Below, piece after piece: positions 1 to 64,000 of a DNA stretch of 64,000 nt; the stretch's first letter is position 1; each line of letters begins with the position of its first letter. Origin of the DNA: Gammaproteobacteria bacterium (GTDB taxonomy: Bacteria; Pseudomonadota; Gammaproteobacteria; Nevskiales; Nevskiaceae). The stretch covers positions 1-64,000 of the forward strand of contig JAPLSB010000012.1 in the NCBI GenBank assembly GCA_026398875.1, in the 5' to 3' direction. A program made the translations under genes and the position numbers. The notes under the pieces are model-generated. The model saw only the letters and a program-made list of their open reading frames with translations. It made no database searches and had not been told where the DNA came from.

Positions 1-31
1 CATCGGCACTACAAGGCCCCAGCCGCCGCTG

Positions 32-426
32 GTTTCAATCCTCGCCCGCTCTGATCAGAGCGGGCGACCCGCGGCGCTTCTGGGGCATTGACGTAGAGGG
101 TCATGTTTCAATCCACGCCCGCTCTGATCAGAGCGGGCGACCCGCACTTCAACGTGCGCTGCAGGCTGGCCGGCGAGTTTCAATCCACGCCCGCTCTGAT
201 CAGAGCGGGCGACGCCGCGATGGCCGCCGAAGCATCTGCGGCACCTTGTTTCAATCCACGCCCGCTCTGATCAGAGCGGGCGACCGCCGAGCCGGCGGCT
301 CGAACCGAGCATCAGCAGGTTTCAATCCACGCCCGCTCTGATCAGAGCGGGCGACGGTTGATGAACGTGGTGCCCTCGCCGCGATCCTGGTTTCAATCCA
401 CGCCCGCTCTGATCAGAGCGGGCGAC
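32..426 (-). CRISPR. Type I-C CRISPR array, 6 repeats and 5 spacers visible
   Basis: Six 37-bp repeats lie at 32-68, 105-141, 177-213, 248-284, 319-355 and 390-426. Each starts GTTTCAATCC and ends GAGCGGGCGAC, with an inner palindrome (CCCGCTCTGATCAGAGCGGG). Spacers are 36, 35, 34, 34 and 34 bp. In I-C systems the transcribed repeat ends in ATTGAAAC, so this array is read on the minus strand, away from cas2, with the leader at the right. The repeat at 32-68 differs from the others at one base (CCTCG for CCACG), as expected of the old, leader-distal end. Bases 1-31 could be trailer or a further spacer; the window edge prevents a decision. Confidence 0.98.
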
Positions 427-617
427 TCCGCCGTCGCATCGTATTGAATACGCCAAGGAAATTCCTGTGAAAACGCGAACCGACGACGGCATGAGAATTC
501 TGTCGCCTCGGCGCATTGCCGGCAACCTCGGAAGGTCCATACGGCCTCGGGTTGCCGGTTGCGCGAATGTCCCGGCTTTCGAGCGTCGCTACGCGTTCGC
601 GCACGGGCAGTTGACTG
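427..617 (-). promoter_or_regulatory. CRISPR leader between cas2 and the array
   Basis: This 191-bp stretch separates the last complete repeat from the cas2 stop codon. By position and by repeat orientation it is the leader: it should carry the pre-crRNA promoter and the site where new spacers enter next to the repeat at 390-426. I cannot point to a convincing -35/-10 pair by eye. It has no credible gene. Confidence 0.7.
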
Positions 618-908
618 TCAAATGACGAGGGGGCCATCAAAATCCACGGCCTTGAATTTGCCGTGTTCCCTGACATGCAGATCTACAGGTTCTGTCAGCC
701 GGTAGAAGCGCAGACAGTCTTCATCAGGGTCAATGATGTCAAGCAGCTTGCGTTCCAGAGCTTCGAACTGCATGGCGTCGACCCGGCATTCGAATACCGA
801 TTTCTGGACCCGCTGGCCGATCCCTTCGCAGGTGCGCGCGACTCGGCGCAGGCGCCGCCGCCCTTCCTTGGTTTCGGTGACCACGTCGTAGCAGACGATG
901 ACGAGCAT
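618..908 (-). CDS. cas2: CRISPR-associated endonuclease Cas2 (I-C)
   Basis: Cas2 forms the integrase complex with Cas1 that inserts new spacers. The protein is 96 residues, normal for Cas2, and opens with the family signature MLVIVCYDV, with the conserved acidic residue Asp8 at the end of the first beta strand; an RRRLRRVAR stretch follows. A longer in-frame extension exists, but it would read back into cas1, so the ATG at 908 is chosen. It lies 20 bp behind cas1 and is the last gene before the leader, the usual I-C order. Confidence 0.95.
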
Positions 909-928
909 GATGGTGGCCGTGGTGCCCG

Positions 929-1972
929 TCAGCGGGCAATGAACGGCAGGTAGGCTTCGGTATCGCCACGCAGCGTTCGCGCCAGCAGGCGCGCTTGCAG
1001 CTGCGGCAGCAGGCCGATCGGCACTTCGGTTTCGAGCAGCGGGTGCGTCAGCTTCTCCTGCTTCTTTTCCTGCCAAGCGATGCTGACAGCACGACGGGCC
1101 GCGTCTTCCATCAGCACGGCTCCTCCCTCGGTGATGCGGAAATCCCGCTCTTTAATCTGGCCGCGATTGATCAGCGTCAGTGCCAGGCGATCGGCAAGCA
1201 CGGCGCGAAACTCTTCGATCAGATCGAGCGCCAGCGCCGGGCGGCCGGGCCGAAGTGCATGCAGGAAACCGAACTGCGGATCAAGGCCCACGGTTTCGAG
1301 GGCACTGCGGCAATCGTGGGTCAGCAAGGTGTAGAGGAACGATAACAACGCGTTCAGGCGATCGCGCGGCGGGCGGCGGCTGCGGCCGTCCAGTGCAAAG
1401 GCCGCGCGCTGGTCGGCACGCAGCAAGTGGTTGATGGCGGCGAAGTAGGTGCGGGCAGCTTCGCCTTCGATACCTCTCAGCGCATTGAGATCATCGGTAA
1501 CGGAGACGGCGCGGAGGCTGGCGTCGAGTTTCACCACGGCAGCGTCGAGCGCGCTGCGGTCGTCATCGGTCTTGGCTTCGCGGGCCCCGCGCTGCAGCAC
1601 GGCGCGGCTGTTGCGCAGCTTGCCGGCCACGCAGGGACGGGCGATGGCGAGCGCTTGGGCGGGATCAGCCGATGCTTCGAACTGGGCGCGGCGCAGCAGT
1701 ACGTTGCCACTGACCGGGCCTTCGATCCGTGCCTTGAAGCGGCCATTGCGATCGAGCAGCGTCATGCCGATGCCGTCGCTCGCACAGCGCCCGATCAGCG
1801 CCGGCGAGATCAGCACGTCGCCGGTGCAGACGATGCCGCCGAGGTGATGCAGCGGGACGCGCAAGCGGGTTTCGCGTTCGATCTCGATGCGGACGGTGTC
1901 GTTGTCCAGATGCAGATAGCTGCCGGTCGTGGTCACGTACAGCGTGTTCAGCAGGGTGTACGCGGTGCTCAT
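929..1972 (-). CDS. cas1: CRISPR-associated endonuclease/integrase Cas1 (I-C)
   Basis: Cas1 is the metal-dependent integrase of spacer acquisition. The 347-residue product has the I-C form: an N-terminal beta domain, then a helical catalytic domain with [11 protein letters not shown] near residues 168-177 (catalytic Glu), His238 in [11 protein letters not shown] and Asp250 in [10 protein letters not shown]. These match the Glu-His-Asp set expected for an active enzyme. Its start overlaps the cas4 stop by 4 bp (ATGA), so the two were built to be translated together, although cas4 itself now appears broken. Confidence 0.96.
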
Positions 1973-2581
1973 GCCGGGCGGTAAAGGTCCGAAAGCAGGT
2001 TGCGATAGCGGGATTGCGCGGCTACCGCTACTGGCTGGCAGAGATCAATCAGCGAGCAGTGCTTGCAGCGGGCGTCATTGGCAGGCGGTGGCAGTCGCGC
2101 TTCATCAAGCAGGGTGCGGACAGCCTGCGTGGCCGCTGCAACAGCGTTGCGCAGGCTGGGCGTGATGGCTACCCCGCGTCGGCGCGGGAACTGAAATGGA
2201 AGATCGCGCCGAACGGTACCGGCTTGCCGGTCATCTCTTCGAGGCACAGGGCCTGTGCGGCAAGCTGCAGATCATCATGCGCGCGCTGGCGCCTGGGCCG
2301 TGCTTGTACTCGACCGGATAGGCGGAGCCGTCGCGCGCGAATTCCACCAGATCAGCCTTGCCGATCAGCCCCAGTTGCTCGTTCCAGAGTGGCATCGCGC
2401 GCTCGATGCGGATGGTGCCTTCGCGCTCTGCACCGGGTTCATCGACCAAGGCATGAACGGCGTTGCCGCGCGCCGTGTGTAGGTTGTCGGCAAACACCTG
2501 CTCGACGTGGATCAGGGCGCACTGGCGCGGGCAGTAGCTCCAGTGCTGCAGGGCCGAGATGGCGATCGAAACTTCGTTCAC
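1969..2581 (-). pseudogene. cas4: cas4 (I-C), disrupted by two apparent frameshifts
   Basis: Cas4 is a RecB-like nuclease with a four-cysteine Fe-S cluster that trims prespacers and checks the PAM. Reading from 2581, frame 1 gives the N-terminus with the cluster cysteine in SYCPRQCALIHVEQ and the nuclease motif YPVEYKHGP. Near 2287 a base seems to be missing in a C run, after which a second frame carries [18 protein letters not shown]. Near 2178 another base is missing, after which a third frame carries the C-terminal cysteines in DARCKHCSLIDLC. All parts of Cas4 are thus present but in three frames; the middle frame meets TAG at 2169-2171. Either this is recent decay or two sequencing errors. 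Spacer capture may still work without Cas4 but with poorer PAM choice. Confidence 0.85.
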
Positions 2582-2627
2582 GTCAGGATTGACCGGGTCC
2601 CGTTCGCAGCAGTGCGGCGTGGCCCCG

Positions 2628-2646
2628 GTGATACCATTGATATCAC
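2628..2646. promoter_or_regulatory. Putative VapBC operator
   Basis: A perfect inverted repeat, GTGATA-N7-TATCAC, lies 30 bp before vapB, within the 95-bp gap between the divergent cas4 and vapB starts. Ribbon-helix-helix antitoxins of the FitA/VapB class usually bind such palindromes to repress their own promoter. The gap is small, so the bound complex could also affect transcription towards cas4-cas1-cas2. Binding is inferred, not shown. Confidence 0.6.
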
Positions 2647-2676
2647 GGCTGACAAGGCCTGAACGGGAGCCTGGAC

Positions 2677-2916
2677 ATGGGTGACATCGTGCTGCGCAAG
2701 CTGGATGACCAGCTCAAGGAACGCCTGCGGCAGCGTGCCGCGAGGAACAGCCGCTCGATGTCCGAAGAGCTGCGCGAAATCGTTCGCGAAGCACTGACCG
2801 GGCAGGACCGTCGCGCCGAATTCAGGAAGCTTTCGGCGGAGGTGCGTGCGCTGAGTGCCGGCAAGGCGCAGACGCCGTCTGAAGTCCTGGTTCGCGAGAG
2901 TCGCGACGAACGATGA
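2677..2916 (+). CDS. vapB: FitA/VapB-like ribbon-helix-helix antitoxin
   Basis: This 79-residue protein is predicted to neutralise the PIN toxin encoded directly downstream and to repress the pair. The first 45 residues have the Arc/MetJ ribbon-helix-helix pattern: a beta strand DIVLRKLDD, then two amphipathic helices with RSMSEELREIVREAL. The C-terminal part is charged and would occupy the toxin active site. Its stop overlaps the vapC start by 4 bp, as usual in such operons. It lies opposite to all surrounding cas genes. Confidence 0.88.
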   Translation: MGDIVLRKLDDQLKERLRQRAARNSRSMSEELREIVREALTGQDRRAEFRKLSAEVRALSAGKAQTPSEVLVRESRDER

Positions 2917-3362
2917 AGACCCGGCTGGTGATCGACGCGAGCGTCGCCGCCAAATGGGTGGTCACCGAACCGGATTCTGACGCCGCGCTGGCGCTGCTCG
3001 ACCATGAACTGCTGGTCCCGGATGTCCTGTTTGGCGAATGCGCCAATGTGCTGTGGAAGAAGGTGATTCGCGGCGAACTCGAACCCGCCGTCGCGGATAC
3101 GGCCGCGCGGGTGCTGCTCGCAGCCAGTGTCGATACCTTCCCGAGTATTCCGCTGGTGCCCAAGGCGCTGGCGCTTGCGATCCTGCTTCGGCATCCGGTG
3201 TATGACTGCTTGTACCTCGCGCTCGCAGCTGCCGAGAACGCGCTGCTGGTCACGGCCGATCGCCGGCTGTATGCGCGCTGCCAGCAGGCGGACGCGCTGC
3301 CGCTGGGCCTGCGCATCCACTTGCTCGGGCAACCGCCCGCAGCGGTTCCGGCCTTTCACTGA
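2913..3362 (+). CDS. vapC: VapC-like PIN-domain ribonuclease toxin
   Basis: PIN-domain toxins cleave RNA, often tRNA or rRNA, when released from the antitoxin. The 149-residue product keeps the acidic metal-binding residues: Asp8 (VIDASVAAKW), Glu42 (FGECANVLWKK), Asp98 (VYDCLYLALA) and Asp116 (LVTADRRLY), so it should be active. It is translationally coupled to vapB. It ends 12 bp before the convergent cas7c stop. The fold is clear; the RNA target is unknown. Confidence 0.9.
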   Translation: MKTRLVIDASVAAKWVVTEPDSDAALALLDHELLVPDVLFGECANVLWKKVIRGELEPAVADTAARVLLAASVDTFPSIPLVPKALALAILLRHPVYDCLYLALAAAENALLVTADRRLYARCQQADALPLGLRIHLLGQPPAAVPAFH

Positions 3363-3374
3363 CACTTACTTCGG

Positions 3375-4259
3375 TCAGCCGAGTATCCGCAGCAAGGTGA
3401 CGCCAGATGGAAGATCGGCGTCGTTGACGGTCACCACGTAGTCCTTGAACGAACGAGGAGCCGTCACGCCGTCGCGAAGCCGGGCGTCAACGCGCTCGAA
3501 CAAGGCATGCGCGTGCGCGTTGCCAAGCTTCGATTCGTGCTTGAACACGTACAGGCCGCGCGTCGCCATTTCGCCGCGCGCAGCCGAGCGGTCGTGCTCG
3601 AACATCTGCTGCAGCGCCTGCCAGAGCAGCGTCAGGTCGTCTTCCGAGAACCCGGTCTGATCGGCGAGGAAGGCCGATACGAAGCCATGGGCCACGTAGA
3701 GGCCATACGGCACGGTGTGCTTGCGGCCCATCGTGCGGTTGTCGCCGTCCTGCTTTTCGGCTTCGGCTTCGGTGGCCACGGCCATGCGGGTGATCGAATG
3801 CTCCTGCGACATGATCGGATCGTAGGAGCGGGCGAACGTCAGCTGTACCGGCCCGCGCACCTGGCCGCAGTTGATGCCGGTGGACATCACTGCGCCGAAG
3901 GTGCGGACGTCGAAGAAGTTCTTGCACATCCAGGCCTTGGCTTCGCCCGTCTTGTCGCCGCCCTTGCGCTTCTTGTCGTCGCCCTTGAGCAGGTCGCCAG
4001 CGCCAATCGCTTCATAGGCGCGCACGTGCTGGAGATTCAGCACCGCGCGTTCCTTCACATAGATCTCGTACGGCGGCTGCTCGCTCTTGACCATGCCGAC
4101 GAAGTTGCGAATCTTGCGCTTCAGGCTGACGTCGGTGACTAGCCCGCAGCCGGTTTCGTCGTCGAGCCGCGGCAGGTTGCCGGCATCCGGATCGCCGTTC
4201 GGGTTGCCATTGGTCACTTCGAACAGCAGCACGAAGTCGTAGCGATTCTCCAGGCTCAT
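3375..4259 (-). CDS. cas7: Type I-C Cascade backbone protein Cas7c (Csd2)
   Basis: Cas7c polymerises along the crRNA to form the backbone of the I-C Cascade complex. The 294-residue length is typical. It opens with the family motif [21 protein letters not shown], and has the RAMP-like core with ICGQ-type stretch [18 protein letters not shown] and a central ITRMAV strand. Its start overlaps the cas8c stop by 4 bp. It is the last gene of the interference half; the next gene, vapC, is convergent. Confidence 0.96.
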
Positions 4260-6022
4260 GATTCCTTGCTCCCTGCGGTCTTGTATGTGGATTCGTGTTG
4301 ACGCTGGTGGTAGTAGCCGACGATGAACGTGCCCTGCTCGTCGTGGCGAAGCGCAGGCGGGAACGGAGCATCGATGCCGAGCCTCGCGACGCGGTCGTTC
4401 AGCAGCTTTTCGAGATTGACGGCGCGTCCGCCCTTGTCTCGGCGCATCTTCTTCAGATGCTTCAGTGCCAGCTCGATGAGCTTCGGAAACGTCCTTTGCG
4501 GATTGGCCTGTGCAGCGCCCCAGTAGGTATCGCGGATGCTGCGATTGATGTCGCCCATCGCTTCTTCCTGAATGCGTTCAAGGACCATGAACAGTTGGCC
4601 GAGCAGATAGGCCGGGGTGTTGTTGTCGGGGTCGAGTGCCACGGTCAGCTCCTTGCCGCCATCGGGTCGGCTGCGCTTGGTTCGGTTGAGACAGGCCTTG
4701 AGGATCGCCGCACGGGCGTAATCGACATCCTGTTCGGCACGGCAGCGGCGCAGCGCCGCAGCGAACAGGGTTTGTGGGTATGGCCGATCTGCCAGCACGG
4801 CCTGCATGACTTCGCCGCCGAGGTTCGGTGGAATGTTTTCAGCCTTGCGCAGCAGCGCGCAGGACAGCAGCAGGCGAAACAGATTCGGCGTTTCCAGCTC
4901 GAACTTCGGGCGCACGATGTCGAGATCGTTCAGATGCCGCTGAAATCTCGGCGACAGCTCGGCAACCGTGGCGGTATGCCAGAAGCGCACCGACAGGCGT
5001 GCGGCGTTCGGCGCCAGCGCCAGCACATGAAAGCGCGAGTCCTTGGCCTGCGCCGTGAGCTTGCCGGCGCGAACGGAATCGAAGACCTGCTTGATGTATT
5101 CGATCGCCTGCGTCGGGTCGTCCTTCTTCTTGACGCCGAACAGCGCTGCGAAAGCGGACTCGATCGGGTGTTCGATTTCCTCGGCCCAGAACACGGTGGA
5201 CGCATCGCCAACCTGGATGCGGTGGCGCTCGTCCTTCAGCAGATCATTAAGCGCCGTCGTGTACTTGGCTGCTGCCGGCTTGCCGATCGGTGCATTGGCA
5301 CCTTGTGCCTTGCCGTAGGACTCGAAGGCATCGAGATTGAACGACACCAGATTGGCGCCGGAACTCTGAGCGCCCCAGACATTCTTGATCGCCGGATGCA
5401 GGCGCTCAATCACCGCCGCCTCTCCTGTGACCAGACAGGTTCCGTCGGCTTCCTCGCCACCTACCTGCGCAAGCCACCAGCTTCGGAAGCACTCGCGTTG
5501 ACAGACCAGTTCGCTGTCGTGCTGCAGGCGGAAGCTCAGCAGCGGATTGGTGGTGCGCAGCGTCTCCCAGTCGGGTAGGGTGCGCAGCTTGTCGCGTTCC
5601 TCCGCCTTGCCAAGAAAAGCCAGTACCGCTGCAACGCCTGCGTCTTGCTGAACCGATTCGGGCAGTTCATCGAGGCGGGAACGGAATGCGAGATGTTGCT
5701 CGCGAATGCGCTCTGGCTTGGCGACCTTGTTCTTGATTTCGGTTTCCACACCGAGCACATATTCGGCCGTATCCCAGAGCGGATTGGCGGCGATGCCGGA
5801 GGTCTTCTTGACGCCGGCCGGCACCATTTCGCTGCTGGCAATCAGCTTCTTGCCATCGACGCGGCGAGTGTCCTGCAGGCTCACGAAGCCGCCGCTGCGA
5901 TCGATGACGATCACGAACGGAATCGCTTTCCACTCGAACCCGACCGGAGCCGGGCCGCTGTCTTCATCGGCGCCCAGCCTGGCGCGGCGGTCATACAGTG
6001 TGACCAGGCTTTGCAGGATCAT
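4256..6022 (-). CDS. cas8c: Type I-C Cascade large subunit Cas8c (Csd1)
   Basis: Cas8c recognises the PAM and recruits Cas3; in many I-C systems an internal start within cas8c also supplies the small subunit Cas11. The 588-residue protein begins [14 protein letters not shown] and contains the typical Csd1 block [24 protein letters not shown] (near residues 224-247), followed by [12 protein letters not shown]. It overlaps both cas5c and cas7c by 4 bp, so the three Cascade genes are tightly coupled. I saw no internal damage. Confidence 0.95.
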
Positions 6023-6678
6023 CCGCGCACCTCGCTGGATTCACGCGGTGGTACCTGAAGCACTCCGTGTTCGATACTGGCGCGGAAGAACAGCGGCCTG
6101 GGTGATTCGGCATCCGCGTAATCGAGGTCGTAAAGCATGAAGCCGAGATCACCGGTCCAGTCTTGCGGTGGCGGTTCGCGATTCGGATCTTCGATCAGGC
6201 GGAAGCGGGCGGAGAACTCGCGGCAGCCAAGATACGGCTGGTTCACGCATTGGCCGGCCAGTGCGCGGCGCTTGAACATCGCTGCGAACTTGGCGGGCGT
6301 GTCTTCGGCGCCGGCTTTTTCGGTCATGACGAAGCGTGCATGCAGTCGGTACCGCACATCGCGCAGGAACAGGCCAGCGCGCTGCTGGCGATCCTCATCG
6401 ACATACAGGCCAAGCTGCCCATGGCCTTCGCGCATTGCGGTTTCAACATTGCGCATGGCGATGCGATGGCCGACCTCGTTGCGACGCAGGCTGATCCACT
6501 TGACCGGGTTCAGCACCTCGATGCGTTCGACCTGCCAGCGGATCGCCGGCTTCCAGAGAATCGCCTCGAACACGGCGCGGGCGGCGGACGGCGTGATCAC
6601 GTCGTAGGAGACGCGTTCGACTTTCATTTCCGGGCGATTGAATGAAGCGAACTTGCCACTGACTTCAAGGCAGAACAT
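6019..6678 (-). CDS. cas5c: Type I-C Cas5c crRNA-processing protein (Csd5)
   Basis: In I-C systems Cas5c replaces Cas6: it cuts the pre-crRNA in the repeat hairpin and stays on the 5' handle. The protein has the typical N-terminus FCLEVSGKFASFNRPEMKVE followed by RVSYDVITPSAARAVFEAILW. I choose ATG at 6678 because a GGAAGG ribosome site stands 9 bp before it and this matches the usual family start; a TTG at 6708 overlapping the cas3 stop would add ten residues. The gene overlaps cas8c by 4 bp. Confidence 0.92.
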   Translation of the reverse strand: MFCLEVSGKFASFNRPEMKVERVSYDVITPSAARAVFEAILWKPAIRWQVERIEVLNPVKWISLRRNEVGHRIAMRNVETAMREGHGQLGLYVDEDRQQRAGLFLRDVRYRLHARFVMTEKAGAEDTPAKFAAMFKRRALAGQCVNQPYLGCREFSARFRLIEDPNREPPPQDWTGDLGFMLYDLDYADAESPRPLFFRASIEHGVLQVPPRESSEVRG

Positions 6679-6704
6679 GCAGATTTCCCTTCCAGTATCA
6701 GGAT

Positions 6705-9029
6705 TCAACCCACAAGCTTCGATGCTTCCAGCGCGCCTCCATCGACCAGCAAACCCAGCGCTCCGCTGTATTGCGCCACCGAACGCACGACCCAGAATCC
6801 AGGCAGCATTTCCTCGATGTCGCGTCGATCGCGCATCGTCTGGAATTCGTGTGGTGGCAGGCTGACCGTATAGCGCTGCAGCTTGCGCAACAACCAGCGT
6901 TCCGGGCCATCGCGGCGCAGCAATGTGATGAGCTTCTCGAAGTTGTCGTCACCGATGCATCGCTGATACGGAACGTAGACGCTCTGGTACCCGGTCTCGT
7001 CGTTGTCGATCAGCTTGAAGGTGTCTGCGGCGTCGCGCAGGTTTTTGACGTAACCGGTGTCGGTGTCGATTTCGAGCTTTTCGACGATCTTTTTCGCGTC
7101 GCGATCCTGCGCGTTGTAGAACAGCGCGAAGTACCGTTCGAACAGCTTGCGATCGAGGGCGTCGCCGGTGTGACCATGCAGCACTTCCCGGGCTGCACTT
7201 TCGGCCATGCGCAGGCTGCCGCGGGGCGCATCCTTCTCGCCGAAGAAGACATGAACCACGCCTTTGTCGAGAAGACCTTCGCGATTGCAGCGTCCGGCCG
7301 CCTGGGCAATGGAGTCCAGTCCGGCGAACTGGCGATAGACCACCGGCAGGTCGATATCGACGCCGCATTCGACCAGGGGTGTCGCGACAACGCGAACCGG
7401 TAGCAGGTCGGGATTGGCACGGCGCGCGCTCAATGCCTGCTTGATTCGCGCAATCACATCCGATCGATGCGCGCCGCACATCAGCGCCGACAGATGAATG
7501 GCGCCTGATGGCAGCAGCTGCCACAGCGCGCGGGCATCTGCGCGTCGGCTGACGATGGCCAGCACGTCGTCGTTGGCCGACATCCGTTCGGCGATGTCGG
7601 CCCAGCTTGAGCGCCGAGTGGTGTCGGCGGGCAGATGGACTTCCACACGTTTCAGGCCGCGATAGAGCCGATCGACATCGGCAATGATCTCGCGCGGTGT
7701 ATCGAGGCCCCGGAATCTGCTGCCGAAGCGTGCGCTGCTGGCAAGCGCCGGCTGGGTCGCGGTCGACAGTACGACGGTGGTCTTGTAGTGCCGGCTCAGC
7801 AGGTTCAGCGCATCGACGATCGGCTGAAGGAACGGCGGTGGCAGCAGCTGCGCTTCGTCGAGCACGACGACGCTTTCGCAGACGTTGTGCAGCTTGCGGC
7901 AGCGGCTGGTCTTGGCCGCAAACAATGATTCGAAGAACTGGACGCCGGTGGTGACGATCACTGGCGCGTCCCAGTTCTCGGTCGCGAGCTTCAGTCGCTC
8001 GCCTTGTCGCTCGCTTGCCTGGTCATCGCCATTGTCCTCGGCGTTGCTGTGATGTTCGATCACGGCGTCGGCAAATGCAGACGAGATGCTGCGGAAGACG
8101 TCGGCCGTCTGCTCGATGATGCTGGTGTAAGGAATCACGTAGATGACGCGCTTCAAGCCGTGCCGCGCAGCGTGTTCCAGTGCGAAGCCGAGACTGGCCA
8201 AGGTCTTGCCGCTACCCGTCGGCACCGTCAGCGTGAATAGCCCCTGCGCATCGCCGGCAGCGCGGCGGCAATCGGCCAGCACGTCGGCACGCAGGCGTTT
8301 GACCGGCGTGTCGGCAGCGAAGCGCGACATGAACTGATTGAAGTCCGGAAGCAGGCGATCGAGCGTTGGAAAGCTGGTGCGCAGCTGACTGGCTTTGATG
8401 CCACTGCCGAAGGCTTCGCTGTCGAGCCGATCGGCGTCGATTAGGCAGGAGAACAGCATGCGTACCCAGAACGCGTAGTTGCCGGGTGTGGGGTCGGTGC
8501 AGGGCGCGAGCGTGAACGCGGGAGGGCGGCCTTGATGCGCATCAAGAATCGCCGCATCGACCCCGCCCGCCAGCGCACGCGATAGATGCTCCGGCGCTTC
8601 GGCCTTGCTTAGCCGCTGCTGCAGGTCGAAGCCGTTGTAGAGCCCGCTGTGATGCGCGGCGATGATCTGGGCCAGTACCGGGCCGACGGGGCCGATCGAT
8701 GCCAGGGCATGCAGCGCGCCGGCAGCGGAATGATCCGGACCTTTCCGGCGCGGGTGGTCGTCTTCGAGATGGGCGTCCTCGGCGTTCGACTGGTCGACGC
8801 CACAGGCTTCGCGAATGAAGCGTTGCCAGTCAGGCGCGTACTTGCCCAGGTCGTGCCACAGGCCGCCGAGGCGGGCAAGTTCAGCAGCGCCGAATGCCGA
8901 TGCGAACATCGCGCTTCGTTCAGAGACCCCGCGCAGGTGGTCGGGCAACGGTTGGGCAAGGGGGCCATCACTGCCCGTTGTGTAGCGGGCGATGGGGGCT
9001 GTCGGGGCTGTATTGCGATCACTGTTCAT
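6705..9029 (-). CDS. cas3: CRISPR effector helicase-nuclease Cas3 (HD + SF2)
   Basis: Cas3 is recruited by target-bound Cascade and unwinds and degrades DNA. The 774-residue protein has an N-terminal HD nuclease domain (LWHDLGK at 57-63, His100, HH126-127) and an SF2 helicase: Walker A PTGSGKT at 270-276, DEAQ at 391-394, STATQP at 422-427, and a late QAAGRCNREG motif VI. All key residues are present, so interference should be intact. It is the first cas gene of the run. Confidence 0.96.
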   Translation of the reverse strand: MNSDRNTAPTAPIARYTTGSDGPLAQPLPDHLRGVSERSAMFASAFGAAELARLGGLWHDLGKYAPDWQRFIREACGVDQSNAEDAHLEDDHPRRKGPDHSAAGALHALASIGPVGPVLAQIIAAHHSGLYNGFDLQQRLSKAEAPEHLSRALAGGVDAAILDAHQGRPPAFTLAPCTDPTPGNYAFWVRMLFSCLIDADRLDSEAFGSGIKASQLRTSFPTLDRLLPDFNQFMSRFAADTPVKRLRADVLADCRRAAGDAQGLFTLTVPTGSGKTLASLGFALEHAARHGLKRVIYVIPYTSIIEQTADVFRSISSAFADAVIEHHSNAEDNGDDQASERQGERLKLATENWDAPVIVTTGVQFFESLFAAKTSRCRKLHNVCESVVVLDEAQLLPPPFLQPIVDALNLLSRHYKTTVVLSTATQPALASSARFGSRFRGLDTPREIIADVDRLYRGLKRVEVHLPADTTRRSSWADIAERMSANDDVLAIVSRRADARALWQLLPSGAIHLSALMCGAHRSDVIARIKQALSARRANPDLLPVRVVATPLVECGVDIDLPVVYRQFAGLDSIAQAAGRCNREGLLDKGVVHVFFGEKDAPRGSLRMAESAAREVLHGHTGDALDRKLFERYFALFYNAQDRDAKKIVEKLEIDTDTGYVKNLRDAADTFKLIDNDETGYQSVYVPYQRCIGDDNFEKLITLLRRDGPERWLLRKLQRYTVSLPPHEFQTMRDRRDIEEMLPGFWVVRSVAQYSGALGLLVDGGALEASKLVG

Positions 9030-9062
9030 TTGTCGCGGTCCCCGCGGTTGTTAAGGGAGCAC

Positions 9063-9800
9063 TCAGTAATCCAGATCCAGCGCCCCGCACAGCCAGTCGA
9101 CCAGCGGGCCGACCTGTTCGTAGTGCTTGACCACGCGCTTCAGCAGGTCCGGCGCCAGCAGGGCTTCGTCATCGAGCGACACCGAGGCGATGTAGTCCTT
9201 GCGCTTGATGTCGTCGATCAGCTCGTGGGCCGGATCGAAGCCGAGTGGCACGCGCTTCATGCTGTCGCCGCCGAGGCTGCCGAAGGTCTTGCGGAACGCG
9301 GCCGAGCGCGTGGCGGCTTTCCAGCTTGTCGGGTTGTTCAGCAGATAGGCGCGGATGCGCTTCAGCGTTTCCGGTTGCGGATGCCAGATGCCGCCGCCGC
9401 AGAAGCTGTCGCCGGGCTTGATGTGCAGGTAGAACCCCGGCGCATCGAGCCGGCCCATCGTGCCCTGGTCGGCATCGCCGCCGCGGGTCACGGCGCGCGT
9501 GGCCTGGTGATAGAAGCTGGCACCGGCCCACGGCTTGTACGGTGTCTTGTCGGCAGCGAAACGGGTGTCGCGGTGGATGCGGAACATCGAGCCGCCGACC
9601 TGCTTCGGATTGGCCACGTACTGCGCGCTGATCGCTTTCAGCGGCGCATCGAGATCGCCGATCAGGCGCAGGAACGGCAGTTTCACGTGCTGTTCGTAGT
9701 CCGACTTGTGGGCGGTGAACCACTCGCGGCTGTTGTTCGCGGCGAGTTCGCGCAGGAACTGCAGGCTGGCGGCAGTGAAGTAGGGCGTGGCTTTCGGCAT
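9063..9800 (-). CDS. DUF2461 (TIGR02453) family protein
   Basis: A 245-residue protein of a widespread bacterial family without known function. The DUF2461 marks are FLRELAANNSREWFTAHKSDY near the N-terminus, MFRIHRDTRFAADKTPYKP (about 93-111) and GFYLHIKPGDSFCGGGIW (about 138-155). ATG at 9800 is chosen because family members begin close to this position; longer starts run into unrelated sequence. It ends only 33 bp before cas3 on the same strand with no terminator in between, so it may lead the cas transcript. Nothing links it to CRISPR function. Confidence 0.9.
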   Translation of the reverse strand: MPKATPYFTAASLQFLRELAANNSREWFTAHKSDYEQHVKLPFLRLIGDLDAPLKAISAQYVANPKQVGGSMFRIHRDTRFAADKTPYKPWAGASFYHQATRAVTRGGDADQGTMGRLDAPGFYLHIKPGDSFCGGGIWHPQPETLKRIRAYLLNNPTSWKAATRSAAFRKTFGSLGGDSMKRVPLGFDPAHELIDDIKRKDYIASVSLDDEALLAPDLLKRVVKHYEQVGPLVDWLCGALDLDY

Positions 9801-10107
9801 GGTCGATCCGGGCGGCAGGTGGCGGCGACGATGCCCCAATGATCGCGGCATTCCAAGCCGGCATCGGCTGCCGGAAGCCGGTATTCGGCGCGGTCTGTCG
9901 CGGGGCCGCCGGTCACAAATGCCTTGACGGATACGCTCGCGGCGCAGTGTACTGCGCGCCCGAGACGCGCTCTAAAGGCTTGTTTCGGCGAAAAAAAGCA
10001 TATTCAAAGCCGTAGCCCGAGCAGTCGAGTCGAGACGCACGATGCGCCGGGAAGCGAAGTCGCACGCCGCAGCAGGCCGTACCTCCACTCCACCGGCAGG
10101 TGATCCG

Positions 10108-11325
10108 ATGCAGACCCAGTCCACTCCCGCAGCCTCCCTCCTCACGACGAGCCTCGCCGGCATCGGTGGCTTCACAGCACCGAAGCGGGTGCTGATGGGC
10201 CCGGGTCCGTCGGATGTCCATCCGCGCGTGCTGGCGGCGGCTTCGCAGGGCACGATCGGCCATCTCGATCCGGAATTCGTTCGGCTGATGGACGAGATCA
10301 AGCTGCTGTTGCGCGCCACGTTCCGCACCGAGAACGACCTGACGTTCGCGATTTCCGCACCCGGTTCGATCGGCATGGAAACCAGCGTCGTCAATCTTGT
10401 CGAGCCTGGCGACACGATCATCATCTGCGTCAACGGCGTGTTCGGCGGCCGCATGGTGTCGATGGCCGAACGGGCGGGCGCCAAGGTGGTCAAGGTCGCC
10501 ACCCCGTGGGGCCGTGCGGTTGATCCGGCGGATGTCGAGGCGGCCCTGAAGGCCAACCCGGGCACCAAGGTCGTGGCCTTCGTGCAGGCGGAAACCTCCA
10601 CCGGTGCCTTGACCGATGCCAAGGCGATTGCCGCCTTGGCCCGCCAACACGGCGCGCTGAGTCTTTGCGATGCCGTGACATCGCTGGCCGGCGTGCCGCT
10701 GGAAGTCGACGCCTGGGGCATCGACGCGGTGTATTCGGCGACCCAGAAGTGTCTGTCGGCACCGCCGGGGCTGTCGCCGGTCAGCTACTCGGCAGCGGCG
10801 GTCGATAGGGTCAAGAACCGCAAAGTGCCGGTCGTGTCGTGGTTCCAGGATCTGGCGCTGGTGATGAGCTACTGGGGCAGCGGCGGCAACGCCACGGCGC
10901 GCCGCACTTACCATCACACCGCGCCGGTCAATGCGCTGTTCGGTCTGCACGAAGCGCTGCGGATGCTGCACGAGGAAGGTCTGGAGCTAAGCTGGGCGCG
11001 CCATGCCCGCGTCCACGCGCTGCTGGCGGACGGCCTCGAAGACCTTGGCTTCAAGTACGTGGTGCCGAAGGGCGAGCGTCTGCCGCAGCTGAATTCGGTG
11101 TGGATTCCTGAAGGCGTCGATGACGCCGCTGGCCGCGGCCAGCTGCTGAACGATCACGGCGTGGAGATCGGTGCCGGCCTTGGCGATTTCGCCGGCAAGG
11201 TCTGGCGGATTGGTCTGATGGGCCAGAGCTGCAGCGAGCGCCATGTCGAACTGGTGCTGAACGCGCTGGCCAAGGTCAGCGGCCGCATGCGCTCAACGGT
11301 GCGCAAGGTCGAGGCGACCGTCTGA
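10108..11325 (+). CDS. PLP-dependent aminotransferase, alanine-glyoxylate/serine-pyruvate type
   Basis: A class V aminotransferase of 405 residues, the fold used for alanine-glyoxylate, serine-glyoxylate and related transaminations in glyoxylate or purine-nitrogen metabolism. The N-terminal motif VLMGPGPSDVHPRVL and QGTIGHLDPEF are classical; the PLP lysine is in YSATQKCLSAPPGLSP and the cofactor-phosphate region includes the SAPGSIGMETSVVNLVEPGD block. An AGGTG ribosome site precedes the ATG at 10108. A rho-independent terminator follows. The true substrate pair cannot be read from sequence. Confidence 0.88.
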   Translation: MQTQSTPAASLLTTSLAGIGGFTAPKRVLMGPGPSDVHPRVLAAASQGTIGHLDPEFVRLMDEIKLLLRATFRTENDLTFAISAPGSIGMETSVVNLVEPGDTIIICVNGVFGGRMVSMAERAGAKVVKVATPWGRAVDPADVEAALKANPGTKVVAFVQAETSTGALTDAKAIAALARQHGALSLCDAVTSLAGVPLEVDAWGIDAVYSATQKCLSAPPGLSPVSYSAAAVDRVKNRKVPVVSWFQDLALVMSYWGSGGNATARRTYHHTAPVNALFGLHEALRMLHEEGLELSWARHARVHALLADGLEDLGFKYVVPKGERLPQLNSVWIPEGVDDAAGRGQLLNDHGVEIGAGLGDFAGKVWRIGLMGQSCSERHVELVLNALAKVSGRMRSTVRKVEATV

Positions 11326-11372
11326 CCGACGCCGGGCACGGCGTACGCGCTGCAGCCTGCGGGAGATACCGA

Positions 11373-11407
11373 CGGGCAGTCCGGGGATGACCCGGCTGCC
11401 CGTTTTT
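11373..11407 (+). terminator. Rho-independent terminator after the aminotransferase
   Basis: Arms CGGGCAG (11373-11379) and CTGCCCG (11396-11402) plus an inner CCGGG/CCCGG stem form a strong hairpin with one bulged T, followed by TTTTT. It separates the aminotransferase from the aldolase-hydrolase pair. Confidence 0.85.
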
Positions 11408-11460
11408 CGTGCGCTGTGGCATCGTCTCTCGCACAACAACAACGAATGCAGGAGACCGCC

Positions 11461-12249
11461 ATGACCGCCCCCGAGAAACTCGTCATCCCCGAAGTGCGCA
11501 GCAAGGTGTCGCCGGAGGAATGGCAGCTCCGTGTCGATCTGGCCGCGGCCTACCGGCTGGTGGCGATGTTCGGCTGGTCCGATCTGGTGTTCACGCATAT
11601 CTCCGCCCGCGTGCCGGGGCCGGAGCACCATTTCCTGATCAACCCGTACGGCTTTTTGTTCGACGAGATCACCGCGTCGAGCCTGGTCAAGGTCGATCTC
11701 GACGGCAAGCAGGTGCTGGAATCGCCGTACCCGATCAACCCGGCCGGCTTCGTGATCCATTCGGCGGTGCATGCCGCGCGCGAAGATGCCCAGTGCGTGC
11801 TGCACGTGCATTCGGCCAACGGCGTTGCCGTGTCGGCACGCAAGGAAGGCCTGCTGCCGATTTCTCAGCAGTCGATCTTCGTGATGTCGAACCTCGGCTA
11901 TCACGATTACGAAGGCGTTGCGCTGCTCGAAGACGAAAAGCTGCGGCTGGTGCGCGACCTCGGCAGCAACACCTACCTGATGCTGCGCAACCACGGCTTG
12001 CTGACCGTTGGAAGTTCGGTTGCCGAGGCCTGGGTGGCGATGTACATCTTCGAGAGCGCCTGCAACATCCAGGTGCGGGCGATGGGTGCCGGTGGCGCCA
12101 ATGTCGACAACCTGCTGATGATTCCGCAGAACATCCTGGACGGCGGCATGCGCCAGTTGAAGGAAGCCACGCGCGGACAAGGCGCGGGCCTCGTCTGGCC
12201 GGGCCTGCTGCGCAAGCTCGACAAGGTCGACCCCAGCTACCGCACGTGA
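11461..12249 (+). CDS. Class II aldolase/adducin domain protein
   Basis: A 262-residue zinc-dependent class II aldolase-like protein, related to fuculose-phosphate aldolase. The metal ligands are the His pair in CVLHVHSANGVAVS and the later His in YLMLRNHGLLTVG, and the N-terminal segment has SDLVFTHISARVPGPEHHFLINP with the typical sugar/phosphate-binding layout. ATG at 11461 is preceded by GGAG; an upstream in-frame ATG at 11416 has poorer context. The stop overlaps the next gene by 4 bp. Many members of this family act on unknown keto-sugars or have lost aldolase activity, so the substrate is open. Confidence 0.88.
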   Translation: MTAPEKLVIPEVRSKVSPEEWQLRVDLAAAYRLVAMFGWSDLVFTHISARVPGPEHHFLINPYGFLFDEITASSLVKVDLDGKQVLESPYPINPAGFVIHSAVHAAREDAQCVLHVHSANGVAVSARKEGLLPISQQSIFVMSNLGYHDYEGVALLEDEKLRLVRDLGSNTYLMLRNHGLLTVGSSVAEAWVAMYIFESACNIQVRAMGAGGANVDNLLMIPQNILDGGMRQLKEATRGQGAGLVWPGLLRKLDKVDPSYRT

Positions 12250-13169
12250 GCGGCACGGCGGCCTTGAGCCTCGCCGCGCTCGCGCAGTGGCGCGCGGCCG
12301 GGCTGCGCTTCGATCATCGCGGCGCCGCGATCTTCGTTCGCGAAGCCGGTGCGGCGATCGATCAGCACACCTCGCTGCTGTGCCTGCACGGCTTCCCGAC
12401 GGCGTCGTTCGACTGGTATCCGATCTGGAACGGGCTGGTGGCGCGCTTCGGCCACGTGCTGGCCTTCGACATGTTCGGCTACGGTTTTTCCGCGAAGCCG
12501 GCCGGCCAGGATTACCCGATCAGCACCCAGGCCGATATCGCCGAAGCGCTGCTGCGCGAGCGTGGTGTGCGCCGCGTGCACCTGCTGGCCCATGACGTGG
12601 GCGACACCGTTGCCCAGGAGCTGCTGGCCCGCGATGCCGAACGGCGTGCGCTGGGCGATCGTTCGCTGGAAATCGCGTCCTGCGTGCTGCTGAACGGCGG
12701 GCTGTTCCCGGAAACCCATCGGGCCTCGCGCGCCCAGAAGCTGCTGCTGTCAGTGCTCGGCCCGCTGGTCGCGGCGACGATCAGCGAAAAGCGCTTCATG
12801 CCCAGCTTCGCGCTGGTGTTCGGGCCGCAGACCAAGCCGTCCGCTGAAGAGCTGAAGGTGTTCTGGTCGCTGCTGGCGCATGACAACGGCCATCGCCGGC
12901 TGCACCGGCTGATTCGCTACATCCTCGAACGCCGAGCGAATCGCGACCGCTGGGTCGGCGCGCTGCAGACCACCGTGGTGCCGCTGCATCTGATCGATGG
13001 CGCGCTCGATCCGATTTCGGGCGCGCACATGGTCGAGCGCTACCGAACGCTGATTCCGCATCCGGACGTGACCCTGCTGCCTGATGTCGGCCACTACCCG
13101 CAGACCGAAGCGCCGCAGGCCGTGCTCGATGCGGTGCTGCGGTTTTATGAGCAATTGGCAGCGGACTGA
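12246..13169 (+). CDS. Alpha/beta hydrolase
   Basis: A 307-residue alpha/beta hydrolase starting with GTG inside the aldolase stop (GTGA). Motifs are the oxyanion HGFPTASFDW (about 43-52), a nucleophile elbow of the form HDVGDTVAQEL where an Asp stands in place of the usual Ser, and a late GHYPQTEAP with the catalytic His. The Asp nucleophile and the overall pattern resemble haloalkane dehalogenase/epoxide hydrolase-type enzymes rather than esterases. Coupling to the aldolase suggests a shared pathway, not identified. Confidence 0.88.
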   Translation: MSGTAALSLAALAQWRAAGLRFDHRGAAIFVREAGAAIDQHTSLLCLHGFPTASFDWYPIWNGLVARFGHVLAFDMFGYGFSAKPAGQDYPISTQADIAEALLRERGVRRVHLLAHDVGDTVAQELLARDAERRALGDRSLEIASCVLLNGGLFPETHRASRAQKLLLSVLGPLVAATISEKRFMPSFALVFGPQTKPSAEELKVFWSLLAHDNGHRRLHRLIRYILERRANRDRWVGALQTTVVPLHLIDGALDPISGAHMVERYRTLIPHPDVTLLPDVGHYPQTEAPQAVLDAVLRFYEQLAAD

Positions 13170-13294
13170 TGTGGTCGCAGGCAGACTTTCAATGGGAGCC
13201 TCGCCGATGAAAGCCGAAAGCTACGACGATCCTGCACTTTAAGGGGGCTTCTAAGTCAATACGTCGGCCGGAAGTAATGGCTGCGTAATGAAGA

Positions 13295-13765
13295 TCACTT
13301 TTTTACTGGGAAAAAGAAAGCATTTATGTTTTTGTTGCTTAAGTAATCCAGTATTGTCTTTACTTCTTCTGGACGCCTGCCGTGGAGGAACGATTTTTCT
13401 CCAGCGGTCAGTACATTTACAAAAGTAATTTTTACTTCGTTTCCTCGGTGAGCTTCTTTGGTCTCGCCAATGCCCCCTGAAATCTTCGTCTCGATGCCAG
13501 CTGAGCTTGGCGCGCCGGCGTCAATGGCAAGTTTGTTTTCGTCTTTAGCAGAAGAAGTTACCTTAAAGGTTATCTCAACTGTATCGGGTATCAAGCCACT
13601 AGCAAGTGTGCCCTGAGCGTCTCGCATTTCGTTAAGGCCGATTCCGACGGAACGTAGAGCTTGCTCAAGCGTTATTTCTTTTGGGGGAGTGGGTATGACG
13701 GCTTGGGTAGAGTTACATCCGGCAAGAGTGCAAAAAAGAAGTGCAATAGTTTTTTTGATGTTCAC
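13295..13765 (-). CDS. Putative lipoprotein, possibly trypco2-like domain
   Basis: The 156-residue product (GTG start at 13765; ATG at 13804 would add 13 residues) begins with a lipoprotein signal, IALLFCTLAGC, with lipobox LAGC. The rest, with LEQALRSVGIGLNEM, then DTVEITFKVTSSAKDENK and a basic-acidic beta-rich stretch ending NEVKITFVNV, looks like the small domain found next to trypsin-like proteases (trypco2). That assignment is tentative. The gene and its flanks are clearly richer in A and T than the neighbours, a sign of recent transfer. No protease gene is adjacent. Confidence 0.65.
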   Translation of the reverse strand: MNIKKTIALLFCTLAGCNSTQAVIPTPPKEITLEQALRSVGIGLNEMRDAQGTLASGLIPDTVEITFKVTSSAKDENKLAIDAGAPSSAGIETKISGGIGETKEAHRGNEVKITFVNVLTAGEKSFLHGRRPEEVKTILDYLSNKNINAFFFPVKK

Positions 13766-13846
13766 GGCGCGGCCTTTGCGGTAAACAACTTCATGGAAAA
13801 GCATAGGAGCCCTATCGCTAGTTTGAACAACCTTAGCGACTAAATT

Positions 13847-13866
13847 GAGGACAATTATTTGTCCTC
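13847..13866. promoter_or_regulatory. Perfect palindrome between nitH and the lipoprotein gene
   Basis: Arms GAGGACAA and TTGTCCTC flank a TTAT loop. On the minus strand it follows the last gene of the nit cluster and precedes the lipoprotein gene, so it could end nit transcription (no long T tract is present) or be an operator of the lipoprotein gene. Confidence 0.45.
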
Positions 13867-13879
13867 GAGGATGTCATTT

Positions 13880-15181
13880 TCACGATCCCAGCGCCAGCGC
13901 ATTCAAGCCGGCCGTCGCGCGCGGCGTGCTGTGCAGCCGTGAGGCGATCCGCTCGACGATGTGCTGGGCGTCGCGCGCCACGCCGGAGAAGCGGCCGGAG
14001 CCCCAGGTGTATAGCCATGGCAGGCCGATGAAGTACAGGCCCGGCACGGTGGTGATGCCGCGGTCGTGACCCGGGTAGCCGCGGCCGTCGAACACCGGCA
14101 CGTCGATCCAGCGGAAGTCGGCCTTGTAGCCGATGCACCAGATCACCGTGGTGATACCGGCCGCGGCGAAATCGAACTCCGTGCGCTCGGCGGCTGGTTT
14201 CCAGACCGGCACATAGCGCGGCTCGGTCGGTGCATCGACGCCGGCGCGGGCGATGTAGGCGTCGATGCTGTCCTTGATCGATTCCAGGGTCGCGTCGGCG
14301 CTGTCGAGGTTCTTTTCCAGGTCCGGCTGCACGGTGATCGTCGTGCCGCGAATGTCGTCGAGCCGGCCGTACAGCTCCATGCCTTCCGATGCGAACTTGC
14401 GCAGGTCGATTTCGCGGCCGCCATCGCGGCCCGTCAGGTAGTGGTTGGACTTCGAGCGCACGCGTTCCTTGTTCGGATGCTCGTGAATGCCGATGTCGTA
14501 ATAGCCCATCTGGTTCAGCCACTCGACGGCGTCCTTGCCGCGATAGCGACGCGGCGCGCGCGGCGCGCCGCCAACGCACAAGTGAACCTTGCGACCAGCC
14601 AGATGCAGGTCCTCGGCGATCTGACAGCCGCTCTGGCCGGTGCCGACGATCAGCACCGCGCCGGGCGGCAGCGCTGCCGGATTGCGGTACTGCGGCGCGT
14701 GCATCTGCAGCATCGACGGCGGCAGGCGTTCGGCGCTGGCCGGCTTGACCGGCACCTGATACGCGCCGCTGGCGATGATCACTTCGTTGGCCGTGTACTC
14801 GCCGATCGAGGTCGCAACCGTATAGCTGCCGCCGTCGTTCTGGCTGACGCGGGTGACGGCAACGCCTTCAAGCACCGGCGGCTCGAAGCTGGCCACAAAG
14901 GCTTCGATGTACTGCACGATTTCGTCCTTCAGCATGAAGCCGTACGGATCGCTGCCCTGATACGGAAAGCCGGGCAAGGTGCACTGCCAGTTCGGCGTGA
15001 CCAGGCAGAACGAATCCCAGCGGTGCTCGCGCCATTCGTGGGCGATGCGCTGTTTCTCGAACACCACATGCGCGATGCCGCGCTGCTTCAGATGCCAGCT
15101 TGCCGACAGGCCGGCCTGGCCGCCACCGATGACGATGACAGGGTAGTGGTTCGGAGCAAGCGGGCGGGTCATGGCGTTCAT
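13880..15181 (-). CDS. nitH: MSMEG_0569-family flavin-dependent oxidoreductase (NitH-like)
   Basis: A 433-residue FAD/NADPH monooxygenase-like protein. The FAD site is VIVIGGGQAGLSASWHLKQRG (about 15-35) and the NADPH site VLIVGTGQSGCQIAEDL (about 176-192); the order and the FxGxxxH-like DSFCLVTPNWQ region follow the flavin monooxygenase class. It is the last gene of a seven-gene run in the nitBCDEFGH order of Nit1C clusters. The reaction is not known; an N- or C-hydroxylation of a nitrile- or amine-bearing intermediate is a guess. ATG at 15172 is an alternative start. Confidence 0.9.
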   Translation of the reverse strand: MNAMTRPLAPNHYPVIVIGGGQAGLSASWHLKQRGIAHVVFEKQRIAHEWREHRWDSFCLVTPNWQCTLPGFPYQGSDPYGFMLKDEIVQYIEAFVASFEPPVLEGVAVTRVSQNDGGSYTVATSIGEYTANEVIIASGAYQVPVKPASAERLPPSMLQMHAPQYRNPAALPPGAVLIVGTGQSGCQIAEDLHLAGRKVHLCVGGAPRAPRRYRGKDAVEWLNQMGYYDIGIHEHPNKERVRSKSNHYLTGRDGGREIDLRKFASEGMELYGRLDDIRGTTITVQPDLEKNLDSADATLESIKDSIDAYIARAGVDAPTEPRYVPVWKPAAERTEFDFAAAGITTVIWCIGYKADFRWIDVPVFDGRGYPGHDRGITTVPGLYFIGLPWLYTWGSGRFSGVARDAQHIVERIASRLHSTPRATAGLNALALGS

Positions 15182-15211
15182 CGGTTCCTTGGCGTTCGGG
15201 AAGTGCGGCGA

Positions 15212-15496
15212 TCAGCTGAAGCGGACGACGGTGACCGTCGCGGCGGGATCGAATTGGTAGTCGCTGGCGCGCCGTTCGATCTCGGCCAGCTGGTGGGCAG
15301 CACTCGAGCAGGCATAGCCGTAGCGCTGGCGCACACGTTCGCTGGCCAGATGCAATGCGGCCTGGCTCAGGCGTACGAAGTCCTGCAGCGCGTACGGCTG
15401 GCCCGGCGTGAAGTAGTCGCGAATCGTTGACGACGGCGAGTAGCAGATCGTGGTCGTGTCATCAGGCCAACGGACTTCGAAGCGGACTTCGGGCAT
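15212..15496 (-). CDS. nitG: MSMEG_0570-family nitrogen starvation response protein (NitG-like)
   Basis: A 94-residue protein with the family marks MPEVRFEVRWPDDTTTICYSPS and ASERVRQRYGYACSSA. It has no assigned activity; it is defined by its constant presence in nitrilase/radical-SAM (Nit1C) clusters. A diverged second copy is encoded at 22446-22733 in this window, sharing MPEVxFxVRWPD, the CYSPS(S/T)TIR stretch and the SERVRxxxGxAC block. The conserved Cys residues may bind a metal or a substrate, which is inference. Confidence 0.9.
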   Translation of the reverse strand: MPEVRFEVRWPDDTTTICYSPSSTIRDYFTPGQPYALQDFVRLSQAALHLASERVRQRYGYACSSAAHQLAEIERRASDYQFDPAATVTVVRFS

Positions 15497-15526
15497 CGGT
15501 ATTCGGCTCGGTTGAAGGGGCGCGCT

Positions 15527-16534
15527 TCAGGCGGCGCGGCGCTGCGTTGCGGCGGCGGTGGCAATCGACGGTGCGCAGCCGATCAGGCCCTGCTGCTCGA
15601 AATCCCAGGCCAATGCGCGGTCGCCATCGTCGGTCAGGTGCAGTTGCCGGGCGGCGGTGCAGCGGCCGATCGCCGATGCGGAGATATCACGAGCATGGAA
15701 GCGCGCCAGCACCTCGTCGACCTTGCTGGGCCGCACCGCCAGCAGGAAGCCGTAGCTCAGGAAGGTGTGCAGCAGCCAGCGCTGCAAGTCGGCATCGGCC
15801 GGCATCGGCACCTGGTCGAGATCGACATCGGCACCGACGTTCGAGCACTCCAGCAGCATCAGCAAGGTGCCGAGCAGGCCGGCATTGCTGATGTCCTTGG
15901 CCGCACAGCAGAGCCGGTCCTCGGCCAGCTTCGGCAGGATTTCCAGATCGCCGCGAAGCCGCTCGGGCTCGCTGCCGCTGGCGGCATCCCAATTCGAGAA
16001 ATGCTCGCGGTAGGCGCCGCGCAGGTCGGTCGCGGCAATCAGCACATCGCCGGGCTTCGCTTCGAAGCTCGACAGCAGCGCCTTGGCACGGCCGAGGATC
16101 GCCACCGATAACTGTTCGCTGCCGGCCCGGGCATTGGCATGACCGCCGACCACCGGCACGCTGTAGACCCGTGCGGCGTCGGCCATGCCATCGAGAATGG
16201 CCTTGCCGTGTGCGGCATCGCGGCTCCAGATCGCGTCGACCACGGCGATCGGCCGGCCGCCCATCGCGTAGATGTCGGACACGTTGACCATCACGCCGCA
16301 CCAGCCGGCAAAGCGCGGCTCGCGTTCGACGAACTCGCTCAGGAAACCTTCGATCGCCAGCAGCAGCCAGCCGTCGCCGGATGGATCGGGGATCGCTGCG
16401 CAGTCATCGCCAACCTTGATATCGCTGTCGCCGCCGATGCCGAGCGCTGCGACCACGGCGCTGATATCGCGCTTGTGGGCGACGCCGCGGCTGCTGTGCA
16501 GTGCGGTGATCAGCTGCGTGAGCGCCGCGCTCAT
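15527..16534 (-). CDS. nitF: Sll0787-family AIR synthase-like protein (NitF-like)
   Basis: A 335-residue member of the PurM/AIR synthase-related ATP-binding fold. The N-terminal DIKVGDDCAAIPDPSGDGWLL matches the nucleotide-binding Asp-Asp motif of PurM/ThiL/SelD proteins, followed by MVNVSDIYAMGGRPIAVVDA. It overlaps the nitE-like stop by 4 bp (ATGA), which fixes the ATG at 16534. In a Nit1C cluster it probably uses ATP to activate or cyclise an intermediate, but the substrate is unknown. Confidence 0.9.
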   Translation of the reverse strand: MSAALTQLITALHSSRGVAHKRDISAVVAALGIGGDSDIKVGDDCAAIPDPSGDGWLLLAIEGFLSEFVEREPRFAGWCGVMVNVSDIYAMGGRPIAVVDAIWSRDAAHGKAILDGMADAARVYSVPVVGGHANARAGSEQLSVAILGRAKALLSSFEAKPGDVLIAATDLRGAYREHFSNWDAASGSEPERLRGDLEILPKLAEDRLCCAAKDISNAGLLGTLLMLLECSNVGADVDLDQVPMPADADLQRWLLHTFLSYGFLLAVRPSKVDEVLARFHARDISASAIGRCTAARQLHLTDDGDRALAWDFEQQGLIGCAPSIATAAATQRRAA

Positions 16535-17109
16535 GCAGCACTCCGCAAGGTGGTGATGAAGCCACGTTCGACGCTTTCGCACGGCGGATAGTGCGCGAGG
16601 TCGGCTTCCATCCGCATGTGCGGGCGGCCTCTGAGTTCAATGGCTTCCAGCGCACGCCAATGCAGGCGCTCGAACAGTGCGACGTTCTGCTGCTGCACCT
16701 GCGCGACGAAGCGCAGCGCGCCGCGGGCATGAGCAAGGCTGACCGCCAGATGGATCAGCTCGCGGCCCAGCCAGGCCTGGCCGCGATAGTCGCGGCGCAC
16801 CGCGAGCCGCGAGCCTTGCCAGACGTCGTCTCCAAGCGCGTGCACGCGTACCGTGCCGACCACGTCCTCGGACATGCTGTGGATGCACGACACCGCGACC
16901 AGCGTGATCGCGCCGATGTCGTCATCGACATCATCGGCATCAGTGAAATCGAACAGCCGCTGCTCGGCGCAGAACACGGCGCGGCGCAGGTTTCGCGCTT
17001 CGCGCAGTTCCCAGGCTTCGGTCGCCAGCTTCACGCGATATTCGACCGGCCGGTAGTCGGCAACGGCGACACTGGCGGCGCAGGCGGGAATCCAGTCGGC
17101 GGCGCGCAT
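16531..17109 (-). CDS. nitE: MSMEG_0567/Sll0786-family GNAT N-acetyltransferase (NitE-like)
   Basis: A 192-residue GNAT protein. The acetyl-CoA loop region is SRLAVRRDYRGQAWLGRELI and the conserved head RRAVFCAEQRLFD resembles members of this nitrogen-starvation family. The C-terminal RGRPHMRMEADLAHYPP is also typical. It lies 3 bp after the radical SAM gene and overlaps nitF by 4 bp. The acyl acceptor is unknown; transfer to an amine made by the pathway is inferred. Confidence 0.9.
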   Translation of the reverse strand: MRAADWIPACAASVAVADYRPVEYRVKLATEAWELREARNLRRAVFCAEQRLFDFTDADDVDDDIGAITLVAVSCIHSMSEDVVGTVRVHALGDDVWQGSRLAVRRDYRGQAWLGRELIHLAVSLAHARGALRFVAQVQQQNVALFERLHWRALEAIELRGRPHMRMEADLAHYPPCESVERGFITTLRSAA

Positions 17110-17112
17110 TGC

Positions 17113-18237
17113 CTATGCCTTCTCGTACGCGGACAGCGACGAGCAGGCGCCGCACTTGCCGCAGCCGGCCTTGATCTCGGCGGACTTCAGCCCGCCGGCA
17201 ACCAGCATCCTGCCGAGCGGCGCCAGCAGCGCGCGCATCTCTGCCGCATCCGGCGAGCGCTGGTTTTCCAGCGGCGTGCCGGCGATCGGCACGAATGGCA
17301 CCACGAATGGATAGACGCCGAGCGCGATCAGCTTTTCGCTCATCGACAGCACCGCGTCGCGGGTGTCGCCCAGGCCGTACAGGATGTAGGTCGACACCTG
17401 GCCGCGGCCGAACACGGCAACCGCCTGCTCGAACGCGGTCAGATAGTGGTCGACGGTGACCGTCGCCTTGCCCGGCATGATCTGCTCGCGCACCGATTGC
17501 GATACCGCTTCGATATGCATGCCCAGCGTGTCGATGCCGGCGTTCTTCATCCGCTGATACCAGCGCGGATCATCCGGCGGCTCGCACTGGCCCTGGATCG
17601 GCAGGCCGTTGGCGAAGCCGGCGTGGGCGACGGTTGCCGCCTTCACGCCGAACGCGCTTTCGCACAGGATTTCGGCACCGCGATCCGTGAAGTTCGGCGT
17701 GCCGGTGGTCATCACCATGTGCTGGATGCCGTCGAGCAGCATCGCGGCGCGCGCCACTTCGCCAAGCTGCTCCGGCGTCTTGCGGTTGATCGTGCGATCG
17801 CCCTTCAGTGATTCGCCGATCGCGCAGAACTGGCACGAGGTGCTGCGCCGGCCGTAGCGCACGCAGGTTTGCAGCACCGTGGTCGCCAGCACATCGGCAC
17901 CATGCAGCGTGGCGATCTTCCAGTACGGCACGCCGTCGAGCGTCTGCATCCGGTAGAAGCGCGGCTGCTTCGGGAACGCGATTTCCTTGATCGGAATGCT
18001 GTTGCGCTTGAGCGTGACGCCACCATCGGCGCGCGGCAGGCCGACTTCGAATGCAGAGGCTCGGGCATCGGCCGAATGCACCGGCACCATGATCGTTCGG
18101 CCATCGATCGTCACGGCCTTGTGGTCGCTCGGGCCGGCACCGCCACGGCGGCTTGGTGCGCCGGCGCTGTCATCGGCGAGGCGCAGGCCTTGCGATTGCA
18201 GCTCGGTCAACAGTTGCGCGGTGTTGGCAGTGTTCAT
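17113..18237 (-). CDS. nitD: MSMEG_0568-family radical SAM protein (NitD-like)
   Basis: A 374-residue radical SAM enzyme. The cluster cysteines are in CVRYGRRSTSCQFC (Cys125, Cys135, Cys138), an extended CX9CX2C instead of CX3CX2C, which is characteristic of this subfamily. A second cysteine set at the C-terminus (Cys359, Cys362, Cys365, in CGKCGAC) suggests an auxiliary Fe-S or metal site. Sits between the nitC- and nitE-like genes. It is the most likely source of unusual chemistry in the pathway, but its substrate is not known. Confidence 0.92.
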   Translation of the reverse strand: MNTANTAQLLTELQSQGLRLADDSAGAPSRRGGAGPSDHKAVTIDGRTIMVPVHSADARASAFEVGLPRADGGVTLKRNSIPIKEIAFPKQPRFYRMQTLDGVPYWKIATLHGADVLATTVLQTCVRYGRRSTSCQFCAIGESLKGDRTINRKTPEQLGEVARAAMLLDGIQHMVMTTGTPNFTDRGAEILCESAFGVKAATVAHAGFANGLPIQGQCEPPDDPRWYQRMKNAGIDTLGMHIEAVSQSVREQIMPGKATVTVDHYLTAFEQAVAVFGRGQVSTYILYGLGDTRDAVLSMSEKLIALGVYPFVVPFVPIAGTPLENQRSPDAAEMRALLAPLGRMLVAGGLKSAEIKAGCGKCGACSSLSAYEKA

Positions 18238-18267
18238 GACGGGCTTTCCGGAAGTGGAGGGCGGAAT

Positions 18268-19305
18268 TCAGCGCAGCGCAGCCTTGCGTGTGTCGCTCAG
18301 CGCGACGACGCGATCGGTGGCAGAGGTTTCGAGCGGTGCTGTGGCATCGAGCGGCAGCGCGGTGTCGGGCACCGGCAGGCCGGCGGCCGGTGCGGTGGCG
18401 CGGGAATCCAGCACCAGGCTCAGCAGTTCCGGGCGCGCGTAATGGCCGACCGAATCCATCATTCGCTTGCGCTTGGTGATCAGGTTCAGGTCGCAGTCGG
18501 CAATCAGCAGGCCTTCGCCATCGCGCAGCGGCTCGACGACATGGCGGCCTTCCGGCGTGATGATCGCGGTGTAGCAGCCGCCGGCGAACGCCTTCTGCAG
18601 TTCCGGCGTCGGTGCCTGCGTCGCTTTCTGTTCCGGCGTCAGCCAGGCCGTGGCATTGACCACGAAGCAGCCGGATTCCAGTGCGTGATGGCGCATCGTC
18701 ACTTCCATCTGGTCGGCGAAGATCGGGCCGACCAGCGAGCCCGGAAACTGCGAGCAGTGGATTTCCTCGTGCTGGGCCATCAGCGCGTAGCGCGCCAGCG
18801 GGTTGTAGTGCTCCCAGCAGGCCAGCGCGCCGATGCGGCCGACGGCGGAGTCGACGACCTTCAGGCCGGAGCCATCACCCATGCCCCAGACCATGCGCTC
18901 GTGGTAGGTCGGCGTGATCTTGCGGCGCTTGAGCAGCAGGCGGCCGTCGGCGTCGAAGATCAGTTGGGCGTTGTACAGCGTGCCGTGGTCGCGCTCGTTG
19001 ATGCCGAGCACCACGACGATGCCGGCGGCTTTCGCAGCGGCGGCGATCGCATCGGTCACCGGGCCGGGCACGGTGGGCGAGTGTTCGTAGAGCTTCAGAT
19101 GAATCGCGCCCATCGACACCGCAGGCGTGACGAACGAGAAATAGGGGTAGTACGGCACCACCGTTTCCGGAAACACGATCAGCTGCGCGCCGTCGCGGGC
19201 GGCGTCGGCAATCGCTTTCAGCACCTTGTCGACGGTGCCGGTCGCGGAGTCGAGCACCGGGTTCAGCTGGGCGGCGGCGACTCTGACGATGTTGCTGGCA
19301 GGCAT
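18268..19305 (-). CDS. nitC: Nit6803-family nitrilase (NitC-like)
   Basis: Nitrilases hydrolyse nitriles to acids and ammonia. The 345-residue protein carries the catalytic triad Glu47 ([13 protein letters not shown]), Lys129 ([12 protein letters not shown]) and Cys163 ([12 protein letters not shown]). ATG at 19305 is preferred to a TTG 18 bp upstream. The family includes the Synechocystis nitrilase, and in Nit1C clusters of pseudomonads the homologue is required for growth on cyanide. It is the second gene of the run, 152 bp after the nitB-like gene, a gap with a weak sigma-54-like motif. Confidence 0.94.
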
Positions 19306-19346
19306 GGCGGGGTTCCGTTGCAATCGGCGGCAAGCCGAAATTTCAC

Positions 19347-19362
19347 TGCACGAAAAACGCCA
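19347..19362 (-). promoter_or_regulatory. Weak sigma-54-like site before nitC
   Basis: The minus strand reads TGGCGTTTTTCGTGCA, with GG and GC at the proper 12-bp offset but a poorer -12 box (GTGC for TTGC). It would place a start about 31 bp before the nitC ATG. It is weaker than the three other sites of this region and could be chance. Confidence 0.35.
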
Positions 19363-19457
19363 CCACCCGGCTGATCACCGATGCCGCGGGCGCGTAGGGG
19401 GCAGCGCGCACGGCTTCGGTCGGCAATCAGCAGAGTGGGGCAGGGCAAACCGGAACT

Positions 19458-19937
19458 TCAGACCGTCCAGGTGTGAATCACGAACGCGCCTTCGCGGTGC
19501 AGCAGGCACAGGTCAAGCACGTCGAGCGGGTTGATCGGCCGAATGCCCGGCAGCAGCGAATGCTCGCCGTGGCCGTAAAGCATCTGCAGTGCGAAGCGGC
19601 AGCAATAGACCTTGCCGCCTTCGGCCATGAACGCGTTCAGCTGGGCCGAAAAGTTCTGCGCACCCGGGAACGCTTCGTCGCCGATGGTCGGGAAGCCGCG
19701 CTGGATGCCGAGCGTCACGCCCGGGCCGTACAGCAGGATCGAGGTCTCGAAGCCCTTCCGCTGCAGGCGCTTGGCCTGAAGGATGTTGACCAGGCCGATC
19801 GAGCCTTCGAACGCGACGGTATGGAAAGTGACCAGCGCCTTCTCGCCGGGCTTGGCCTTCACATCTTCAAAAACCTTCTCTTCGTAATCGACGAAGAAGT
19901 CGCCTTTCTTGGTCGGGGTGGTGGTGACTGCGGGCAT
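19458..19937 (-). CDS. nitB: MSMEG_0572/Sll0783-family nitrogen starvation protein (NitB-like)
   Basis: A 159-residue protein of the family first noted as nitrogen-starvation-induced in cyanobacteria. It has a DsrE-like look: strands [18 protein letters not shown] and [18 protein letters not shown], with a cysteine pair in [14 protein letters not shown] (about residues 112-125). It is the first gene of the nit run, with an AGGAG ribosome site 9 bp before the ATG at 19937 and a sigma-54 promoter 74 bp upstream. Its job in the pathway is unknown. Confidence 0.92.
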
Positions 19938-20010
19938 GGCTGTCGCTCCTGTGGGATCGGGGCTGCGGGTCGTTGTGCGCTGCGCCGGCGTGGCGGCACG
20001 ACCGGATGAA

Positions 20011-20026
20011 CGCAATCGCTATGCCA
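20011..20026 (-). promoter_or_regulatory. Sigma-54 promoter of the nit cluster
   Basis: The minus strand reads TGGCATAGCGATTGCG, matching TGGCAC/T-N-TTGC with GG (-24) and GC (-12) correctly spaced. Transcription would start near 20000 and leave a 63-nt leader before nitB. Sigma-54 promoters need an enhancer-bound activator; the NtrC-like sites at 20190-20225 lie about 190-225 bp upstream. Confidence 0.75.
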
Positions 20027-20768
20027 TCGATCGCTAAAAAAATGCGATCACAATGCGATCAAGAGGCGAGATTGTTGGTTTCGCTGGATATTTGCGTTCG
20101 ACGCGTGCGACGAGCCGTCTGCCCGCGGCGCATCGCGTTTTCGCAGGGCCGCCGTGTGCGTGGCTGAAATCAGCAGAACACGGCTGCGATGCACCGAAAT
20201 GGTCGTAATGCACTTGTTTGGTGGGGGTATGCGGAATCCGGGAAGTGGTCGACGGCGCGTCGATCACGCTGCTGACGTCGGCGTGACGGCCGACGTTCGC
20301 GCTTCCTCGAACGCTGCCGAGCATCTCCGTACAGGCAATCGGCTAGCGACGGGTGTTGCACCGAAACGAAACAATCGACTCAAGTGATTGATCTTTATTG
20401 CGTCGTGCCCTGGCGACTGTTGCTTCCGGCAGCCGGATCGTGCGATTTCGGTGCGCGGCCGCAGCTTCGATACGGTGCAATCAATTTGTCGGCACCCGAT
20501 TCTCGTGATCCGGCACGCGACCGCGAAACGGTGGCAGCGCAGGGCGAGCGCGCCGGCGATATCGGCAAATCCTGATATTTGCCATTCAATTCAACGGATT
20601 GCTAGCAAGGAATCAACGCCGATCTGGCGCGAACGGTCTTCATCAATCGACGGCGGCCGCTTCGGTCGCAGGTCACGGCAGCAAAAATGTTTTCGCCGGG
20701 GAAACTCCTTGAGCGGCAAGCGATTGCGAAACAATTCAGTAAATTGATCGCATATGTCTTGCAACAGT
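20027..20768. other. Long regulatory gap between nitB and the porin gene
   Basis: This 742-bp stretch has no credible gene; the short open frames show no protein features. It contains the two NtrC-like sites and, at its ends, the two divergent sigma-54 promoters. Other parts show nothing I can identify. Confidence 0.6.
20190..20225. promoter_or_regulatory. Two tandem NtrC-like enhancer sites
   Basis: Site 1, at 20190-20206, reads TGCACCGAAATGGTCGT, and site 2, at 20209-20225, reads TGCACTTGTTTGGTGGG. Both fit the NtrC consensus TGCACY-N5-GGTGCA in the left half and most of the right half, and they are spaced 19 bp apart, suitable for cooperative binding. They lie between the divergent nit and porin sigma-54 promoters and could serve both. 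A further half site, TTGCACC, is at 20356-20362. Confidence 0.65.
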
Positions 20769-20784
20769 TGGCATGTCGGTTGCT
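20769..20784 (+). promoter_or_regulatory. Sigma-54 promoter of the porin gene
   Basis: TGGCATGTCGGTTGCT matches the -24/-12 consensus with correct spacing. The start site would be near 20795, giving a leader of about 82 nt to the porin ATG. The TGGCAT core is shared with the nit and second nitG-like promoters. Confidence 0.72.
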
Positions 20785-20876
20785 CGGGCGGTCGCCGAGT
20801 CCGGTCGCCGTTGCGGCCGGTTCCCGCGCTGCTCACGCGGATTCCGATCGCTTACACCTCAAGGGAGTACAAGAAC

Positions 20877-22175
20877 ATGACCCGCAACCTCCGCATCCCG
20901 GCGCGCTGCAGCGTCGCCCTGCTGTTTCTCGGCGCCGGCCTCGGCTTCGGCGGCACGGCCCAGGCGTTCGCCGTCGAGACCAACGGCGTGACGTTCAGCG
21001 TCACCGGCAACGTCAACACCAACTACACGTTCACCCACTGCGACAAGAACCCGGGCGTGGTGGCGGGCAGCCTGCTGTGCAGCGCGCCGGCCGGCGATTC
21101 CAGCAAGGCCTCGTCGCTGAACTCCGGCAACTTGCCGAACGGCATCGTGCTGGGGCTGAAGACCAAGGTGTCCGGTGTCGACATGGCGGTGGCCTACGGC
21201 TTCTACCCCGGTGTGGCGAACAACGACTTCGCGTTCGGCAATGGCCCGAATCTGGGCTCCGGCGCCGGCAACGTGGCACTCGGCGGCCCGAACCTCGACA
21301 TTCGACAGGTCTACGCAACGTTCTCCACTGCCGAGCTCGGCACGCTGAAGATTGGCCGCGACTATTCGCTGCTTGGCTTCGATGCGATCGTCAACGACAT
21401 CACGCTGATCGCGGTCGGCGTGGCCAGCGTGCGCACGGCGACGTCGCCGGCCAACACCACGCTGGGCACGATCGGCTTCGGCCACCTGTTCTCCACACCG
21501 AATGCCGGCATCAGTTACACGACGCCGAGCTACGAAGGCCTGACCGCCACGATCGGCATCTATCAGCCGCTGGATGCCATCGCATTGACCGGCATCGGTG
21601 CCGGTTCGTCGGCCTCGGCGAAGCCCGCCCCGCAGATCCAGGGCCAGGTGAAGTACAAGTTCGGTGATGCCAAGGGCATCGCGGGCTTTGCGTCGTTCAG
21701 CGGCCTGTACCAGAAGCAGGAGCTGACGGTCGCCGGCGCCGGTGCGATGCTGACCGATGCCAACCCGGTCGCGATGGGCGCCGATTTCTCCGGCAAGCTC
21801 GCCTATGCCGGCGCTGCGCTGGTCGGCCACTACTACTACGGCGAAGGCCTGGGCGCGTATTCGTACTTCATCGAAGGCTTCTCGCCGACCGGCAAGGCGC
21901 GTGTTTCGCAGGGCGGCTACATCCAGGCGACGTACACCTACGGCAAGACCACGTTCGGTGCGAACTACGGCATCAGCCGCCTGAACACCACCGATGGCGA
22001 TGCCGATGGCGGCGCGCTGCTGAAAGCGAACAGCAAGTACACGGTCGGCGTCTATCACAAGCTGCTCGACAACCTGACCTTGACCAGCGAGTTCACCGAC
22101 GCGAAGTCGAAGGCCAACAGCGGCGACACGATCAACACGACGAACTACAACGTCGGCTTCTTCATCTCGTTCTGA
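20877..22175 (+). CDS. Outer-membrane porin, general diffusion type
   Basis: A 432-residue beta-barrel porin. It has a signal peptide (CSVALLFLGAGLGFGGTAQA), then alternating amphipathic strands typical of Gram-negative porins, for example GTLKIGRDYSLLGFDAIVN, and ends with a C-terminal phenylalanine (FFISF), the signal used by the BAM machine. The ATG at 20877 has an AAGGGAG ribosome site. Divergent from the nit cluster and also under a sigma-54-type promoter, it may let a small nitrogenous solute through the outer membrane when nitrogen is short. The substrate is not readable from sequence. Confidence 0.9.
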   Translation: MTRNLRIPARCSVALLFLGAGLGFGGTAQAFAVETNGVTFSVTGNVNTNYTFTHCDKNPGVVAGSLLCSAPAGDSSKASSLNSGNLPNGIVLGLKTKVSGVDMAVAYGFYPGVANNDFAFGNGPNLGSGAGNVALGGPNLDIRQVYATFSTAELGTLKIGRDYSLLGFDAIVNDITLIAVGVASVRTATSPANTTLGTIGFGHLFSTPNAGISYTTPSYEGLTATIGIYQPLDAIALTGIGAGSSASAKPAPQIQGQVKYKFGDAKGIAGFASFSGLYQKQELTVAGAGAMLTDANPVAMGADFSGKLAYAGAALVGHYYYGEGLGAYSYFIEGFSPTGKARVSQGGYIQATYTYGKTTFGANYGISRLNTTDGDADGGALLKANSKYTVGVYHKLLDNLTLTSEFTDAKSKANSGDTINTTNYNVGFFISF

Positions 22176-22297
22176 TGCTGGCTTGCGGTCGACGACAGTC
22201 GTGCGTCGACCATGGAGCTGCAGTCGCGTTGTCGCGGTATCCGGATGCCTGCCGTGAAATGGCCGCGGCAGGCATCCGGGCTTTGTGCATGGCGGGT

Positions 22298-22413
22298 CTC
22301 ACGCAAAGGCGCAAAGACGCGAAGAAAACCAAAGACGAGGGCCAGCACAAGCAGGCGATCCGCTTTTCGGACTTGTGCTTGCTGTTCTTGGCGTCTTGGC
22401 GTCTTTGCGTGAG
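22298..22413. repeat. Long imperfect hairpin element, copy 1
   Basis: Arms of 29 bp at 22298-22326 and 22385-22413, starting CTCACGCAAAG and ending CTTTGCGTGAG, pair with about three mismatches; an inner 8-bp stem AGCACAAG/CTTGTGCT lies at 22344-22351 and 22372-22379. It sits between the convergent porin and second nitG-like genes and could serve both as terminator. A related hairpin is at 55609-55713. Confidence 0.75.
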
Positions 22414-22445
22414 GACGCTTTTCGGTCAAGTCGATGACCGCGCGA

Positions 22446-22733
22446 TCAGTCCTCGTACGCCTCGATCGTCACCTGCGCATCCGGCTGGTTCGCGTAACGC
22501 GCCGCGAAGCTTTCGATGATCGCGATCTGCATTTCCGCGCGGCCGCAAGCAAAGCCGTGCTTGCGACGCACCCGCTCGCTGCCTTTCTCCAGCGCCGCCC
22601 GGCTGATCTCGACGAACTCGCTCAGCGGAAAGCTGCGCCCGGCACCGAGCGTGCGGCGGATCGTGGTCGATGGGGAATAGCAGCGCGTGGCCGTGTGATC
22701 AGGCCAGCGAACGCGGAAATGGACTTCGGGCAT
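22446..22733 (-). CDS. Second MSMEG_0570-family protein (NitG-like paralogue)
   Basis: A 95-residue paralogue of the nitG-like protein at 15212-15496. Shared features are MPEV(H/R)FxVRWPD, CYSPSTTIRRTLGAGRSFPLSEF and SERVRRKHGFACG. ATG at 22733 is taken because it matches the paralogue start; a much longer frame runs on upstream without similarity. The gene is alone, 6 kb from the main cluster, with its own sigma-54 promoter. The C-terminus differs most, so the two may have different partners. Confidence 0.9.
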   Translation of the reverse strand: MPEVHFRVRWPDHTATRCYSPSTTIRRTLGAGRSFPLSEFVEISRAALEKGSERVRRKHGFACGRAEMQIAIIESFAARYANQPDAQVTIEAYED

Positions 22734-22817
22734 GTCCAGTCTCCTCTGCGAACGCGCATACGGTTCGCGAACGCGTCGTTGAATCCAAGGGCTGCGGCAT
22801 GGCAGGCGTGGTGGGTG

Positions 22818-22833
22818 CGCAAGCGATATGCCA
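22818..22833 (-). promoter_or_regulatory. Sigma-54 promoter of the nitG-like paralogue
   Basis: The minus strand reads TGGCATATCGCTTGCG, nearly the same as the nit promoter at 20011-20026. The start would be near 22807, leaving a leader of about 74 nt to the ATG at 22733. An NtrC-like site at 23020-23036 (TGCCCG-GATAC-GGTGCA) lies about 215-230 bp upstream. Confidence 0.72.
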
Positions 22834-23019
22834 AGGACCGCTTTCTGGCCTGCGATCATCGTGCGATCATTGAAGCAGACCGATGAAATGACGCGATATT
22901 TCCTCGCTGGCCGGAATCGCCGGCAGTGGCGGAACTGCAACTCGGCACCGGTCCGATCCGCCGTCGCGCTGCGCATCCGCGTTGCGATGGCCCACCGAAC
23001 ACCGCTGCGCGCTCGGTGC

Positions 23020-23036
23020 TGCCCGGATACGGTGCA
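23020..23036. promoter_or_regulatory. Possible NtrC-like site
   Basis: The sequence TGCCCGGATACGGTGCA has a full right half (GGTGCA) and a 4 of 6 match in the left half at NtrC spacing. It lies between the divergent nitG-like paralogue and the MocR-type gene. Confidence 0.4.
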
Positions 23037-23074
23037 GCGCGAGAGCCGTGCCGCACACGACAGGCCTGCCATTG

Positions 23075-24481
23075 ATGGGCACGACACCGAACCGCTGGGC
23101 CGCGATGATTCGCGCCAGCACCAAGCCGGCGTATCTGGCGATTGCCGATGCGATTGCCGATGACATCGCCGCCGGCCGTCTGGCCGCCGAACAGCGCCTG
23201 CCGCCGCTGCGGGCGCTGGCCAAGCATCTCGATCTGAACTTCACCACCGTGTCGCGGGGCTATGCCGAGGCGCAGCGCCGCAAGCTGATCGACTCGCAGG
23301 CCGGCCGCGGCACCTTCGTCGTGCCGGCGGCGCCGGTGGTGTCGACCGTAGTCCGCTCGCCCGCTGCGGTCGGGCTGATCGACATGACCATGAACATGCC
23401 GCCGGAGCCGCAGGAATCGGCGATTCACCAGATGCTGCGCAACGGGCTCGGCGCACTGCGCGACGTGCCCGATCTGCACTCGCTGCTGCGCTACCAGGAG
23501 TTCGGTGGCGGACCGGGCGATCGCGAGGCCGGTGCCCGCTGGCTTGGCGAGCGCATTCCCGAGTTGCCGCCGAACCGCGTGCTGGTGGTGCCGGGCGTGC
23601 AGTCGGCGCTGCTGGCGCTGTTCAGCGTGCTGGCTCGTGCCGGCGAAACGATCTGCTGCGAAGCGGTGACCTATCCCGGCGTGAAGGGCCTCGCGGCGCA
23701 GCTCGGCATCCGCCTGATGGGATTGCCGTGTGACGACGAAGGCATCGACCCGGAAGCCTTTGGTGCAGCCTGCGCGTCGTTGCTGCCGAAAGCGCTGTAC
23801 TGCAATCCGACGATGCTCAACCCGACCACGGCGACGATGTCGCAGGCGCGGCGCGAAGCGATCGTCGAGATCGCGCGGCGCTACTCGGTGCCGATCATCG
23901 AGGACGATGCCTACGGTTTCCTGCCCAGCGTGCCGCTGACGCCGCTGGCCGTGCTGGCACCGGAGCTGACCTTCCACGTCACCGGTTTCGCCAAGTGCGT
24001 TGGCGCTGGCCTGCGGGTCGGCTATCTGGCCGCGCCGAACACCCGCTATACGGCGCGCCTGTCATCGTCGTTGCGCACGTCCAGCGTCATGGCGTCGCCG
24101 ATCACGACGTTTCTGGCCACGCAGTGGATCAACGACGGCACCGTGAAGCTGGCGACCGATGCGATCCGCGAGGAATCGCGCGCGCGCCAGAAGATCGCCG
24201 CCCAGGTGCTGAAGCGCGCCGACTATTCCGCGAATCCGGAAGCCTTTCACCTTTGGCTGCGCGTGCCGGCGCCGTGGAACCGAATCGAGTTCTCGACGCA
24301 TCTGCGCGCCAGCGGCGTCGGTGTGGTGGTGTCCGACGCGTTCACCGTGACCGGGCCGGCGCCGGAAGCGGTGCGGGTCTGCCTCGGTGGCGTATCGAGC
24401 CAGCAGGAATGCCGGCACTCGCTGGAAATCATCGAGGACGCGCTCGAGCAGATTCCGGAAGTCGCGTCCGGCGTGATGTAG
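23075..24481 (+). CDS. MocR/PdxR-type regulator (GntR domain + aminotransferase fold)
   Basis: A 468-residue protein with an N-terminal GntR winged helix (IADDIAAGRLAAEQRLPPLR and KHLDLNFTTVSRGYAEAQRR, about residues 20-70) fused to a class I aminotransferase-like domain; the PLP lysine is in HVTGFAKCVGAGLRVGYLAAP. Such proteins are transcription factors that sense PLP or amino compounds. Start at 23075 is chosen; ATG at 23105 would also keep the DNA-binding domain. It is next to nitrogen-controlled genes, so a role in their control is possible; targets of MocR proteins usually lie next to them. Confidence 0.88.
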   Translation: MGTTPNRWAAMIRASTKPAYLAIADAIADDIAAGRLAAEQRLPPLRALAKHLDLNFTTVSRGYAEAQRRKLIDSQAGRGTFVVPAAPVVSTVVRSPAAVGLIDMTMNMPPEPQESAIHQMLRNGLGALRDVPDLHSLLRYQEFGGGPGDREAGARWLGERIPELPPNRVLVVPGVQSALLALFSVLARAGETICCEAVTYPGVKGLAAQLGIRLMGLPCDDEGIDPEAFGAACASLLPKALYCNPTMLNPTTATMSQARREAIVEIARRYSVPIIEDDAYGFLPSVPLTPLAVLAPELTFHVTGFAKCVGAGLRVGYLAAPNTRYTARLSSSLRTSSVMASPITTFLATQWINDGTVKLATDAIREESRARQKIAAQVLKRADYSANPEAFHLWLRVPAPWNRIEFSTHLRASGVGVVVSDAFTVTGPAPEAVRVCLGGVSSQQECRHSLEIIEDALEQIPEVASGVM

Positions 24482-24579
24482 GCGCGGGAAGCGTCACGGT
24501 TCGCCCCGCGTTTGGCGGAAGCTGCGATCGGTCGACGACGAATGCGTTCCGTAGCGCGCCTTCGTCGCTTCCATGCGCT

Positions 24580-24984
24580 TCAGGCGGGTGCGTCGAAGCG
24601 GCGATGCACGATCACCCGATCATCCCGGTCGGATGCGAACGCCGTGCAGCGCTGCGCCTGCGCCCAGGCTTCGGAGGCGCGCAGCAACAGCAGTGCAACG
24701 CCGTGATGCCGGTGGGCCTCGTCGACATACAGCCCTTCGATGTAACCGGTGCGCTGGCCTTCGAGGCCGGCGATGTCGTCGCGGATCGACAGCTCCACAT
24801 GCGCCACGGCCGCACCATCCGGCGCGCGGGCGATCAGCACTTCGACCGGCTCGTCCAGTTGCCCGGCGAAGTACCGTGCGATCTCGGTCGTGTGGTCGTC
24901 GCCCTCCCAAAGCCGGTCTCGCAGCCGCAGCCAGTCGGCGGTGTCGGGCGGGCGGGCAGGGTGCAGCGTGTAATCGGTCTTCAT
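24580..24984 (-). CDS. AAC(6')-like GNAT acetyltransferase, shortened at the C-terminus
   Basis: A 134-residue protein similar to the aminoglycoside 6'-N-acetyltransferase branch of GNAT enzymes: WLRLRDRLW near the start, AVAHVELSIRDD, YIEGLYVDEAHRHHGVALLLL for the acetyl-CoA loop and CTAFASD. In relatives this is followed by a segment with an H-LGF motif; here it is missing and the sequence passes straight from ASD to RDDRVIVHRRF. About 16-18 residues therefore appear deleted, with the frame kept. The protein may be inactive or have another job. No resistance is claimed. Confidence 0.72.
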   Translation of the reverse strand: MKTDYTLHPARPPDTADWLRLRDRLWEGDDHTTEIARYFAGQLDEPVEVLIARAPDGAAVAHVELSIRDDIAGLEGQRTGYIEGLYVDEAHRHHGVALLLLRASEAWAQAQRCTAFASDRDDRVIVHRRFDAPA

Positions 24985-25119
24985 GCAGTGATCCAGCGAG
25001 TGGGTCCGATGACGCAGACGTAGTGCTCGCGCCAATGAATGCAAGAACCGGCATTCGGCTCTTTAAATGCGGAGCCGGTCACCACAGCTTCCAGAAACGC
25101 CCTTGTTCTTCCAAATGCC

Positions 25120-25545
25120 ATGCTGATCCCGTGCCCGCACTGCAATGCCGTCAATCGTGTTCCGGACGAGCGCCTCAGCGAAGCGCCGACCTGCGGGCGC
25201 TGCAAGTCGGCCCTGTTCGTGGCGGCGCCGCTGGTGCTGACGGCAGCGAACTTCGAGGCCCAGCTGACGCGCGGTGATCTGCCGCTGGTGATCGACTTCT
25301 GGGCGCCGTGGTGCGGCCCGTGCTTGTCGATGGCGCCGAGCTTCGCGCGCGCCGCCGCGGACATCGAGCCGCGGGCGCGGCTGGCCAAGCTCGATACCGA
25401 AGCCGAAAGCGCACTGGCGGCGCGGTTCAACATCCGCAGCATCCCGACCCTGATCGTCTTCCGCAGCGGCCGCGAGATCGCCCGCCAATCCGGGGCCATG
25501 CCGTTCCCGGCGCTGCTGCAGTGGATTCGCGGCGCCATCGCCTGA
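25120..25545 (+). CDS. trxC: Thioredoxin 2 (TrxC)
   Basis: A 141-residue thioredoxin with the extra N-terminal zinc ribbon of thioredoxin 2: CPHC at residues 5-8 and CGRC at about 27-30 give the four zinc ligands. The redox site is WAPWCGPC and the cis-Pro loop is SIPTLIVF. ATG at 25120 is chosen because TrxC proteins begin just before the zinc ribbon; an earlier ATG at 25039 gives a 27-residue tail without similarity. It is a cytoplasmic disulfide reductase active in oxidative stress. The next small gene follows 19 bp later. Confidence 0.93.
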   Translation: MLIPCPHCNAVNRVPDERLSEAPTCGRCKSALFVAAPLVLTAANFEAQLTRGDLPLVIDFWAPWCGPCLSMAPSFARAAADIEPRARLAKLDTEAESALAARFNIRSIPTLIVFRSGREIARQSGAMPFPALLQWIRGAIA

Positions 25546-25564
25546 GCTCCGGAGCTATACCGCC

Positions 25565-25756
25565 ATGCCGCGCCGCAACTCGCCCAGCGACATCACCACG
25601 CTTGACGACCTCAGCCAGCTTTCGGAAATCGTCGTCGACAAGCGTCAGGACAAGCGCGCCAACGCCAAGCGCAGTCGCCGCAATCGTCATTACGAGCGGC
25701 AGTTCCTGCGCAATGCGATCGGCCGTCCGCTCGCGGCGGACGACGACGAGTCGTAA
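25565..25756 (+). CDS. Small basic hypothetical protein
   Basis: A 63-residue, highly charged protein with a basic centre (DKRQDKRANAKRSRRNRHYERQF) and an acidic end. It starts 19 bp after trxC and has coding-like composition, so it may be a real gene of the same transcript, perhaps nucleic-acid binding. I do not recognise a family. Confidence 0.5.
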   Translation: MPRRNSPSDITTLDDLSQLSEIVVDKRQDKRANAKRSRRNRHYERQFLRNAIGRPLAADDDES

Positions 25757-26237
25757 TGAGACGCCATAGTTGACGCGCAAGCGCGGCGCGAACCGAGCAT
25801 GTCGCCTGCTGCGTTCGCACTGTGGGCCCGAAATCTGACCAGCTGCGCAGGGTCATGGACTGAGTGGTCTATCCGACAAGGGCGCTTGTTTCCCGGCGAA
25901 CGGCGCGAGCGGCTCGGCAGCCAGCACAAGACGCGCCGGGCAATCCACAAAAGCGGCACGCCGAAAAGTCTATTTGGAGCGAGGTTTTCATCGAGCGTGT
26001 CGCGCCGATAACGATATGGAGCGGGATACGCGTGCGGCTTTCGGCGAGAGACTTTCCTGAGTCTGTCGCTACAATGCGGGCGTCGGGACCTGTTTCTTAT
26101 TCTGTTGGCCACTCGAGACGCGCCGGTCAATCAGCTCGTATACCTTTCATGCTTCGATGGCACGCTTGGGGCATATTGGTTTTTGTGGGTTTCGACCGTC
26201 AGGCCATGGCTATGGCATTTGCATTTTTTGACTTCTC
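25757..26237. other. Gap upstream of the exopolysaccharide locus
   Basis: No credible gene. Short frames lack protein features. It should contain the promoter of the export gene at 26238; no element stands out. Confidence 0.5.
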
Positions 26238-27137
26238 ATGAAGAAAAGATTTCGTTGGTCGTCAGGGTCGGCTCGCGCGGTTATCCCTCGTCAGTGCAGT
26301 TACCTTGGGCTGCTCTTGCGGATTGTCTTGTGCATCGCAGTGCTCTCGGCGAACGCACTCCTGCCTGCAAGCGCGCAGACGACGCCAACCAATTTCGATG
26401 ATGCGGTTGAATACCGCCTCGGGCCTGGTGACCAGATCCGCATCCTGGTTTACCAAAGCCCTGACTTGAGCCTGGAAACGCGGCTGTCCGATCGCGGGCA
26501 GATCTCGTATCCGTTGCTTGGATCTCTAAAGCTGGGTGGCCTGACACTACGGGCGGCCGAGGCGCTGATTGCCAATGGGCTCAAGGCTGGGGAATTGCTG
26601 CGCAACCCTCAGGTGACCCTGATCCTCACCGAAGTTCGTGGCAACGTGGTCAGTGTTCTTGGTCAGGTTGGAACGCCGGGTCGCTATCCGCTGCTGGCTG
26701 GCGAAACGAGGCTCAGCGACGTGATTGCCACGGCAGGCGGGGTTTCCTTCCCTGGCGGTAGCGACGTGGTGACGGTGATCGGCACGCGGAATGGGCAGCC
26801 GTTCAGACAGAACGTGGACCTGCCGCTCGTTTTCAGCACGGCGAACCGCGCCGGGGACTTGGTGCTGCACGCCAACGACGTGGTTTACGTCTGGCGGGCG
26901 CCGCTCTTCTATATCTACGGTGAGGTCCAACGGCCCGGGCAGTATCGGGTCGACCGCTCCATGACCTTGCTGCAAGGTTTGGCAGCGGGCGGTGGCCTGA
27001 CGCTGCGAGGCTCCGAAAAAGGAATCCGCATTCACCGGCGCACGGCGGATCCTGCAAAGACCGACGTATTGCAGCCGGGCATGGATGAGCCGTTGCGTGA
27101 CGGTGATGTCATCTACGTCCGCGAAAGCCTGTTTTGA
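26238..27137 (+). CDS. Polysaccharide export protein, Wza/EpsE-like
   Basis: A 299-residue outer-membrane polysaccharide export protein. A signal peptide precedes a type I cleavage site (LLPASAQ); there is no clear lipobox cysteine. The Poly_export domain starts YRLGPGDQIRILVYQSPDLS (about 55-75), followed by SLBB repeats with GTPGRYPLLAGETRLSDVI and GEVQRPGQYRVDRSMTLLQGL. It forms the outer channel for the polymer assembled by the downstream genes. It is the first gene of the plus-strand EPS locus. Confidence 0.92.
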   Translation: MKKRFRWSSGSARAVIPRQCSYLGLLLRIVLCIAVLSANALLPASAQTTPTNFDDAVEYRLGPGDQIRILVYQSPDLSLETRLSDRGQISYPLLGSLKLGGLTLRAAEALIANGLKAGELLRNPQVTLILTEVRGNVVSVLGQVGTPGRYPLLAGETRLSDVIATAGGVSFPGGSDVVTVIGTRNGQPFRQNVDLPLVFSTANRAGDLVLHANDVVYVWRAPLFYIYGEVQRPGQYRVDRSMTLLQGLAAGGGLTLRGSEKGIRIHRRTADPAKTDVLQPGMDEPLRDGDVIYVRESLF

Positions 27138-27530
27138 TTTATCGGATCAGCTGACTCCGTTGAACGGCGCAACGCAGTGGCGAGCGATCGCATTGACTGC
27201 GTTGCGAGCGATGCGACGCGAGCTTCACCGGGTTTTGATGATGCTGCTTCCGTGGACGGCTGCAAGACCCGCACCACGCGGTCCTGCTTCATGTCCGGGC
27301 ACATCCTGATTGTCGTTTTTCTTGGGTTGTTTTGGACCTGACGGTCCAACGCAGCAGTTGCACGCTTATTGCAGCTAGGGTTGATCTTGAATTCCCACTT
27401 GAGGGTCGTCGTTGGAGACGGTCTCATCACGGCGCCGTTGCGTGGTGAGTACGAACTCAGCATCGGCAGAAGGTTTCAGGTCTGAAGATGTGTATGACGC
27501 GCGTGATGAAGGTGCCGAGCCCAAGCCCAA
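27138..27530. other. Gap with a sigma-54-like motif (27358-27373)
   Basis: No gene is visible. TTGCACGCTTATTGCA at 27358-27373 fits the -24/-12 consensus except that the first G of the -24 pair is T. It lies about 170 bp before the PHP phosphatase gene and may be a degenerate promoter. Confidence 0.35.
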
Positions 27531-28295
27531 ATGATTGATTTACATTGTCATCTCTTGCCGGGCCTCGACGACGGTCCAGAGTCGATTGATGAGGCGCTAG
27601 CACTGGCGGTTGCCTTGGTTGCGGATGGCGTCACTCACGTTGTCGCGACCCCGCATGTGTTTCCAGGGCGATACGACAACAAGCGCACGTCGATCGAAGC
27701 GCAGCACGCCGGTTTCGTCAAATTGCTGGCGCAGCGGGAAATCCCCTTGGCAATCAGTTTCGCGGGAGAAGTCCGCCTAAGCCCGGACGTGCTTGATTGG
27801 CTGGCCGAAGGTGAGCTGCCATTCCTTGCCGGAGACGCTGCTCGACAGGGCAAGGCGCCGAAGGCAATGCTGCTTGAAATGCCTGATGGTCAGATTCCGC
27901 TTGGTGCGGACCGCTTTTGCGAACTGTTGTTGAAGCAGGGCATCACGCCGGTCATCGCTCACCCGGAACGCAACCGCGGCGTGGTCGAACGACCCGAACG
28001 TATTCGACGTTTCGTCGATGCCGGTTGTCAGCTGCAACTCACCGCGGCTTCGGTGATCGGTCAGTTCGGCAGCAGAGCGCACACGACGGCACTTTTCCTG
28101 CTTGATCAAGGCTGGGTGCATATCGTGGCTTCCGATGCACACAACTTGCAGGGGCGGGCGCCGCGCCTCAGTGCTGCGCATGAATGGCTGACCTCTCATT
28201 ATGGGATCGACGCGGCGAACGACCTGACGATCCACGGCCCCGCCCGTGTTTGCGGGTTGTCGGCCGATCCCCGTCGGGAACCAACCAAATCATGA
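27531..28295 (+). CDS. CpsB/CapC-type tyrosine-protein phosphatase (PHP domain)
   Basis: A 254-residue manganese-dependent PHP phosphatase of the YwqE/CpsB class, which dephosphorylates the BY-kinase of capsule and EPS systems. Metal ligands are in MIDLHCHLLPGLDDGP, VATPHVFPG, ITPVIAHPERNRG and VASDAHNLQGR. Its presumed partner is the tyrosine kinase at 31153. It starts soon after a 390-bp gap, so it may have its own promoter. Confidence 0.93.
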   Translation: MIDLHCHLLPGLDDGPESIDEALALAVALVADGVTHVVATPHVFPGRYDNKRTSIEAQHAGFVKLLAQREIPLAISFAGEVRLSPDVLDWLAEGELPFLAGDAARQGKAPKAMLLEMPDGQIPLGADRFCELLLKQGITPVIAHPERNRGVVERPERIRRFVDAGCQLQLTAASVIGQFGSRAHTTALFLLDQGWVHIVASDAHNLQGRAPRLSAAHEWLTSHYGIDAANDLTIHGPARVCGLSADPRREPTKS

Positions 28296-28310
28296 ACGGG
28301 ATCTTGTCGC

Positions 28311-29039
28311 ATGTCTGACCAAGTGATACCCCGTGGAACGCTCGCTCCGGCCGCTGAACACAGCCGGCTGATCTGGGTGATGGGATTTGTCGTGCTGCTG
28401 ATCAGTGTGTGGCTGGTGCCTGTGGCCTGGCGCCAGCTGGTCGCTGACCTGATGGCTGCGCCGGCCCGCGTCACTATCAACACGCACGCCAGCCAGGCAC
28501 GCCCTGAAGAGAATGCCGAAGTTTGGCGCGAACATCGGGTTCGGTTGCAGTCAGCACTCAAGCTGCAGTTCGCGAACGCGGCGGCACATGCTGATCTGGC
28601 AGCCTTGCTGGTCTCGGCTGCCGGTGTGCAGGGCCTGACTGACGACGAAATCGTCGAGAGTCGACTCGGCGGCATCCTGCATTATCAGGAAGCAAGCCGG
28701 CTGCGTCCGTCAGATCCTCGACTGTGGCTGGAGCTTGCGCGCGCGTACCTGGTCGCTGGTGATGTCGGGCCAGAGTTCCAGATTGCCTGGCAACGTGCAG
28801 CCATTCTGGGTCCGTACGAAGCGGTGGTTCAGAGCGGGCTATTCGAACTGGCGATGATCGCTCGTTCGTCAATATCGTTGCCGACGATGAACGACTGGGT
28901 CAGCAAGCTTTACGCGAGCGCCGACGAGCGCAAGCGCTCGGCGATGCGCAAATTGGCCGCGCAGTACTCGGTGCAGCTTGACGAAAACGGCACGCCGACC
29001 GTTTCTGAAGCGGGCCGCGTTGATAGCCCGGCAGAATGA
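28311..29039 (+). CDS. Membrane-anchored TPR-like protein of the EPS locus
   Basis: A 242-residue protein with one N-terminal membrane helix (LIWVMGFVVLLISVWLVPVAW, about 25-45) and a helical periplasmic part with tetratricopeptide-like pattern, for example YQEASRLRPSDPRLWLELARAYLVAG. It begins 15 bp after the phosphatase. Similar proteins often accompany O-antigen ligase-type genes and may help assemble the polymerase complex; no activity is known. Confidence 0.7.
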   Translation: MSDQVIPRGTLAPAAEHSRLIWVMGFVVLLISVWLVPVAWRQLVADLMAAPARVTINTHASQARPEENAEVWREHRVRLQSALKLQFANAAAHADLAALLVSAAGVQGLTDDEIVESRLGGILHYQEASRLRPSDPRLWLELARAYLVAGDVGPEFQIAWQRAAILGPYEAVVQSGLFELAMIARSSISLPTMNDWVSKLYASADERKRSAMRKLAAQYSVQLDENGTPTVSEAGRVDSPAE

Positions 29040-29518
29040 TGGTCTGGATCACGCCGGGACCGTGTGAATAATTGCGAAGCCGCGATGAAGTTCGATCCGA
29101 AGCGTATCTGTGCGGGTGGAGCGCCCTTTAGCCTGCAAAGTTCAACTGGGCAGGGTAAAGCTTCCGATATTGCTTTGATGGAGTTCATTGTTGCAGCGGC
29201 GTAATGCCTGTGCCGAGCATGATCACAGCGCTGCCAGTGGATGCGATCCGAACATCAGGCTTTTCCACTCGGAGCGGTAGGGTTTTTCGGAGGGCATGGT
29301 CATGAAGATGTCTGCACGTCACTTTCGGCCGACGAGGTTTGCGGAATATCTTTCGCCTCTGCTGCATGTGACGACCGCATGTTCCGCGAACCGGACGTTG
29401 ATGCGGGACATGAGCCCTGATGCCCAGTCATAGAGTCAAACGCGCTGAGCTTTCGAGTACGTCAGCTTCCCCGGCAGTCACCTCCGCGCAGCCGACCTTC
29501 GGCGCAGGCGCATAACGC
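29040..29518. other. Gap before the O-antigen ligase-like gene
   Basis: A 479-bp stretch without a credible gene or recognisable element on either strand. A promoter for 29519 may be here. Confidence 0.5.
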
Positions 29519-31090
29519 ATGGCATTTCTGATGCAGCCCTCCATCACGCGCGTACGAAGCCGCAATCCAGCTCCTGAACAGTCAGCGCTCACCCGCGTTG
29601 CCTGGGCCCTCTTTCTGGTTTCGGTGATCTGGGCGCCGCTGCCTTTGGGCAGCAATCGGCCTTGGGCTGCAGCGCTGCTGGTGCTTTGGCAATGGGCGTT
29701 GCTGCTGGCGGTTCTGGCGGCAGGGCTACGGCGGCCGCAGGTTTCGGCGACCTGGCCGTCACGGGTGCTGTCGGCGAAATGGCCGTTGCTGCTGTTGCTC
29801 GGCTTCTGCACGTTGCTGGGGCTGCAATTGATGCCCGCGTGGCCGCCAGCTCTGCGCATGGCATGGTTGCCGCTTTCGATGCCGGTCGGCGGCGGAAACC
29901 TGCCGGGCGCCATGACGCTTGATGCCGCCGCGACTTCGCGCTTTCTGGTTAATTCTCTTGGCCACCTCGCGTCGTTCGTGCTCGTGCTGCTGCTTTGCGA
30001 CAGCCGCAAGCGAGTGCAATGGTTGCTGGCCACGTTGCTGGCCAGCGGCGTTCTGCAGGCGTTACTGGCGGTTGTTCTCGGCGCCGGTGATGGGCACTAC
30101 CAGCTGTTCTTCCATGAATTCAAACAAGGAACCCGGGCCACCGGTACTTTTCCGAATCCCGACCATCTGGCGGGTTACATGGAATTGTGTATTGCTGCCG
30201 GGATGGGCTTGATGATTTCGCAGTTCGCGTCGTCAACGGACCGTACCCACCGCGACAATAGGAAAGAAGCCTTTTTGCGAGTGTTCAAGTTGGTGCTCAG
30301 CACCAAGATGCTGGTTCGCCTGATGCTGGTGATTCTGATCATTGCCTTGGTGAAGACCCATTCTCGGATGGGCAACGGTGTGGTGCTGCTGTCGATGATG
30401 GTGGTCGCAGCCGCAGCTGCCGTCGCCTCGCCGCAATTGCGGAGACCGATTTCGTGGCTGCTGGCCAGCATGCTGCTCGTCGATGTCATCGTCGTCGGCC
30501 AATGGGTGGGACTGTCGCGGGTGGTTGAACGCGTTAGCGGTACGTCAATTGCGTTGGAAGCATCGCAAGCCTCCGCCGAACGTCTGGAAGTGGTGCGGGA
30601 CTATCGAGAGGAAACGCTGCTTGCCCGAATGGATGCGCCGCGCGCTGCGCTGGACCTGGCACTCGATGCCCCCTGGACTGGTCATGGCGGCGGCACGTTC
30701 TTCACAGCTTTTCCGCCATTCAAGACGGACGAGGTGTATCCGCAGTACTTCGAGCATGCGCACAATGATTACGCTGAAATCGCCGCCGACACCGGCTTTC
30801 TCGGGTTGTTGCTTCTGCTCGGCATCGGTTTCACAAGCGTGGTGCTGGCCGCGCGCATGCTGCATGACGATCAACCACAGCTCCGGCGGAGTGTCGGCAT
30901 CGCCGTGCTGATCGCGGCCTTGTCCTTGGGCCTGCACAGCATCGTCGATTTCAACCTGCAGATCTTCGCCGTGTCTTCAGGATTCACCTGCTTGCTGGCA
31001 CTGGCTTGGGCGACGAATGCAACGCCTGTCAAGGCGTTGCGCACACAATCCACAGAACGCGGTTCGGCAACGTCCCCGCGAGACCGCTGA
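29519..31090 (+). CDS. O-antigen ligase/polymerase (Wzy-WaaL) family membrane protein
   Basis: A 523-residue inner-membrane protein with about ten or more hydrophobic helices and a long periplasmic loop. The loop carries APWTGHGGGTFFTAFPPFK and the family motif HAHNDYAEIAADTGFLGLLL, typical of the Wzy_C/O-antigen ligase domain. It probably polymerises or transfers the undecaprenyl-linked repeat units. A second, unrelated protein of this class is encoded at 36905, so the roles of the two may be divided (polymerase versus ligase). Confidence 0.88.
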   Translation: MAFLMQPSITRVRSRNPAPEQSALTRVAWALFLVSVIWAPLPLGSNRPWAAALLVLWQWALLLAVLAAGLRRPQVSATWPSRVLSAKWPLLLLLGFCTLLGLQLMPAWPPALRMAWLPLSMPVGGGNLPGAMTLDAAATSRFLVNSLGHLASFVLVLLLCDSRKRVQWLLATLLASGVLQALLAVVLGAGDGHYQLFFHEFKQGTRATGTFPNPDHLAGYMELCIAAGMGLMISQFASSTDRTHRDNRKEAFLRVFKLVLSTKMLVRLMLVILIIALVKTHSRMGNGVVLLSMMVVAAAAAVASPQLRRPISWLLASMLLVDVIVVGQWVGLSRVVERVSGTSIALEASQASAERLEVVRDYREETLLARMDAPRAALDLALDAPWTGHGGGTFFTAFPPFKTDEVYPQYFEHAHNDYAEIAADTGFLGLLLLLGIGFTSVVLAARMLHDDQPQLRRSVGIAVLIAALSLGLHSIVDFNLQIFAVSSGFTCLLALAWATNATPVKALRTQSTERGSATSPRDR

Positions 31091-31152
31091 TCTGACTGCG
31101 TTCGATCAGGGCTTACACTACGCTTGCTTCTCTCCGGATCCCCGCCGCTCGC

Positions 31153-33450
31153 ATGAACCTTCCTGCTCCGAATTCCAAGTCACCTCAGACCCCTGTGGTT
31201 GCCGCTGAGGTTTTTCAGCCGATTGGCGAGCAGCCCCAAGGCGAAGACACCATTGATCTTCTGGAGTACTGGCACAGCGTCAAGAAGAGGAAGTGGGCGA
31301 TTCTCGGTTTCGCGGCCGCCAGTGCAGTGCTGGCGGGTGCGATTTCGTTCGCGATCACGCCGATTTACCAAGGCGTCAGCATGGTGCAGATCGAGTCACG
31401 TGCCAACAAGCTGGTCTCGATCGAGGACGTTTACGGCGGTGCTGTTCAGGCTGCGGAGCACTATCAAACCCAGACCGAGATTCTGAATTCCCGCGAAGTT
31501 GCGGAGCGAACTGTAAGAGCCTTGAAGCTCTGGGAGCTTCCGGAGTACTCGCCGAAAAACAAGTCAGACGGCCTGCTGACGCAGATCAAGGTGATGCTGG
31601 GTCTCGGCAGCCTCGAACCGGAAACTGAAGAGAGCCTCGTTCGCGCGACCACTGATCTGCTTCGCGAAAACATCAGCTTGGCGCCGATCCGGAATAGCCA
31701 GTTGGTCAAGCTGCAGGTCGAATCCACAGACCCCGTACTGGCAGCACGCCTTGCGAATGCGGTGGCGGAAAACTACATCATCAATGATCGCCAGTCGCGA
31801 TTCGAGGTCACTCAGCAGGCCAGCCAGTACCTTCAGGATCAGTTGGGGGATCTGCGTGCCAAATTGCGCCAGTCCGAGCAGGCCTTGCAGGCTTATCGTC
31901 AGAAGAAAGGCATCATCAGCTTGGGCGGCTCGGCCCAGACTTTGGCGGGACAGCAAGCCGGCGGCACCAACGAACAATTTGTCGCAGCGCGCTCGAACCG
32001 CATGCAGTTGGAAGCGGCCTATCAGCAGCTGAATGCAGTCCCGCGCGGCCAGTACAGTGGCGTGCCGTCCATCATGCGCGACCCGTCGGTGATCTCCGCG
32101 CAGGCGCGTGTCACGGAATTGACGCAGAAGCTGGCGCAGCTGTCTGAAACGCTCGGTGCGAAAAACAACCAGGTGCTGCAGGCCCGGGCCGAACTGCAGG
32201 CGGCGACCACCAGCCTGTACAGCGCGCAAACGGCCGTGGCCGACAGCTTGCTGCGCGAATACCGCGCTGCGCTGGCCACCGAAAAAAGCCTGGAACGGGA
32301 ACTCGGAGCGGCGCGTTCCGATGTGGCGGAGGTCAACAAGGAAGAGTTCGAACTGGCCGTGCTGGAGCGGGATGTCCAAAGCAACCGCGAGCTTTACGAC
32401 ATGTTCATGAGCCGCGCCAAGGAAACCAATCTTGCCAGCGAAGTGCAGTCGGCTATCGCTCGGATTGTCGATCCGGCCGTGCCGCCCGAGTTGCCGATCA
32501 AGCCGAGAAAAGGGCTGCTGGTAGTGATGGTATTGCTGCTGTCCCTGTTCGCTGGCGCATCGGTATCGGTGCTGCTCGACATGCTCGACAACACGCTGAA
32601 AGACGGCAACGAAGCCGAATCACGCTTGAGACTGCCGCTGTTGACGGCGCTTCCGGCCATCGACGAGCACGAGCATGCGGAAATGGCCCGGCTGTTCATC
32701 GACGAGCCGAACAGCCAGCATGCTGAGGCGATCCGTACCGCGAGAACCGGTGTGCTGCTCAGCAGCATCGATCAACCTACCAAATGCATCCTGGTCACCA
32801 GCTCGATTCCGGGGGAAGGCAAGACCACGCTGGCGATCAATTTGGCACTGGCGCACGCCCAAACCAAGCGTACGTTGTTGATCGACGCCGACATGCGCCG
32901 CCCGCAGGTCGGCCGTCGCCTCGGCTTGAATCCTGCTGCGAAGGGGCTATCCAATCTGGTCGCCGGGCAGGCGCTGTTGCCACAATGCCTGCATACCGTC
33001 GCAGACAGTCAGCTGCTGGTGATGCCGGTCGGTGATCTTCCGCCCAATCCTCTGGAGTTGATCCTGTCGGACCGCTTCAAGGCGGAGTTGGCAAAGCTGA
33101 TGGATCAGTTCGAGATCGTGATGATCGACTCTCCGCCCGTCGAGCTGGTCAGTGATGCCCTGGTCATCGCGCCATTGGCAACGAGTACGGTGCTTGTTGC
33201 CAAGGCAATGTCGACGCCAACGCCGCTGGTACAGAAGAGTATTGCTCGCCTGCAACGTGCCGGCGCCAATATGCTTGGCGTGGTGCTGAATCAGCTGGAC
33301 CTACGCAAGGCGGGCAGCTACCAGGGCAAGTACTACGGTGTTGAGGAATATGGTTACAACTATGGTGGCGACGCTTACACCGGGAAAGGCTATGAATCAG
33401 GAAAGCCCAAGGCGTTGAAAGGAGAGGCTCGCAGCCGAACCTCCACTTGA
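31153..33450 (+). CDS. Chain-length regulator fused to BY-type tyrosine kinase (Wzc/GumC-like)
   Basis: A 765-residue protein. An N-terminal Wzz domain with a membrane helix (around 50-68) and a coiled-coil periplasmic part is followed by a GNVR-type stretch (YDMFMSRAKETNLASEV), a second helix (LLVVMVLLLSLFAGASVSVLL) and a cytoplasmic kinase. Kinase motifs are Walker A SIPGEGKTT (about 552-560), Walker A' LLIDADMRRPQ and Walker B IVMIDSPPVE (about 655). The C-terminal tyrosine cluster (YYGVEEYGYNYGGDAYTGKGY region) is the autophosphorylation site. It controls polymer length with the phosphatase at 27531. Confidence 0.95.
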   Translation: MNLPAPNSKSPQTPVVAAEVFQPIGEQPQGEDTIDLLEYWHSVKKRKWAILGFAAASAVLAGAISFAITPIYQGVSMVQIESRANKLVSIEDVYGGAVQAAEHYQTQTEILNSREVAERTVRALKLWELPEYSPKNKSDGLLTQIKVMLGLGSLEPETEESLVRATTDLLRENISLAPIRNSQLVKLQVESTDPVLAARLANAVAENYIINDRQSRFEVTQQASQYLQDQLGDLRAKLRQSEQALQAYRQKKGIISLGGSAQTLAGQQAGGTNEQFVAARSNRMQLEAAYQQLNAVPRGQYSGVPSIMRDPSVISAQARVTELTQKLAQLSETLGAKNNQVLQARAELQAATTSLYSAQTAVADSLLREYRAALATEKSLERELGAARSDVAEVNKEEFELAVLERDVQSNRELYDMFMSRAKETNLASEVQSAIARIVDPAVPPELPIKPRKGLLVVMVLLLSLFAGASVSVLLDMLDNTLKDGNEAESRLRLPLLTALPAIDEHEHAEMARLFIDEPNSQHAEAIRTARTGVLLSSIDQPTKCILVTSSIPGEGKTTLAINLALAHAQTKRTLLIDADMRRPQVGRRLGLNPAAKGLSNLVAGQALLPQCLHTVADSQLLVMPVGDLPPNPLELILSDRFKAELAKLMDQFEIVMIDSPPVELVSDALVIAPLATSTVLVAKAMSTPTPLVQKSIARLQRAGANMLGVVLNQLDLRKAGSYQGKYYGVEEYGYNYGGDAYTGKGYESGKPKALKGEARSRTST

Positions 33451-33865
33451 GCGCCTTGAATTGACGCACGAGCATTGACTGCTACGCGGCGGTTAGCCGG
33501 TGTAGCAATAAGCCGAAGGTCATAGGCGACTCAATAAGTCGAGTATTCCCCAGCCGCAACTACGCGCCGAGGCGCTGATGGCGTGGTGCCGATCTGAGCG
33601 CCTCAGCACAAGAATTATTGGAAACAGCAGAAGACATTTTCTTTCCCCCGGAAAGTCGTAGTGCAGCGAACGGAGCGAGAGCAAGTCGCAACGGCTTTAA
33701 TGCTCTGCAGGCGATCGCAATTACGGTACTTTTCCAAGTCGCGCTTGATTCATGCTGTACAAGCAAAATGAGCTCAAGCGAGCGGGTATGTTTGCAACTT
33801 GGTGCTACCAACCCAGGCAGTTGGTGCACGGGTATTCGACACCGTGTGCTGACCCAAGACTGCCA
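33451..33865. other. Gap after the kinase gene
   Basis: No gene is visible. Small open frames show no similarity. The part nearest 33866 may hold further decayed transposase sequence. Confidence 0.45.
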
Positions 33866-34071
33866 GACGGTGAGTCCATGAGTCACATGGGTACGAGCAC
33901 GGATAAGCCGTCAACGGCAAGCTTCTTCAAGACTCTCAACGTTGAGTGGATGCGTCAAACGCGTTTCGACAAGGCGTATGTCGCCGACTGATATCGACGA
34001 CTGGTTTGACGACTACTAAAATCCTCGACACATGTAATCAGCAATCAACACTAAGGTCCCAGCGAAAATGG
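33866..34071 (+). pseudogene. IS3-type transposase relic
   Basis: Translation gives MSHMGTSTDKPSTASFFKTL and NVEWMRQTRF, close to the DDE-domain end of IS3-family OrfB proteins (SMS-G-x-DN-x-ESFFKTLKVE). After a stop at 33989-33991 the next frame continues DIDDWFDDY, a stop, NPRHM, a stop, SAINTKVPAKM, resembling the final I-D-W-x-x-YN-x-R-x-HSAL-x-x-SP part. Two frames and several stops show it is dead. It marks an old insertion at a gene-poor joint in the EPS locus. Confidence 0.5.
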
Positions 34072-34233
34072 ACGCAGGCGTCGTGTCGCTACAGCCTCAT
34101 GTATATCTAAGCGAGGCACGGCACCTTTTTTGCTTCGCTTGATGCGCATCCCGTAAAAAAACGGTTAACATTTTTTCTTAAGATCAACGCACGCTGCCAA
34201 GCTGGCATGCGGTAACAGAGAACATCCAGCGCC

Positions 34234-35043
34234 ATGCAGCCAAGTGTCGATCAAAACGCGACCATCATCGCCTCGGGTACGCCTGCCACGCGCGTGCTGG
34301 GAGTTCCCGTTAGCACTGTCAATATGCCGCAGGCAATCGACACGATCCTGTCATGGATCGCGCGGGGGCAAGCGCATTACGTGTGTGTGCGCGACGTGCA
34401 TGGTGTGATGCGCGCACAAGAAGATAACCAACTCCTTGAAATCCACCATCGCGCCGGCCTGGTGACACCGGATGGCATGCCGCTGGTCTGGCTGTCCAAG
34501 CGGCGCGGTTACCGGCACGTCAGTCGCGTCTGCGGTGCGGACCTGGTGGCCGAACTTTGCGCCGGCAGCGTCGCCCACGGCATCAGCCATTATTTTTATG
34601 GAGGCAAGCCAGGGGTCGCCGAACGGATGGCGGAAGCGCTGGTCGCCCGGTTTCCGGGGCTGAAGGTGGCGGGCACGAGCACGCCGCCATTCGGAGATAT
34701 GAGTGCCGAGGAAGATGCCGCCGCCACGCAGGCGATCGTCACGTCTGGCGCGGGCGTGGTGTGGGTCGGGCTGTCTACCCCGAAGCAGGAATACTGGATG
34801 CGTGACCATGTCGACCGCATTCCAGGTGCAACGCTCATCGGTGTGGGCGCCGCATTCGATTTCTACGCTGGCGATGTGAAGCGAGCACCTGTCTGGATGC
34901 ATCACAGCGGCCTCGAATGGCTTCATCGCTTGCTAAGCGAGCCGCGCCGGCTGTGGCGCCGCTACCTGGTGATGGCCCCTAAATTTGTCCTGATGGTCGC
35001 TTGGCGTGGATTGCGGCAGCGGGCATCTTGGGGAAGCTCTTGA
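34234..35043 (+). CDS. WecB/TagA/CpsF-family glycosyltransferase (GT26)
   Basis: A 269-residue cytoplasmic GT26 enzyme, which adds a sugar (often N-acetyl-mannosaminuronate, N-acetylmannosamine or glucose-type residues) to a lipid-linked acceptor. Family marks are GLVTPDGMPLVWLSKRRG, VCGADLVAELC, YFYGGKPGVAE and VWVGLSTPKQEYWMRDH, followed by GVGAAFDFYAGDVKRAPVWM. The next gene begins within its 3' end. The exact sugar cannot be read. Confidence 0.93.
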   Translation: MQPSVDQNATIIASGTPATRVLGVPVSTVNMPQAIDTILSWIARGQAHYVCVRDVHGVMRAQEDNQLLEIHHRAGLVTPDGMPLVWLSKRRGYRHVSRVCGADLVAELCAGSVAHGISHYFYGGKPGVAERMAEALVARFPGLKVAGTSTPPFGDMSAEEDAAATQAIVTSGAGVVWVGLSTPKQEYWMRDHVDRIPGATLIGVGAAFDFYAGDVKRAPVWMHHSGLEWLHRLLSEPRRLWRRYLVMAPKFVLMVAWRGLRQRASWGSS

Positions 35044-35570
35044 TCGGACGCGTATGGACGCAGATCAAGCGGCGCGTGTTCGTCAGCGGCGCGGTGTCGC
35101 TTGGTGCGCGATTCCACATTGGCATGTTCTCGTATGTCAGCAGTGCAGGCGGGCTGGTCATCGGGAATGACGTATACGTTGGTAAATTTTGTTCGATTCA
35201 GGTCAATGGCAGGATCGGTGACGGTGTTCTGATCGCCAACAACGTCGGGATCGTTGGTCGGCGCGATCACGATATGCGCGCGTTGGGTGTCTCTATCCGT
35301 CGCGCACCTTGGATCGGCAACACACCGTCGCTCGCAACAGACGCGCGAAACCATGTCGAGATCGGACCGGACGTCTGGATCGGCTATGGCGCGGCGGTTT
35401 TAAGCGGCATCACGATCGGTCGCGGCGCGATCATTGCGGCGGGAGCAGTGGTGACGGAGAACGTGGCGCCCTACGACATTGTGTCGGGCAATCCTGCGCG
35501 TGCAGTTGGGCGGCGCTTTACCGAGGCGCAGATTGCCGCTCATGAAGCAGCGCTTGGAGCGGCTTCGTGA
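35001..35570 (+). CDS. Left-handed beta-helix acyltransferase
   Basis: A 189-residue hexapeptide-repeat (LbetaH) acyltransferase. The repeats run through GLVIGNDVYVGKFCSIQVNG, then VEIGPDVWIGYGAAVLSGITIG and IIAAGAVVTENVAPYDIVSG, the usual serine/sugar O-acetyltransferase ending with a proline loop. TTG at 35001, inside the end of the preceding gene, is the likely start. It probably O-acetylates a sugar of the polymer. Confidence 0.88.
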   Translation: MAWIAAAGILGKLLIGRVWTQIKRRVFVSGAVSLGARFHIGMFSYVSSAGGLVIGNDVYVGKFCSIQVNGRIGDGVLIANNVGIVGRRDHDMRALGVSIRRAPWIGNTPSLATDARNHVEIGPDVWIGYGAAVLSGITIGRGAIIAAGAVVTENVAPYDIVSGNPARAVGRRFTEAQIAAHEAALGAAS

Positions 35571-36691
35571 AGCGGGTCAGCTATATCTTTCCTACCTCGC
35601 ACCACTATCGCCTACCTTTTCATGAGCAGTTGCGTGCGCTGCTTCGCGCGCGCGACGTCGATTACACGGTGATTTACTGCGAGCCCGGCGAGGAGAATGT
35701 CAAGAAGGGGGATGCAGTTGATATCCCTTGGGGGATCAAGGTGCCGCGAAGCACGCTGCCGGGAGGATTGATATACCAGCAGGCGCTGCAATTGGCGCTT
35801 GAACGCGACCTCGTGATCGTGCAGCAGGAAAACAGCCTGGCTCTCAACTATCTGCTCAACCTCGCCTCCATGGTTGGGGCGAAGAAAGTCGCTTATTTTG
35901 GCCATGGTCGAAATTTCCAGTCGCGTAATCCGGATGGCCGTGCCGAGCGCTGGAAGCGCTTCTGGGCGACCAAGGTTGATTGGTGGTTCGGGTATACCGA
36001 CGAGACGCGCCGCCACATCGAGTCGCTCGGCTTTCCGACCGAACGGATCACCGTATTCAATAACGCGGTGGACACCAGCGAGGTGCGCAAGCTGATCGCG
36101 GCGGTGACACCCGGCCGGTTGGCCGAGCGCCGCGCGGAACTGGGCATTGATAGCCAGCACGTTGGCGTGTTCGTCGGCGGGCTCTATCCAGACAAGCGCC
36201 TGGCCTTTCTGGTCGATGCCGCCGATCGCATTCGCACTCGCGTGCCAGACTTCACGTTGATAGTGGCGGGCGGCGGCATGCAACTGGCGCTGATGGAAGA
36301 ATTTGCCGCGACACGTCCTTGGATCAAGGTGACGGGGCCACGCTTCGGCGCCGACAAGGTGGAGCTGATGCTGCTCGGCCAGCTGTTCCTGATGCCTGGC
36401 CTCGTCGGGTTGGCGGTGGTGGACGCGGGCGCCACGCGGCTCCCCACGATCACCACAGCGTTTCCATATCACAGCCCGGAGATTGCCTATGTCGAACACG
36501 GCGTGAACGGAATGATCGTTCCCGACTGGGAGGACCCGCAGGCTTATGCCGATGTGGTCGCCGACCTGTTCCAGGACTCCACCCGCCTCGTCGCGATGCA
36601 GGCCGAAGCTTCGCAGATGGCCGATCGACTGACGATCGAGTCGATGGCTGAGCGGTTCGCCGCTGGCGTATTGCGTGCGCTATCTGTTTAG
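35567..36691 (+). CDS. Glycosyltransferase, GT4-like
   Basis: A 374-residue GT-B glycosyltransferase. The C-terminal half has the donor site pattern HVGVFVGGLYPDKRLAFLVDA (about 192-212) and the later GLAVVDAGATRLPTITTAFPY with the E/D-rich nucleotide loop in place of E-x7-E. GTG at 35567 overlaps the acyltransferase stop. The sugar and linkage are unknown. Confidence 0.88.
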   Translation: MKRVSYIFPTSHHYRLPFHEQLRALLRARDVDYTVIYCEPGEENVKKGDAVDIPWGIKVPRSTLPGGLIYQQALQLALERDLVIVQQENSLALNYLLNLASMVGAKKVAYFGHGRNFQSRNPDGRAERWKRFWATKVDWWFGYTDETRRHIESLGFPTERITVFNNAVDTSEVRKLIAAVTPGRLAERRAELGIDSQHVGVFVGGLYPDKRLAFLVDAADRIRTRVPDFTLIVAGGGMQLALMEEFAATRPWIKVTGPRFGADKVELMLLGQLFLMPGLVGLAVVDAGATRLPTITTAFPYHSPEIAYVEHGVNGMIVPDWEDPQAYADVVADLFQDSTRLVAMQAEASQMADRLTIESMAERFAAGVLRALSV

Positions 36692-36904
36692 CTACGGAGA
36701 TGCCCAGCGTGCAACATGTATGTCAGCAGCAGTCTTCGAGCTGCGCATCGCAGCTTTGTTGCATCGTTTTCGGCTTTCTGAGCGCAGTGGTTGCCGAAAT
36801 GCAATGAGCGATTCGTCCAGCGTCTTAGCTTGGAATAGCGTTGCACCGCAGCACACGATACGGATCTCCGCTGACATGCTTCCACAATCAACTTTCGGTC
36901 TCGC

Positions 36905-38197
36905 ATGAAATCGTGGAAAGCGGCCGGGACCACGGAGCGACTGTTCATTGCGCTGTATCTCGCCGGCGCTGCGGGGTTGTTCGCTAACCTGCTGACAAGT
37001 AAAGCGGCAGGCTCCGATAGTGGCGAGGGTGGAAGCTCGACGATGTTCGTCGTGACTTGGCTCGTGATGTATGTGATCGCGCTTCCGCTCGCGACGTTCA
37101 GGTTCAAAAGGAACGTCTACGCCCGCGAGTTGATCGCGCTCTGCTTCTGCCTTCTGGTTTTGGCCGGTTATTTCTGGTCGGCGATGCCCGGACAGACGAT
37201 CCGTGTTGGTCTGTCGCTGACGATGAATATCCTGTTTGCATGGTATTGCTCGCGCCGACTGTCTGTCCTCGAGTTTTGCAGCGTGCTCATGTGGACACTG
37301 AATGGCATGGTGGTCATCGGTACGTTATTGGGGCTCGCTGGCCTTCCGACGGCGATCTACATCGACCCGCTGGCACGGGCCAACCTGCTTGGGACGCCAC
37401 TAATCCAAGGACTGTTCAGCCATAAGATCTATGCCGGTTACTACGCGACGATCGCGCTGGTGCTCAACGTCACGCTGTTGCGCGGGTGGCGGCGCTATGC
37501 ATTATCGGGTTTGATGCTGATCGGTGTCGCTCTGTCCGGATCGTCGGTAGGGCTTGCTGCAGCATTCATCGGGCTTACAGCGATTTTCGTCATCCCTCGG
37601 TTGCGCGACCCAAAATCGCGAGTGCTGGGTGTATCGGTGGGTGTGTTCGCGGTCGCGGGCGTGACCGTCTTTTTCCAGATCCTGTCCGAAGGCGTGATCA
37701 CCGCGTTGGGACGTGATGCGACGCTCACAGGACGGACCGATATCTGGAATTACGCGATCCAGTTCTGGTCAGAGAAGCCGCTGCTCGGATGGGCCTATGG
37801 CGGGATTTTCGGCGATAGCCCGTCAGCGCCCGGTCAAATCGTACGTCCCAACGCTTGGTATGTCGCGCCACATTTCCACGATGTGTACCTACAGGTAGCG
37901 GCAGAGCTCGGCACGATTGGCCTGTTGGCTTACCTTTACTTTGTCCTGACGGCCTTGTTGCGAACATTGGGCAACGCCTGGGCGACCGGACGCCGTGCTG
38001 ACTTGGCCAGCGGAGCGATACTTGTAACGAACTATGCCGTTGGCATCGTCATGAATATCGGATTGCGGTACAACGAGCTTTCGACCCTGCTCCTGTTCTT
38101 TTTCTTCTTTGCTGCACCGCTGGCGCGCCGTAGTGAAGTGCAGAGCGGCCGCACACGCATGCACGCGGCAGCGCCGCAGACGACGGTACCTACATGA
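36905..38197 (+). CDS. Second O-antigen ligase/polymerase-type membrane protein
   Basis: A 430-residue inner-membrane protein with about ten helices. The Wzy_C-like loop contains LTGRTDIWNYAIQFWSEKPL and the HDVYLQVAAELGTIGLLAYL motif. It is not close to the one at 29519. By position between glycosyltransferase and pyruvyltransferase genes it may be the repeat-unit polymerase of this EPS. The stop overlaps the next gene by 4 bp. Confidence 0.87.
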   Translation: MKSWKAAGTTERLFIALYLAGAAGLFANLLTSKAAGSDSGEGGSSTMFVVTWLVMYVIALPLATFRFKRNVYARELIALCFCLLVLAGYFWSAMPGQTIRVGLSLTMNILFAWYCSRRLSVLEFCSVLMWTLNGMVVIGTLLGLAGLPTAIYIDPLARANLLGTPLIQGLFSHKIYAGYYATIALVLNVTLLRGWRRYALSGLMLIGVALSGSSVGLAAAFIGLTAIFVIPRLRDPKSRVLGVSVGVFAVAGVTVFFQILSEGVITALGRDATLTGRTDIWNYAIQFWSEKPLLGWAYGGIFGDSPSAPGQIVRPNAWYVAPHFHDVYLQVAAELGTIGLLAYLYFVLTALLRTLGNAWATGRRADLASGAILVTNYAVGIVMNIGLRYNELSTLLLFFFFFAAPLARRSEVQSGRTRMHAAAPQTTVPT

Positions 38198-39252
38198 TGC
38201 GACGACCACGTTTCTTCTATCTGCTACGCACTCAATACGAGAATCTAGGCGACCGGATCATCAATCGCGAATGCCTCGCTTTGTTGCGCGGCTACGGTAC
38301 GGTTCGGGTCAATGTCGTTGGCGTACCGCAGGATTTCGTCGCGGGGTTGTCACTCAGTCCTGGTGAAGCCTGCGCTGCCGGCGGCACCTTCTACCGCGAA
38401 CTGTTCGCGGCACGCCGCGCCGGCGAGGTTGTGTACCTCGTGCTGGTTCCGGGTGCGGTGATGGGCGCAGCACAGTTCGTACGGCAGACAGTGTTGGTCG
38501 TTGGTTATGCGGCATTGAAGGCGCTGGGCGTACGAATCATCCGCATTGGAGCGTCGTTAGGCCCGTTTACGCCGCTCCGTCTGCAAATGGAGCGTTGGAA
38601 AGCGCGAATGATGGCGTTCATCGGCTTGCGCGATCGCAGGTCGCTGGACTATGCGCGGGAGCATGGGTTCCCGAATGCTGCACCGTTTCGCGATTTCGCT
38701 TTCATGCTCCCGACACAACTTCGCCGCACCGGCGCAGAAGGCGGCCCGCTCGTACTAAGTTTCCGGGCCGAGGACAGCGACGAACTGGACGCAATCGCGG
38801 TAAGCATCTCGCGATTTCTGGCCAGAATCGATCCCGAAGCGACCCGTCCGCTGACAATTGCCAGTCAGGTCGAGCGCGACCGCCTCACCGGTCGCGCGCT
38901 TGCCGCGCGCGTCGCCGGTGGGCGGCCGGTTGGCTATCTCGACGCGGCTGATGGCGAACCGGCTCTGTTTGACGGCTATGCGGGGTCGGCTGGCGTGCTG
39001 AGCAATCGGCTCCATGTCCTGATGTTCGCGTTGAGTGTCGGCGCGCCTGTCCGCGGTTTGGTCCATCCCACACGCAACCGCAAGATCATTGGGTTGTTCG
39101 AGGACGCTGGGCTTGGCGACAGACTGGTCAAAATCACGGATCCAGACGCTGTCGATGCCGTCCCCTGGCCTGATCGTCCGGCCGATCCCGCAATCTTTTC
39201 CACCGAGCGCCGAGCCTTGGTCGAGGCGTTCGAGACGATGGTGGCGCGATGA
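38194..39252 (+). CDS. Polysaccharide pyruvyl transferase family protein
   Basis: A 352-residue PF04230-type protein, which adds a pyruvate ketal from phosphoenolpyruvate to a sugar. Marks are YENLGDRIINRECLALL near the N-terminus, AGGTFYRELFAARRAGE, RDRRSLDYAREHG, and the C-terminal SNRLHVLMFALSVGAPVRGL. It overlaps the genes on both sides by 4 bp, so it is part of a tight operon. The modified polymer would be more acidic. Confidence 0.85.
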   Translation: MMRRPRFFYLLRTQYENLGDRIINRECLALLRGYGTVRVNVVGVPQDFVAGLSLSPGEACAAGGTFYRELFAARRAGEVVYLVLVPGAVMGAAQFVRQTVLVVGYAALKALGVRIIRIGASLGPFTPLRLQMERWKARMMAFIGLRDRRSLDYAREHGFPNAAPFRDFAFMLPTQLRRTGAEGGPLVLSFRAEDSDELDAIAVSISRFLARIDPEATRPLTIASQVERDRLTGRALAARVAGGRPVGYLDAADGEPALFDGYAGSAGVLSNRLHVLMFALSVGAPVRGLVHPTRNRKIIGLFEDAGLGDRLVKITDPDAVDAVPWPDRPADPAIFSTERRALVEAFETMVAR

Positions 39253-40580
39253 CGGACATGATCGCCCCAATCTCAGCCGCTTTTTCGCGCTATACGCGTT
39301 TCGATCCCGCTGTACCCGTTTATCAGATCACGGACGGGACGCGGCCGGTGATCCACCGGTTCTTCGATAGCAGCCCGGTCAGCCCCAGCGAGCGATACAT
39401 CGCGCTCACCGAGTTTCCGTTTCAGGACCGTCTGCCAGTCCCGGGAGATCGCGCCGCTGTGATCGTCATCGACCTGGAATCAGGTGCCGAGATTTACCGC
39501 AGCGAAACCGCCGCTTGGGACACGCAGGTCGGTGCACAGGTGCAATGGGGGGCGGGCGACGATCAACTGTTCTTCAATCGAATGGACGAGCGCGAATGGC
39601 GGGCGTTCGGTGTGCGGGTCGATCCTCGCACCGGACAGGAAATGCCGTTGGGCGGCACGATCTACCATGTGTCCGCCGATGGGCGGCTCGCGCTCAGCCC
39701 CGATTTGGTGAAAATCACGATCGCGCAGGCCGGTTACGGCGTCCATGTTCCGGCAGCCCGTATCCGGTCGAACAACGGTACGCCGGACGACGATGGCATT
39801 TTCGTCACCGATCTCGCCACGGGCACCTCGCGATTGCTGGTCTCGCTTGACACCATCGCTGCGGCGATTGGCCGCGAGCACTTTGCCGGCGGTGGCGCGT
39901 CCTACTCCTTTCACACCAAGTGGAACGCCGATGCGAGCCGCATCATGTTCATCCTGCGTTGGTTCCCTGCGGGCAGCCGCAAGAGTCGCAACTGGTTGGT
40001 GACACTGGCTTCAGACGGTTCTGACATCCAGGTGGCGGTGTCGCCCGATCGCTGGGGTGATGGTCATCATCCCAACTGGTATCCCGTGGGGACACGCATC
40101 GTCATGAACCTGCCTGCCGCGCAAGGGTTGAGTGCGAAATTTCTCAATATCGTGGGCAAGATTGGCCGGCGGTTGGGCGTGGCCGGCTTGGGCGGCGGTG
40201 TACCACTGCGTTTCAAGCGGGTCGATGCCGACGGAAGCAACCTTACGTCTTTGTCGCCGCACCTGGGTTCCGGCCATCCGACGATCCATCCGTCGGAGCG
40301 GTTCTTACTGAGCGATTCGTATCTCAACGAACCTCCGGCGTTCAAGGACGCATCGATTCCATTGCGGTTGATCGACTTGGTTTCGGGGGCTTATTCCATC
40401 GTCTTGCGGATCGACTGTAAGCCGGCATTTGCTGGACCAAAGAAGGAATATCGAATCGATCCGCACCCGGCTTGGCACGCATCTGGGCGACTGCTTGCGT
40501 TCAACGGCGCGGTGAATGGCATCCGCACCGTGTTTCTGGCCGATTTCAAGGACCACCCGCTGCTCGTGAGCAACCGTTAA
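39249..40580 (+). CDS. TolB/PD40-like beta-propeller protein
   Basis: A 443-residue protein without signal peptide or membrane helix, built of beta-propeller blades: TKWNADASRIMFILRWF, HHPNWYPVGTRIVMNL, GHPTIHPSERFLLSDSY and PHPAWHASGRLLAFNG follow the WD40/TolB blade pattern H-P-x-W-x-x-x-G. Coupled by overlap to the pyruvyltransferase. The cytoplasmic location and its place among transferase genes suggest a binding or scaffold role in the pathway, or an oligogalacturonate-lyase-like enzyme. Not firmly assignable. Confidence 0.7.
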   Translation: MTDMIAPISAAFSRYTRFDPAVPVYQITDGTRPVIHRFFDSSPVSPSERYIALTEFPFQDRLPVPGDRAAVIVIDLESGAEIYRSETAAWDTQVGAQVQWGAGDDQLFFNRMDEREWRAFGVRVDPRTGQEMPLGGTIYHVSADGRLALSPDLVKITIAQAGYGVHVPAARIRSNNGTPDDDGIFVTDLATGTSRLLVSLDTIAAAIGREHFAGGGASYSFHTKWNADASRIMFILRWFPAGSRKSRNWLVTLASDGSDIQVAVSPDRWGDGHHPNWYPVGTRIVMNLPAAQGLSAKFLNIVGKIGRRLGVAGLGGGVPLRFKRVDADGSNLTSLSPHLGSGHPTIHPSERFLLSDSYLNEPPAFKDASIPLRLIDLVSGAYSIVLRIDCKPAFAGPKKEYRIDPHPAWHASGRLLAFNGAVNGIRTVFLADFKDHPLLVSNR

Positions 40581-40583
40581 GTC

Positions 40584-41999
40584 ATGTCGTTGGTCCGCAA
40601 CGTTGCATGGATGCTTGCTGGGCGTTGGGTTTACAACCTGGTCACGCTCGTTTCGTTCACCATCATCGGATCGATCATTTCGCCAGCGGATTTCGGCATC
40701 TACACGCTGGCTTCGACGTTTCTGATTCTTGCCGACACCTTCTATGCCGACGCGGTTGAGAACTTGATCGTCAGGCAGGAAGGTGACGAGGCCACCATCG
40801 CTCCAACCTTCTTCTGGGTGTCGCTTGGTTATTCCATTGCGCTGGCGGTAGCGATTGTTGCCCTCGCGTGGCCGTTCGGCTGGTTCTACCAGGACTCGCA
40901 GGTGACGCACGCTACGCATGCGATTGCCGCAATCATCATCGTGCAGGGTTCCGCCGCCGTCCCGCGTGCACTACTGATGCGGCGCAAGCGCTCGCGGCAA
41001 TATGCAACGAACTCGGCAATCGGCAATGTGGTTGGCGCGTGCGTCGGCATCTTTGCTGCGCTGAACGGTGCGGGGTTCTGGAGCTTGATCTTCCAGCAGG
41101 GCTGCCTGCACCTGACGATGCTTGTCTTGTGCTCGATCGCAGCACGTTTTCGGCCGCGCGCGACATACGACCGCGCCGCTGGCCATGAGTTTGCTGGCCA
41201 TGTCGCAACGATGTTGTGGTCGACCGTCCTTAACGTCGCAAGCAATCGGCTTGACGTGTTGGTAGTCGGGGCGTTGTACGGCAGCACCGCGACCGGGCTT
41301 TTTGGTCTCGCACGCCGACTGGTACAGATCATTCAGGATCTGGTTGCCAGCTCGTTCGACAAGATTCTCTTGTCGATGGTTGCGCGTCAGAACATGAAGG
41401 GACAGGCGGATCGGCTGTATCGCAGTTCGGTCCTGCTTCAGGGGATTACCGCTATTCCCAGTTTTGCCGGCTTCGCGGTGATCGCTCCGGTTCTTCTGCC
41501 ACTTGTGTTCGGGCACGAATGGGGGGGCGCCGCACCATTGGTGATCCTGATGGCCGGTGGTGGGGTGTTTCGTGCAATGGTGACGATCGAACGTGCGCAG
41601 CAGATGGCGGCTGGCCAGATGAAGCAGATCGCTCGCGTGCGCCTGCTAGAGCTGCTGATCAGTGCAGTGCTGGTCGGTGCGTTTGCCTGGGCGGGACCTG
41701 CTGTGCTGGCCGCGACTTACACCGTGCGGCAGTTTGTGGGGTACGTCTTAGTGGTCCGTTCGCGCGTGGGATGGACGGAGGCTCGGGTGCTACTAGCGCG
41801 TACCGCCGGGTGGCTTGCAATGCCCGTTGCGGCTGCCGGCCTGATGGTGGTTTCGGTTTCGCTGGCGCTCAGCGAGCTGAAGCCACTCGTCCGTGTCGAG
41901 GTGTGCCTCATTGTCAGTGTGGTGGTCGGTATCGTGGCCTTTGCAAGCTCGTTGTATGGGACTAAGCGACTTTGGCTTCATCACCTTATCCCGCGCTGA
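40584..41999 (+). CDS. Wzx-type oligosaccharide flippase
   Basis: A 471-residue membrane protein with 12-14 hydrophobic helices, of the PST/MOP superfamily. The N-terminus SLVRNVAWMLAGRWVYNLVTLVSF and the GSIISPADFGIYTLASTF segment are typical, as is VGALYGSTATGLFGLARRLVQ in the middle. It should move the lipid-linked repeat across the inner membrane. Only 3 bp after the preceding gene. Confidence 0.9.
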   Translation: MSLVRNVAWMLAGRWVYNLVTLVSFTIIGSIISPADFGIYTLASTFLILADTFYADAVENLIVRQEGDEATIAPTFFWVSLGYSIALAVAIVALAWPFGWFYQDSQVTHATHAIAAIIIVQGSAAVPRALLMRRKRSRQYATNSAIGNVVGACVGIFAALNGAGFWSLIFQQGCLHLTMLVLCSIAARFRPRATYDRAAGHEFAGHVATMLWSTVLNVASNRLDVLVVGALYGSTATGLFGLARRLVQIIQDLVASSFDKILLSMVARQNMKGQADRLYRSSVLLQGITAIPSFAGFAVIAPVLLPLVFGHEWGGAAPLVILMAGGGVFRAMVTIERAQQMAAGQMKQIARVRLLELLISAVLVGAFAWAGPAVLAATYTVRQFVGYVLVVRSRVGWTEARVLLARTAGWLAMPVAAAGLMVVSVSLALSELKPLVRVEVCLIVSVVVGIVAFASSLYGTKRLWLHHLIPR

Positions 42000-43000
42000 T
42001 CGCGCTAATCGCGCTGGCATCGCCGGTCGATGAACAGGCCGTGCCGTTCGCATGCCCTGAGGCAATTGCGATTCCGCGCGAGATGGCGATCGGAACCCGC
42101 TATACCGAGGGCGATAAGAGCTATTCACAAATAGATCCTGCTGCTGAGGCGCGCGAGCAGGCGGTACGTCAGCCGATCAGCGCGCCGGTATCAAGAATCG
42201 CGCGCCTTGCCGATCGCTGGCGTACTGCAGTCGATGCCGACAAGCCAGAGATCGCTGCCTGTCTACAGGTGCACCTCCTGACTCAGGCCAATGCGCAGGC
42301 AATGATGGGCGCGACATCCCAATATGATGCTTTTTATCGGGAGTGGATGATCGGCAGCCTCGCAATTTCATACCTGAAGGCTCGTTCCGGACTTGTTTCT
42401 CAGCACGGTGCAGATACTGTTCAGGCTTGGCTGCGCACCAGCGGGCAGCAGATCGCCGAGACCAATATCCGGCGCCTGGCGAGTGGCAAGAATGACAACC
42501 ACCTCTATTGGGGTGGCGTTGCAGCGATGGCTTCCGGTTTGGCGACTGACAACGCAAAACTTGTTGCAGTCGGTCGGCGAATTCGAGCTGCCGGGCTGCG
42601 TGCGGTCGCGACCAACGGAACTTTAGCTGCGGAGTTGCAACGGCGCGCCCTGTCGTTCCACTACCATCTGTTCGCCGCCACCGCTCTTTCGGCGATGATC
42701 GCGCTAGATCCGTCGTCAATACCTTCCTCGCAGCGGGCTGCGATGATTCGGGTCGCTACTTTCGTTGCTCGAGAAGCGGGACAACTAGACTCTGGCGTGC
42801 TCGCAATGCGCACTGGTGTAGCCCAGTCTGCTGAAGATCACCCTCACCAGTTCTATCTGATCCGACCTTGGGTCCGCGACACAGCCACGATAGACGTGCT
42901 AATCGCCGGCGTCGATCCCACGTATCAGTTTCTAGGTGGCAATCTCGACTGGTTGCTTGCACGACTGTCGGATCCGCCTCGTTCACGTCGGCCGAAATAG
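41972..43000 (+). CDS. PL5-type alginate-lyase-like protein, altered active site
   Basis: A 342-residue protein starting with TTG at 41972 inside the flippase gene; the hydrophobic N-terminus suggests export. The middle matches the PL5 (AlgL) fold: KNDNHLYWGGVAAM (174-187, with Asn176-His177) and LQRRALSFHYHLFAATALSAM (222-242). In AlgL the catalytic Arg and Tyr are seven apart (R-A-L-x-Y-H-x-Y); here Arg225 is kept but position 232 is His, with Tyr231 one residue before. It may cleave the local polymer, not alginate, or be inactive. The last plus-strand gene before the convergent fcl. Confidence 0.72.
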   Translation: MASSPYPALIALIALASPVDEQAVPFACPEAIAIPREMAIGTRYTEGDKSYSQIDPAAEAREQAVRQPISAPVSRIARLADRWRTAVDADKPEIAACLQVHLLTQANAQAMMGATSQYDAFYREWMIGSLAISYLKARSGLVSQHGADTVQAWLRTSGQQIAETNIRRLASGKNDNHLYWGGVAAMASGLATDNAKLVAVGRRIRAAGLRAVATNGTLAAELQRRALSFHYHLFAATALSAMIALDPSSIPSSQRAAMIRVATFVAREAGQLDSGVLAMRTGVAQSAEDHPHQFYLIRPWVRDTATIDVLIAGVDPTYQFLGGNLDWLLARLSDPPRSRRPK

Positions 43001-43188
43001 CAGCGGAATGCGTGCCTGAGCAGATCACTTCTGGAGCAGCATCAAGACGTGCTTCGCAATCGTCTCAGGTGGGAGCCGCCGGCGTCGCTGCACCAAGCAC
43101 TGGCCCAGGGCCGACGTAACCTCTGCATGGCGCCTGACTAATAGAGTCATGCAGGGTCAATTTCAGTTCGGATCGCCCTGCAAGTCGT

Positions 43189-44127
43189 TCAGTCTTGGCA
43201 ATGTGTCAGGAATTGATCATAGGCGTCTGTTATTCCGCTTTCGAGGCTGCGAACATTATTCCACCCCATGGTGAGAAGCCGCCCTGAATCCATCAGTTTT
43301 CTTGGCGTGCCATCGGGCTTGGTTGCATCAAAAACGAGTTCCGCTTCGTAACCCACAACCTTGGCTATGGTTTCGGCAAGCTCGCGAATCGTCACCTCAA
43401 CGCCTGACCCGACATTGATATGTTCGTGATCAGAATATTGTTTCATGAGGAAGATAATCGCGTCAGCAAGATCGTCGCAATGCAGAAATTCACGCAATGG
43501 TGTGCCAGAGCCCCAAATAGTGACTGCACTGGCGCGGTTGATTTTCGCCTCGTGAAACTTGCGCAGCAGCGCGGGGAGGACGTGCGATGAGTTCAGATCG
43601 TAGTTATCGCCAGGGCCGTAAAGATTCGTCGGCATTGCCGAGATCCAATCGCGCCCATATTGCTGACGATAAGCCTGGGTCAGCTTGATGCCGGCAATCT
43701 TGGCGATTGCGTACCATTCGTTGGTTGGCTCCAGGGGGCCAGTCAGCAGGCTATCTTCGGGAATAGGCTGTGGTGCCAGCCGCGGGTAGATGCATGATGA
43801 TCCAAGGAACAGTACTCGCTCGACATCGTTTTGGTGTGCGGCGTCGAGAATGTTCGCCTCGATCATCAGGTTCTGATAGAGGAAATCGACGGGCAGGTCA
43901 TTGTTGGCTTTGATCCCGCCGACTTTCGCGGCTGCGAGCACGATCGCGTCCGGCTTGGTGCGCGCCATCCACGCACGTACCTGCGCTTGGTCGACCAGAT
44001 CCACGGTATCGCGTCCGGCCGTAATGATTTCGCAGTCTTCGGTTGCTAGCCGACGGACAACCGCGCCGCCAACCATGCCGCGGTGTCCGGCGACCCAGAT
44101 CCGCTTGCCCGTGAGGGAGTAAGCCAT
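43189..44127 (-). CDS. fcl: GDP-L-fucose synthase
   Basis: A 312-residue SDR enzyme, the second step of GDP-L-fucose synthesis (epimerase/reductase). The NADP site is [16 protein letters not shown], the substrate-serine motif SSCIYP and the Y-x-x-x-K motif YAIAK (about 136-140). It lies 2 bp after gmd, the enzyme for the first step. The polymer thus likely contains fucose. Confidence 0.97.
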
Positions 44128-44129
44128 TT

Positions 44130-45251
44130 TCAGCCCTCTAGGCTGACGGTCACATCATGGCCATGCGCTTTCAGCAGCGCATGACGCTGAGCGACCTTGA
44201 GATCTTCGGCCACCATCTCGGCGCACATCTGCTGGGCGGTGAGTTCAGGGACCCAGCCCAGCTTTTCCTTTGCCTTGCTTGGATCGCCGAGCAGCGTCTC
44301 GACCTCGGCGGGGCGGAAATAACGGGGATCGATGCGAACCAGCACGTCGCCGACCTTGACAGCCGGAGCCTTGACTCCGCTGACCGCAACCACGGTGGCG
44401 ATCTCGTCAACTCCTTCGCCTGTGAATTCGAGTGTGACGCCCAATTCGGCGGCCGACCAGGTGATGAACTCACGGACCGAGTACTGCACGCCGGTCGCGA
44501 TCACGTAGTCCTCGGCGCTTTCCTGCTGCAGCATCAACCACTGCATACGCACATAGTCCTTGGCGTGACCCCAGTCACGAAGGCTGTCGATGTTGCCCAT
44601 GTACAGGCAACGCTCGAGCCCTTGAGCGATGTTTGCGAGTCCGCGGGTGATTTTTCGGGTGACAAAGGTTTCGCCGCGACGCGGCGATTCATGGTTGAAC
44701 AGGATGCCGTTGCACGCGTAGATGCCATAGGCTTCGCGGTAATTCACGGTGATCCAGTACGCATACAGCTTGGCGACTGCGTAGGGGCTGCGGGGGTAGA
44801 ACGGCGTGGTCTCCCGTTGCGGAATTTCTTGCACCAGGCCGTACAGTTCCGAGGTCGAGGCTTGGTAGAAGCGCGTCTTGTCGCCCAGTTTCAGGAAGCG
44901 GATCGCTTCCAGCATTCGCAAGGTTCCCATCGCGTCGGTGTCAGCGGTGTATTCGGGCGCTTCGAAGCTGACGGCCACATGGCTTTGCGCACCAAGGTTG
45001 TAGATCTCGTCCGGCTGCACTTCCGAGATGATGCGCGTGAGGTTGCTGGTGTCGGTCAGATCGCCATAGTGCAGATGGAAGCGGGCGCCGGACTCGTGTG
45101 GATCCTGATAAATGTGATCGACACGCTGCGTGTTGAACAGCGATGCTCTGCGCTTGATGCCGTGGACTTCGTAGCCTTTTTCGATCAGCAGTTCAGCAAG
45201 GTAGGAGCCGTCCTGGCCGGTGACGCCGGTGATGAGCGCGCGTTTAGTCAT
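44130..45251 (-). CDS. gmd: GDP-mannose 4,6-dehydratase
   Basis: A 373-residue SDR enzyme, exactly the usual Gmd length, converting GDP-mannose to the 4-keto-6-deoxy intermediate. Marks are the NADP site [14 protein letters not shown], the STSELYG triad region and [13 protein letters not shown] at 45251 with an AGGA ribosome site is preferred to a TTG 21 bp upstream. Followed at once by fcl. Confidence 0.97.
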
Positions 45252-45371
45252 GCATTTGTTCCTGTTGATCAACAGCGTGAAGGTGTGTCGGCGTGTAGGT
45301 ACAGAACGAGGCCGATATCCGCCCGTACTGCCTGCACGGCGATTGGGTTGCCGATGGACGTCTTGATTCGG

Positions 45372-46538
45372 TCAGTCGGCGCCGAACAGATCCCGGCTAT
45401 AGGCCTTGTCCGCGACGTCGTGCAGTTCATCGGTGATGCGGTTGGCCAGAATCACGTCGGCTTCGGCCTTGAAGGCGGCGAGGTCGTTGACGACGCGGGA
45501 GCGGAAAAACTCGGCTTCGTTTAGCGCCGGCTCATACAGGATGACTTCGATGCCCTTGGCCTTGATCCGTTTCATCACGCCCTGAACGCTGGACGCCCTA
45601 AAGTTGTCGGAGCCGGCTTTCATGATCAGCCGGTAGATCCCGACGACCTTGGGTTTGCGGCGCACGATTTCATCGGCGATGAAATCCTTGCGCGTGGTGT
45701 TCGATTCGACAATAGCGCGGATCAGGTTTTGCGGCACGCTGCTGTAGTTCGCAAGCAGCTGCTTGGTGTCCTTCGGCAAGCAGTAGCCGCCATAGCCGAA
45801 GCTGGGATTGTTGTAGTGGTTGCCGATCCGGGGATCAAGACTGACGCCGTCGATGATTTGACGGCTGTTGAGACCGTGGCTGGCCGCGTAGGTATCGAGT
45901 TCGTTGAAGAAAGCGACTCGCATTGCCAAGTAGGTGTTCGCGAACAGCTTGATGGCTTCCGCTTCGGTCGAATCGGTGAACTGAACGATTACGTCAGGCT
46001 TGATCGCTCCCTGCTTCAGCAAGTCCGCAAAGGTTTTCGCACGGTCGCTGCGTTCGCCGACGATGATGCGGCTCGGGTGCAGGTTATCGTACAGGGCGCG
46101 GCCTTCGCGAAGGAACTCGGGCGAAAAGATGACGTTGTCTGTCCCGTACTTGGCTTTCGCCGAGGCGACAAAGCCTACCGGTACGGTCGATTTCACCACC
46201 ATGACTGCGTTGGAGTTGCTGGCAGTCACATCGCGAATCACGGATTCGACGGAACGAGTATCGAAGTAGTTGGTTTCGGGATCGTAATCGGTCGGCGTCG
46301 CGATGATGACGAACTGCGCGCCGTGATAGGCGTCGTGCTTGTCCAGTGTGGCGCGAAAGTTCAGTGATTTTCCCTTTAGGTATTGCTGAATCTCATGATC
46401 CTCGATCGGTGACTCGCGTTGATTGAGCAACGCAACCTTGCGCGGGTCAATATCAAGCGCTACCACCTCATTGTGCTGTGCCAGAAGAATGGCATTCGAC
46501 AATCCGACGTAGCCCGTCCCGGCTATTGCAATTTTCAT
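45372..46538 (-). CDS. ugd: UDP-glucose 6-dehydrogenase
   Basis: A 388-residue nucleotide-sugar dehydrogenase forming UDP-glucuronate. The NAD site is [29 protein letters not shown] is in the central region, and the catalytic Cys is in [16 protein letters not shown]. It is in line with gmd-fcl, 120 bp upstream. The length fits the short Ugd class (E. coli-like). It supplies an acidic sugar to the polymer. Confidence 0.95.
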
Positions 46539-48059
46539 GATGACGAAAGGGAAGGGGATCCTAGGAATGAATCAGTACGTACGAAGCTTGGTACTGACGT
46601 GGGTTGGGTTGAACGGTGAGGAGAACACATCGTGCTTCTCGACTTGTCGGATTTCGGGTAACTCGTTGAAAGCGGATGGGCGACGAGACACGATCGCCGC
46701 GCTGAACGGACTTTAACCTTGGCAAAGCTGATCGTGAATGACGAGATGCGCACGACGACTGACGCGGAGTGACGTTTGGATGAAGGCATTCAGGCACGGT
46801 GCGCGATCGAGCATATTTGCTGGTTTATTCGGAACTTCGAATTTCATGACTGCATGCCGATGCAGACGTCTTCCCGGACATATCATCCATGCTTCGTGGT
46901 TTCGCCAGCAGACCGCATGTTGCTAAGTCGGTCGTCACTGCACGGTCGGGATGCGCGGTTGAAATGACAGGACGTTCAACAGAAAACATGGCGGAGAGCT
47001 TGGAAGACATAACCAGATCTACTACGCCCGGACTTTGGGGCAGAAGGTAAAGATCAGACATGCCATGTGCTTTCGGCACCCGTTAGCGTGGGAGGAAGTG
47101 GCGGCAGCCTTGCATTGAACAGGTCTTGGCACCTGCCCAGAAGTTCCGCCTTCGTCATGTCGTCCCACAAATGACCAGTTCAACGTTGGATCGCTATGCA
47201 GATAAAGTCGGTGTGCCGGCGTCAGCACGTCCAGGATCGGTTTTTAGCCGCAAGAGCTTTGCGGTACGCAAAGCAGTCAGCGCCAGACTCCCGCTCTGCC
47301 ATAGTGCTCATGCTTGTTCTGTCGCGGCCGACAAGTATCGTCGTCCCACGTTGCAAAACAGTGCGGGGTGCGGAAACGGTACGCGCCTGATGTCGACACT
47401 CTGCTCGCCAAACAACCCCTTCACCGGTGTATTTCCTTTTGCCGGAGTGTTTGGGTACGGGGCTAACTCCGCTGATCAGTTTTTTCACAGTATCAAGACA
47501 TCATGGTGTTGGTGCTACTTGCAGATTTTGTGCCGGACTAACTTCTTTGTGTTGACGTGTTAGCGCAGCTACCAGATGTCTTTGTGATCCGTTGCTCAAA
47601 CGGCTCGACTATCGTCGTCTTTCACGAGGCACGCATAACAACTAAGCCCCGCAAATGCCCATTCGGGCATCACGGGTGACCCGATGTTCTGCAACTTGTG
47701 CCGATTGTCAGCACGCAGAACCCGAGGCCTTATGGGGAGATGCAGGCGCTACACGGATCATGGTTGATGTTGAAATTTGCGTTCAAGCTCACCATGAAAA
47801 GACATGATTGGTCTCAGTATCGGACTGCCTGTTGACTTGAAAGCAGAGAGGAGGCTGCAAGATCAATATCCACTTGTCGCTTCGTTTATCCTCTAGCCAA
47901 TCAAGCAATCGGACAAACGCGACTAATGAAATCTGCGCAAAGCGTTAATGAAGCTCGTCGTGGCTCAAATATGCAGATGTATCGACTCGCTTTCAGCTGA
48001 GCAGCTGGCCACCGACTTACTCTAGCTAAGCTTGACTGTAGTTCACAGGTAAAAAAAAA
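46539..48059. other. Gene-poor 1.5-kb stretch with small hairpins
   Basis: No open frame here shows protein-like features; the longest (47126-47563, plus) has random-looking composition. Two tandem hairpins are seen: ATGCCC-ATTC-GGGCAT at 47655-47670 and CGGG-TGA-CCCG at 47673-47683, without a T tract. The stretch may contain a promoter for ugd, a small RNA or decayed sequence; none can be shown. Confidence 0.5.
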
Positions 48060-48089
48060 GTTGGTCTCTTCGTTACCGAAGAGACCAAC
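48060..48089 (-). terminator. Strong rho-independent terminator
   Basis: A perfect 13-bp stem (GTTGGTCTCTTCG / CGAAGAGACCAAC, loop TTAC) is flanked by nine A on the left and TTTTT on the right, so it can work in both directions. On the minus strand it lies 60 bp after the gene at 48150-48506 and is followed by nine T. Confidence 0.92.
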
Positions 48090-48149
48090 ATTTTTAATTG
48101 CTTGAGGTGATTCTGCTCAGGTTCGCAGGTTCACCCCTGCAGAGGAACC

Positions 48150-48506
48150 TCAGGCTGGGCTAACCGGCAGGTCTCTGAAAATGCCGCGCAGGCGAACACG
48201 AACCGGCGTCGGGAGCGACGAGTAGGTGTTGCGGAGAATGCGCTGCTGGCTCGGGCTGAGGCTGCTGTACAAGTTGCGCAGGCCTTCCTGCGTCAGAAGT
48301 GCACGCTGCTGCTGCGGAGTAAGGGAGGAGTAAAAGCCACGGAGATCGCTGGCAGTCGCGTTAATCGACCTTGAGGTCGACGACTCAACGTTGACCGTTG
48401 CAGCGTTCAACTGCTCGACAAGAACGCGACTGGACGCGGCATTGGCGGACCCGCAGGCAGCGATAACGCCGGCGGCAAAAACTGACTTCACGATATTTGA
48501 AAGCAT
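48150..48506 (-). CDS. Small secreted protein with YSSL-type repeats, unknown function
   Basis: A 118-residue protein with a signal peptide (VKSVFAAGVIAACGSANA). The mature part has three related units, FYSSLTPQQQRALLTQ, LYSSLSPSQQRILRN and TYSSLPTPVRVRLRG, like LTxxQ-type or DUF3106-like helical repeats. ATG at 48506 is taken, as the signal peptide begins there. It has a sigma-54-type promoter (48628-48643) and a strong terminator. It sits between EPS genes; I do not recognise the family. Confidence 0.72.
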   Translation of the reverse strand: MLSNIVKSVFAAGVIAACGSANAASSRVLVEQLNAATVNVESSTSRSINATASDLRGFYSSLTPQQQRALLTQEGLRNLYSSLSPSQQRILRNTYSSLPTPVRVRLRGIFRDLPVSPA

Positions 48507-48627
48507 GTCTGAGCTCCGGACGACTGTTATCAAAGTACAGGGAAAACCAACCCTTTTGTAGCCTATCAGTACCGCCAGCGAGATCGCAAGGGGTATAGGT
48601 TATTCAACTTCACGGCAGCAATCGGTC

Positions 48628-48643
48628 AGCAAAAAAAATGCCA
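48628..48643 (-). promoter_or_regulatory. Sigma-54 promoter of the secreted protein gene
   Basis: The minus strand reads TGGCATTTTTTTTGCT, an excellent -24/-12 match. The start would be near 48617, leaving a leader of about 111 nt to the ATG at 48506. The same TGGCAT core is seen at the nit, porin and nitG-like paralogue promoters. Confidence 0.7.
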
Positions 48644-49226
48644 TGACGTGTGTATTGGCCTCTGGTGCCCTGCAATGGACTGATAAATTATTGATTCGCA
48701 TAAGAAAGAATTAGGGAGCTTCAACGTGCGTGAAGTAATCCGCGACGGTAAATACACGTATTTGCGCGGTGATCTTGTGCAATTTTGCCCGCCCGCCGTG
48801 TCGTCGGCGATGAACTTATGTCGGACGCGTACGTGCGGGACGCTCTGGCCTGAAAACTGCAGGATCAATCCGGAAAAAAGCGGCGGACGGTGTGTACTCC
48901 GTCACATTCACGTCAGATTGAGCGTCGGATGATATGGCGGCGATCGAATACGTTGGCATTTCCGACGATGGGCCCTTGTCGCATGTTTTGCGAGTCCGGC
49001 GACCGCCGCAGGAATTTGGGCGAGCAAAAGTTACGAAACGCTATAGTGGTTGGCTAACTGCGTCAGTCATAAGGGAAAATCAGGAATTTCAGAATGTAAG
49101 ATAATGATTTTATTAGATTTATAAGGGCGCGTCGCTTGTTTGTCATGATTTGCAACTGAACTCCACCTGCTTCATGTCTATTTATTCGCTGCTTGGTCTG
49201 CCTCGGTTTACGGGCGAGTCCTCGAA
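48644..49226. other. Gap before the phosphotransferase gene
   Basis: No credible gene is seen. It is AT-rich near 49060-49130, where a promoter for the phosphotransferase gene may be. Confidence 0.5.
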
Positions 49227-50621
49227 ATGATCGACCTCCGTGATGGGCGCTCTCAGTTCTCGTCCGCGCCGCTGTCGGTTTCCGAACTGGTTGCCGCGAT
49301 CGCAGACCCTTTGGTGGCGGTAGCATCGTTTGTGATCCTGCATTGGGTTTATGACGTTCAGTTCAGGACGCCGAGCGCGTTCGCGGCAATCCTCGTCCTG
49401 ACGCTGATGTTCCCAGGGAGCAATCGGTTTGGGCGGGGAGGGGTGGGCGTGATTATCGATGTCACGACTACTTGGCTTGGCGTGTTGCTGGTTCTAGCGC
49501 TCACGGCAGTCGCCACTAGGAGTTTGGGTCGATTCAATCCGGAACTGCTGCTTGCCTGGGCGGTGACGTCGCCGATTGTTCAGTTGATCGTGGTGAAATG
49601 CGGCTCAGTCATTCAGGCACGTCATTCTGTGCTTCCGGGCCAGAGACGGAGAGCTGTGGTTGTCGGGGCAAACGCTATCGGCATTCGATTTGCCGAGCGT
49701 CTCAAGGCCGACACTTTGACGGCCTACGAGTTCGTCGGCTTTTTCGACGACCGTTCACGTGATCGGATCGATATCCCTGCACAAGAGCGTCTGGCCGGAA
49801 CGCTTGCAGAGTTGCCGTCGTTCATCGATGTCAATGGCGTCAAGGATGTGTACATCACGCTTCCGTTGAGTTCCCAGCCGCGCATCCTTGCGCTGATTGA
49901 ATCGCTCCAGAACACCACGGCATCCCTGCATTTCGTGCCGGATGTGTTTGCAGCGTCCATCATTCAAGGACGACTTGAAGACGTGGGCGGCATTCCGGTA
50001 GTCAGCTTGTCGATGACGCCGTTCACTGGCGCTGACGGCCTCGTGAAGCGCATCAGTGACATCCTGTTTTCAACCGTGATCCTGTTTCTGGTATCGCCGT
50101 TGCTCCTGGCAATAGCCATTGGCGTCAAGTTGAGTTCGCCCGGGCCGATCATCTTTCGCCAGAAGCGAACCGGCCTGGATGGCGAGATGATCGAGGTTTA
50201 CAAGTTCCGATCGATGACCGTGCAGGACAACGGGCCGGTGATCATGCAAGCCTCGCGCGATGACGCGCGCGTGACGCGCTTCGGTGCTTTTATCCGTCGG
50301 ACTTCGCTTGACGAGCTCCCGCAGTTCTTCAATGTGCTGCAGGGGAGAATGAGCGTGGTCGGTCCGAGACCGCACGCGGTCGCGCACAACGTTCAGTACC
50401 GGGCGTTGGTTCGAGCCTACATGGCTCGCCACAAGGTCAAGCCGGGGATCACCGGCTGGGCCCAGGTCAACGGCTACCGTGGTGCGACTGAGACCCTCGA
50501 CAAGATGGAACGCCGTGTCGAGTACGACCTTGAATACTTGCGTAACTGGTCGATCCGCTTGGATCTCCTGATTATCGCCAGAACTGTGCGACTGGTTTTC
50601 TTTGACCGTGGAGCGTTTTGA
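49227..50621 (+). CDS. Undecaprenyl-phosphate glucose phosphotransferase (WcaJ-like)
   Basis: A 464-residue polyisoprenyl-phosphate hexose-1-phosphate transferase that starts the lipid-linked repeat, usually with glucose-1-phosphate. N-terminal helices and a CoA-binding-like domain (VVVGANAIGIRFAERL) are followed by the catalytic C-terminus: a helix-break-helix KRISDILFSTVILFLVSPL, then IEVYKFRSM, RRTSLDELPQFFNVLQG and SVVGPRPHAVAHN. The start gene of this EPS pathway. It overlaps the next gene by 4 bp. Confidence 0.93.
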   Translation: MIDLRDGRSQFSSAPLSVSELVAAIADPLVAVASFVILHWVYDVQFRTPSAFAAILVLTLMFPGSNRFGRGGVGVIIDVTTTWLGVLLVLALTAVATRSLGRFNPELLLAWAVTSPIVQLIVVKCGSVIQARHSVLPGQRRRAVVVGANAIGIRFAERLKADTLTAYEFVGFFDDRSRDRIDIPAQERLAGTLAELPSFIDVNGVKDVYITLPLSSQPRILALIESLQNTTASLHFVPDVFAASIIQGRLEDVGGIPVVSLSMTPFTGADGLVKRISDILFSTVILFLVSPLLLAIAIGVKLSSPGPIIFRQKRTGLDGEMIEVYKFRSMTVQDNGPVIMQASRDDARVTRFGAFIRRTSLDELPQFFNVLQGRMSVVGPRPHAVAHNVQYRALVRAYMARHKVKPGITGWAQVNGYRGATETLDKMERRVEYDLEYLRNWSIRLDLLIIARTVRLVFFDRGAF

Positions 50622-51862
50622 TGTCGCTTAGAAAAACATGTCGGGGTGGAACTTTGACGTCATTGCGCGCTACTGCTCTTGGGCTGCTTGTCATTGCAGC
50701 ACCGGAGTGCGCTGCCGATGTTTCGGTCAGCGTTTCCCAGGCAGCTGCCTATGACACCAATCCCTTGCTACAAGCGAACGAGTTCGCCTCAGGCGACTGG
50801 ATTTCGACGTCCCGCCTGAGGGCGCAGCTTGATCAGCCGATTGGTCGCCAGCGTTTCACCGCGTATGCCGATGCTGGGCATCAAGAGTTTTTCCGCAGGG
50901 GTGACCTCACGAATAATCCTTACGGGGTGGGTGCCGACTGGGACTGGTCGGCTGCGAACCTTTGGGAGGGAGAACTTGGTGGTGATCACCAGAGGCAGCT
51001 TTTTCGTTTTGCTCAACAGTCAACAGATTCGAACCGTAATCTCGAGGACGTCAGTCGCGCGTGGTTCCGAGTCAGGAAAGGGGTCGTCACGAAATTGAGC
51101 TTCGAGGCGGCGGCAACAGCCTTCAGGCGCGACTTCTCTTCGGCGACCTTTTCCGCCAATGGACAAAAGTACGTTGCCGGCGAAGGCGGCTTGCGCTTCC
51201 AGCCAAGCCCGGACTTAAGTCTCCGTACGCTGTTCAGATATACCCGCGGCGCGTATCCAGAGCGGACCGAAAGTGGTGACGACTACACACGGCGAGATAT
51301 TGAACTGGGCGTCAACTGGCAGCCGAGCGGCGCCAGTAGCATCAAGGCACGTGCGTCGATCGGGCAAGAAGACCACAGTCTGGAAACCATCGGTTCCTTG
51401 AACGTTTGGGCTGCGGGTCTTGACTGGAATTGGAAGCCGAGCGGGAAGCTGGATTTTGGTCTGTCGGTTGGTCGTGACAGTGATGCTGGCAGCGCCACGG
51501 TGTTGGTCGTCACTCCCGAAGGCGGGCTTGACCTCGGAAATGCCGGAAATATCCGAGTAACCACATCGGCCAGTGCCAAGCTTGTATGGGCGGCAACGGG
51601 AAAGATTTCTGTCACGTCGCGCGTGAGAGTCTCGGATCGCAGCCTGGACAGTAGTCGTAGCGGCGTACTGGGTTCGAAAGGCTCCGATCTGTCATCGGAG
51701 GTTGACATCGGCGTGTTGTACCGTGTGGCGCGCTCGCTAGATCTGTCGTGCGGAATGGCTTTTGATCACCGGTCGACTTCCGGAAATGCCGGTGCGCTGA
51801 CGTTCGGATACGACGGAAAGTCTGGACAATGTACGGCCGCGTTCTGGATTGCTCGTCCCTGA
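50618..51862 (+). CDS. EpsL-like outer-membrane beta-barrel protein
   Basis: A 414-residue protein with a signal peptide (LGLLVIAAPECAAD) and long alternating strands ending in an aromatic-containing tail (AAFWIARP), typical of the EpsL-type barrel of Methylobacillus-like EPS loci (SQAAAYDTNPLLQANE, with the later RFQPSPDLSLRTLFRYTRG block). It is coupled to the initiating phosphotransferase by a 4-bp overlap. It probably serves in polymer secretion. Confidence 0.82.
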   Translation: MMSLRKTCRGGTLTSLRATALGLLVIAAPECAADVSVSVSQAAAYDTNPLLQANEFASGDWISTSRLRAQLDQPIGRQRFTAYADAGHQEFFRRGDLTNNPYGVGADWDWSAANLWEGELGGDHQRQLFRFAQQSTDSNRNLEDVSRAWFRVRKGVVTKLSFEAAATAFRRDFSSATFSANGQKYVAGEGGLRFQPSPDLSLRTLFRYTRGAYPERTESGDDYTRRDIELGVNWQPSGASSIKARASIGQEDHSLETIGSLNVWAAGLDWNWKPSGKLDFGLSVGRDSDAGSATVLVVTPEGGLDLGNAGNIRVTTSASAKLVWAATGKISVTSRVRVSDRSLDSSRSGVLGSKGSDLSSEVDIGVLYRVARSLDLSCGMAFDHRSTSGNAGALTFGYDGKSGQCTAAFWIARP

Positions 51863-52075
51863 GATGGCTTGGTCTTTGCTTGAAAGGTATACGGAAGGTC
51901 CGCTGCTTCACTGGACCTACGTAGCGTAAACATCATTAGAATTCAGGGAATTCGATGATGCCGGTTCACCGGCACAGCGCATCAATAACGTGGTCAAAAA
52001 AGTTGTTTTCAGCGATTCAATCGGTTGTGGTGCAAGTCACATTTTGATTGGCTTCTCTGTTGCTAGGGGCTTGAC
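51863..52075. promoter_or_regulatory. Gap with a sigma-54-like motif close to the next start
   Basis: TGGCTTCTCTGTTGCT at 52049-52064 has the correct -24/-12 spacing, but its start site would fall at about 52075, directly before the ATG at 52076, giving a leaderless RNA although an AGGGG ribosome site is present. It may be chance. Confidence 0.3.
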
Positions 52076-52264
52076 ATGAAACTCTGCCGGACAGCTGTGA
52101 ATTGGGGTGCGCTCGCGTTGAGCGCTTCGGGATTCTGGATCCCTGCGATGGCCGATGTGCCGATGGAAATTGCCGCTGCAGAAGCGGGATTTGATCTCTG
52201 GGCCATTATTGGCGCAGGTGCGTTGGCCGTGATCGTGTTGAGTCGTCGTTTGCGCACCCGCTGA
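52076..52264 (+). CDS. Small exported protein with C-terminal membrane anchor
   Basis: A 62-residue protein: signal peptide (WGALALSASGFWIPAMA), a short acidic segment (DVPMEIAAAEAGF) and a C-terminal hydrophobic helix with arginines (IIGAGALAVIVLSRRLRTR). This layout resembles PEP-CTERM-type sorting signals, but the Pro-Glu-Pro motif is absent and no exosortase gene is in the window. It follows the EpsL-like gene by 213 bp. Confidence 0.6.
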   Translation: MKLCRTAVNWGALALSASGFWIPAMADVPMEIAAAEAGFDLWAIIGAGALAVIVLSRRLRTR

Positions 52265-52529
52265 TGGTCGCTTGCGCCCCGTGACCGGCGTACCCCACAG
52301 GATCTGGTCGGTTCGCCGGCGGCTCAACCGCAGCGCCTTGCAGCCTTTCCGGCGTGAGTGCGCGTCGGCGGTTCTGCAGCCGCACGCGACAACAACCTCC
52401 TGCTTGGATGCGGCCGCGTCAATGCGAATGGAGCACCCTTGTTTCTCCGATGGATGATGTCACTCGTTTGCGGCTTCATCCCTGCCGGCACGACACGGCT
52501 ATGAGCGACGAGAGGGTGTTGGCGATCCC
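52265..52529. other. Gap at the end of the EPS locus
   Basis: Convergent intergenic stretch between the small exported protein and the alcohol dehydrogenase. No gene or element is recognised. Confidence 0.4.
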
Positions 52530-53669
52530 CTAGAACAGCACCACCTGCCGCACCGCCTCCCCCCGCGCCAGGACATCAAACCCCTCGTTGATCTGGTCCA
52601 GCGTCAAGCGATGGGTCAGCAGCTTGTCGACTGGTAGCAGGCCGGCGTCGTACATCGCGACAAAACGCGGCAGATCGCGGCTCGGCACGCAGGAGCCCAT
52701 ATATGAGCCCTTCACCGTCCGTTCCTCGACCGTGAGGCTCACCGCCGAGATCGAGAACTGCTTCGTTGGATGCGGCAGCCCCATCGTCACCGTGGTGCCG
52801 CCGCGGGCGGTGGCGGCATAAGCCTGCTGCAGTACGCGTTCATTGCCGACCGATTCGAAGCAGTATTCGGCGCCGCCGCGCGTGGCCTCGCGAATCTCGG
52901 CAACGACATCCAGCGAAGTGCCAGCGTTGATGATGTGGGTGGCCCCCAACGACTTCGCCAGAGCCAGCTTCGACGGCTGCAGGTCGACCGCGACGATCGT
53001 CGCTGCACCGGCTGCACGCGCGCCTAACAGCGCGGCAAGGCCGACTCCACCGAGCCCGAACACGGCAACCGAGGCGCCGGGCGGCACTTTCGCGGTGTTG
53101 ACCACGGCGCCGACGCCGGTCAGCACGGCGCAGCCGAACACGGCGGCGATTTCGGGAGGCAAGCCGGGGCGAACCTTGACGGCCGATGCTGCCGAAACCA
53201 CCGCGTACTCGGCGAAGCCCGAAACGCCGAGGTGATGGTTGATCGCCGCGCCACCATCCGGGAATTGCAGTCGGCGTGCACCGGCCAGCAAGGTCCCGGC
53301 GACATTGGCCTTGGCCCCAGGCTCGCAAAGCGCCGCGCGGCCGGTGGCGCAGGGCTGGCAGTGGCCGCAAGCGGGAACGAAAGAGAACACCACGTCGTCG
53401 CCCGGCCTGAACGCGGCGACATCGGCGCCGCATTCGATCACGGTAGCGGCGGCCTCGTGGCCAAGCGCCATCGGCATCACGCGCGGGCGGGTGCCGTCGA
53501 TCACGCTGAGGTCCGAATGGCAAAGGCCGGCGGCGGTCATCTTCACCAGCAGCTCGCCGGGTCCCGGCGCGGCCAGGTCGATGGTTTCGATCGACAGCGG
53601 CTTCGACTGTGCATACGGGGCCGGAAGGCCCATTTCGCGAAGGACGGCAGCGCGGGTCTTGAGCGTCAT
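52530..53669 (-). CDS. Zinc-dependent alcohol dehydrogenase
   Basis: A 379-residue MDR enzyme. Catalytic zinc ligands are in [12 protein letters not shown] and [12 protein letters not shown]; the structural zinc has [15 protein letters not shown]. The NAD site is [24 protein letters not shown] at 53669 overlaps the thioesterase stop by 4 bp; the longer frame upstream belongs to another gene. The class is close to the AdhC-like and aryl-alcohol dehydrogenases; the substrate is not known. Confidence 0.92.
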
Positions 53670-54100
53670 GGCGTGGCGGGCGAGGTCTGGATGCGGGCGA
53701 GGGCGGCACGAATGCCGTCGGGGATCGGGTGCGGGCGGTTGCTGGCGCGATCGACAAAAACGTGGACGATCCAGGCTTCGGCACAAGGGGCGTCTTCGCC
53801 GCGCTTGAACAGGCCGAGTTCGTAGCGCACCGAGGAATTGCCCAGCTTGCCGACCCGGAGGCCGACTTCGAGCACGTCCGGGTAGGCAGCCGAACGCAGG
53901 AACTTGCAGTTCGATTCGGCGATGTAGCCGATCACGCTGCCGGTGTGGATGTCGAGGCCGCCTTCGTCGATCAGGTAGCAGTTCAACACGGTGTCGAAAT
54001 ACGAGTAGTACTCGACGTTGTTGACGTGCCCGTAGCGGTCGTTGTCCTTCCAGCGCGTCGGCATCGTCTGGAAATGGCGGTATGTAGCGCGAATGCTCAT
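53666..54100 (-). CDS. Acyl-CoA thioesterase, 4HBT/YbgC type
   Basis: A 144-residue hot-dog-fold thioesterase. The marks are [27 protein letters not shown] with the catalytic Asp in the DxxGHVNN motif. It is coupled to the dehydrogenase, which suggests a shared acyl-CoA or aldehyde route. Confidence 0.92.
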
Positions 54101-54153
54101 CGGGGTTCAGGGCCGCTGGAGTGAGAGTGCTTGTGTTGTTGGCGGTTGCGTAC

Positions 54154-54236
54154 TGGATACCGGCTTTCGCCGGTATGACGGTTGGCAAAGAGCGCGCTGC
54201 CTTTCAAGGGTCATACCGGCGAAAGCCGGCATCCAG
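54154..54236. repeat. Inverted pair of short extragenic repeats
   Basis: Copy 1 at 54154-54180 reads TGGATACCGGCTTTCGCCGG and then TATGACG; copy 2 at 54210-54236 is its inverse, GTCATACCGGCGAAAGCCGG and ATCCAG. Each forms its own GC hairpin. This is a common repeat of proteobacterial chromosomes; a related pair lies at 57555-57644. Confidence 0.85.
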
Positions 54237-54249
54237 AGCAGCGATCATT

Positions 54250-54999
54250 TCAGCGTGCCGCCGCGGCCGGCTCCAGCGGCGTCAGGTCCACCGGAATGCC
54301 ATGGAACTGCTGCAGCAGGCAGCCGTATTCGCGCAGGCTCAGCATGCCGGCATCAGCGCGGCGCGCTTCGAGGGACGCGACATCGGCAATCGGCTGCGGA
54401 TGATTGATGCCGCCGGCGGCGCGGAACTGCGTGCCGTAGCGCTGCGGCTCGCCGTTGGCGACGCTGATCTTGTCGGACAGCAGCGCGAAATCCTGCGGCA
54501 CCAGATCGCCGCTTTTCGCCAGTGGCTCGAGCAGCTTCACGAGTCGGCCCTGCAGTTCGGGATCGCGTTCGGCGTGGACCGCGATCAGCCACGCGGCGCG
54601 GATGCCGTCGCGGCCGATGTCTTTCGCAGTCAGAAACGGGCCTTCTTCGAGGAGCTCGCGCATGCGCGAGGTGTTCTCCTGATCAGCCTGGAAGATCGCC
54701 AGGATGAACGGCTGATCCGGCCGGCCGCTATTGGCCTTGGCGCTCGCCGCCGCATTGTTGCGCACGTTCTGGTCGCGCTCCATCATCGCCAGCAGTTCCC
54801 TGTGCAGCGCCGGCTTCGCGGGTGGCGTGGCCAGCGGCTTGAGCTGCCTCGCGGCGATCTTGTCGGCTTCGAGCTTGCGCAGCGTCTCGAACGGCGGGCA
54901 GTCCTTGAGCCCGGTCGGTGGTGCCGGTTCTGCCGCCGTGACGACAGTGGGAACAGCAGCCAGCGCAAGGGCCAGAAGGGCAGTGCGGATCGGCATCAT
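54250..54999 (-). CDS. DUF6624-like exported protein
   Basis: A 249-residue protein with a signal peptide (TALLALALAAVPTVVTAAEP). The body follows the DUF6624 pattern: ELLAMMERDQNVRNN, then ADQENTSRMRELLEEGPFLTAKDIG (position of the D-x-x-N) and WLIAVHAERDPELQGRLVKLL, ending DKISVANGEPQRYGTQFR. Function is unknown. It is alone between repeats. Confidence 0.75.
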   Translation of the reverse strand: MMPIRTALLALALAAVPTVVTAAEPAPPTGLKDCPPFETLRKLEADKIAARQLKPLATPPAKPALHRELLAMMERDQNVRNNAAASAKANSGRPDQPFILAIFQADQENTSRMRELLEEGPFLTAKDIGRDGIRAAWLIAVHAERDPELQGRLVKLLEPLAKSGDLVPQDFALLSDKISVANGEPQRYGTQFRAAGGINHPQPIADVASLEARRADAGMLSLREYGCLLQQFHGIPVDLTPLEPAAAAR

Positions 55000-55074
55000 G
55001 TGCGTGGGGCCTCCTCAAGCCCTGGGTGCTGGCTGGGTTCTTCGGTCCGGGCTTGTAGGTTCGTGCCTCCATCG

Positions 55075-55217
55075 GCCACCTCGTGCCTCGGTGGCGTTCG
55101 AAGCCAGGCGGAGCAGTGCTCCGCAAGCATCTGGCTTCTGGCTTCGCCCCCTGCCACCTCGTTCCTCGGTGGCGTTCGAAGCCAGGCGGAGCGGTGCTCC
55201 GCAAGCATCTGGCTTCT
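55075..55217. repeat. 65-bp direct repeat ending at the hinT stop
   Basis: Two near-identical units at 55075-55139 and 55153-55217 (period 78 bp) begin GCCACCTCGT and end CATCTGGCTTCT. Two bases differ (T/G and A/G). The units contain CGGAGCA/GGTGCTCCG, a small hairpin. They lie in the gap between hinT and the DUF6624 gene; the second one touches the hinT stop. Confidence 0.9.
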
Positions 55218-55567
55218 CACCCCGGTGGCCACTTCAGAGGCCGGCCGGCGACGATGTGCAGATGCAGATGGAACACGCTCTGGCCGGCGGCGGCGCCGTT
55301 GTTGACCACCAGCCGATACGCATCGCCATAGCCTTCGGCCTCGGCGATCTTGGTGGCGGTCAGCATCAGGTGGCCGAGCAGCGCCTGATCCTCCGGCACG
55401 GCGTCGCAGAGGCGCGGCATCGGCTTTTTCGGGATCAGCAGGATGTGCGTCGGGGCGACCGGGTTGATGTCGCGAATCGCGATGCAGAGGTCGTCCTCGA
55501 GGACGATCGTCGCGGGAATTTCGCGAGCGATGATCTTCTCGAACAGGGTTTTCGATGGGCTGGACAT
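55217..55567 (-). CDS. hinT: HIT-family (HinT-like) nucleotide hydrolase
   Basis: A 116-residue histidine-triad protein, a purine nucleoside phosphoramidase. The HIT motif is GQSVFHLHLHIVAGRPL (H-x-H-x-H), with the N-terminal SKTLFEKIIAREIPATIVLEDD. ATG at 55567 is chosen because it matches the family start; upstream residues lack similarity. Confidence 0.95.
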   Translation of the reverse strand: MSSPSKTLFEKIIAREIPATIVLEDDLCIAIRDINPVAPTHILLIPKKPMPRLCDAVPEDQALLGHLMLTATKIAEAEGYGDAYRLVVNNGAAAGQSVFHLHLHIVAGRPLKWPPG

Positions 55568-55608
55568 GGGGCTCGAGCTTGATGGGACGGGCGGAAGCCG
55601 AGAAGCGG

Positions 55609-55713
55609 GCTCGCGCGGAGAACGCAAACGACGCAGAGAACAGCGAACGACATTGTGCGAACCGCCTTTCCCGCTTTGGCTTTTCGCTGCGTCCTCCGCG
55701 TTCCCTGCGTGAG
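55609..55713. repeat. Long imperfect hairpin element, copy 2
   Basis: Arms at about 55609-55650 and 55681-55713 (CGCGGAGAACGCAAACGACGC against GCTGCGTCCTCCGCGTTCCC) pair imperfectly; the right arm ends CCCTGCGTGAG, like copy 1 at 22298-22413. It lies between the divergent hinT and msbA. Confidence 0.6.
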
Positions 55714-55767
55714 ATCGCTGTGAGTGGCCGATCTTAGACGACCCAACCCGGCTGCTACCATTTCACG

Positions 55768-57528
55768 ATGATCGCCCCTGACCCGTATCGCCCCGCCGCC
55801 GTCTGGCGCCGCCTGCTGGCCTATGGTGCCCCGCACTGGCGGCTGTTCCTGCTGGCGATGTTCGGCATGGTCACGTTCGCGGCCACCGATCTCGCCTTCG
55901 TGCGCCTGATCCAGCCGCTGATCGATTCGATCTTCGTTGAGCGCGATCCCAAGGTCATCGCGGTGATGCCGTTCGCGATCCTCGGCATCTTCCTGCTGCG
56001 TGGCGTCGCCGGCTTCTGCGCCAGCTGGGGTATCGCGGCAGTCGGCCAGCGCGTGGTGTCGCGGCTGCGCTGCGAAGTCTTCGAGCACTTGCTGTACGTC
56101 CCGGTGGCCCATCACGACAAGGCCCGCAATGCCGATCTGCAGACCAAGCTGACCTATCACGCCAACCAGGTCGCCGACAGCGCCACCGGTGTGCTGACCG
56201 CGATCATCAAGGACGGTCTTTCTGCCGTCGGCCTGCTTGGCCTGCTGTTCTGGACCAGCTGGAAGCTGGCGCTGTTCACGCTGGCGATTGCGCCGCTAGT
56301 GAGCATCTCGATCACCTGGGTCAATCGTCGCTTCCGCAAGCTGTCGCAGCGCGTGCAGGGCTCGGTCGCCGGCATCACCCATTCGGCCGATGAAGCGATC
56401 ACCGGTCGCCGCATCCTCAAGCTGTACGGCGGCGAAAGCTACGTGCTCGATGCCTTCCGGCGCATGGACGACTACCTGCGCCGGCAAAGCCTGAAGATGA
56501 CCGCCAGCGGTGCCGCTTCGAACAGCGCGCTGGAAATGATCGCGGCAGTCGGTGTCGCGATGCTGGTATTCGTCGCCACCGCGCCGGGGATGATCGAGAC
56601 AGTGAGTGCGGGCACCTTCGCTTCGTTCATCGCCGCGATGCTGAGCCTGCGCGCGCCGATGGCAGCGATGACCTCGATCAGCGAACGTCTGCAGCGCGGG
56701 CTGGTGGCTGGTGCCGACCTGTTCCAGTTTCTGGATACGCCGGTCGAAGCCGACATCGGCAGCCGGCCGTTGGCGCGCAGCAGCGGCAGCCTGCGCTTCG
56801 ACGCCGTGCGCTTCGCTTACGACGCCGATGGCCGCGCCGCGCTTGATGGCGTGACGCTCGATGTCGCGCCTGGCGCCACCGTCGCTTTTGTCGGCCGCTC
56901 CGGCAGTGGCAAGTCCACGCTGCTGTCGCTGATCCCGCGCTTCTACGATCCGGCGTCCGGTCGTGTGCTGCTCGACGGCTTCGACGCCCGCGAATACAAG
57001 CTGTCTGATTTGCGCCGCCAGGTCGCGCTGGTCGATCAGAGCATCGTGCTGTTCAACGCCAGCATTGCCGACAACATCGCGTATGGCGCAACCGGTGCAA
57101 CCCGCGACAAGATCGAGGAAGCGGCGCGCCGTGCCCATGCCTGGGAGTTCATCGAACGCCTGCCGCAGGGGCTGGACACCATGCTCGGTCAGGATGGCGC
57201 CAATCTGTCCGGCGGCCAGAAGCAGCGCCTGACCATTGCCCGCGCGCTGTACAAGGACGCGCCGATCCTGATTCTCGACGAGGCCACCAGTGCGCTCGAC
57301 ACTGAATCGGAACGAGCGATCCAGCAGGCGCTGACCGAACTGATGAAGGGCCGCACGACGCTGGTCATCGCGCATCGCCTGTCGACGATCCAGAGCGCCG
57401 ACCTGATCGTGGTGATGGACCAGGGCCGCATCGTCGAGCAGGGCACGCATGATGCGCTGCTGGCTCGCGATGGCGCCTATGCCGGCCTGCACCGGATGCA
57501 GTTCCGGGACGAGCCGATCGCGGCGTGA
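55768..57528 (+). CDS. msbA: Lipid A export ABC transporter MsbA
   Basis: A 586-residue half transporter that flips lipid A-core across the inner membrane. Six N-terminal helices (about 20-300) precede the ATPase: Walker A GRSGSGKST (about 377), signature NLSGGQKQR (about 480) and Walker B ILILDEATSALD (about 501-512). It is directly followed by lpxK, as in other gammaproteobacteria. Confidence 0.95.
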   Translation: MIAPDPYRPAAVWRRLLAYGAPHWRLFLLAMFGMVTFAATDLAFVRLIQPLIDSIFVERDPKVIAVMPFAILGIFLLRGVAGFCASWGIAAVGQRVVSRLRCEVFEHLLYVPVAHHDKARNADLQTKLTYHANQVADSATGVLTAIIKDGLSAVGLLGLLFWTSWKLALFTLAIAPLVSISITWVNRRFRKLSQRVQGSVAGITHSADEAITGRRILKLYGGESYVLDAFRRMDDYLRRQSLKMTASGAASNSALEMIAAVGVAMLVFVATAPGMIETVSAGTFASFIAAMLSLRAPMAAMTSISERLQRGLVAGADLFQFLDTPVEADIGSRPLARSSGSLRFDAVRFAYDADGRAALDGVTLDVAPGATVAFVGRSGSGKSTLLSLIPRFYDPASGRVLLDGFDAREYKLSDLRRQVALVDQSIVLFNASIADNIAYGATGATRDKIEEAARRAHAWEFIERLPQGLDTMLGQDGANLSGGQKQRLTIARALYKDAPILILDEATSALDTESERAIQQALTELMKGRTTLVIAHRLSTIQSADLIVVMDQGRIVEQGTHDALLARDGAYAGLHRMQFRDEPIAA

Positions 57529-57554
57529 ACGGTACTGACCAATTCCCGCTCAAG

Positions 57555-57644
57555 CGTCATTCCGGCGAACGCCGGAATCCAGTACGCCGATTCCCGGCGG
57601 CGCGCATGAGGCAAGACTGGACCCCGGTTTTCGCCGCGATGACG
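57555..57644. repeat. Second inverted pair of short extragenic repeats
   Basis: Copy at 57555-57582 (CGTCATTCCGGCGAACGCCG and GAATCCAG) and a diverged inverse copy at 57617-57644 (CTGGACCCCGGTTTTCGCCG and CGATGACG). Same family as the pair at 54154-54236. It lies between msbA and lpxK. Confidence 0.8.
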
Positions 57645-57679
57645 GATCTTGAAATTCGACGTTCGGAGCGAGCGTTGTC

Positions 57680-58672
57680 TTGAAACGCTGGCTCGAACGC
57701 CGCTGGTATTCGGTTGACCCCGCGCCGCTGGTCCTGCGGCCGCTCTCGGTGCTGTACGGCCGGATTGCCGATCGCATCGCGATATCGAAGAAAGCGCAGG
57801 CCGTGCGCCTGCCGGTGCCGGTGGTCGTGGTCGGCAACATCAGCGTCGGCGGTACCGGCAAGACGCCGGTGACGATCTGGCTCATCGAGCAGGCGAGGGC
57901 GCTAGGCTTCCGGCCGGGCGTGATCAGCCGCGGCTACGGTGGCCGTGCCGCAAGTTATCCACTGCGGGTCACCGCAAGCACCGATCCTGCCGAATGCGGC
58001 GACGAGCCGGCGCTGATCGCACGCCGCACCGGCGTGCCGGTGGCCGTGGCACCCGATCGTGTCGCAGCCGGACGGCTGCTGATCGAGCAGGACGATGTCG
58101 ATCTGCTGATTGCCGACGATGGCCTGCAGCACTACCGCTTGGTGCGCGATCTCGAGTTCTGCGTCATCGACGGTGCACGTGGCCTCGGCAACGGCGCACC
58201 GCTGCCGGCCGGGCCGCTGCGCGAGCCATCGTCGCGCCTAACGAGTGTCGATGCGGTGATCGTCAATGGCCCGCTGGCTGTGGCGCTGCCGGCGCACGGT
58301 CAGCCGCAGCTGGCGATGCGGCTCGGCATCGCGCGCGCGTTGGCGCTGGATACCGGCGAGGTCCGGCCATTGTCAGCGTTCAAGGGTCAGCCGGTTCGCG
58401 CCATTGCCGGCATCGGCCACCCGCAGCGCTTCTTCGCGGCACTTGAAGCACACGGCCTTGTCGTGATTCCGCAACCGTTCCCGGACCATCATCGCTACAC
58501 GGCGGTTGATCTCGCGTTCGGTGATGCCGCGCCGGTACTGATGACCGAAAAGGACGCCGTGAAGTGCGCGGCCTTCGCTCGGCCAGGCTGGTGGTGCGTG
58601 CCGGCCGAAGCGCAGTTCGGCGAGGCCGACACGGCGCATGTGCGAAAATTGCTGTCCAGTCTCCACGCCTGA
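57680..58672 (+). CDS. lpxK: Tetraacyldisaccharide 4'-kinase LpxK
   Basis: A 330-residue inner-membrane-associated kinase that phosphorylates the lipid A precursor. The P-loop is [17 protein letters not shown] (about 50-66), then [23 protein letters not shown] and [12 protein letters not shown]. The start is TTG at 57680; the length fits the family. Follows msbA. Confidence 0.94.
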
Positions 58673-58688
58673 TGAACCTGTGATTGCC

Positions 58689-58868
58689 ATGGACAAGCGC
58701 CTGCTCGACATCCTCGTCTGCCCGGTTACCAAGGGGCCGCTGACCTGGCATCCGGACGTTCAGGAACTGTGGTGCAAGGCCTCGCGCCTCGCCTATCCGG
58801 TGCGCGACGGCATTCCGGTGATGCTCGAAGAGGAAGCCCGGCCGCTGCGGGACGACGAACTGCAGTGA
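58689..58868 (+). CDS. Trm112-family small protein (YcaR-like)
   Basis: A 59-residue protein with the Trm112 pattern [14 protein letters not shown] and [19 protein letters not shown]. In this family it partners a methyltransferase; in the lpxK-kdsB context it is the standard neighbour. It overlaps kdsB by 4 bp. Confidence 0.93.
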
Positions 58869-59635
58869 GCGGTTCCGCGTTCCGCATTGTCATTCCGGCG
58901 CGGCTCGGCTCCACCCGCCTGCCGCGCAAGGTGCTGCGCGATCTGGCCGGCAGGCCGATGCTGCAGTGGACCTGGCAGGCGGCCTGCGCGGTTGCCGGCC
59001 CGCACGCGGTGACCATCGCCACCGATGATGCTGAGGTGCAGGCGCTGTGCGCCGGCTTCGGTGCCGATGTGCGAATGACCGACCCGGCGCATCAATCGGG
59101 TACCGATCGGGTCAACGAGATCGCCACCGCTGCCGGGTGGCCGGACGACCAGATCATCGTCAACCTGCAAGGTGATGAACCACTGATGCCTGCCGCGATG
59201 GTGCGCGAAGCGGCACGGCTGCTGGCCGAAGACCCGACCGCCGACATCGCCACGCTCTGTCATCCGCTGCACGCGCTGGAAGACTGGCTGAATCCGAACT
59301 TCGTGAAAGTGGTGCGTGCCGCCAACGGCCATGCGCTGTATTTCTCGCGGGCGCCGATTCCGTGGAAGCGGGAAGGGACGTCGCCGAAGTCGCCGCTGCC
59401 GGTCGGCTTGGCGTATCGCCACATCGGCCTGTACGCCTACCGGGTCGGGGCGCTGCGCCGGTTCAGCGTGCTTCGGCCGTCGTCGCTGGAAAACTGCGAA
59501 GCGCTGGAGCAGCTGCGGGCGCTCGAAGCCGGTCTGAGGATCGCGGTCGGCGTATCGGACGTGCCGCCACCGCGTGGCGTCGACACCGAGGCCGATCTTG
59601 CGGCGGTTGCCGCACTGCTGGCGGCGCGCCCATGA
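58865..59635 (+). CDS. kdsB: 3-deoxy-manno-octulosonate cytidylyltransferase KdsB
   Basis: A 256-residue enzyme activating Kdo as CMP-Kdo for lipopolysaccharide. The nucleotide loop is [15 protein letters not shown], followed by GTDRVNEIA and [13 protein letters not shown] at 58865 overlaps the Trm112 stop. The stop overlaps the phosphatase gene by 4 bp. Confidence 0.95.
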
Positions 59636-60324
59636 GCCGCCGCACTGCCGTGCTGCCGCCGGATCTGCCGCTGCTGAAGCCCTGGCCGCGCGTCCGCGCG
59701 TGGATCAACATGCTGTTCGTCGATCATTCGATCTTCCGCTTCATCTACAACACCCGGCTGCGGATCACGCCGGATCTGCATCGCTGCGGTCATCCAATGC
59801 CGTACCAGCTGCGCGGCGCGAAAGCCGCCGGCATCCAGACGGTACTGAGCCTGCGCGGCAACGAAACCCATCTCGGCTCGAACCAGCTGGAGTGGGACAC
59901 CTGCAAGCGCATCGGCTTGCGCCTCGTGCATTTCCCGATCGGCTCGCGCAGCGCGCCGCAGCGCGACGAGCTGCTGGAAATCATCAGCCTGCTCGACCGC
60001 CTGCCGAAGCCGCTGCTGATCCACTGCAAGTCCGGTGCGGACCGCGCCGGCATGGTGTCGACGATCTTCCTGTTGCTGCGCGGTGCCAGCTTTGCGACCG
60101 CGATGCGCCAGCTCGATTTCTGGCGCCACGGCCACATCAGGGCGGCCAAGACCGGCGTGCTCGATCAGGTGTTCTATACCTACCGCGACCACGTCGCCGC
60201 GCATCCCGGCACCACTTTCCCGGAGTGGGTCGAGCATCACTACGACCCGGTGGCGGTGACGGCCTCGTTCAAGTCGAATTTCTGGGCCAACCAGCTGGTC
60301 GACCGCATCCTGCGCCGCGAATAG
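59632..60324 (+). CDS. Dual-specificity-type protein phosphatase
   Basis: A 230-residue cysteine-based phosphatase. The P-loop HCKSGADRAG has Cys132 and Arg138 (CX5R); the upstream Asp may be in the VHFPIGSRSAPQRDE region. Its ATG overlaps the kdsB stop, so it is translated with the Kdo gene. The substrate may be protein tyrosine or a lipid/sugar phosphate of LPS; not known. Confidence 0.87.
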   Translation: MSRRTAVLPPDLPLLKPWPRVRAWINMLFVDHSIFRFIYNTRLRITPDLHRCGHPMPYQLRGAKAAGIQTVLSLRGNETHLGSNQLEWDTCKRIGLRLVHFPIGSRSAPQRDELLEIISLLDRLPKPLLIHCKSGADRAGMVSTIFLLLRGASFATAMRQLDFWRHGHIRAAKTGVLDQVFYTYRDHVAAHPGTTFPEWVEHHYDPVAVTASFKSNFWANQLVDRILRRE

Positions 60325-60345
60325 CGGACCGACCGGGCAACGAAA

Positions 60346-60371
60346 AAAGCCGCGTCTTTCGACGCGGCTTT
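60346..60371. terminator. Bidirectional terminator between phosphatase and rne
   Basis: An 11-bp stem AAAGCCGCGTC/GACGCGGCTTT with loop TTTC ends both convergent genes; T and A runs flank both sides. Confidence 0.9.
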
Positions 60372-60393
60372 CTTGTTTCCGGACCGCGATCGA

Positions 60394-63300
60394 TCAGGCG
60401 ATCGGGTCGGGCTTCTTCGCGGTGTCGTCACCGCCGGCTGGCACGACCGCGACCGGCGCTTCCGCAACCGCCAGCACTGCTGCTGCTGGCGCGGCTTCCA
60501 CTTCCGGAACGGCTTCCGCTTCCGGTGCGGCGGCAACGTCAACTGCTGCCGGCGCTTCGGCGATGACGGCGGCCTCGGGTTCCATGGTCGCCACCACGAC
60601 CTGCGGTTCCGGCTCGGCGGCAGCCACTGCCTCGACCACGACGACCGGGGCCTCCGCCGCCGGCGCTGCCGGGGCGATCACGTCCGCGACCTCGACGACG
60701 ACCGGCGCAGGCACTGCGTCGGCAATCACTTCGACGACGGGCGCGGTCTGAACCGCAACCGCCTCCGTCACCTCAGCGACTTCGACCGCCGGTGCTGCCG
60801 CCACTTCGGCAATCACGGCGGGCTGTGCTTCGACGGCCACTGCTTCGCTGACTGCCTCAACCGGCGCAGCCACCGCTTCGGCAACGACCTCGGTCGCGGC
60901 GACGACGGCAGCTGCTTCGCCGGAGACGGCGGCTTCGGCGGCCGGCGCATCGACAACCACGACTTCAGACGCGATCACCGCTGCGACACCTGCGGCCGCT
61001 TCGACGCGCACCGGGCGCTGATCGCGGCGCGGTGCATAGCCGGGTTCATCGCTCGACGGCAGCACTTCGATGGCCGACGGATCGAACATCGGCGGGATCT
61101 CGTCGCCGCCGTTCGCACCGTTGATGCCGGCCTCGCTGTCGTCGCCATCGGCGCTGTCATCGCCAGCATCGCCTTCAGCGCCCGGCACGGCGTTCGGGTT
61201 GCGCTCGCCGTTTTCGCCATTGCGACCGCGACCGCGACCGCGACGCCCGCGGCGGCCGCGACGGCCACCGCCTTCGCGTGGTTCACCACCGGCTGCAGCC
61301 GGATCGGACGCAGCGGCTGCCGCTTCGCCTTCGGCCGGATTGTCGACTGCCGTCGTCGCCAGCAGCGCGCTCATCGATTCGGCCGGTGCGGCAGCGGCCT
61401 CGGCGATCAGCGGAGCCGCGACGACGACCGCTGCGGCTGCCGCAACCGGCAGTTCGCCATCAGCGGCAGCGGCTGCCGCCGCCGGTGCCGGGCGCGGATT
61501 CTGGTTCTGGTTCTGGTTCTGGTTCTGGGGCTGACGTGGCTGCTGCGGCTGGCGCGGCTGCTGCTGGCCACGGCCTTCATTGCGGCCTTCCTGACGACCC
61601 TGGCCACCGTTCTGGTTCGGGTTCTGCTGGCGGTTGTTGTTACCGCCTTCGGCACGCGCTTCATTGCCGTTGCGACCATCGCGGCGCGGCTGCTGCTGGC
61701 CGTCCTGCTGCGGCCGGCCGCCGTCACGGCGTCCATCACGGTTGCCATCACGTCCACCTTCAGCACGGCCATCGCGGCGCGGCTGACCGTCCTGCGGCCG
61801 GCCGCCATCGCGGCGCCCATCCCGATTTCCGTCCCGGTTGCCATCGCGCCCGCCATCCCGACGCTGGCCCTGCTGCTGGCCGCCGTTACGCGCTTGCTGC
61901 TGCTGGCGCGGATTGTTGCCGTTGCTGGTGTTGCTGCCGCCCGAGCTCTGCGACGGCTTGCTGTCGTTACTGCTGCTGCGCTTGCCGAAGCCGAACAGGC
62001 GGCCCAGCCACGCGAAGAAGCCGCCGCCGGATTCGACCGGCTGCATCACCGCGACCGGTGCCGGCAGTGGCGCCTTGGCGGCAGCCGGCACGGCGATCGT
62101 CGGATCCGGCGCATCGAGCGGCAGCGGCGCCGGCGCGTTCGGCAGCAGCGCCTTGACCGCCGCTTCGCCGGAGGCACCACGCGGACCCTGCGGCGCGCCG
62201 GCGCCGACCAGCGCAGCACGGGCATCGGCCTTGAAGTCCTGCGGCAGGCGGTAGCTCATGCCGGCGTTGTTGTCCTGCGTCATGTGATCGGTGCGCACGC
62301 GCAGGATTTCGTACTTCGGCGTTTCCAGCGTCTCGTTCGGCACCAGCGTCACGACCACCATGTAGCGCGATTCCAGCTCGGCGATCACGCCGCGCTTCTC
62401 GTTGAGCAGGAAGGTGGCGACATCGACCGGCAGCTGCGCGATCACGCGGCCGGTGCGGTCCTTCATGCACTCCTCCTCGATCAGGCGCAGGGCGGCCAGC
62501 GCCAGCGATTCGACCGAGCGGATCTGGCCGCGGCCTTCGCAGCGCGGGCAGGCGATCTGGGTGTGTTCGGACAAGCTGGGGCGCAGGCGCTGACGGCTCA
62601 TTTCGAGCAGGCCGAAGCGGCTCAGGCGGCCGACCTGCACGCGGGCGCGGTCGATGTCGCAGGCTTCCTGCACTGCCTTCTCGACTTCGCGCTGGTTCTT
62701 GGTCGAGTTCATGTCGATGAAATCGATCACGATCAGGCCGCCGAGATCGCGCAGGCGCAGCTGGCGGGCGATTTCCTCGGCCGCTTCCAGGTTGGTCTGC
62801 AGCGCGGTTTCCTCGATGCCACCACCACCGGTCGCCTTCGCCGAGTTGATGTCGATCGCGGTCAGCGCCTCGGTGTGGTCGATGACGATCGAGCCACCGG
62901 ACGGCAGGCGAACCATGCGCTCGTGCGCCGATTCGATCTGGCTTTCGACCTGGTAGCGCGAGAACAGCGGGATGTCGTCGCGATACAGCTTGAGCTTGTG
63001 CTTCTCGGCCGGCATCGAGCGCTCCATCTGCGCTCGCGCTTCCTCGTAGATTTCGGCGTTGTCGACGATCACTTCGCCGATGTCCGGGCGCAGGTAGTCT
63101 CGCAGCGCGCGCAGCACCACGTTGTTTTCCTTGTACAGCGGGAACGGCGCCGGCAATTCGCTGGCGGCCTGCGTGATCCGGCCCCAGGTGTCGGCGAGCT
63201 GATCGAGGTCGGTCTGCAGTTCTGGCGCCGAACGGCCGATGCCATTGGTGCGGACGATGATGCCCATGCCGTCCGGGATGGTCAGCGCGGCCAGCGCTTC

Positions 63301-63762
63301 GCGCGCTTCCTCGCGCTCCTCGCCCTCGACCCTTCGGGAAATGCCGCCGGCCTTCGGGTTGTTCGGCATCAGCACCAGATAGCGGCCCGCGAGGCTGACG
63401 TAAGTGGTGAGTGCCGCGCCCTTGTTGCCGCGCTCTTCCTTTTCGACCTGGACGATGATCTCCGAGCCTTCGGCGATCAGTTCACGCATGTTGTTCTTGC
63501 CACCGCCGCCGGACGGTGCGTTCGGCCGGTAGTAGTCGCGGTGGATTTCCTTCAGCGGCAGGAAGCCGTGGCGTTCGGCGCCGTAGTCGACGAAGCAGGC
63601 TTCGAGGCTCGGCTCGACGCGGGTGATCTTGCCCTTGTAGACGTTGGACCTGCGCTGCTCGCGCGATGCCAGCTCGATATCAAGGTCGTAAAGCTTCTGC
63701 CCGTCGACGATGCCCACGCGCAACTCTTCGCGCTGTGTGGCGTTGATCAGGATTCTTTTCAT
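60394..63762 (-). CDS. rne: Ribonuclease E
   Basis: A 1122-residue endoribonuclease, core of the RNA degradosome. ATG at 63762 begins [21 protein letters not shown]; the S1 domain follows (about 38-120), the DNase I-like catalytic part has [18 protein letters not shown] and [10 protein letters not shown] with the metal Asp residues, and the zinc link is CPRCEGRG. The C-terminal half is unstructured: R/G/D/Q-rich repeats ([14 protein letters not shown]) and then a long Ala/Val/Glu-rich tail. The tail probably binds RNA and partner proteins. Confidence 0.95.
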
Positions 63763-64000
63763 TGTTGCGGTCTCGAATGCTGTCTGTTGACACGCTCGAC
63801 CGCGCGACACGGGATGCGACGCGTCTTTGGCGCGCCTCGATCGTTACGAAATGGTGAAGGTTCGATCGTCGATTCATCCCCGCCTCGTGCGGGAACGCTG
63901 GATAGTGCTGAACACCGGTCGAAGGACGGTCGGTGTTGCCGGGGTGGTACTGGACTGGCGCTGGCAGGGCGGGTGGTTTGCTACCATGCGGCCCGCCTGA
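63763..64000 (-). promoter_or_regulatory. rne upstream region
   Basis: The 238 bp before rne have no clear gene. Relatives keep a long rne leader that RNase E cuts to control its own level; several GC hairpins are possible here, for example ACCGACCGTCC/GGACGGTCGGT-type pairing near 63908-63932, but none is certain. Confidence 0.45.

Follow-up and report, generated by a model that had tools for sequence, protein, structure and literature searches.

A sigma-54 nit promoter with a probable MocR operator and NtrC-type dyads in a nit1C cluster without an adjoining NitA gene

We analyzed a window of 64,000 nucleotides (the window being the whole stretch of DNA under analysis) from a Nevskiaceae bacterium, together with its draft genome of 4,150,362 bases (4.15 Mb; 24 contigs, 95% complete). 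Among named genomes, a Nevskia MAG comes closest (nitC 90%). The window carries the nit1C gene set nitB to nitH in order on the minus strand (19937-13880), and all seven genes exceed the curated NCBIfam cut-offs. The role of this cluster is the use of nitriles or cyanide as a nitrogen source. Its genes, each identified by an NCBIfam match, are as follows.

19458..19937, minus strand: nitB (TIGR04044)
18268..19305, minus strand: nitC, Nit6803 family nitrilase (TIGR04048)
17113..18237, minus strand: nitD, radical SAM protein (TIGR04043)
16531..17109, minus strand: nitE, N-acetyltransferase (TIGR04045)
15527..16582, minus strand: nitF, AIR synthase-like (TIGR04049)
15212..15496, minus strand: nitG (TIGR04042)
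13880..15181, minus strand: nitH, flavin-dependent oxidoreductase (TIGR04046)

Downstream of nitH, a 169-aa protein (13295-13804, minus strand) has no NCBIfam or Pfam match, and a 774-aa ORF (6705-9029, minus strand) looks by eye like a Cas3 helicase-nuclease. On the other side of nitB, three further genes were found.

20877..22175, plus strand: gene for an outer-membrane porin-like protein, located between nitB and mocR (assigned by eye; without a Pfam or NCBIfam match)
22446..22733, minus strand: second nitG-like gene (TIGR04042; 109 bits, cut-off 79.85)
22982..24481, plus strand: mocR, GntR wHTH plus class I aminotransferase (ORF limits; domain search)

Conservation of the MocR protein begins near residue 39, and its start may be the ATG near 23075. 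A lysine chosen by eye, which from its surroundings we take to be the PLP lysine, is kept in all 68 MocR sequences compared. The closest curated model is EhuR (NF052286), matched over the whole length with 438.1 bits, below the cut-off of 480.

Three elements of the sigma-54 type lie in front of nitB, the porin-like gene and the second nitG-like gene.

20011..20026, minus strand: sigma-54 -24/-12 element of nitB, TGGCATAGCGATTGCG (single genomic occurrence; conserved in relatives)
20769..20784, plus strand: sigma-54 -24/-12 element of the porin-like gene, TGGCATGTCGGTTGCT (present in 8/8 genus genomes with the porin layout, 11 examined)
22818..22833, minus strand: sigma-54 -24/-12 element of the second nitG-like gene, TGGCATATCGCTTGCG (genome pattern scan, genus comparison)

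The consensus of sigma-54 promoters is TGGCACR-N4-TTGCW. The nitB element has the consensus gap of 10 nt between GG and GC and departs at two positions (T for C, G for W). Its predicted start near 20000 lies 63 nt before the nitB ATG (19937), and the first T of TGGCA is 89 nt from this ATG. TGGCATAGCGATTGCG (20026-20011, minus strand) occurs once in the 4,150,362-base genome. By contrast with this single 16-mer, the general pattern TGGCAYRNNNNTTGC has a whole-genome count of 13 (reversed control: 5), and three of these sites are the ones listed above, all within 2.8 kb. For all 13 sites, the longest ORF that opens in the next 400 nt has its start at a distance of 53-186 nt; these ORFs, which may not be genes, include pilin-like and FliL-like ones (named by eye).

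Using sigma-54 and NtrC matrices that we made by hand from consensus sequences, we then compared homologous regions. A -24/-12 site (score ≥19.2) was found 56-124 nt before the nitB ATG in 92 of 109 upstream regions, which comprised 80 loci found by nitC similarity, 28 same-family loci and the window. The 80 loci, the highest-ranking of at least 586 confirmed candidate stretches, are biased toward close relatives; of 30 same-family loci fetched, one is the window's own locus, and L110, which does have a sigma-54 site, was left out. Because same-family loci partly repeat the 80 (e.g., L109 and L021), the 92 promoters were reduced to 72 non-redundant ones. The site is kept across families and classes. 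An earlier note on this DNA had proposed a proper -24/-12 promoter 63 nt from nitB, and this proposal holds well, given the right spacing, the unique 16-mer and the conservation in relatives. On these sequence features, the element is the predicted sigma-54 promoter of the nitBCDEFGH operon. It would depend on rpoN, for which the genome has three PF04552 matches (G000:C14:94269, C21:43398 and C1:61292).

The presence of this promoter goes together with that of a linked mocR gene. Among the 80 loci (best of at least 586), 67 have a MocR protein of ≥40% identity, whose gene is divergent and upstream of nitB in 62 (within 600 bp in 58), codirectional and upstream in four, and downstream of the cluster in one. 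The remaining 13 loci are nine methanotroph-type and four cyanobacterial ones. A sigma-54 site was found in 65/67 MocR-linked loci versus 0/13 loci without MocR, in counts that keep near copies in and ignore kinship; ancestry may explain part of the association, the MocR-less loci being methanotroph-type and cyanobacterial. A linked MocR without a sigma-54 site was seen in L051, L054 and one Komagataeibacter plasmid. In the methanotroph-type loci (L026-L029, L041, L043, L049, L074 and L075), no linked MocR, sigma-54 site or activator was seen.

An unguided motif search of the upstream regions gave ATTGATYGCAT as its strongest result; the motif forms a direct repeat with 11 bp spacing. It is present at all three promoters of the window.

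20042..20063, minus strand: probable MocR operator of nitB, direct repeats CTTGATCGCAT / TGTGATCGCAT, whose starts lie 37 and 26 bp before the T of TGGCA
20743..20753, plus strand: probable MocR box of the porin promoter, ATTGATCGCAT, 26 bp upstream of TGGCA
22850..22871, minus strand: probable MocR boxes of the second nitG promoter, AATGATCGCAC at -38 (2 mismatches) and GATGATCGCAG at -27 (3 mismatches)

With up to one mismatch, on either strand and within 360 nt of nitB, the box was found in 60/67 MocR-linked versus 0/13 MocR-less loci, again among the best 80 of at least 586. Because of this linkage and co-absence, we assign MocR to the repeat, and MocR probably binds it. The placement of the boxes relative to the first T of TGGCA is strict. 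With up to two mismatches in the 72 promoters, a box starts at -37 in 24, at -27 in 16, at -26 in 12 and at -38 in 12, against a background of 0.25 per offset (the mean further upstream). A box at -38 to -36 or at -27/-26 is present in 46/72 promoters compared with 0-4 when the offsets are slid, and 26/72 have none at the main offsets. In 16/72, mostly from alphaproteobacteria, boxes lie near -62 and -50 (about 24 bp further out), instead or additionally. When the boxes served as the sole anchor (50 loci), GG-N10-GC was recovered at 37 (18 loci), 27 (13), 38 (5) and 26 bp (4), the next best distance giving 3.

Of the 13 genomic sigma-54 sites, only the three listed above have a box at the fixed offsets, and one other has a box at -61. 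At three further exact ATTGATYGCAT matches in the genome (C3, C15 and C16), no sigma-54 site lies at the required spacing. Of 11 genus genomes (the window's own included), eight carry both the porin-like gene and the second nitG, and in each of these eight a sigma-54 site accompanied by one or more boxes at -37/-38 or -26/-27 is found at all three promoters. No porin match was obtained in L200-L202, the remaining genus genomes; two of them have a nitB sigma-54 site with a box near -36/-37, and in L200 no 20.1-scoring site precedes nitB, while one with a box at -37 precedes another stretch. In addition, a block AAACCAACARTYT (20069-20081, minus strand) is kept just upstream of the boxes in porin-bearing genus members, and ATGTCTC is found at about its place in many other same-family loci.

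The nit1C cluster of Pseudomonas pseudoalcaligenes (oleovorans) CECT 5344 carries NitA, from which sigma-54 control is expected there (PMC11049912, PMC5333837, PMC6368324, PMC10138600). No NitA was found beside the window cluster in this 95% complete draft genome. The NitA-type query came from an Acinetobacter indicus plasmid. Among 19 PF00158 matches of the genome, the 15 strongest resemble the NitA-type protein only in the AAA+ and HTH parts; four matches of 21-30 bits were left out of the comparison, and L013 was compared only as its downstream piece. This agrees with the absence of NitA asserted in the earlier note. In the L013 frame of a sigma-54 activator (G000:C24:39527-40012), a TAG stands at the expected Walker A lysine. 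Among the 80 related loci (best of at least 586), a linked sigma-54 activator was found in one only, L092, where it is non-adjacent.

A second sample was searched after the rule had been formed. It comprised the gammaproteobacterial order of G422, with 390 genomes, 24 of which have nitB: 19 loci have MocR upstream and five have a NitA-type activator. All 19 MocR-linked promoters have a -24/-12 site (≥19.6; two begin TGGCCC). A box at -37/-38 or -27 is present in 15/19 MocR-linked promoters (absent in 4/19) versus 0/5 NitA-linked ones, and a dyad of at least 9 bits, of the NtrC type described below, in 12/19 versus 0/5. The sample contains repeats of the first set (L208 = L035, L215 = L094, L216 = L160) and near copies (L218/L219 and L227/L228), and L225/L226 are alike; without repeats, a hand count gives the box in about 12/15 and the dyad in about 9/15 MocR-linked promoters. 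The NitA-linked loci L227-L231 have four TGGTAC sites at 18.8, below the first-set cut-off, and one TGGCAC site at 20.3, with TCGC at -12 throughout. Another NitA-linked locus, L191, has the site TGGCACGGCTTTGGCA, with TGGC at -12 rather than TTGC. Unlike the window promoter, the NitA-linked promoters examined (L191, L227-L231) have neither the repeat nor dyads.

These loci bear on what the TGGCAY-N6-TTGC element is. It is box-like in its -12 region in some loci (ATTGATTGCA), as would be expected if it were part of a MocR operator, or else a sigma-70 -35 region, and not a sigma-54 promoter. We consider this highly improbable: GG and GC are kept while the intervening bases vary, a similar site occupies the same place in the box-less NitA-linked loci (TGGYAC-N6-TCGC forms; TGGCACGGCTTTGGCA), and the pattern also precedes the pilin-like and FliL-like ORFs of the genome. 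A stricter version, in which the -12 region is a MocR box only, was rejected, as a similar promoter is retained in the NitA-linked loci, which have no boxes.

A class-wide search found nitC in 4 of 369 genomes, the window's own included. Two of these loci (L160 and L161) have MocR, a sigma-54 site and a box at -27 or -26; in L162, neither MocR nor NitA was seen on the contig, the site (TGGTATAGCCGTTGCA) is weaker, and a box is absent. In the order of G360, nitB was found in one of 40 genomes (G360 itself).

The NtrC dyad consensus is TGCACY-N5-RGTGCA. Two candidate sites lie upstream of the nitB promoter.

20209..20225, minus strand: NtrC-like dyad CCCACCAAACAAGTGCA (12.4 bits of a maximum of 20.4; family-wide enrichment)
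20190..20206, minus strand: weak second NtrC-like site ACGACCATTTCGGTGCA (7.6 bits, one good half-site only)

The earlier note had described two NtrC-like sites 19 bp apart about 200 bp upstream. Their spacing is as described and the first is a good site, while the second is weak; 12.4 bits is reached by 1 of 100 shuffles of 500 bp. The support for an enhancer comes from comparison with relatives. A dyad of at least 12 bits lies 80-260 bp upstream in 16/57 promoters (15 of the 72 were left out, being the window or loci <5 kb), whereas such a score occurs in 0.95% of 11,400 random 180-bp windows from related loci. At 12 bits, the NtrC matrix finds 21/72 promoters versus 0.6±0.9 (maximum 8) with 400 permuted dyads; 51/72 non-redundant promoters are without a 12-bit dyad. 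GCAC-N7-GTGC with at most one mismatch is found in 44/72 promoters versus 12-19 in shuffles, the top result among gaps of 2-15, and gap 9 is the runner-up (35/72 versus 10-22).

Within the genus, a dyad of at least 8.5 bits lies 191-199 bp upstream at the nitB promoter in 7/8 genomes (L196, the eighth, has no dyad reaching 8.5 bits before nitB) and 201-204 bp upstream at the second nitG promoter in 4/8, with TGCACCGGGCGGGTGCA as the best form. The porin promoter has only 8.8-bit sites at -331/-332, in 2/8 genomes. The window's genome encodes an NtrC that passes both curated models (TIGR01818: 692.6 bits, cut-off 558.6). Comparison with relatives supports an NtrC-type enhancer at the nit promoter, which would depend on NtrC.

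Classical NtrC targets include glnK and glnA. In the window's genome their promoters have sigma-54-like sites, yet no dyad of 7 bits, and among genus glnK promoters a sigma-54-like site is present in 8/9, with no NtrC dyad above 8.2 bits; the ntrB promoter of the window's genome has a sigma-54-like site and a 10.4-bit dyad. Because the glnK and glnA promoters are without a dyad, the NtrC motif is uncalibrated in this lineage. In the P-II (GlnK) gene itself (G000:C14:107413-107676; 7414-7677 in L156), which lies before an amtB-like ORF, the T-loop (PF00543 positions 35-54) is missing in frame, truly or through an assembly error, and eight genus relatives have a 117-aa frame there.

The dyad-free glnK and glnA promoters would fit binding of the nit dyad by another sigma-54 activator rather than by NtrC, given that the genome has 14 strong activator matches plus weaker ones and that gap 9 is raised too. 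We regard this as unlikely, in that gap 7, the right one, gives the highest count, the dyad fits the NtrC consensus, forms as good as TGCACCGGGCGGGTGCA occur at the second nitG promoter in the genus, and the genome's own NtrC passes both curated models.

According to the earlier note, general NtrC control may have taken the place of NitA. The part that places an NtrC-type enhancer where NitA is absent is supported by the dyads, found in MocR-linked and missing from NitA-linked promoters of the second sample. That NtrC alone took over is not supported by the data: MocR, missed in the earlier note, is linked here and in 67/80 loci (best 80 of at least 586), its probable operator recurs more regularly in the promoter than the NtrC sites do, and no NtrC dyad was found upstream of the glnK genes of the genus or of glnA in the window's genome. 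If NtrC alone drove the sigma-54 promoter, MocR would control other genes and the repeat would belong to something else. The enriched dyads and the NtrC encoded in the genome would allow this, but the repeat is the most enriched upstream motif, is found with MocR, is absent from the 13 MocR-less and from the NitA-linked loci, and, at the fixed offsets, singles out this locus's three promoters from the 13 sigma-54 sites of the genome. Hence we consider control by NtrC alone improbable.

As the best explanation, to which we give about two chances in three, a general NtrC-type activator and a promoter-proximal MocR would replace NitA at the sigma-54 nit promoter. The predicted local nit regulon would consist of the nitB operon, the porin-like gene and the second nitG, with three promoters built alike. 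Eσ54 would sit on TGGCAY-N6-TTGC, held as a closed complex. A remote NtrC-type activator on TGCAC-N7-GTGC dyads, mostly about 140-200 bp upstream, would carry out the ATPase step under nitrogen shortage. MocR would bind the direct repeat immediately before Eσ54 (at roughly -63 to -42 relative to the start) and make expression depend on a pathway signal, probably an amine or amino acid sensed in the PLP pocket. The binding partners, the signal and the expression pattern of this two-input model are predictions from the sequences.

The sign of MocR action may be predicted either way. MocR could be a simple repressor that, bound by the -24 element, blocks either Eσ54 or the contact with the enhancer until a nitrile-derived amine releases it, with NtrC as the sole activator. 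This is a sign-fixed form of the two-input explanation, its odds lie inside those of the latter, and we see it as a serious possibility somewhat short of an even chance. EhuR relatives are repressors, and EhuR is the closest curated model (438 bits, below its cut-off of 480). Moreover, a box overlaps the -12 region (+6) in some alphaproteobacterial loci, and in P. pseudoalcaligenes CECT5344 the MocR belonging to the cio cluster exerts negative control (PMC8567248). In contrast, the boxes of beta- and gammaproteobacterial loci stop about 15 bp before TGGCA at a fixed place, which is more like a contact or bending site. The fixed spacing beside the promoter, not on it, suggests MocR contact or bending. 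Alternatively, and somewhat doubtfully, MocR might be a positive partner that recruits or positions closed Eσ54 at a fixed helical place (-63 to -42), which the NtrC-type enhancer then opens. If this positive reading were true, a two-protein AND gate (nitrogen shortage plus nitrile signal) would have replaced the one-protein NitA switch, and would have done so in alpha-, beta- and gammaproteobacteria.

The nit1C cluster of CECT 5344 has the same nitBCDEFGH set, with sigma-54 control expected from NitA (PMC11049912); the window cluster differs in being without NitA and in having a linked MocR, the repeat and NtrC-type dyads. Akin to the arrangement here, the cio cluster of CECT 5344 has a MocR gene divergent from a cyanide-related cluster with the nitrilase gene nit4, where MocR acts on cio/nit4 and, in the part of the source available, is tied neither to nit1C nor to a sigma-54 promoter (PMC8567248). 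A swap between MocR and a sigma-54 activator is already on record for the gab clusters of Bacillus: GabR of B. subtilis belongs to the MocR family and that of B. thuringiensis is a sigma-54 activator, similar to the lineage-wise swap seen here, but the two act at different kinds of promoter, whereas nit keeps a sigma-54 promoter with MocR (PMC4279683). EhuR/EnuR-type MocR proteins (NF052286) share the GntR wHTH and PLP aminotransferase fold, and the MocR of the window differs in being nit-linked and at a sigma-54 promoter.

The astCADBE promoter of enteric bacteria combines an NtrC enhancer with ArgR at a sigma-54 promoter. It thus resembles the proposed arrangement in pairing a general NtrC enhancer with a nearby pathway regulator, and an NtrC enhancer with a local co-regulator would already be known in kind; the regulator there is ArgR, not a PLP-binding MocR. 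The cyanobacterial sll0783-sll0787 genes are orthologous and by family name belong to the nitrogen-starvation response, but the four cyanobacterial nit loci examined have neither a sigma-54 site nor MocR, unlike the window. To our knowledge, MocR regulators are known from ordinary promoters. In the open-access literature, most subscription papers lying outside the search, we found no MocR that acts on nit1C or at a sigma-54 promoter. A MocR operator with such strict spacing, swapped in nature for NitA, would allow comparison of two ways of coupling a pathway signal to sigma-54. It would also make MocR a regulator candidate for cyanide or nitrile use outside NitA-bearing bacteria, and the predicted nit regulon of the genus would gain a porin-like gene and a second nitG. 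In a plasmid collection, nitC relatives were detected in 530 of 72,556 plasmid records, 373 of these 530 being from Klebsiella.
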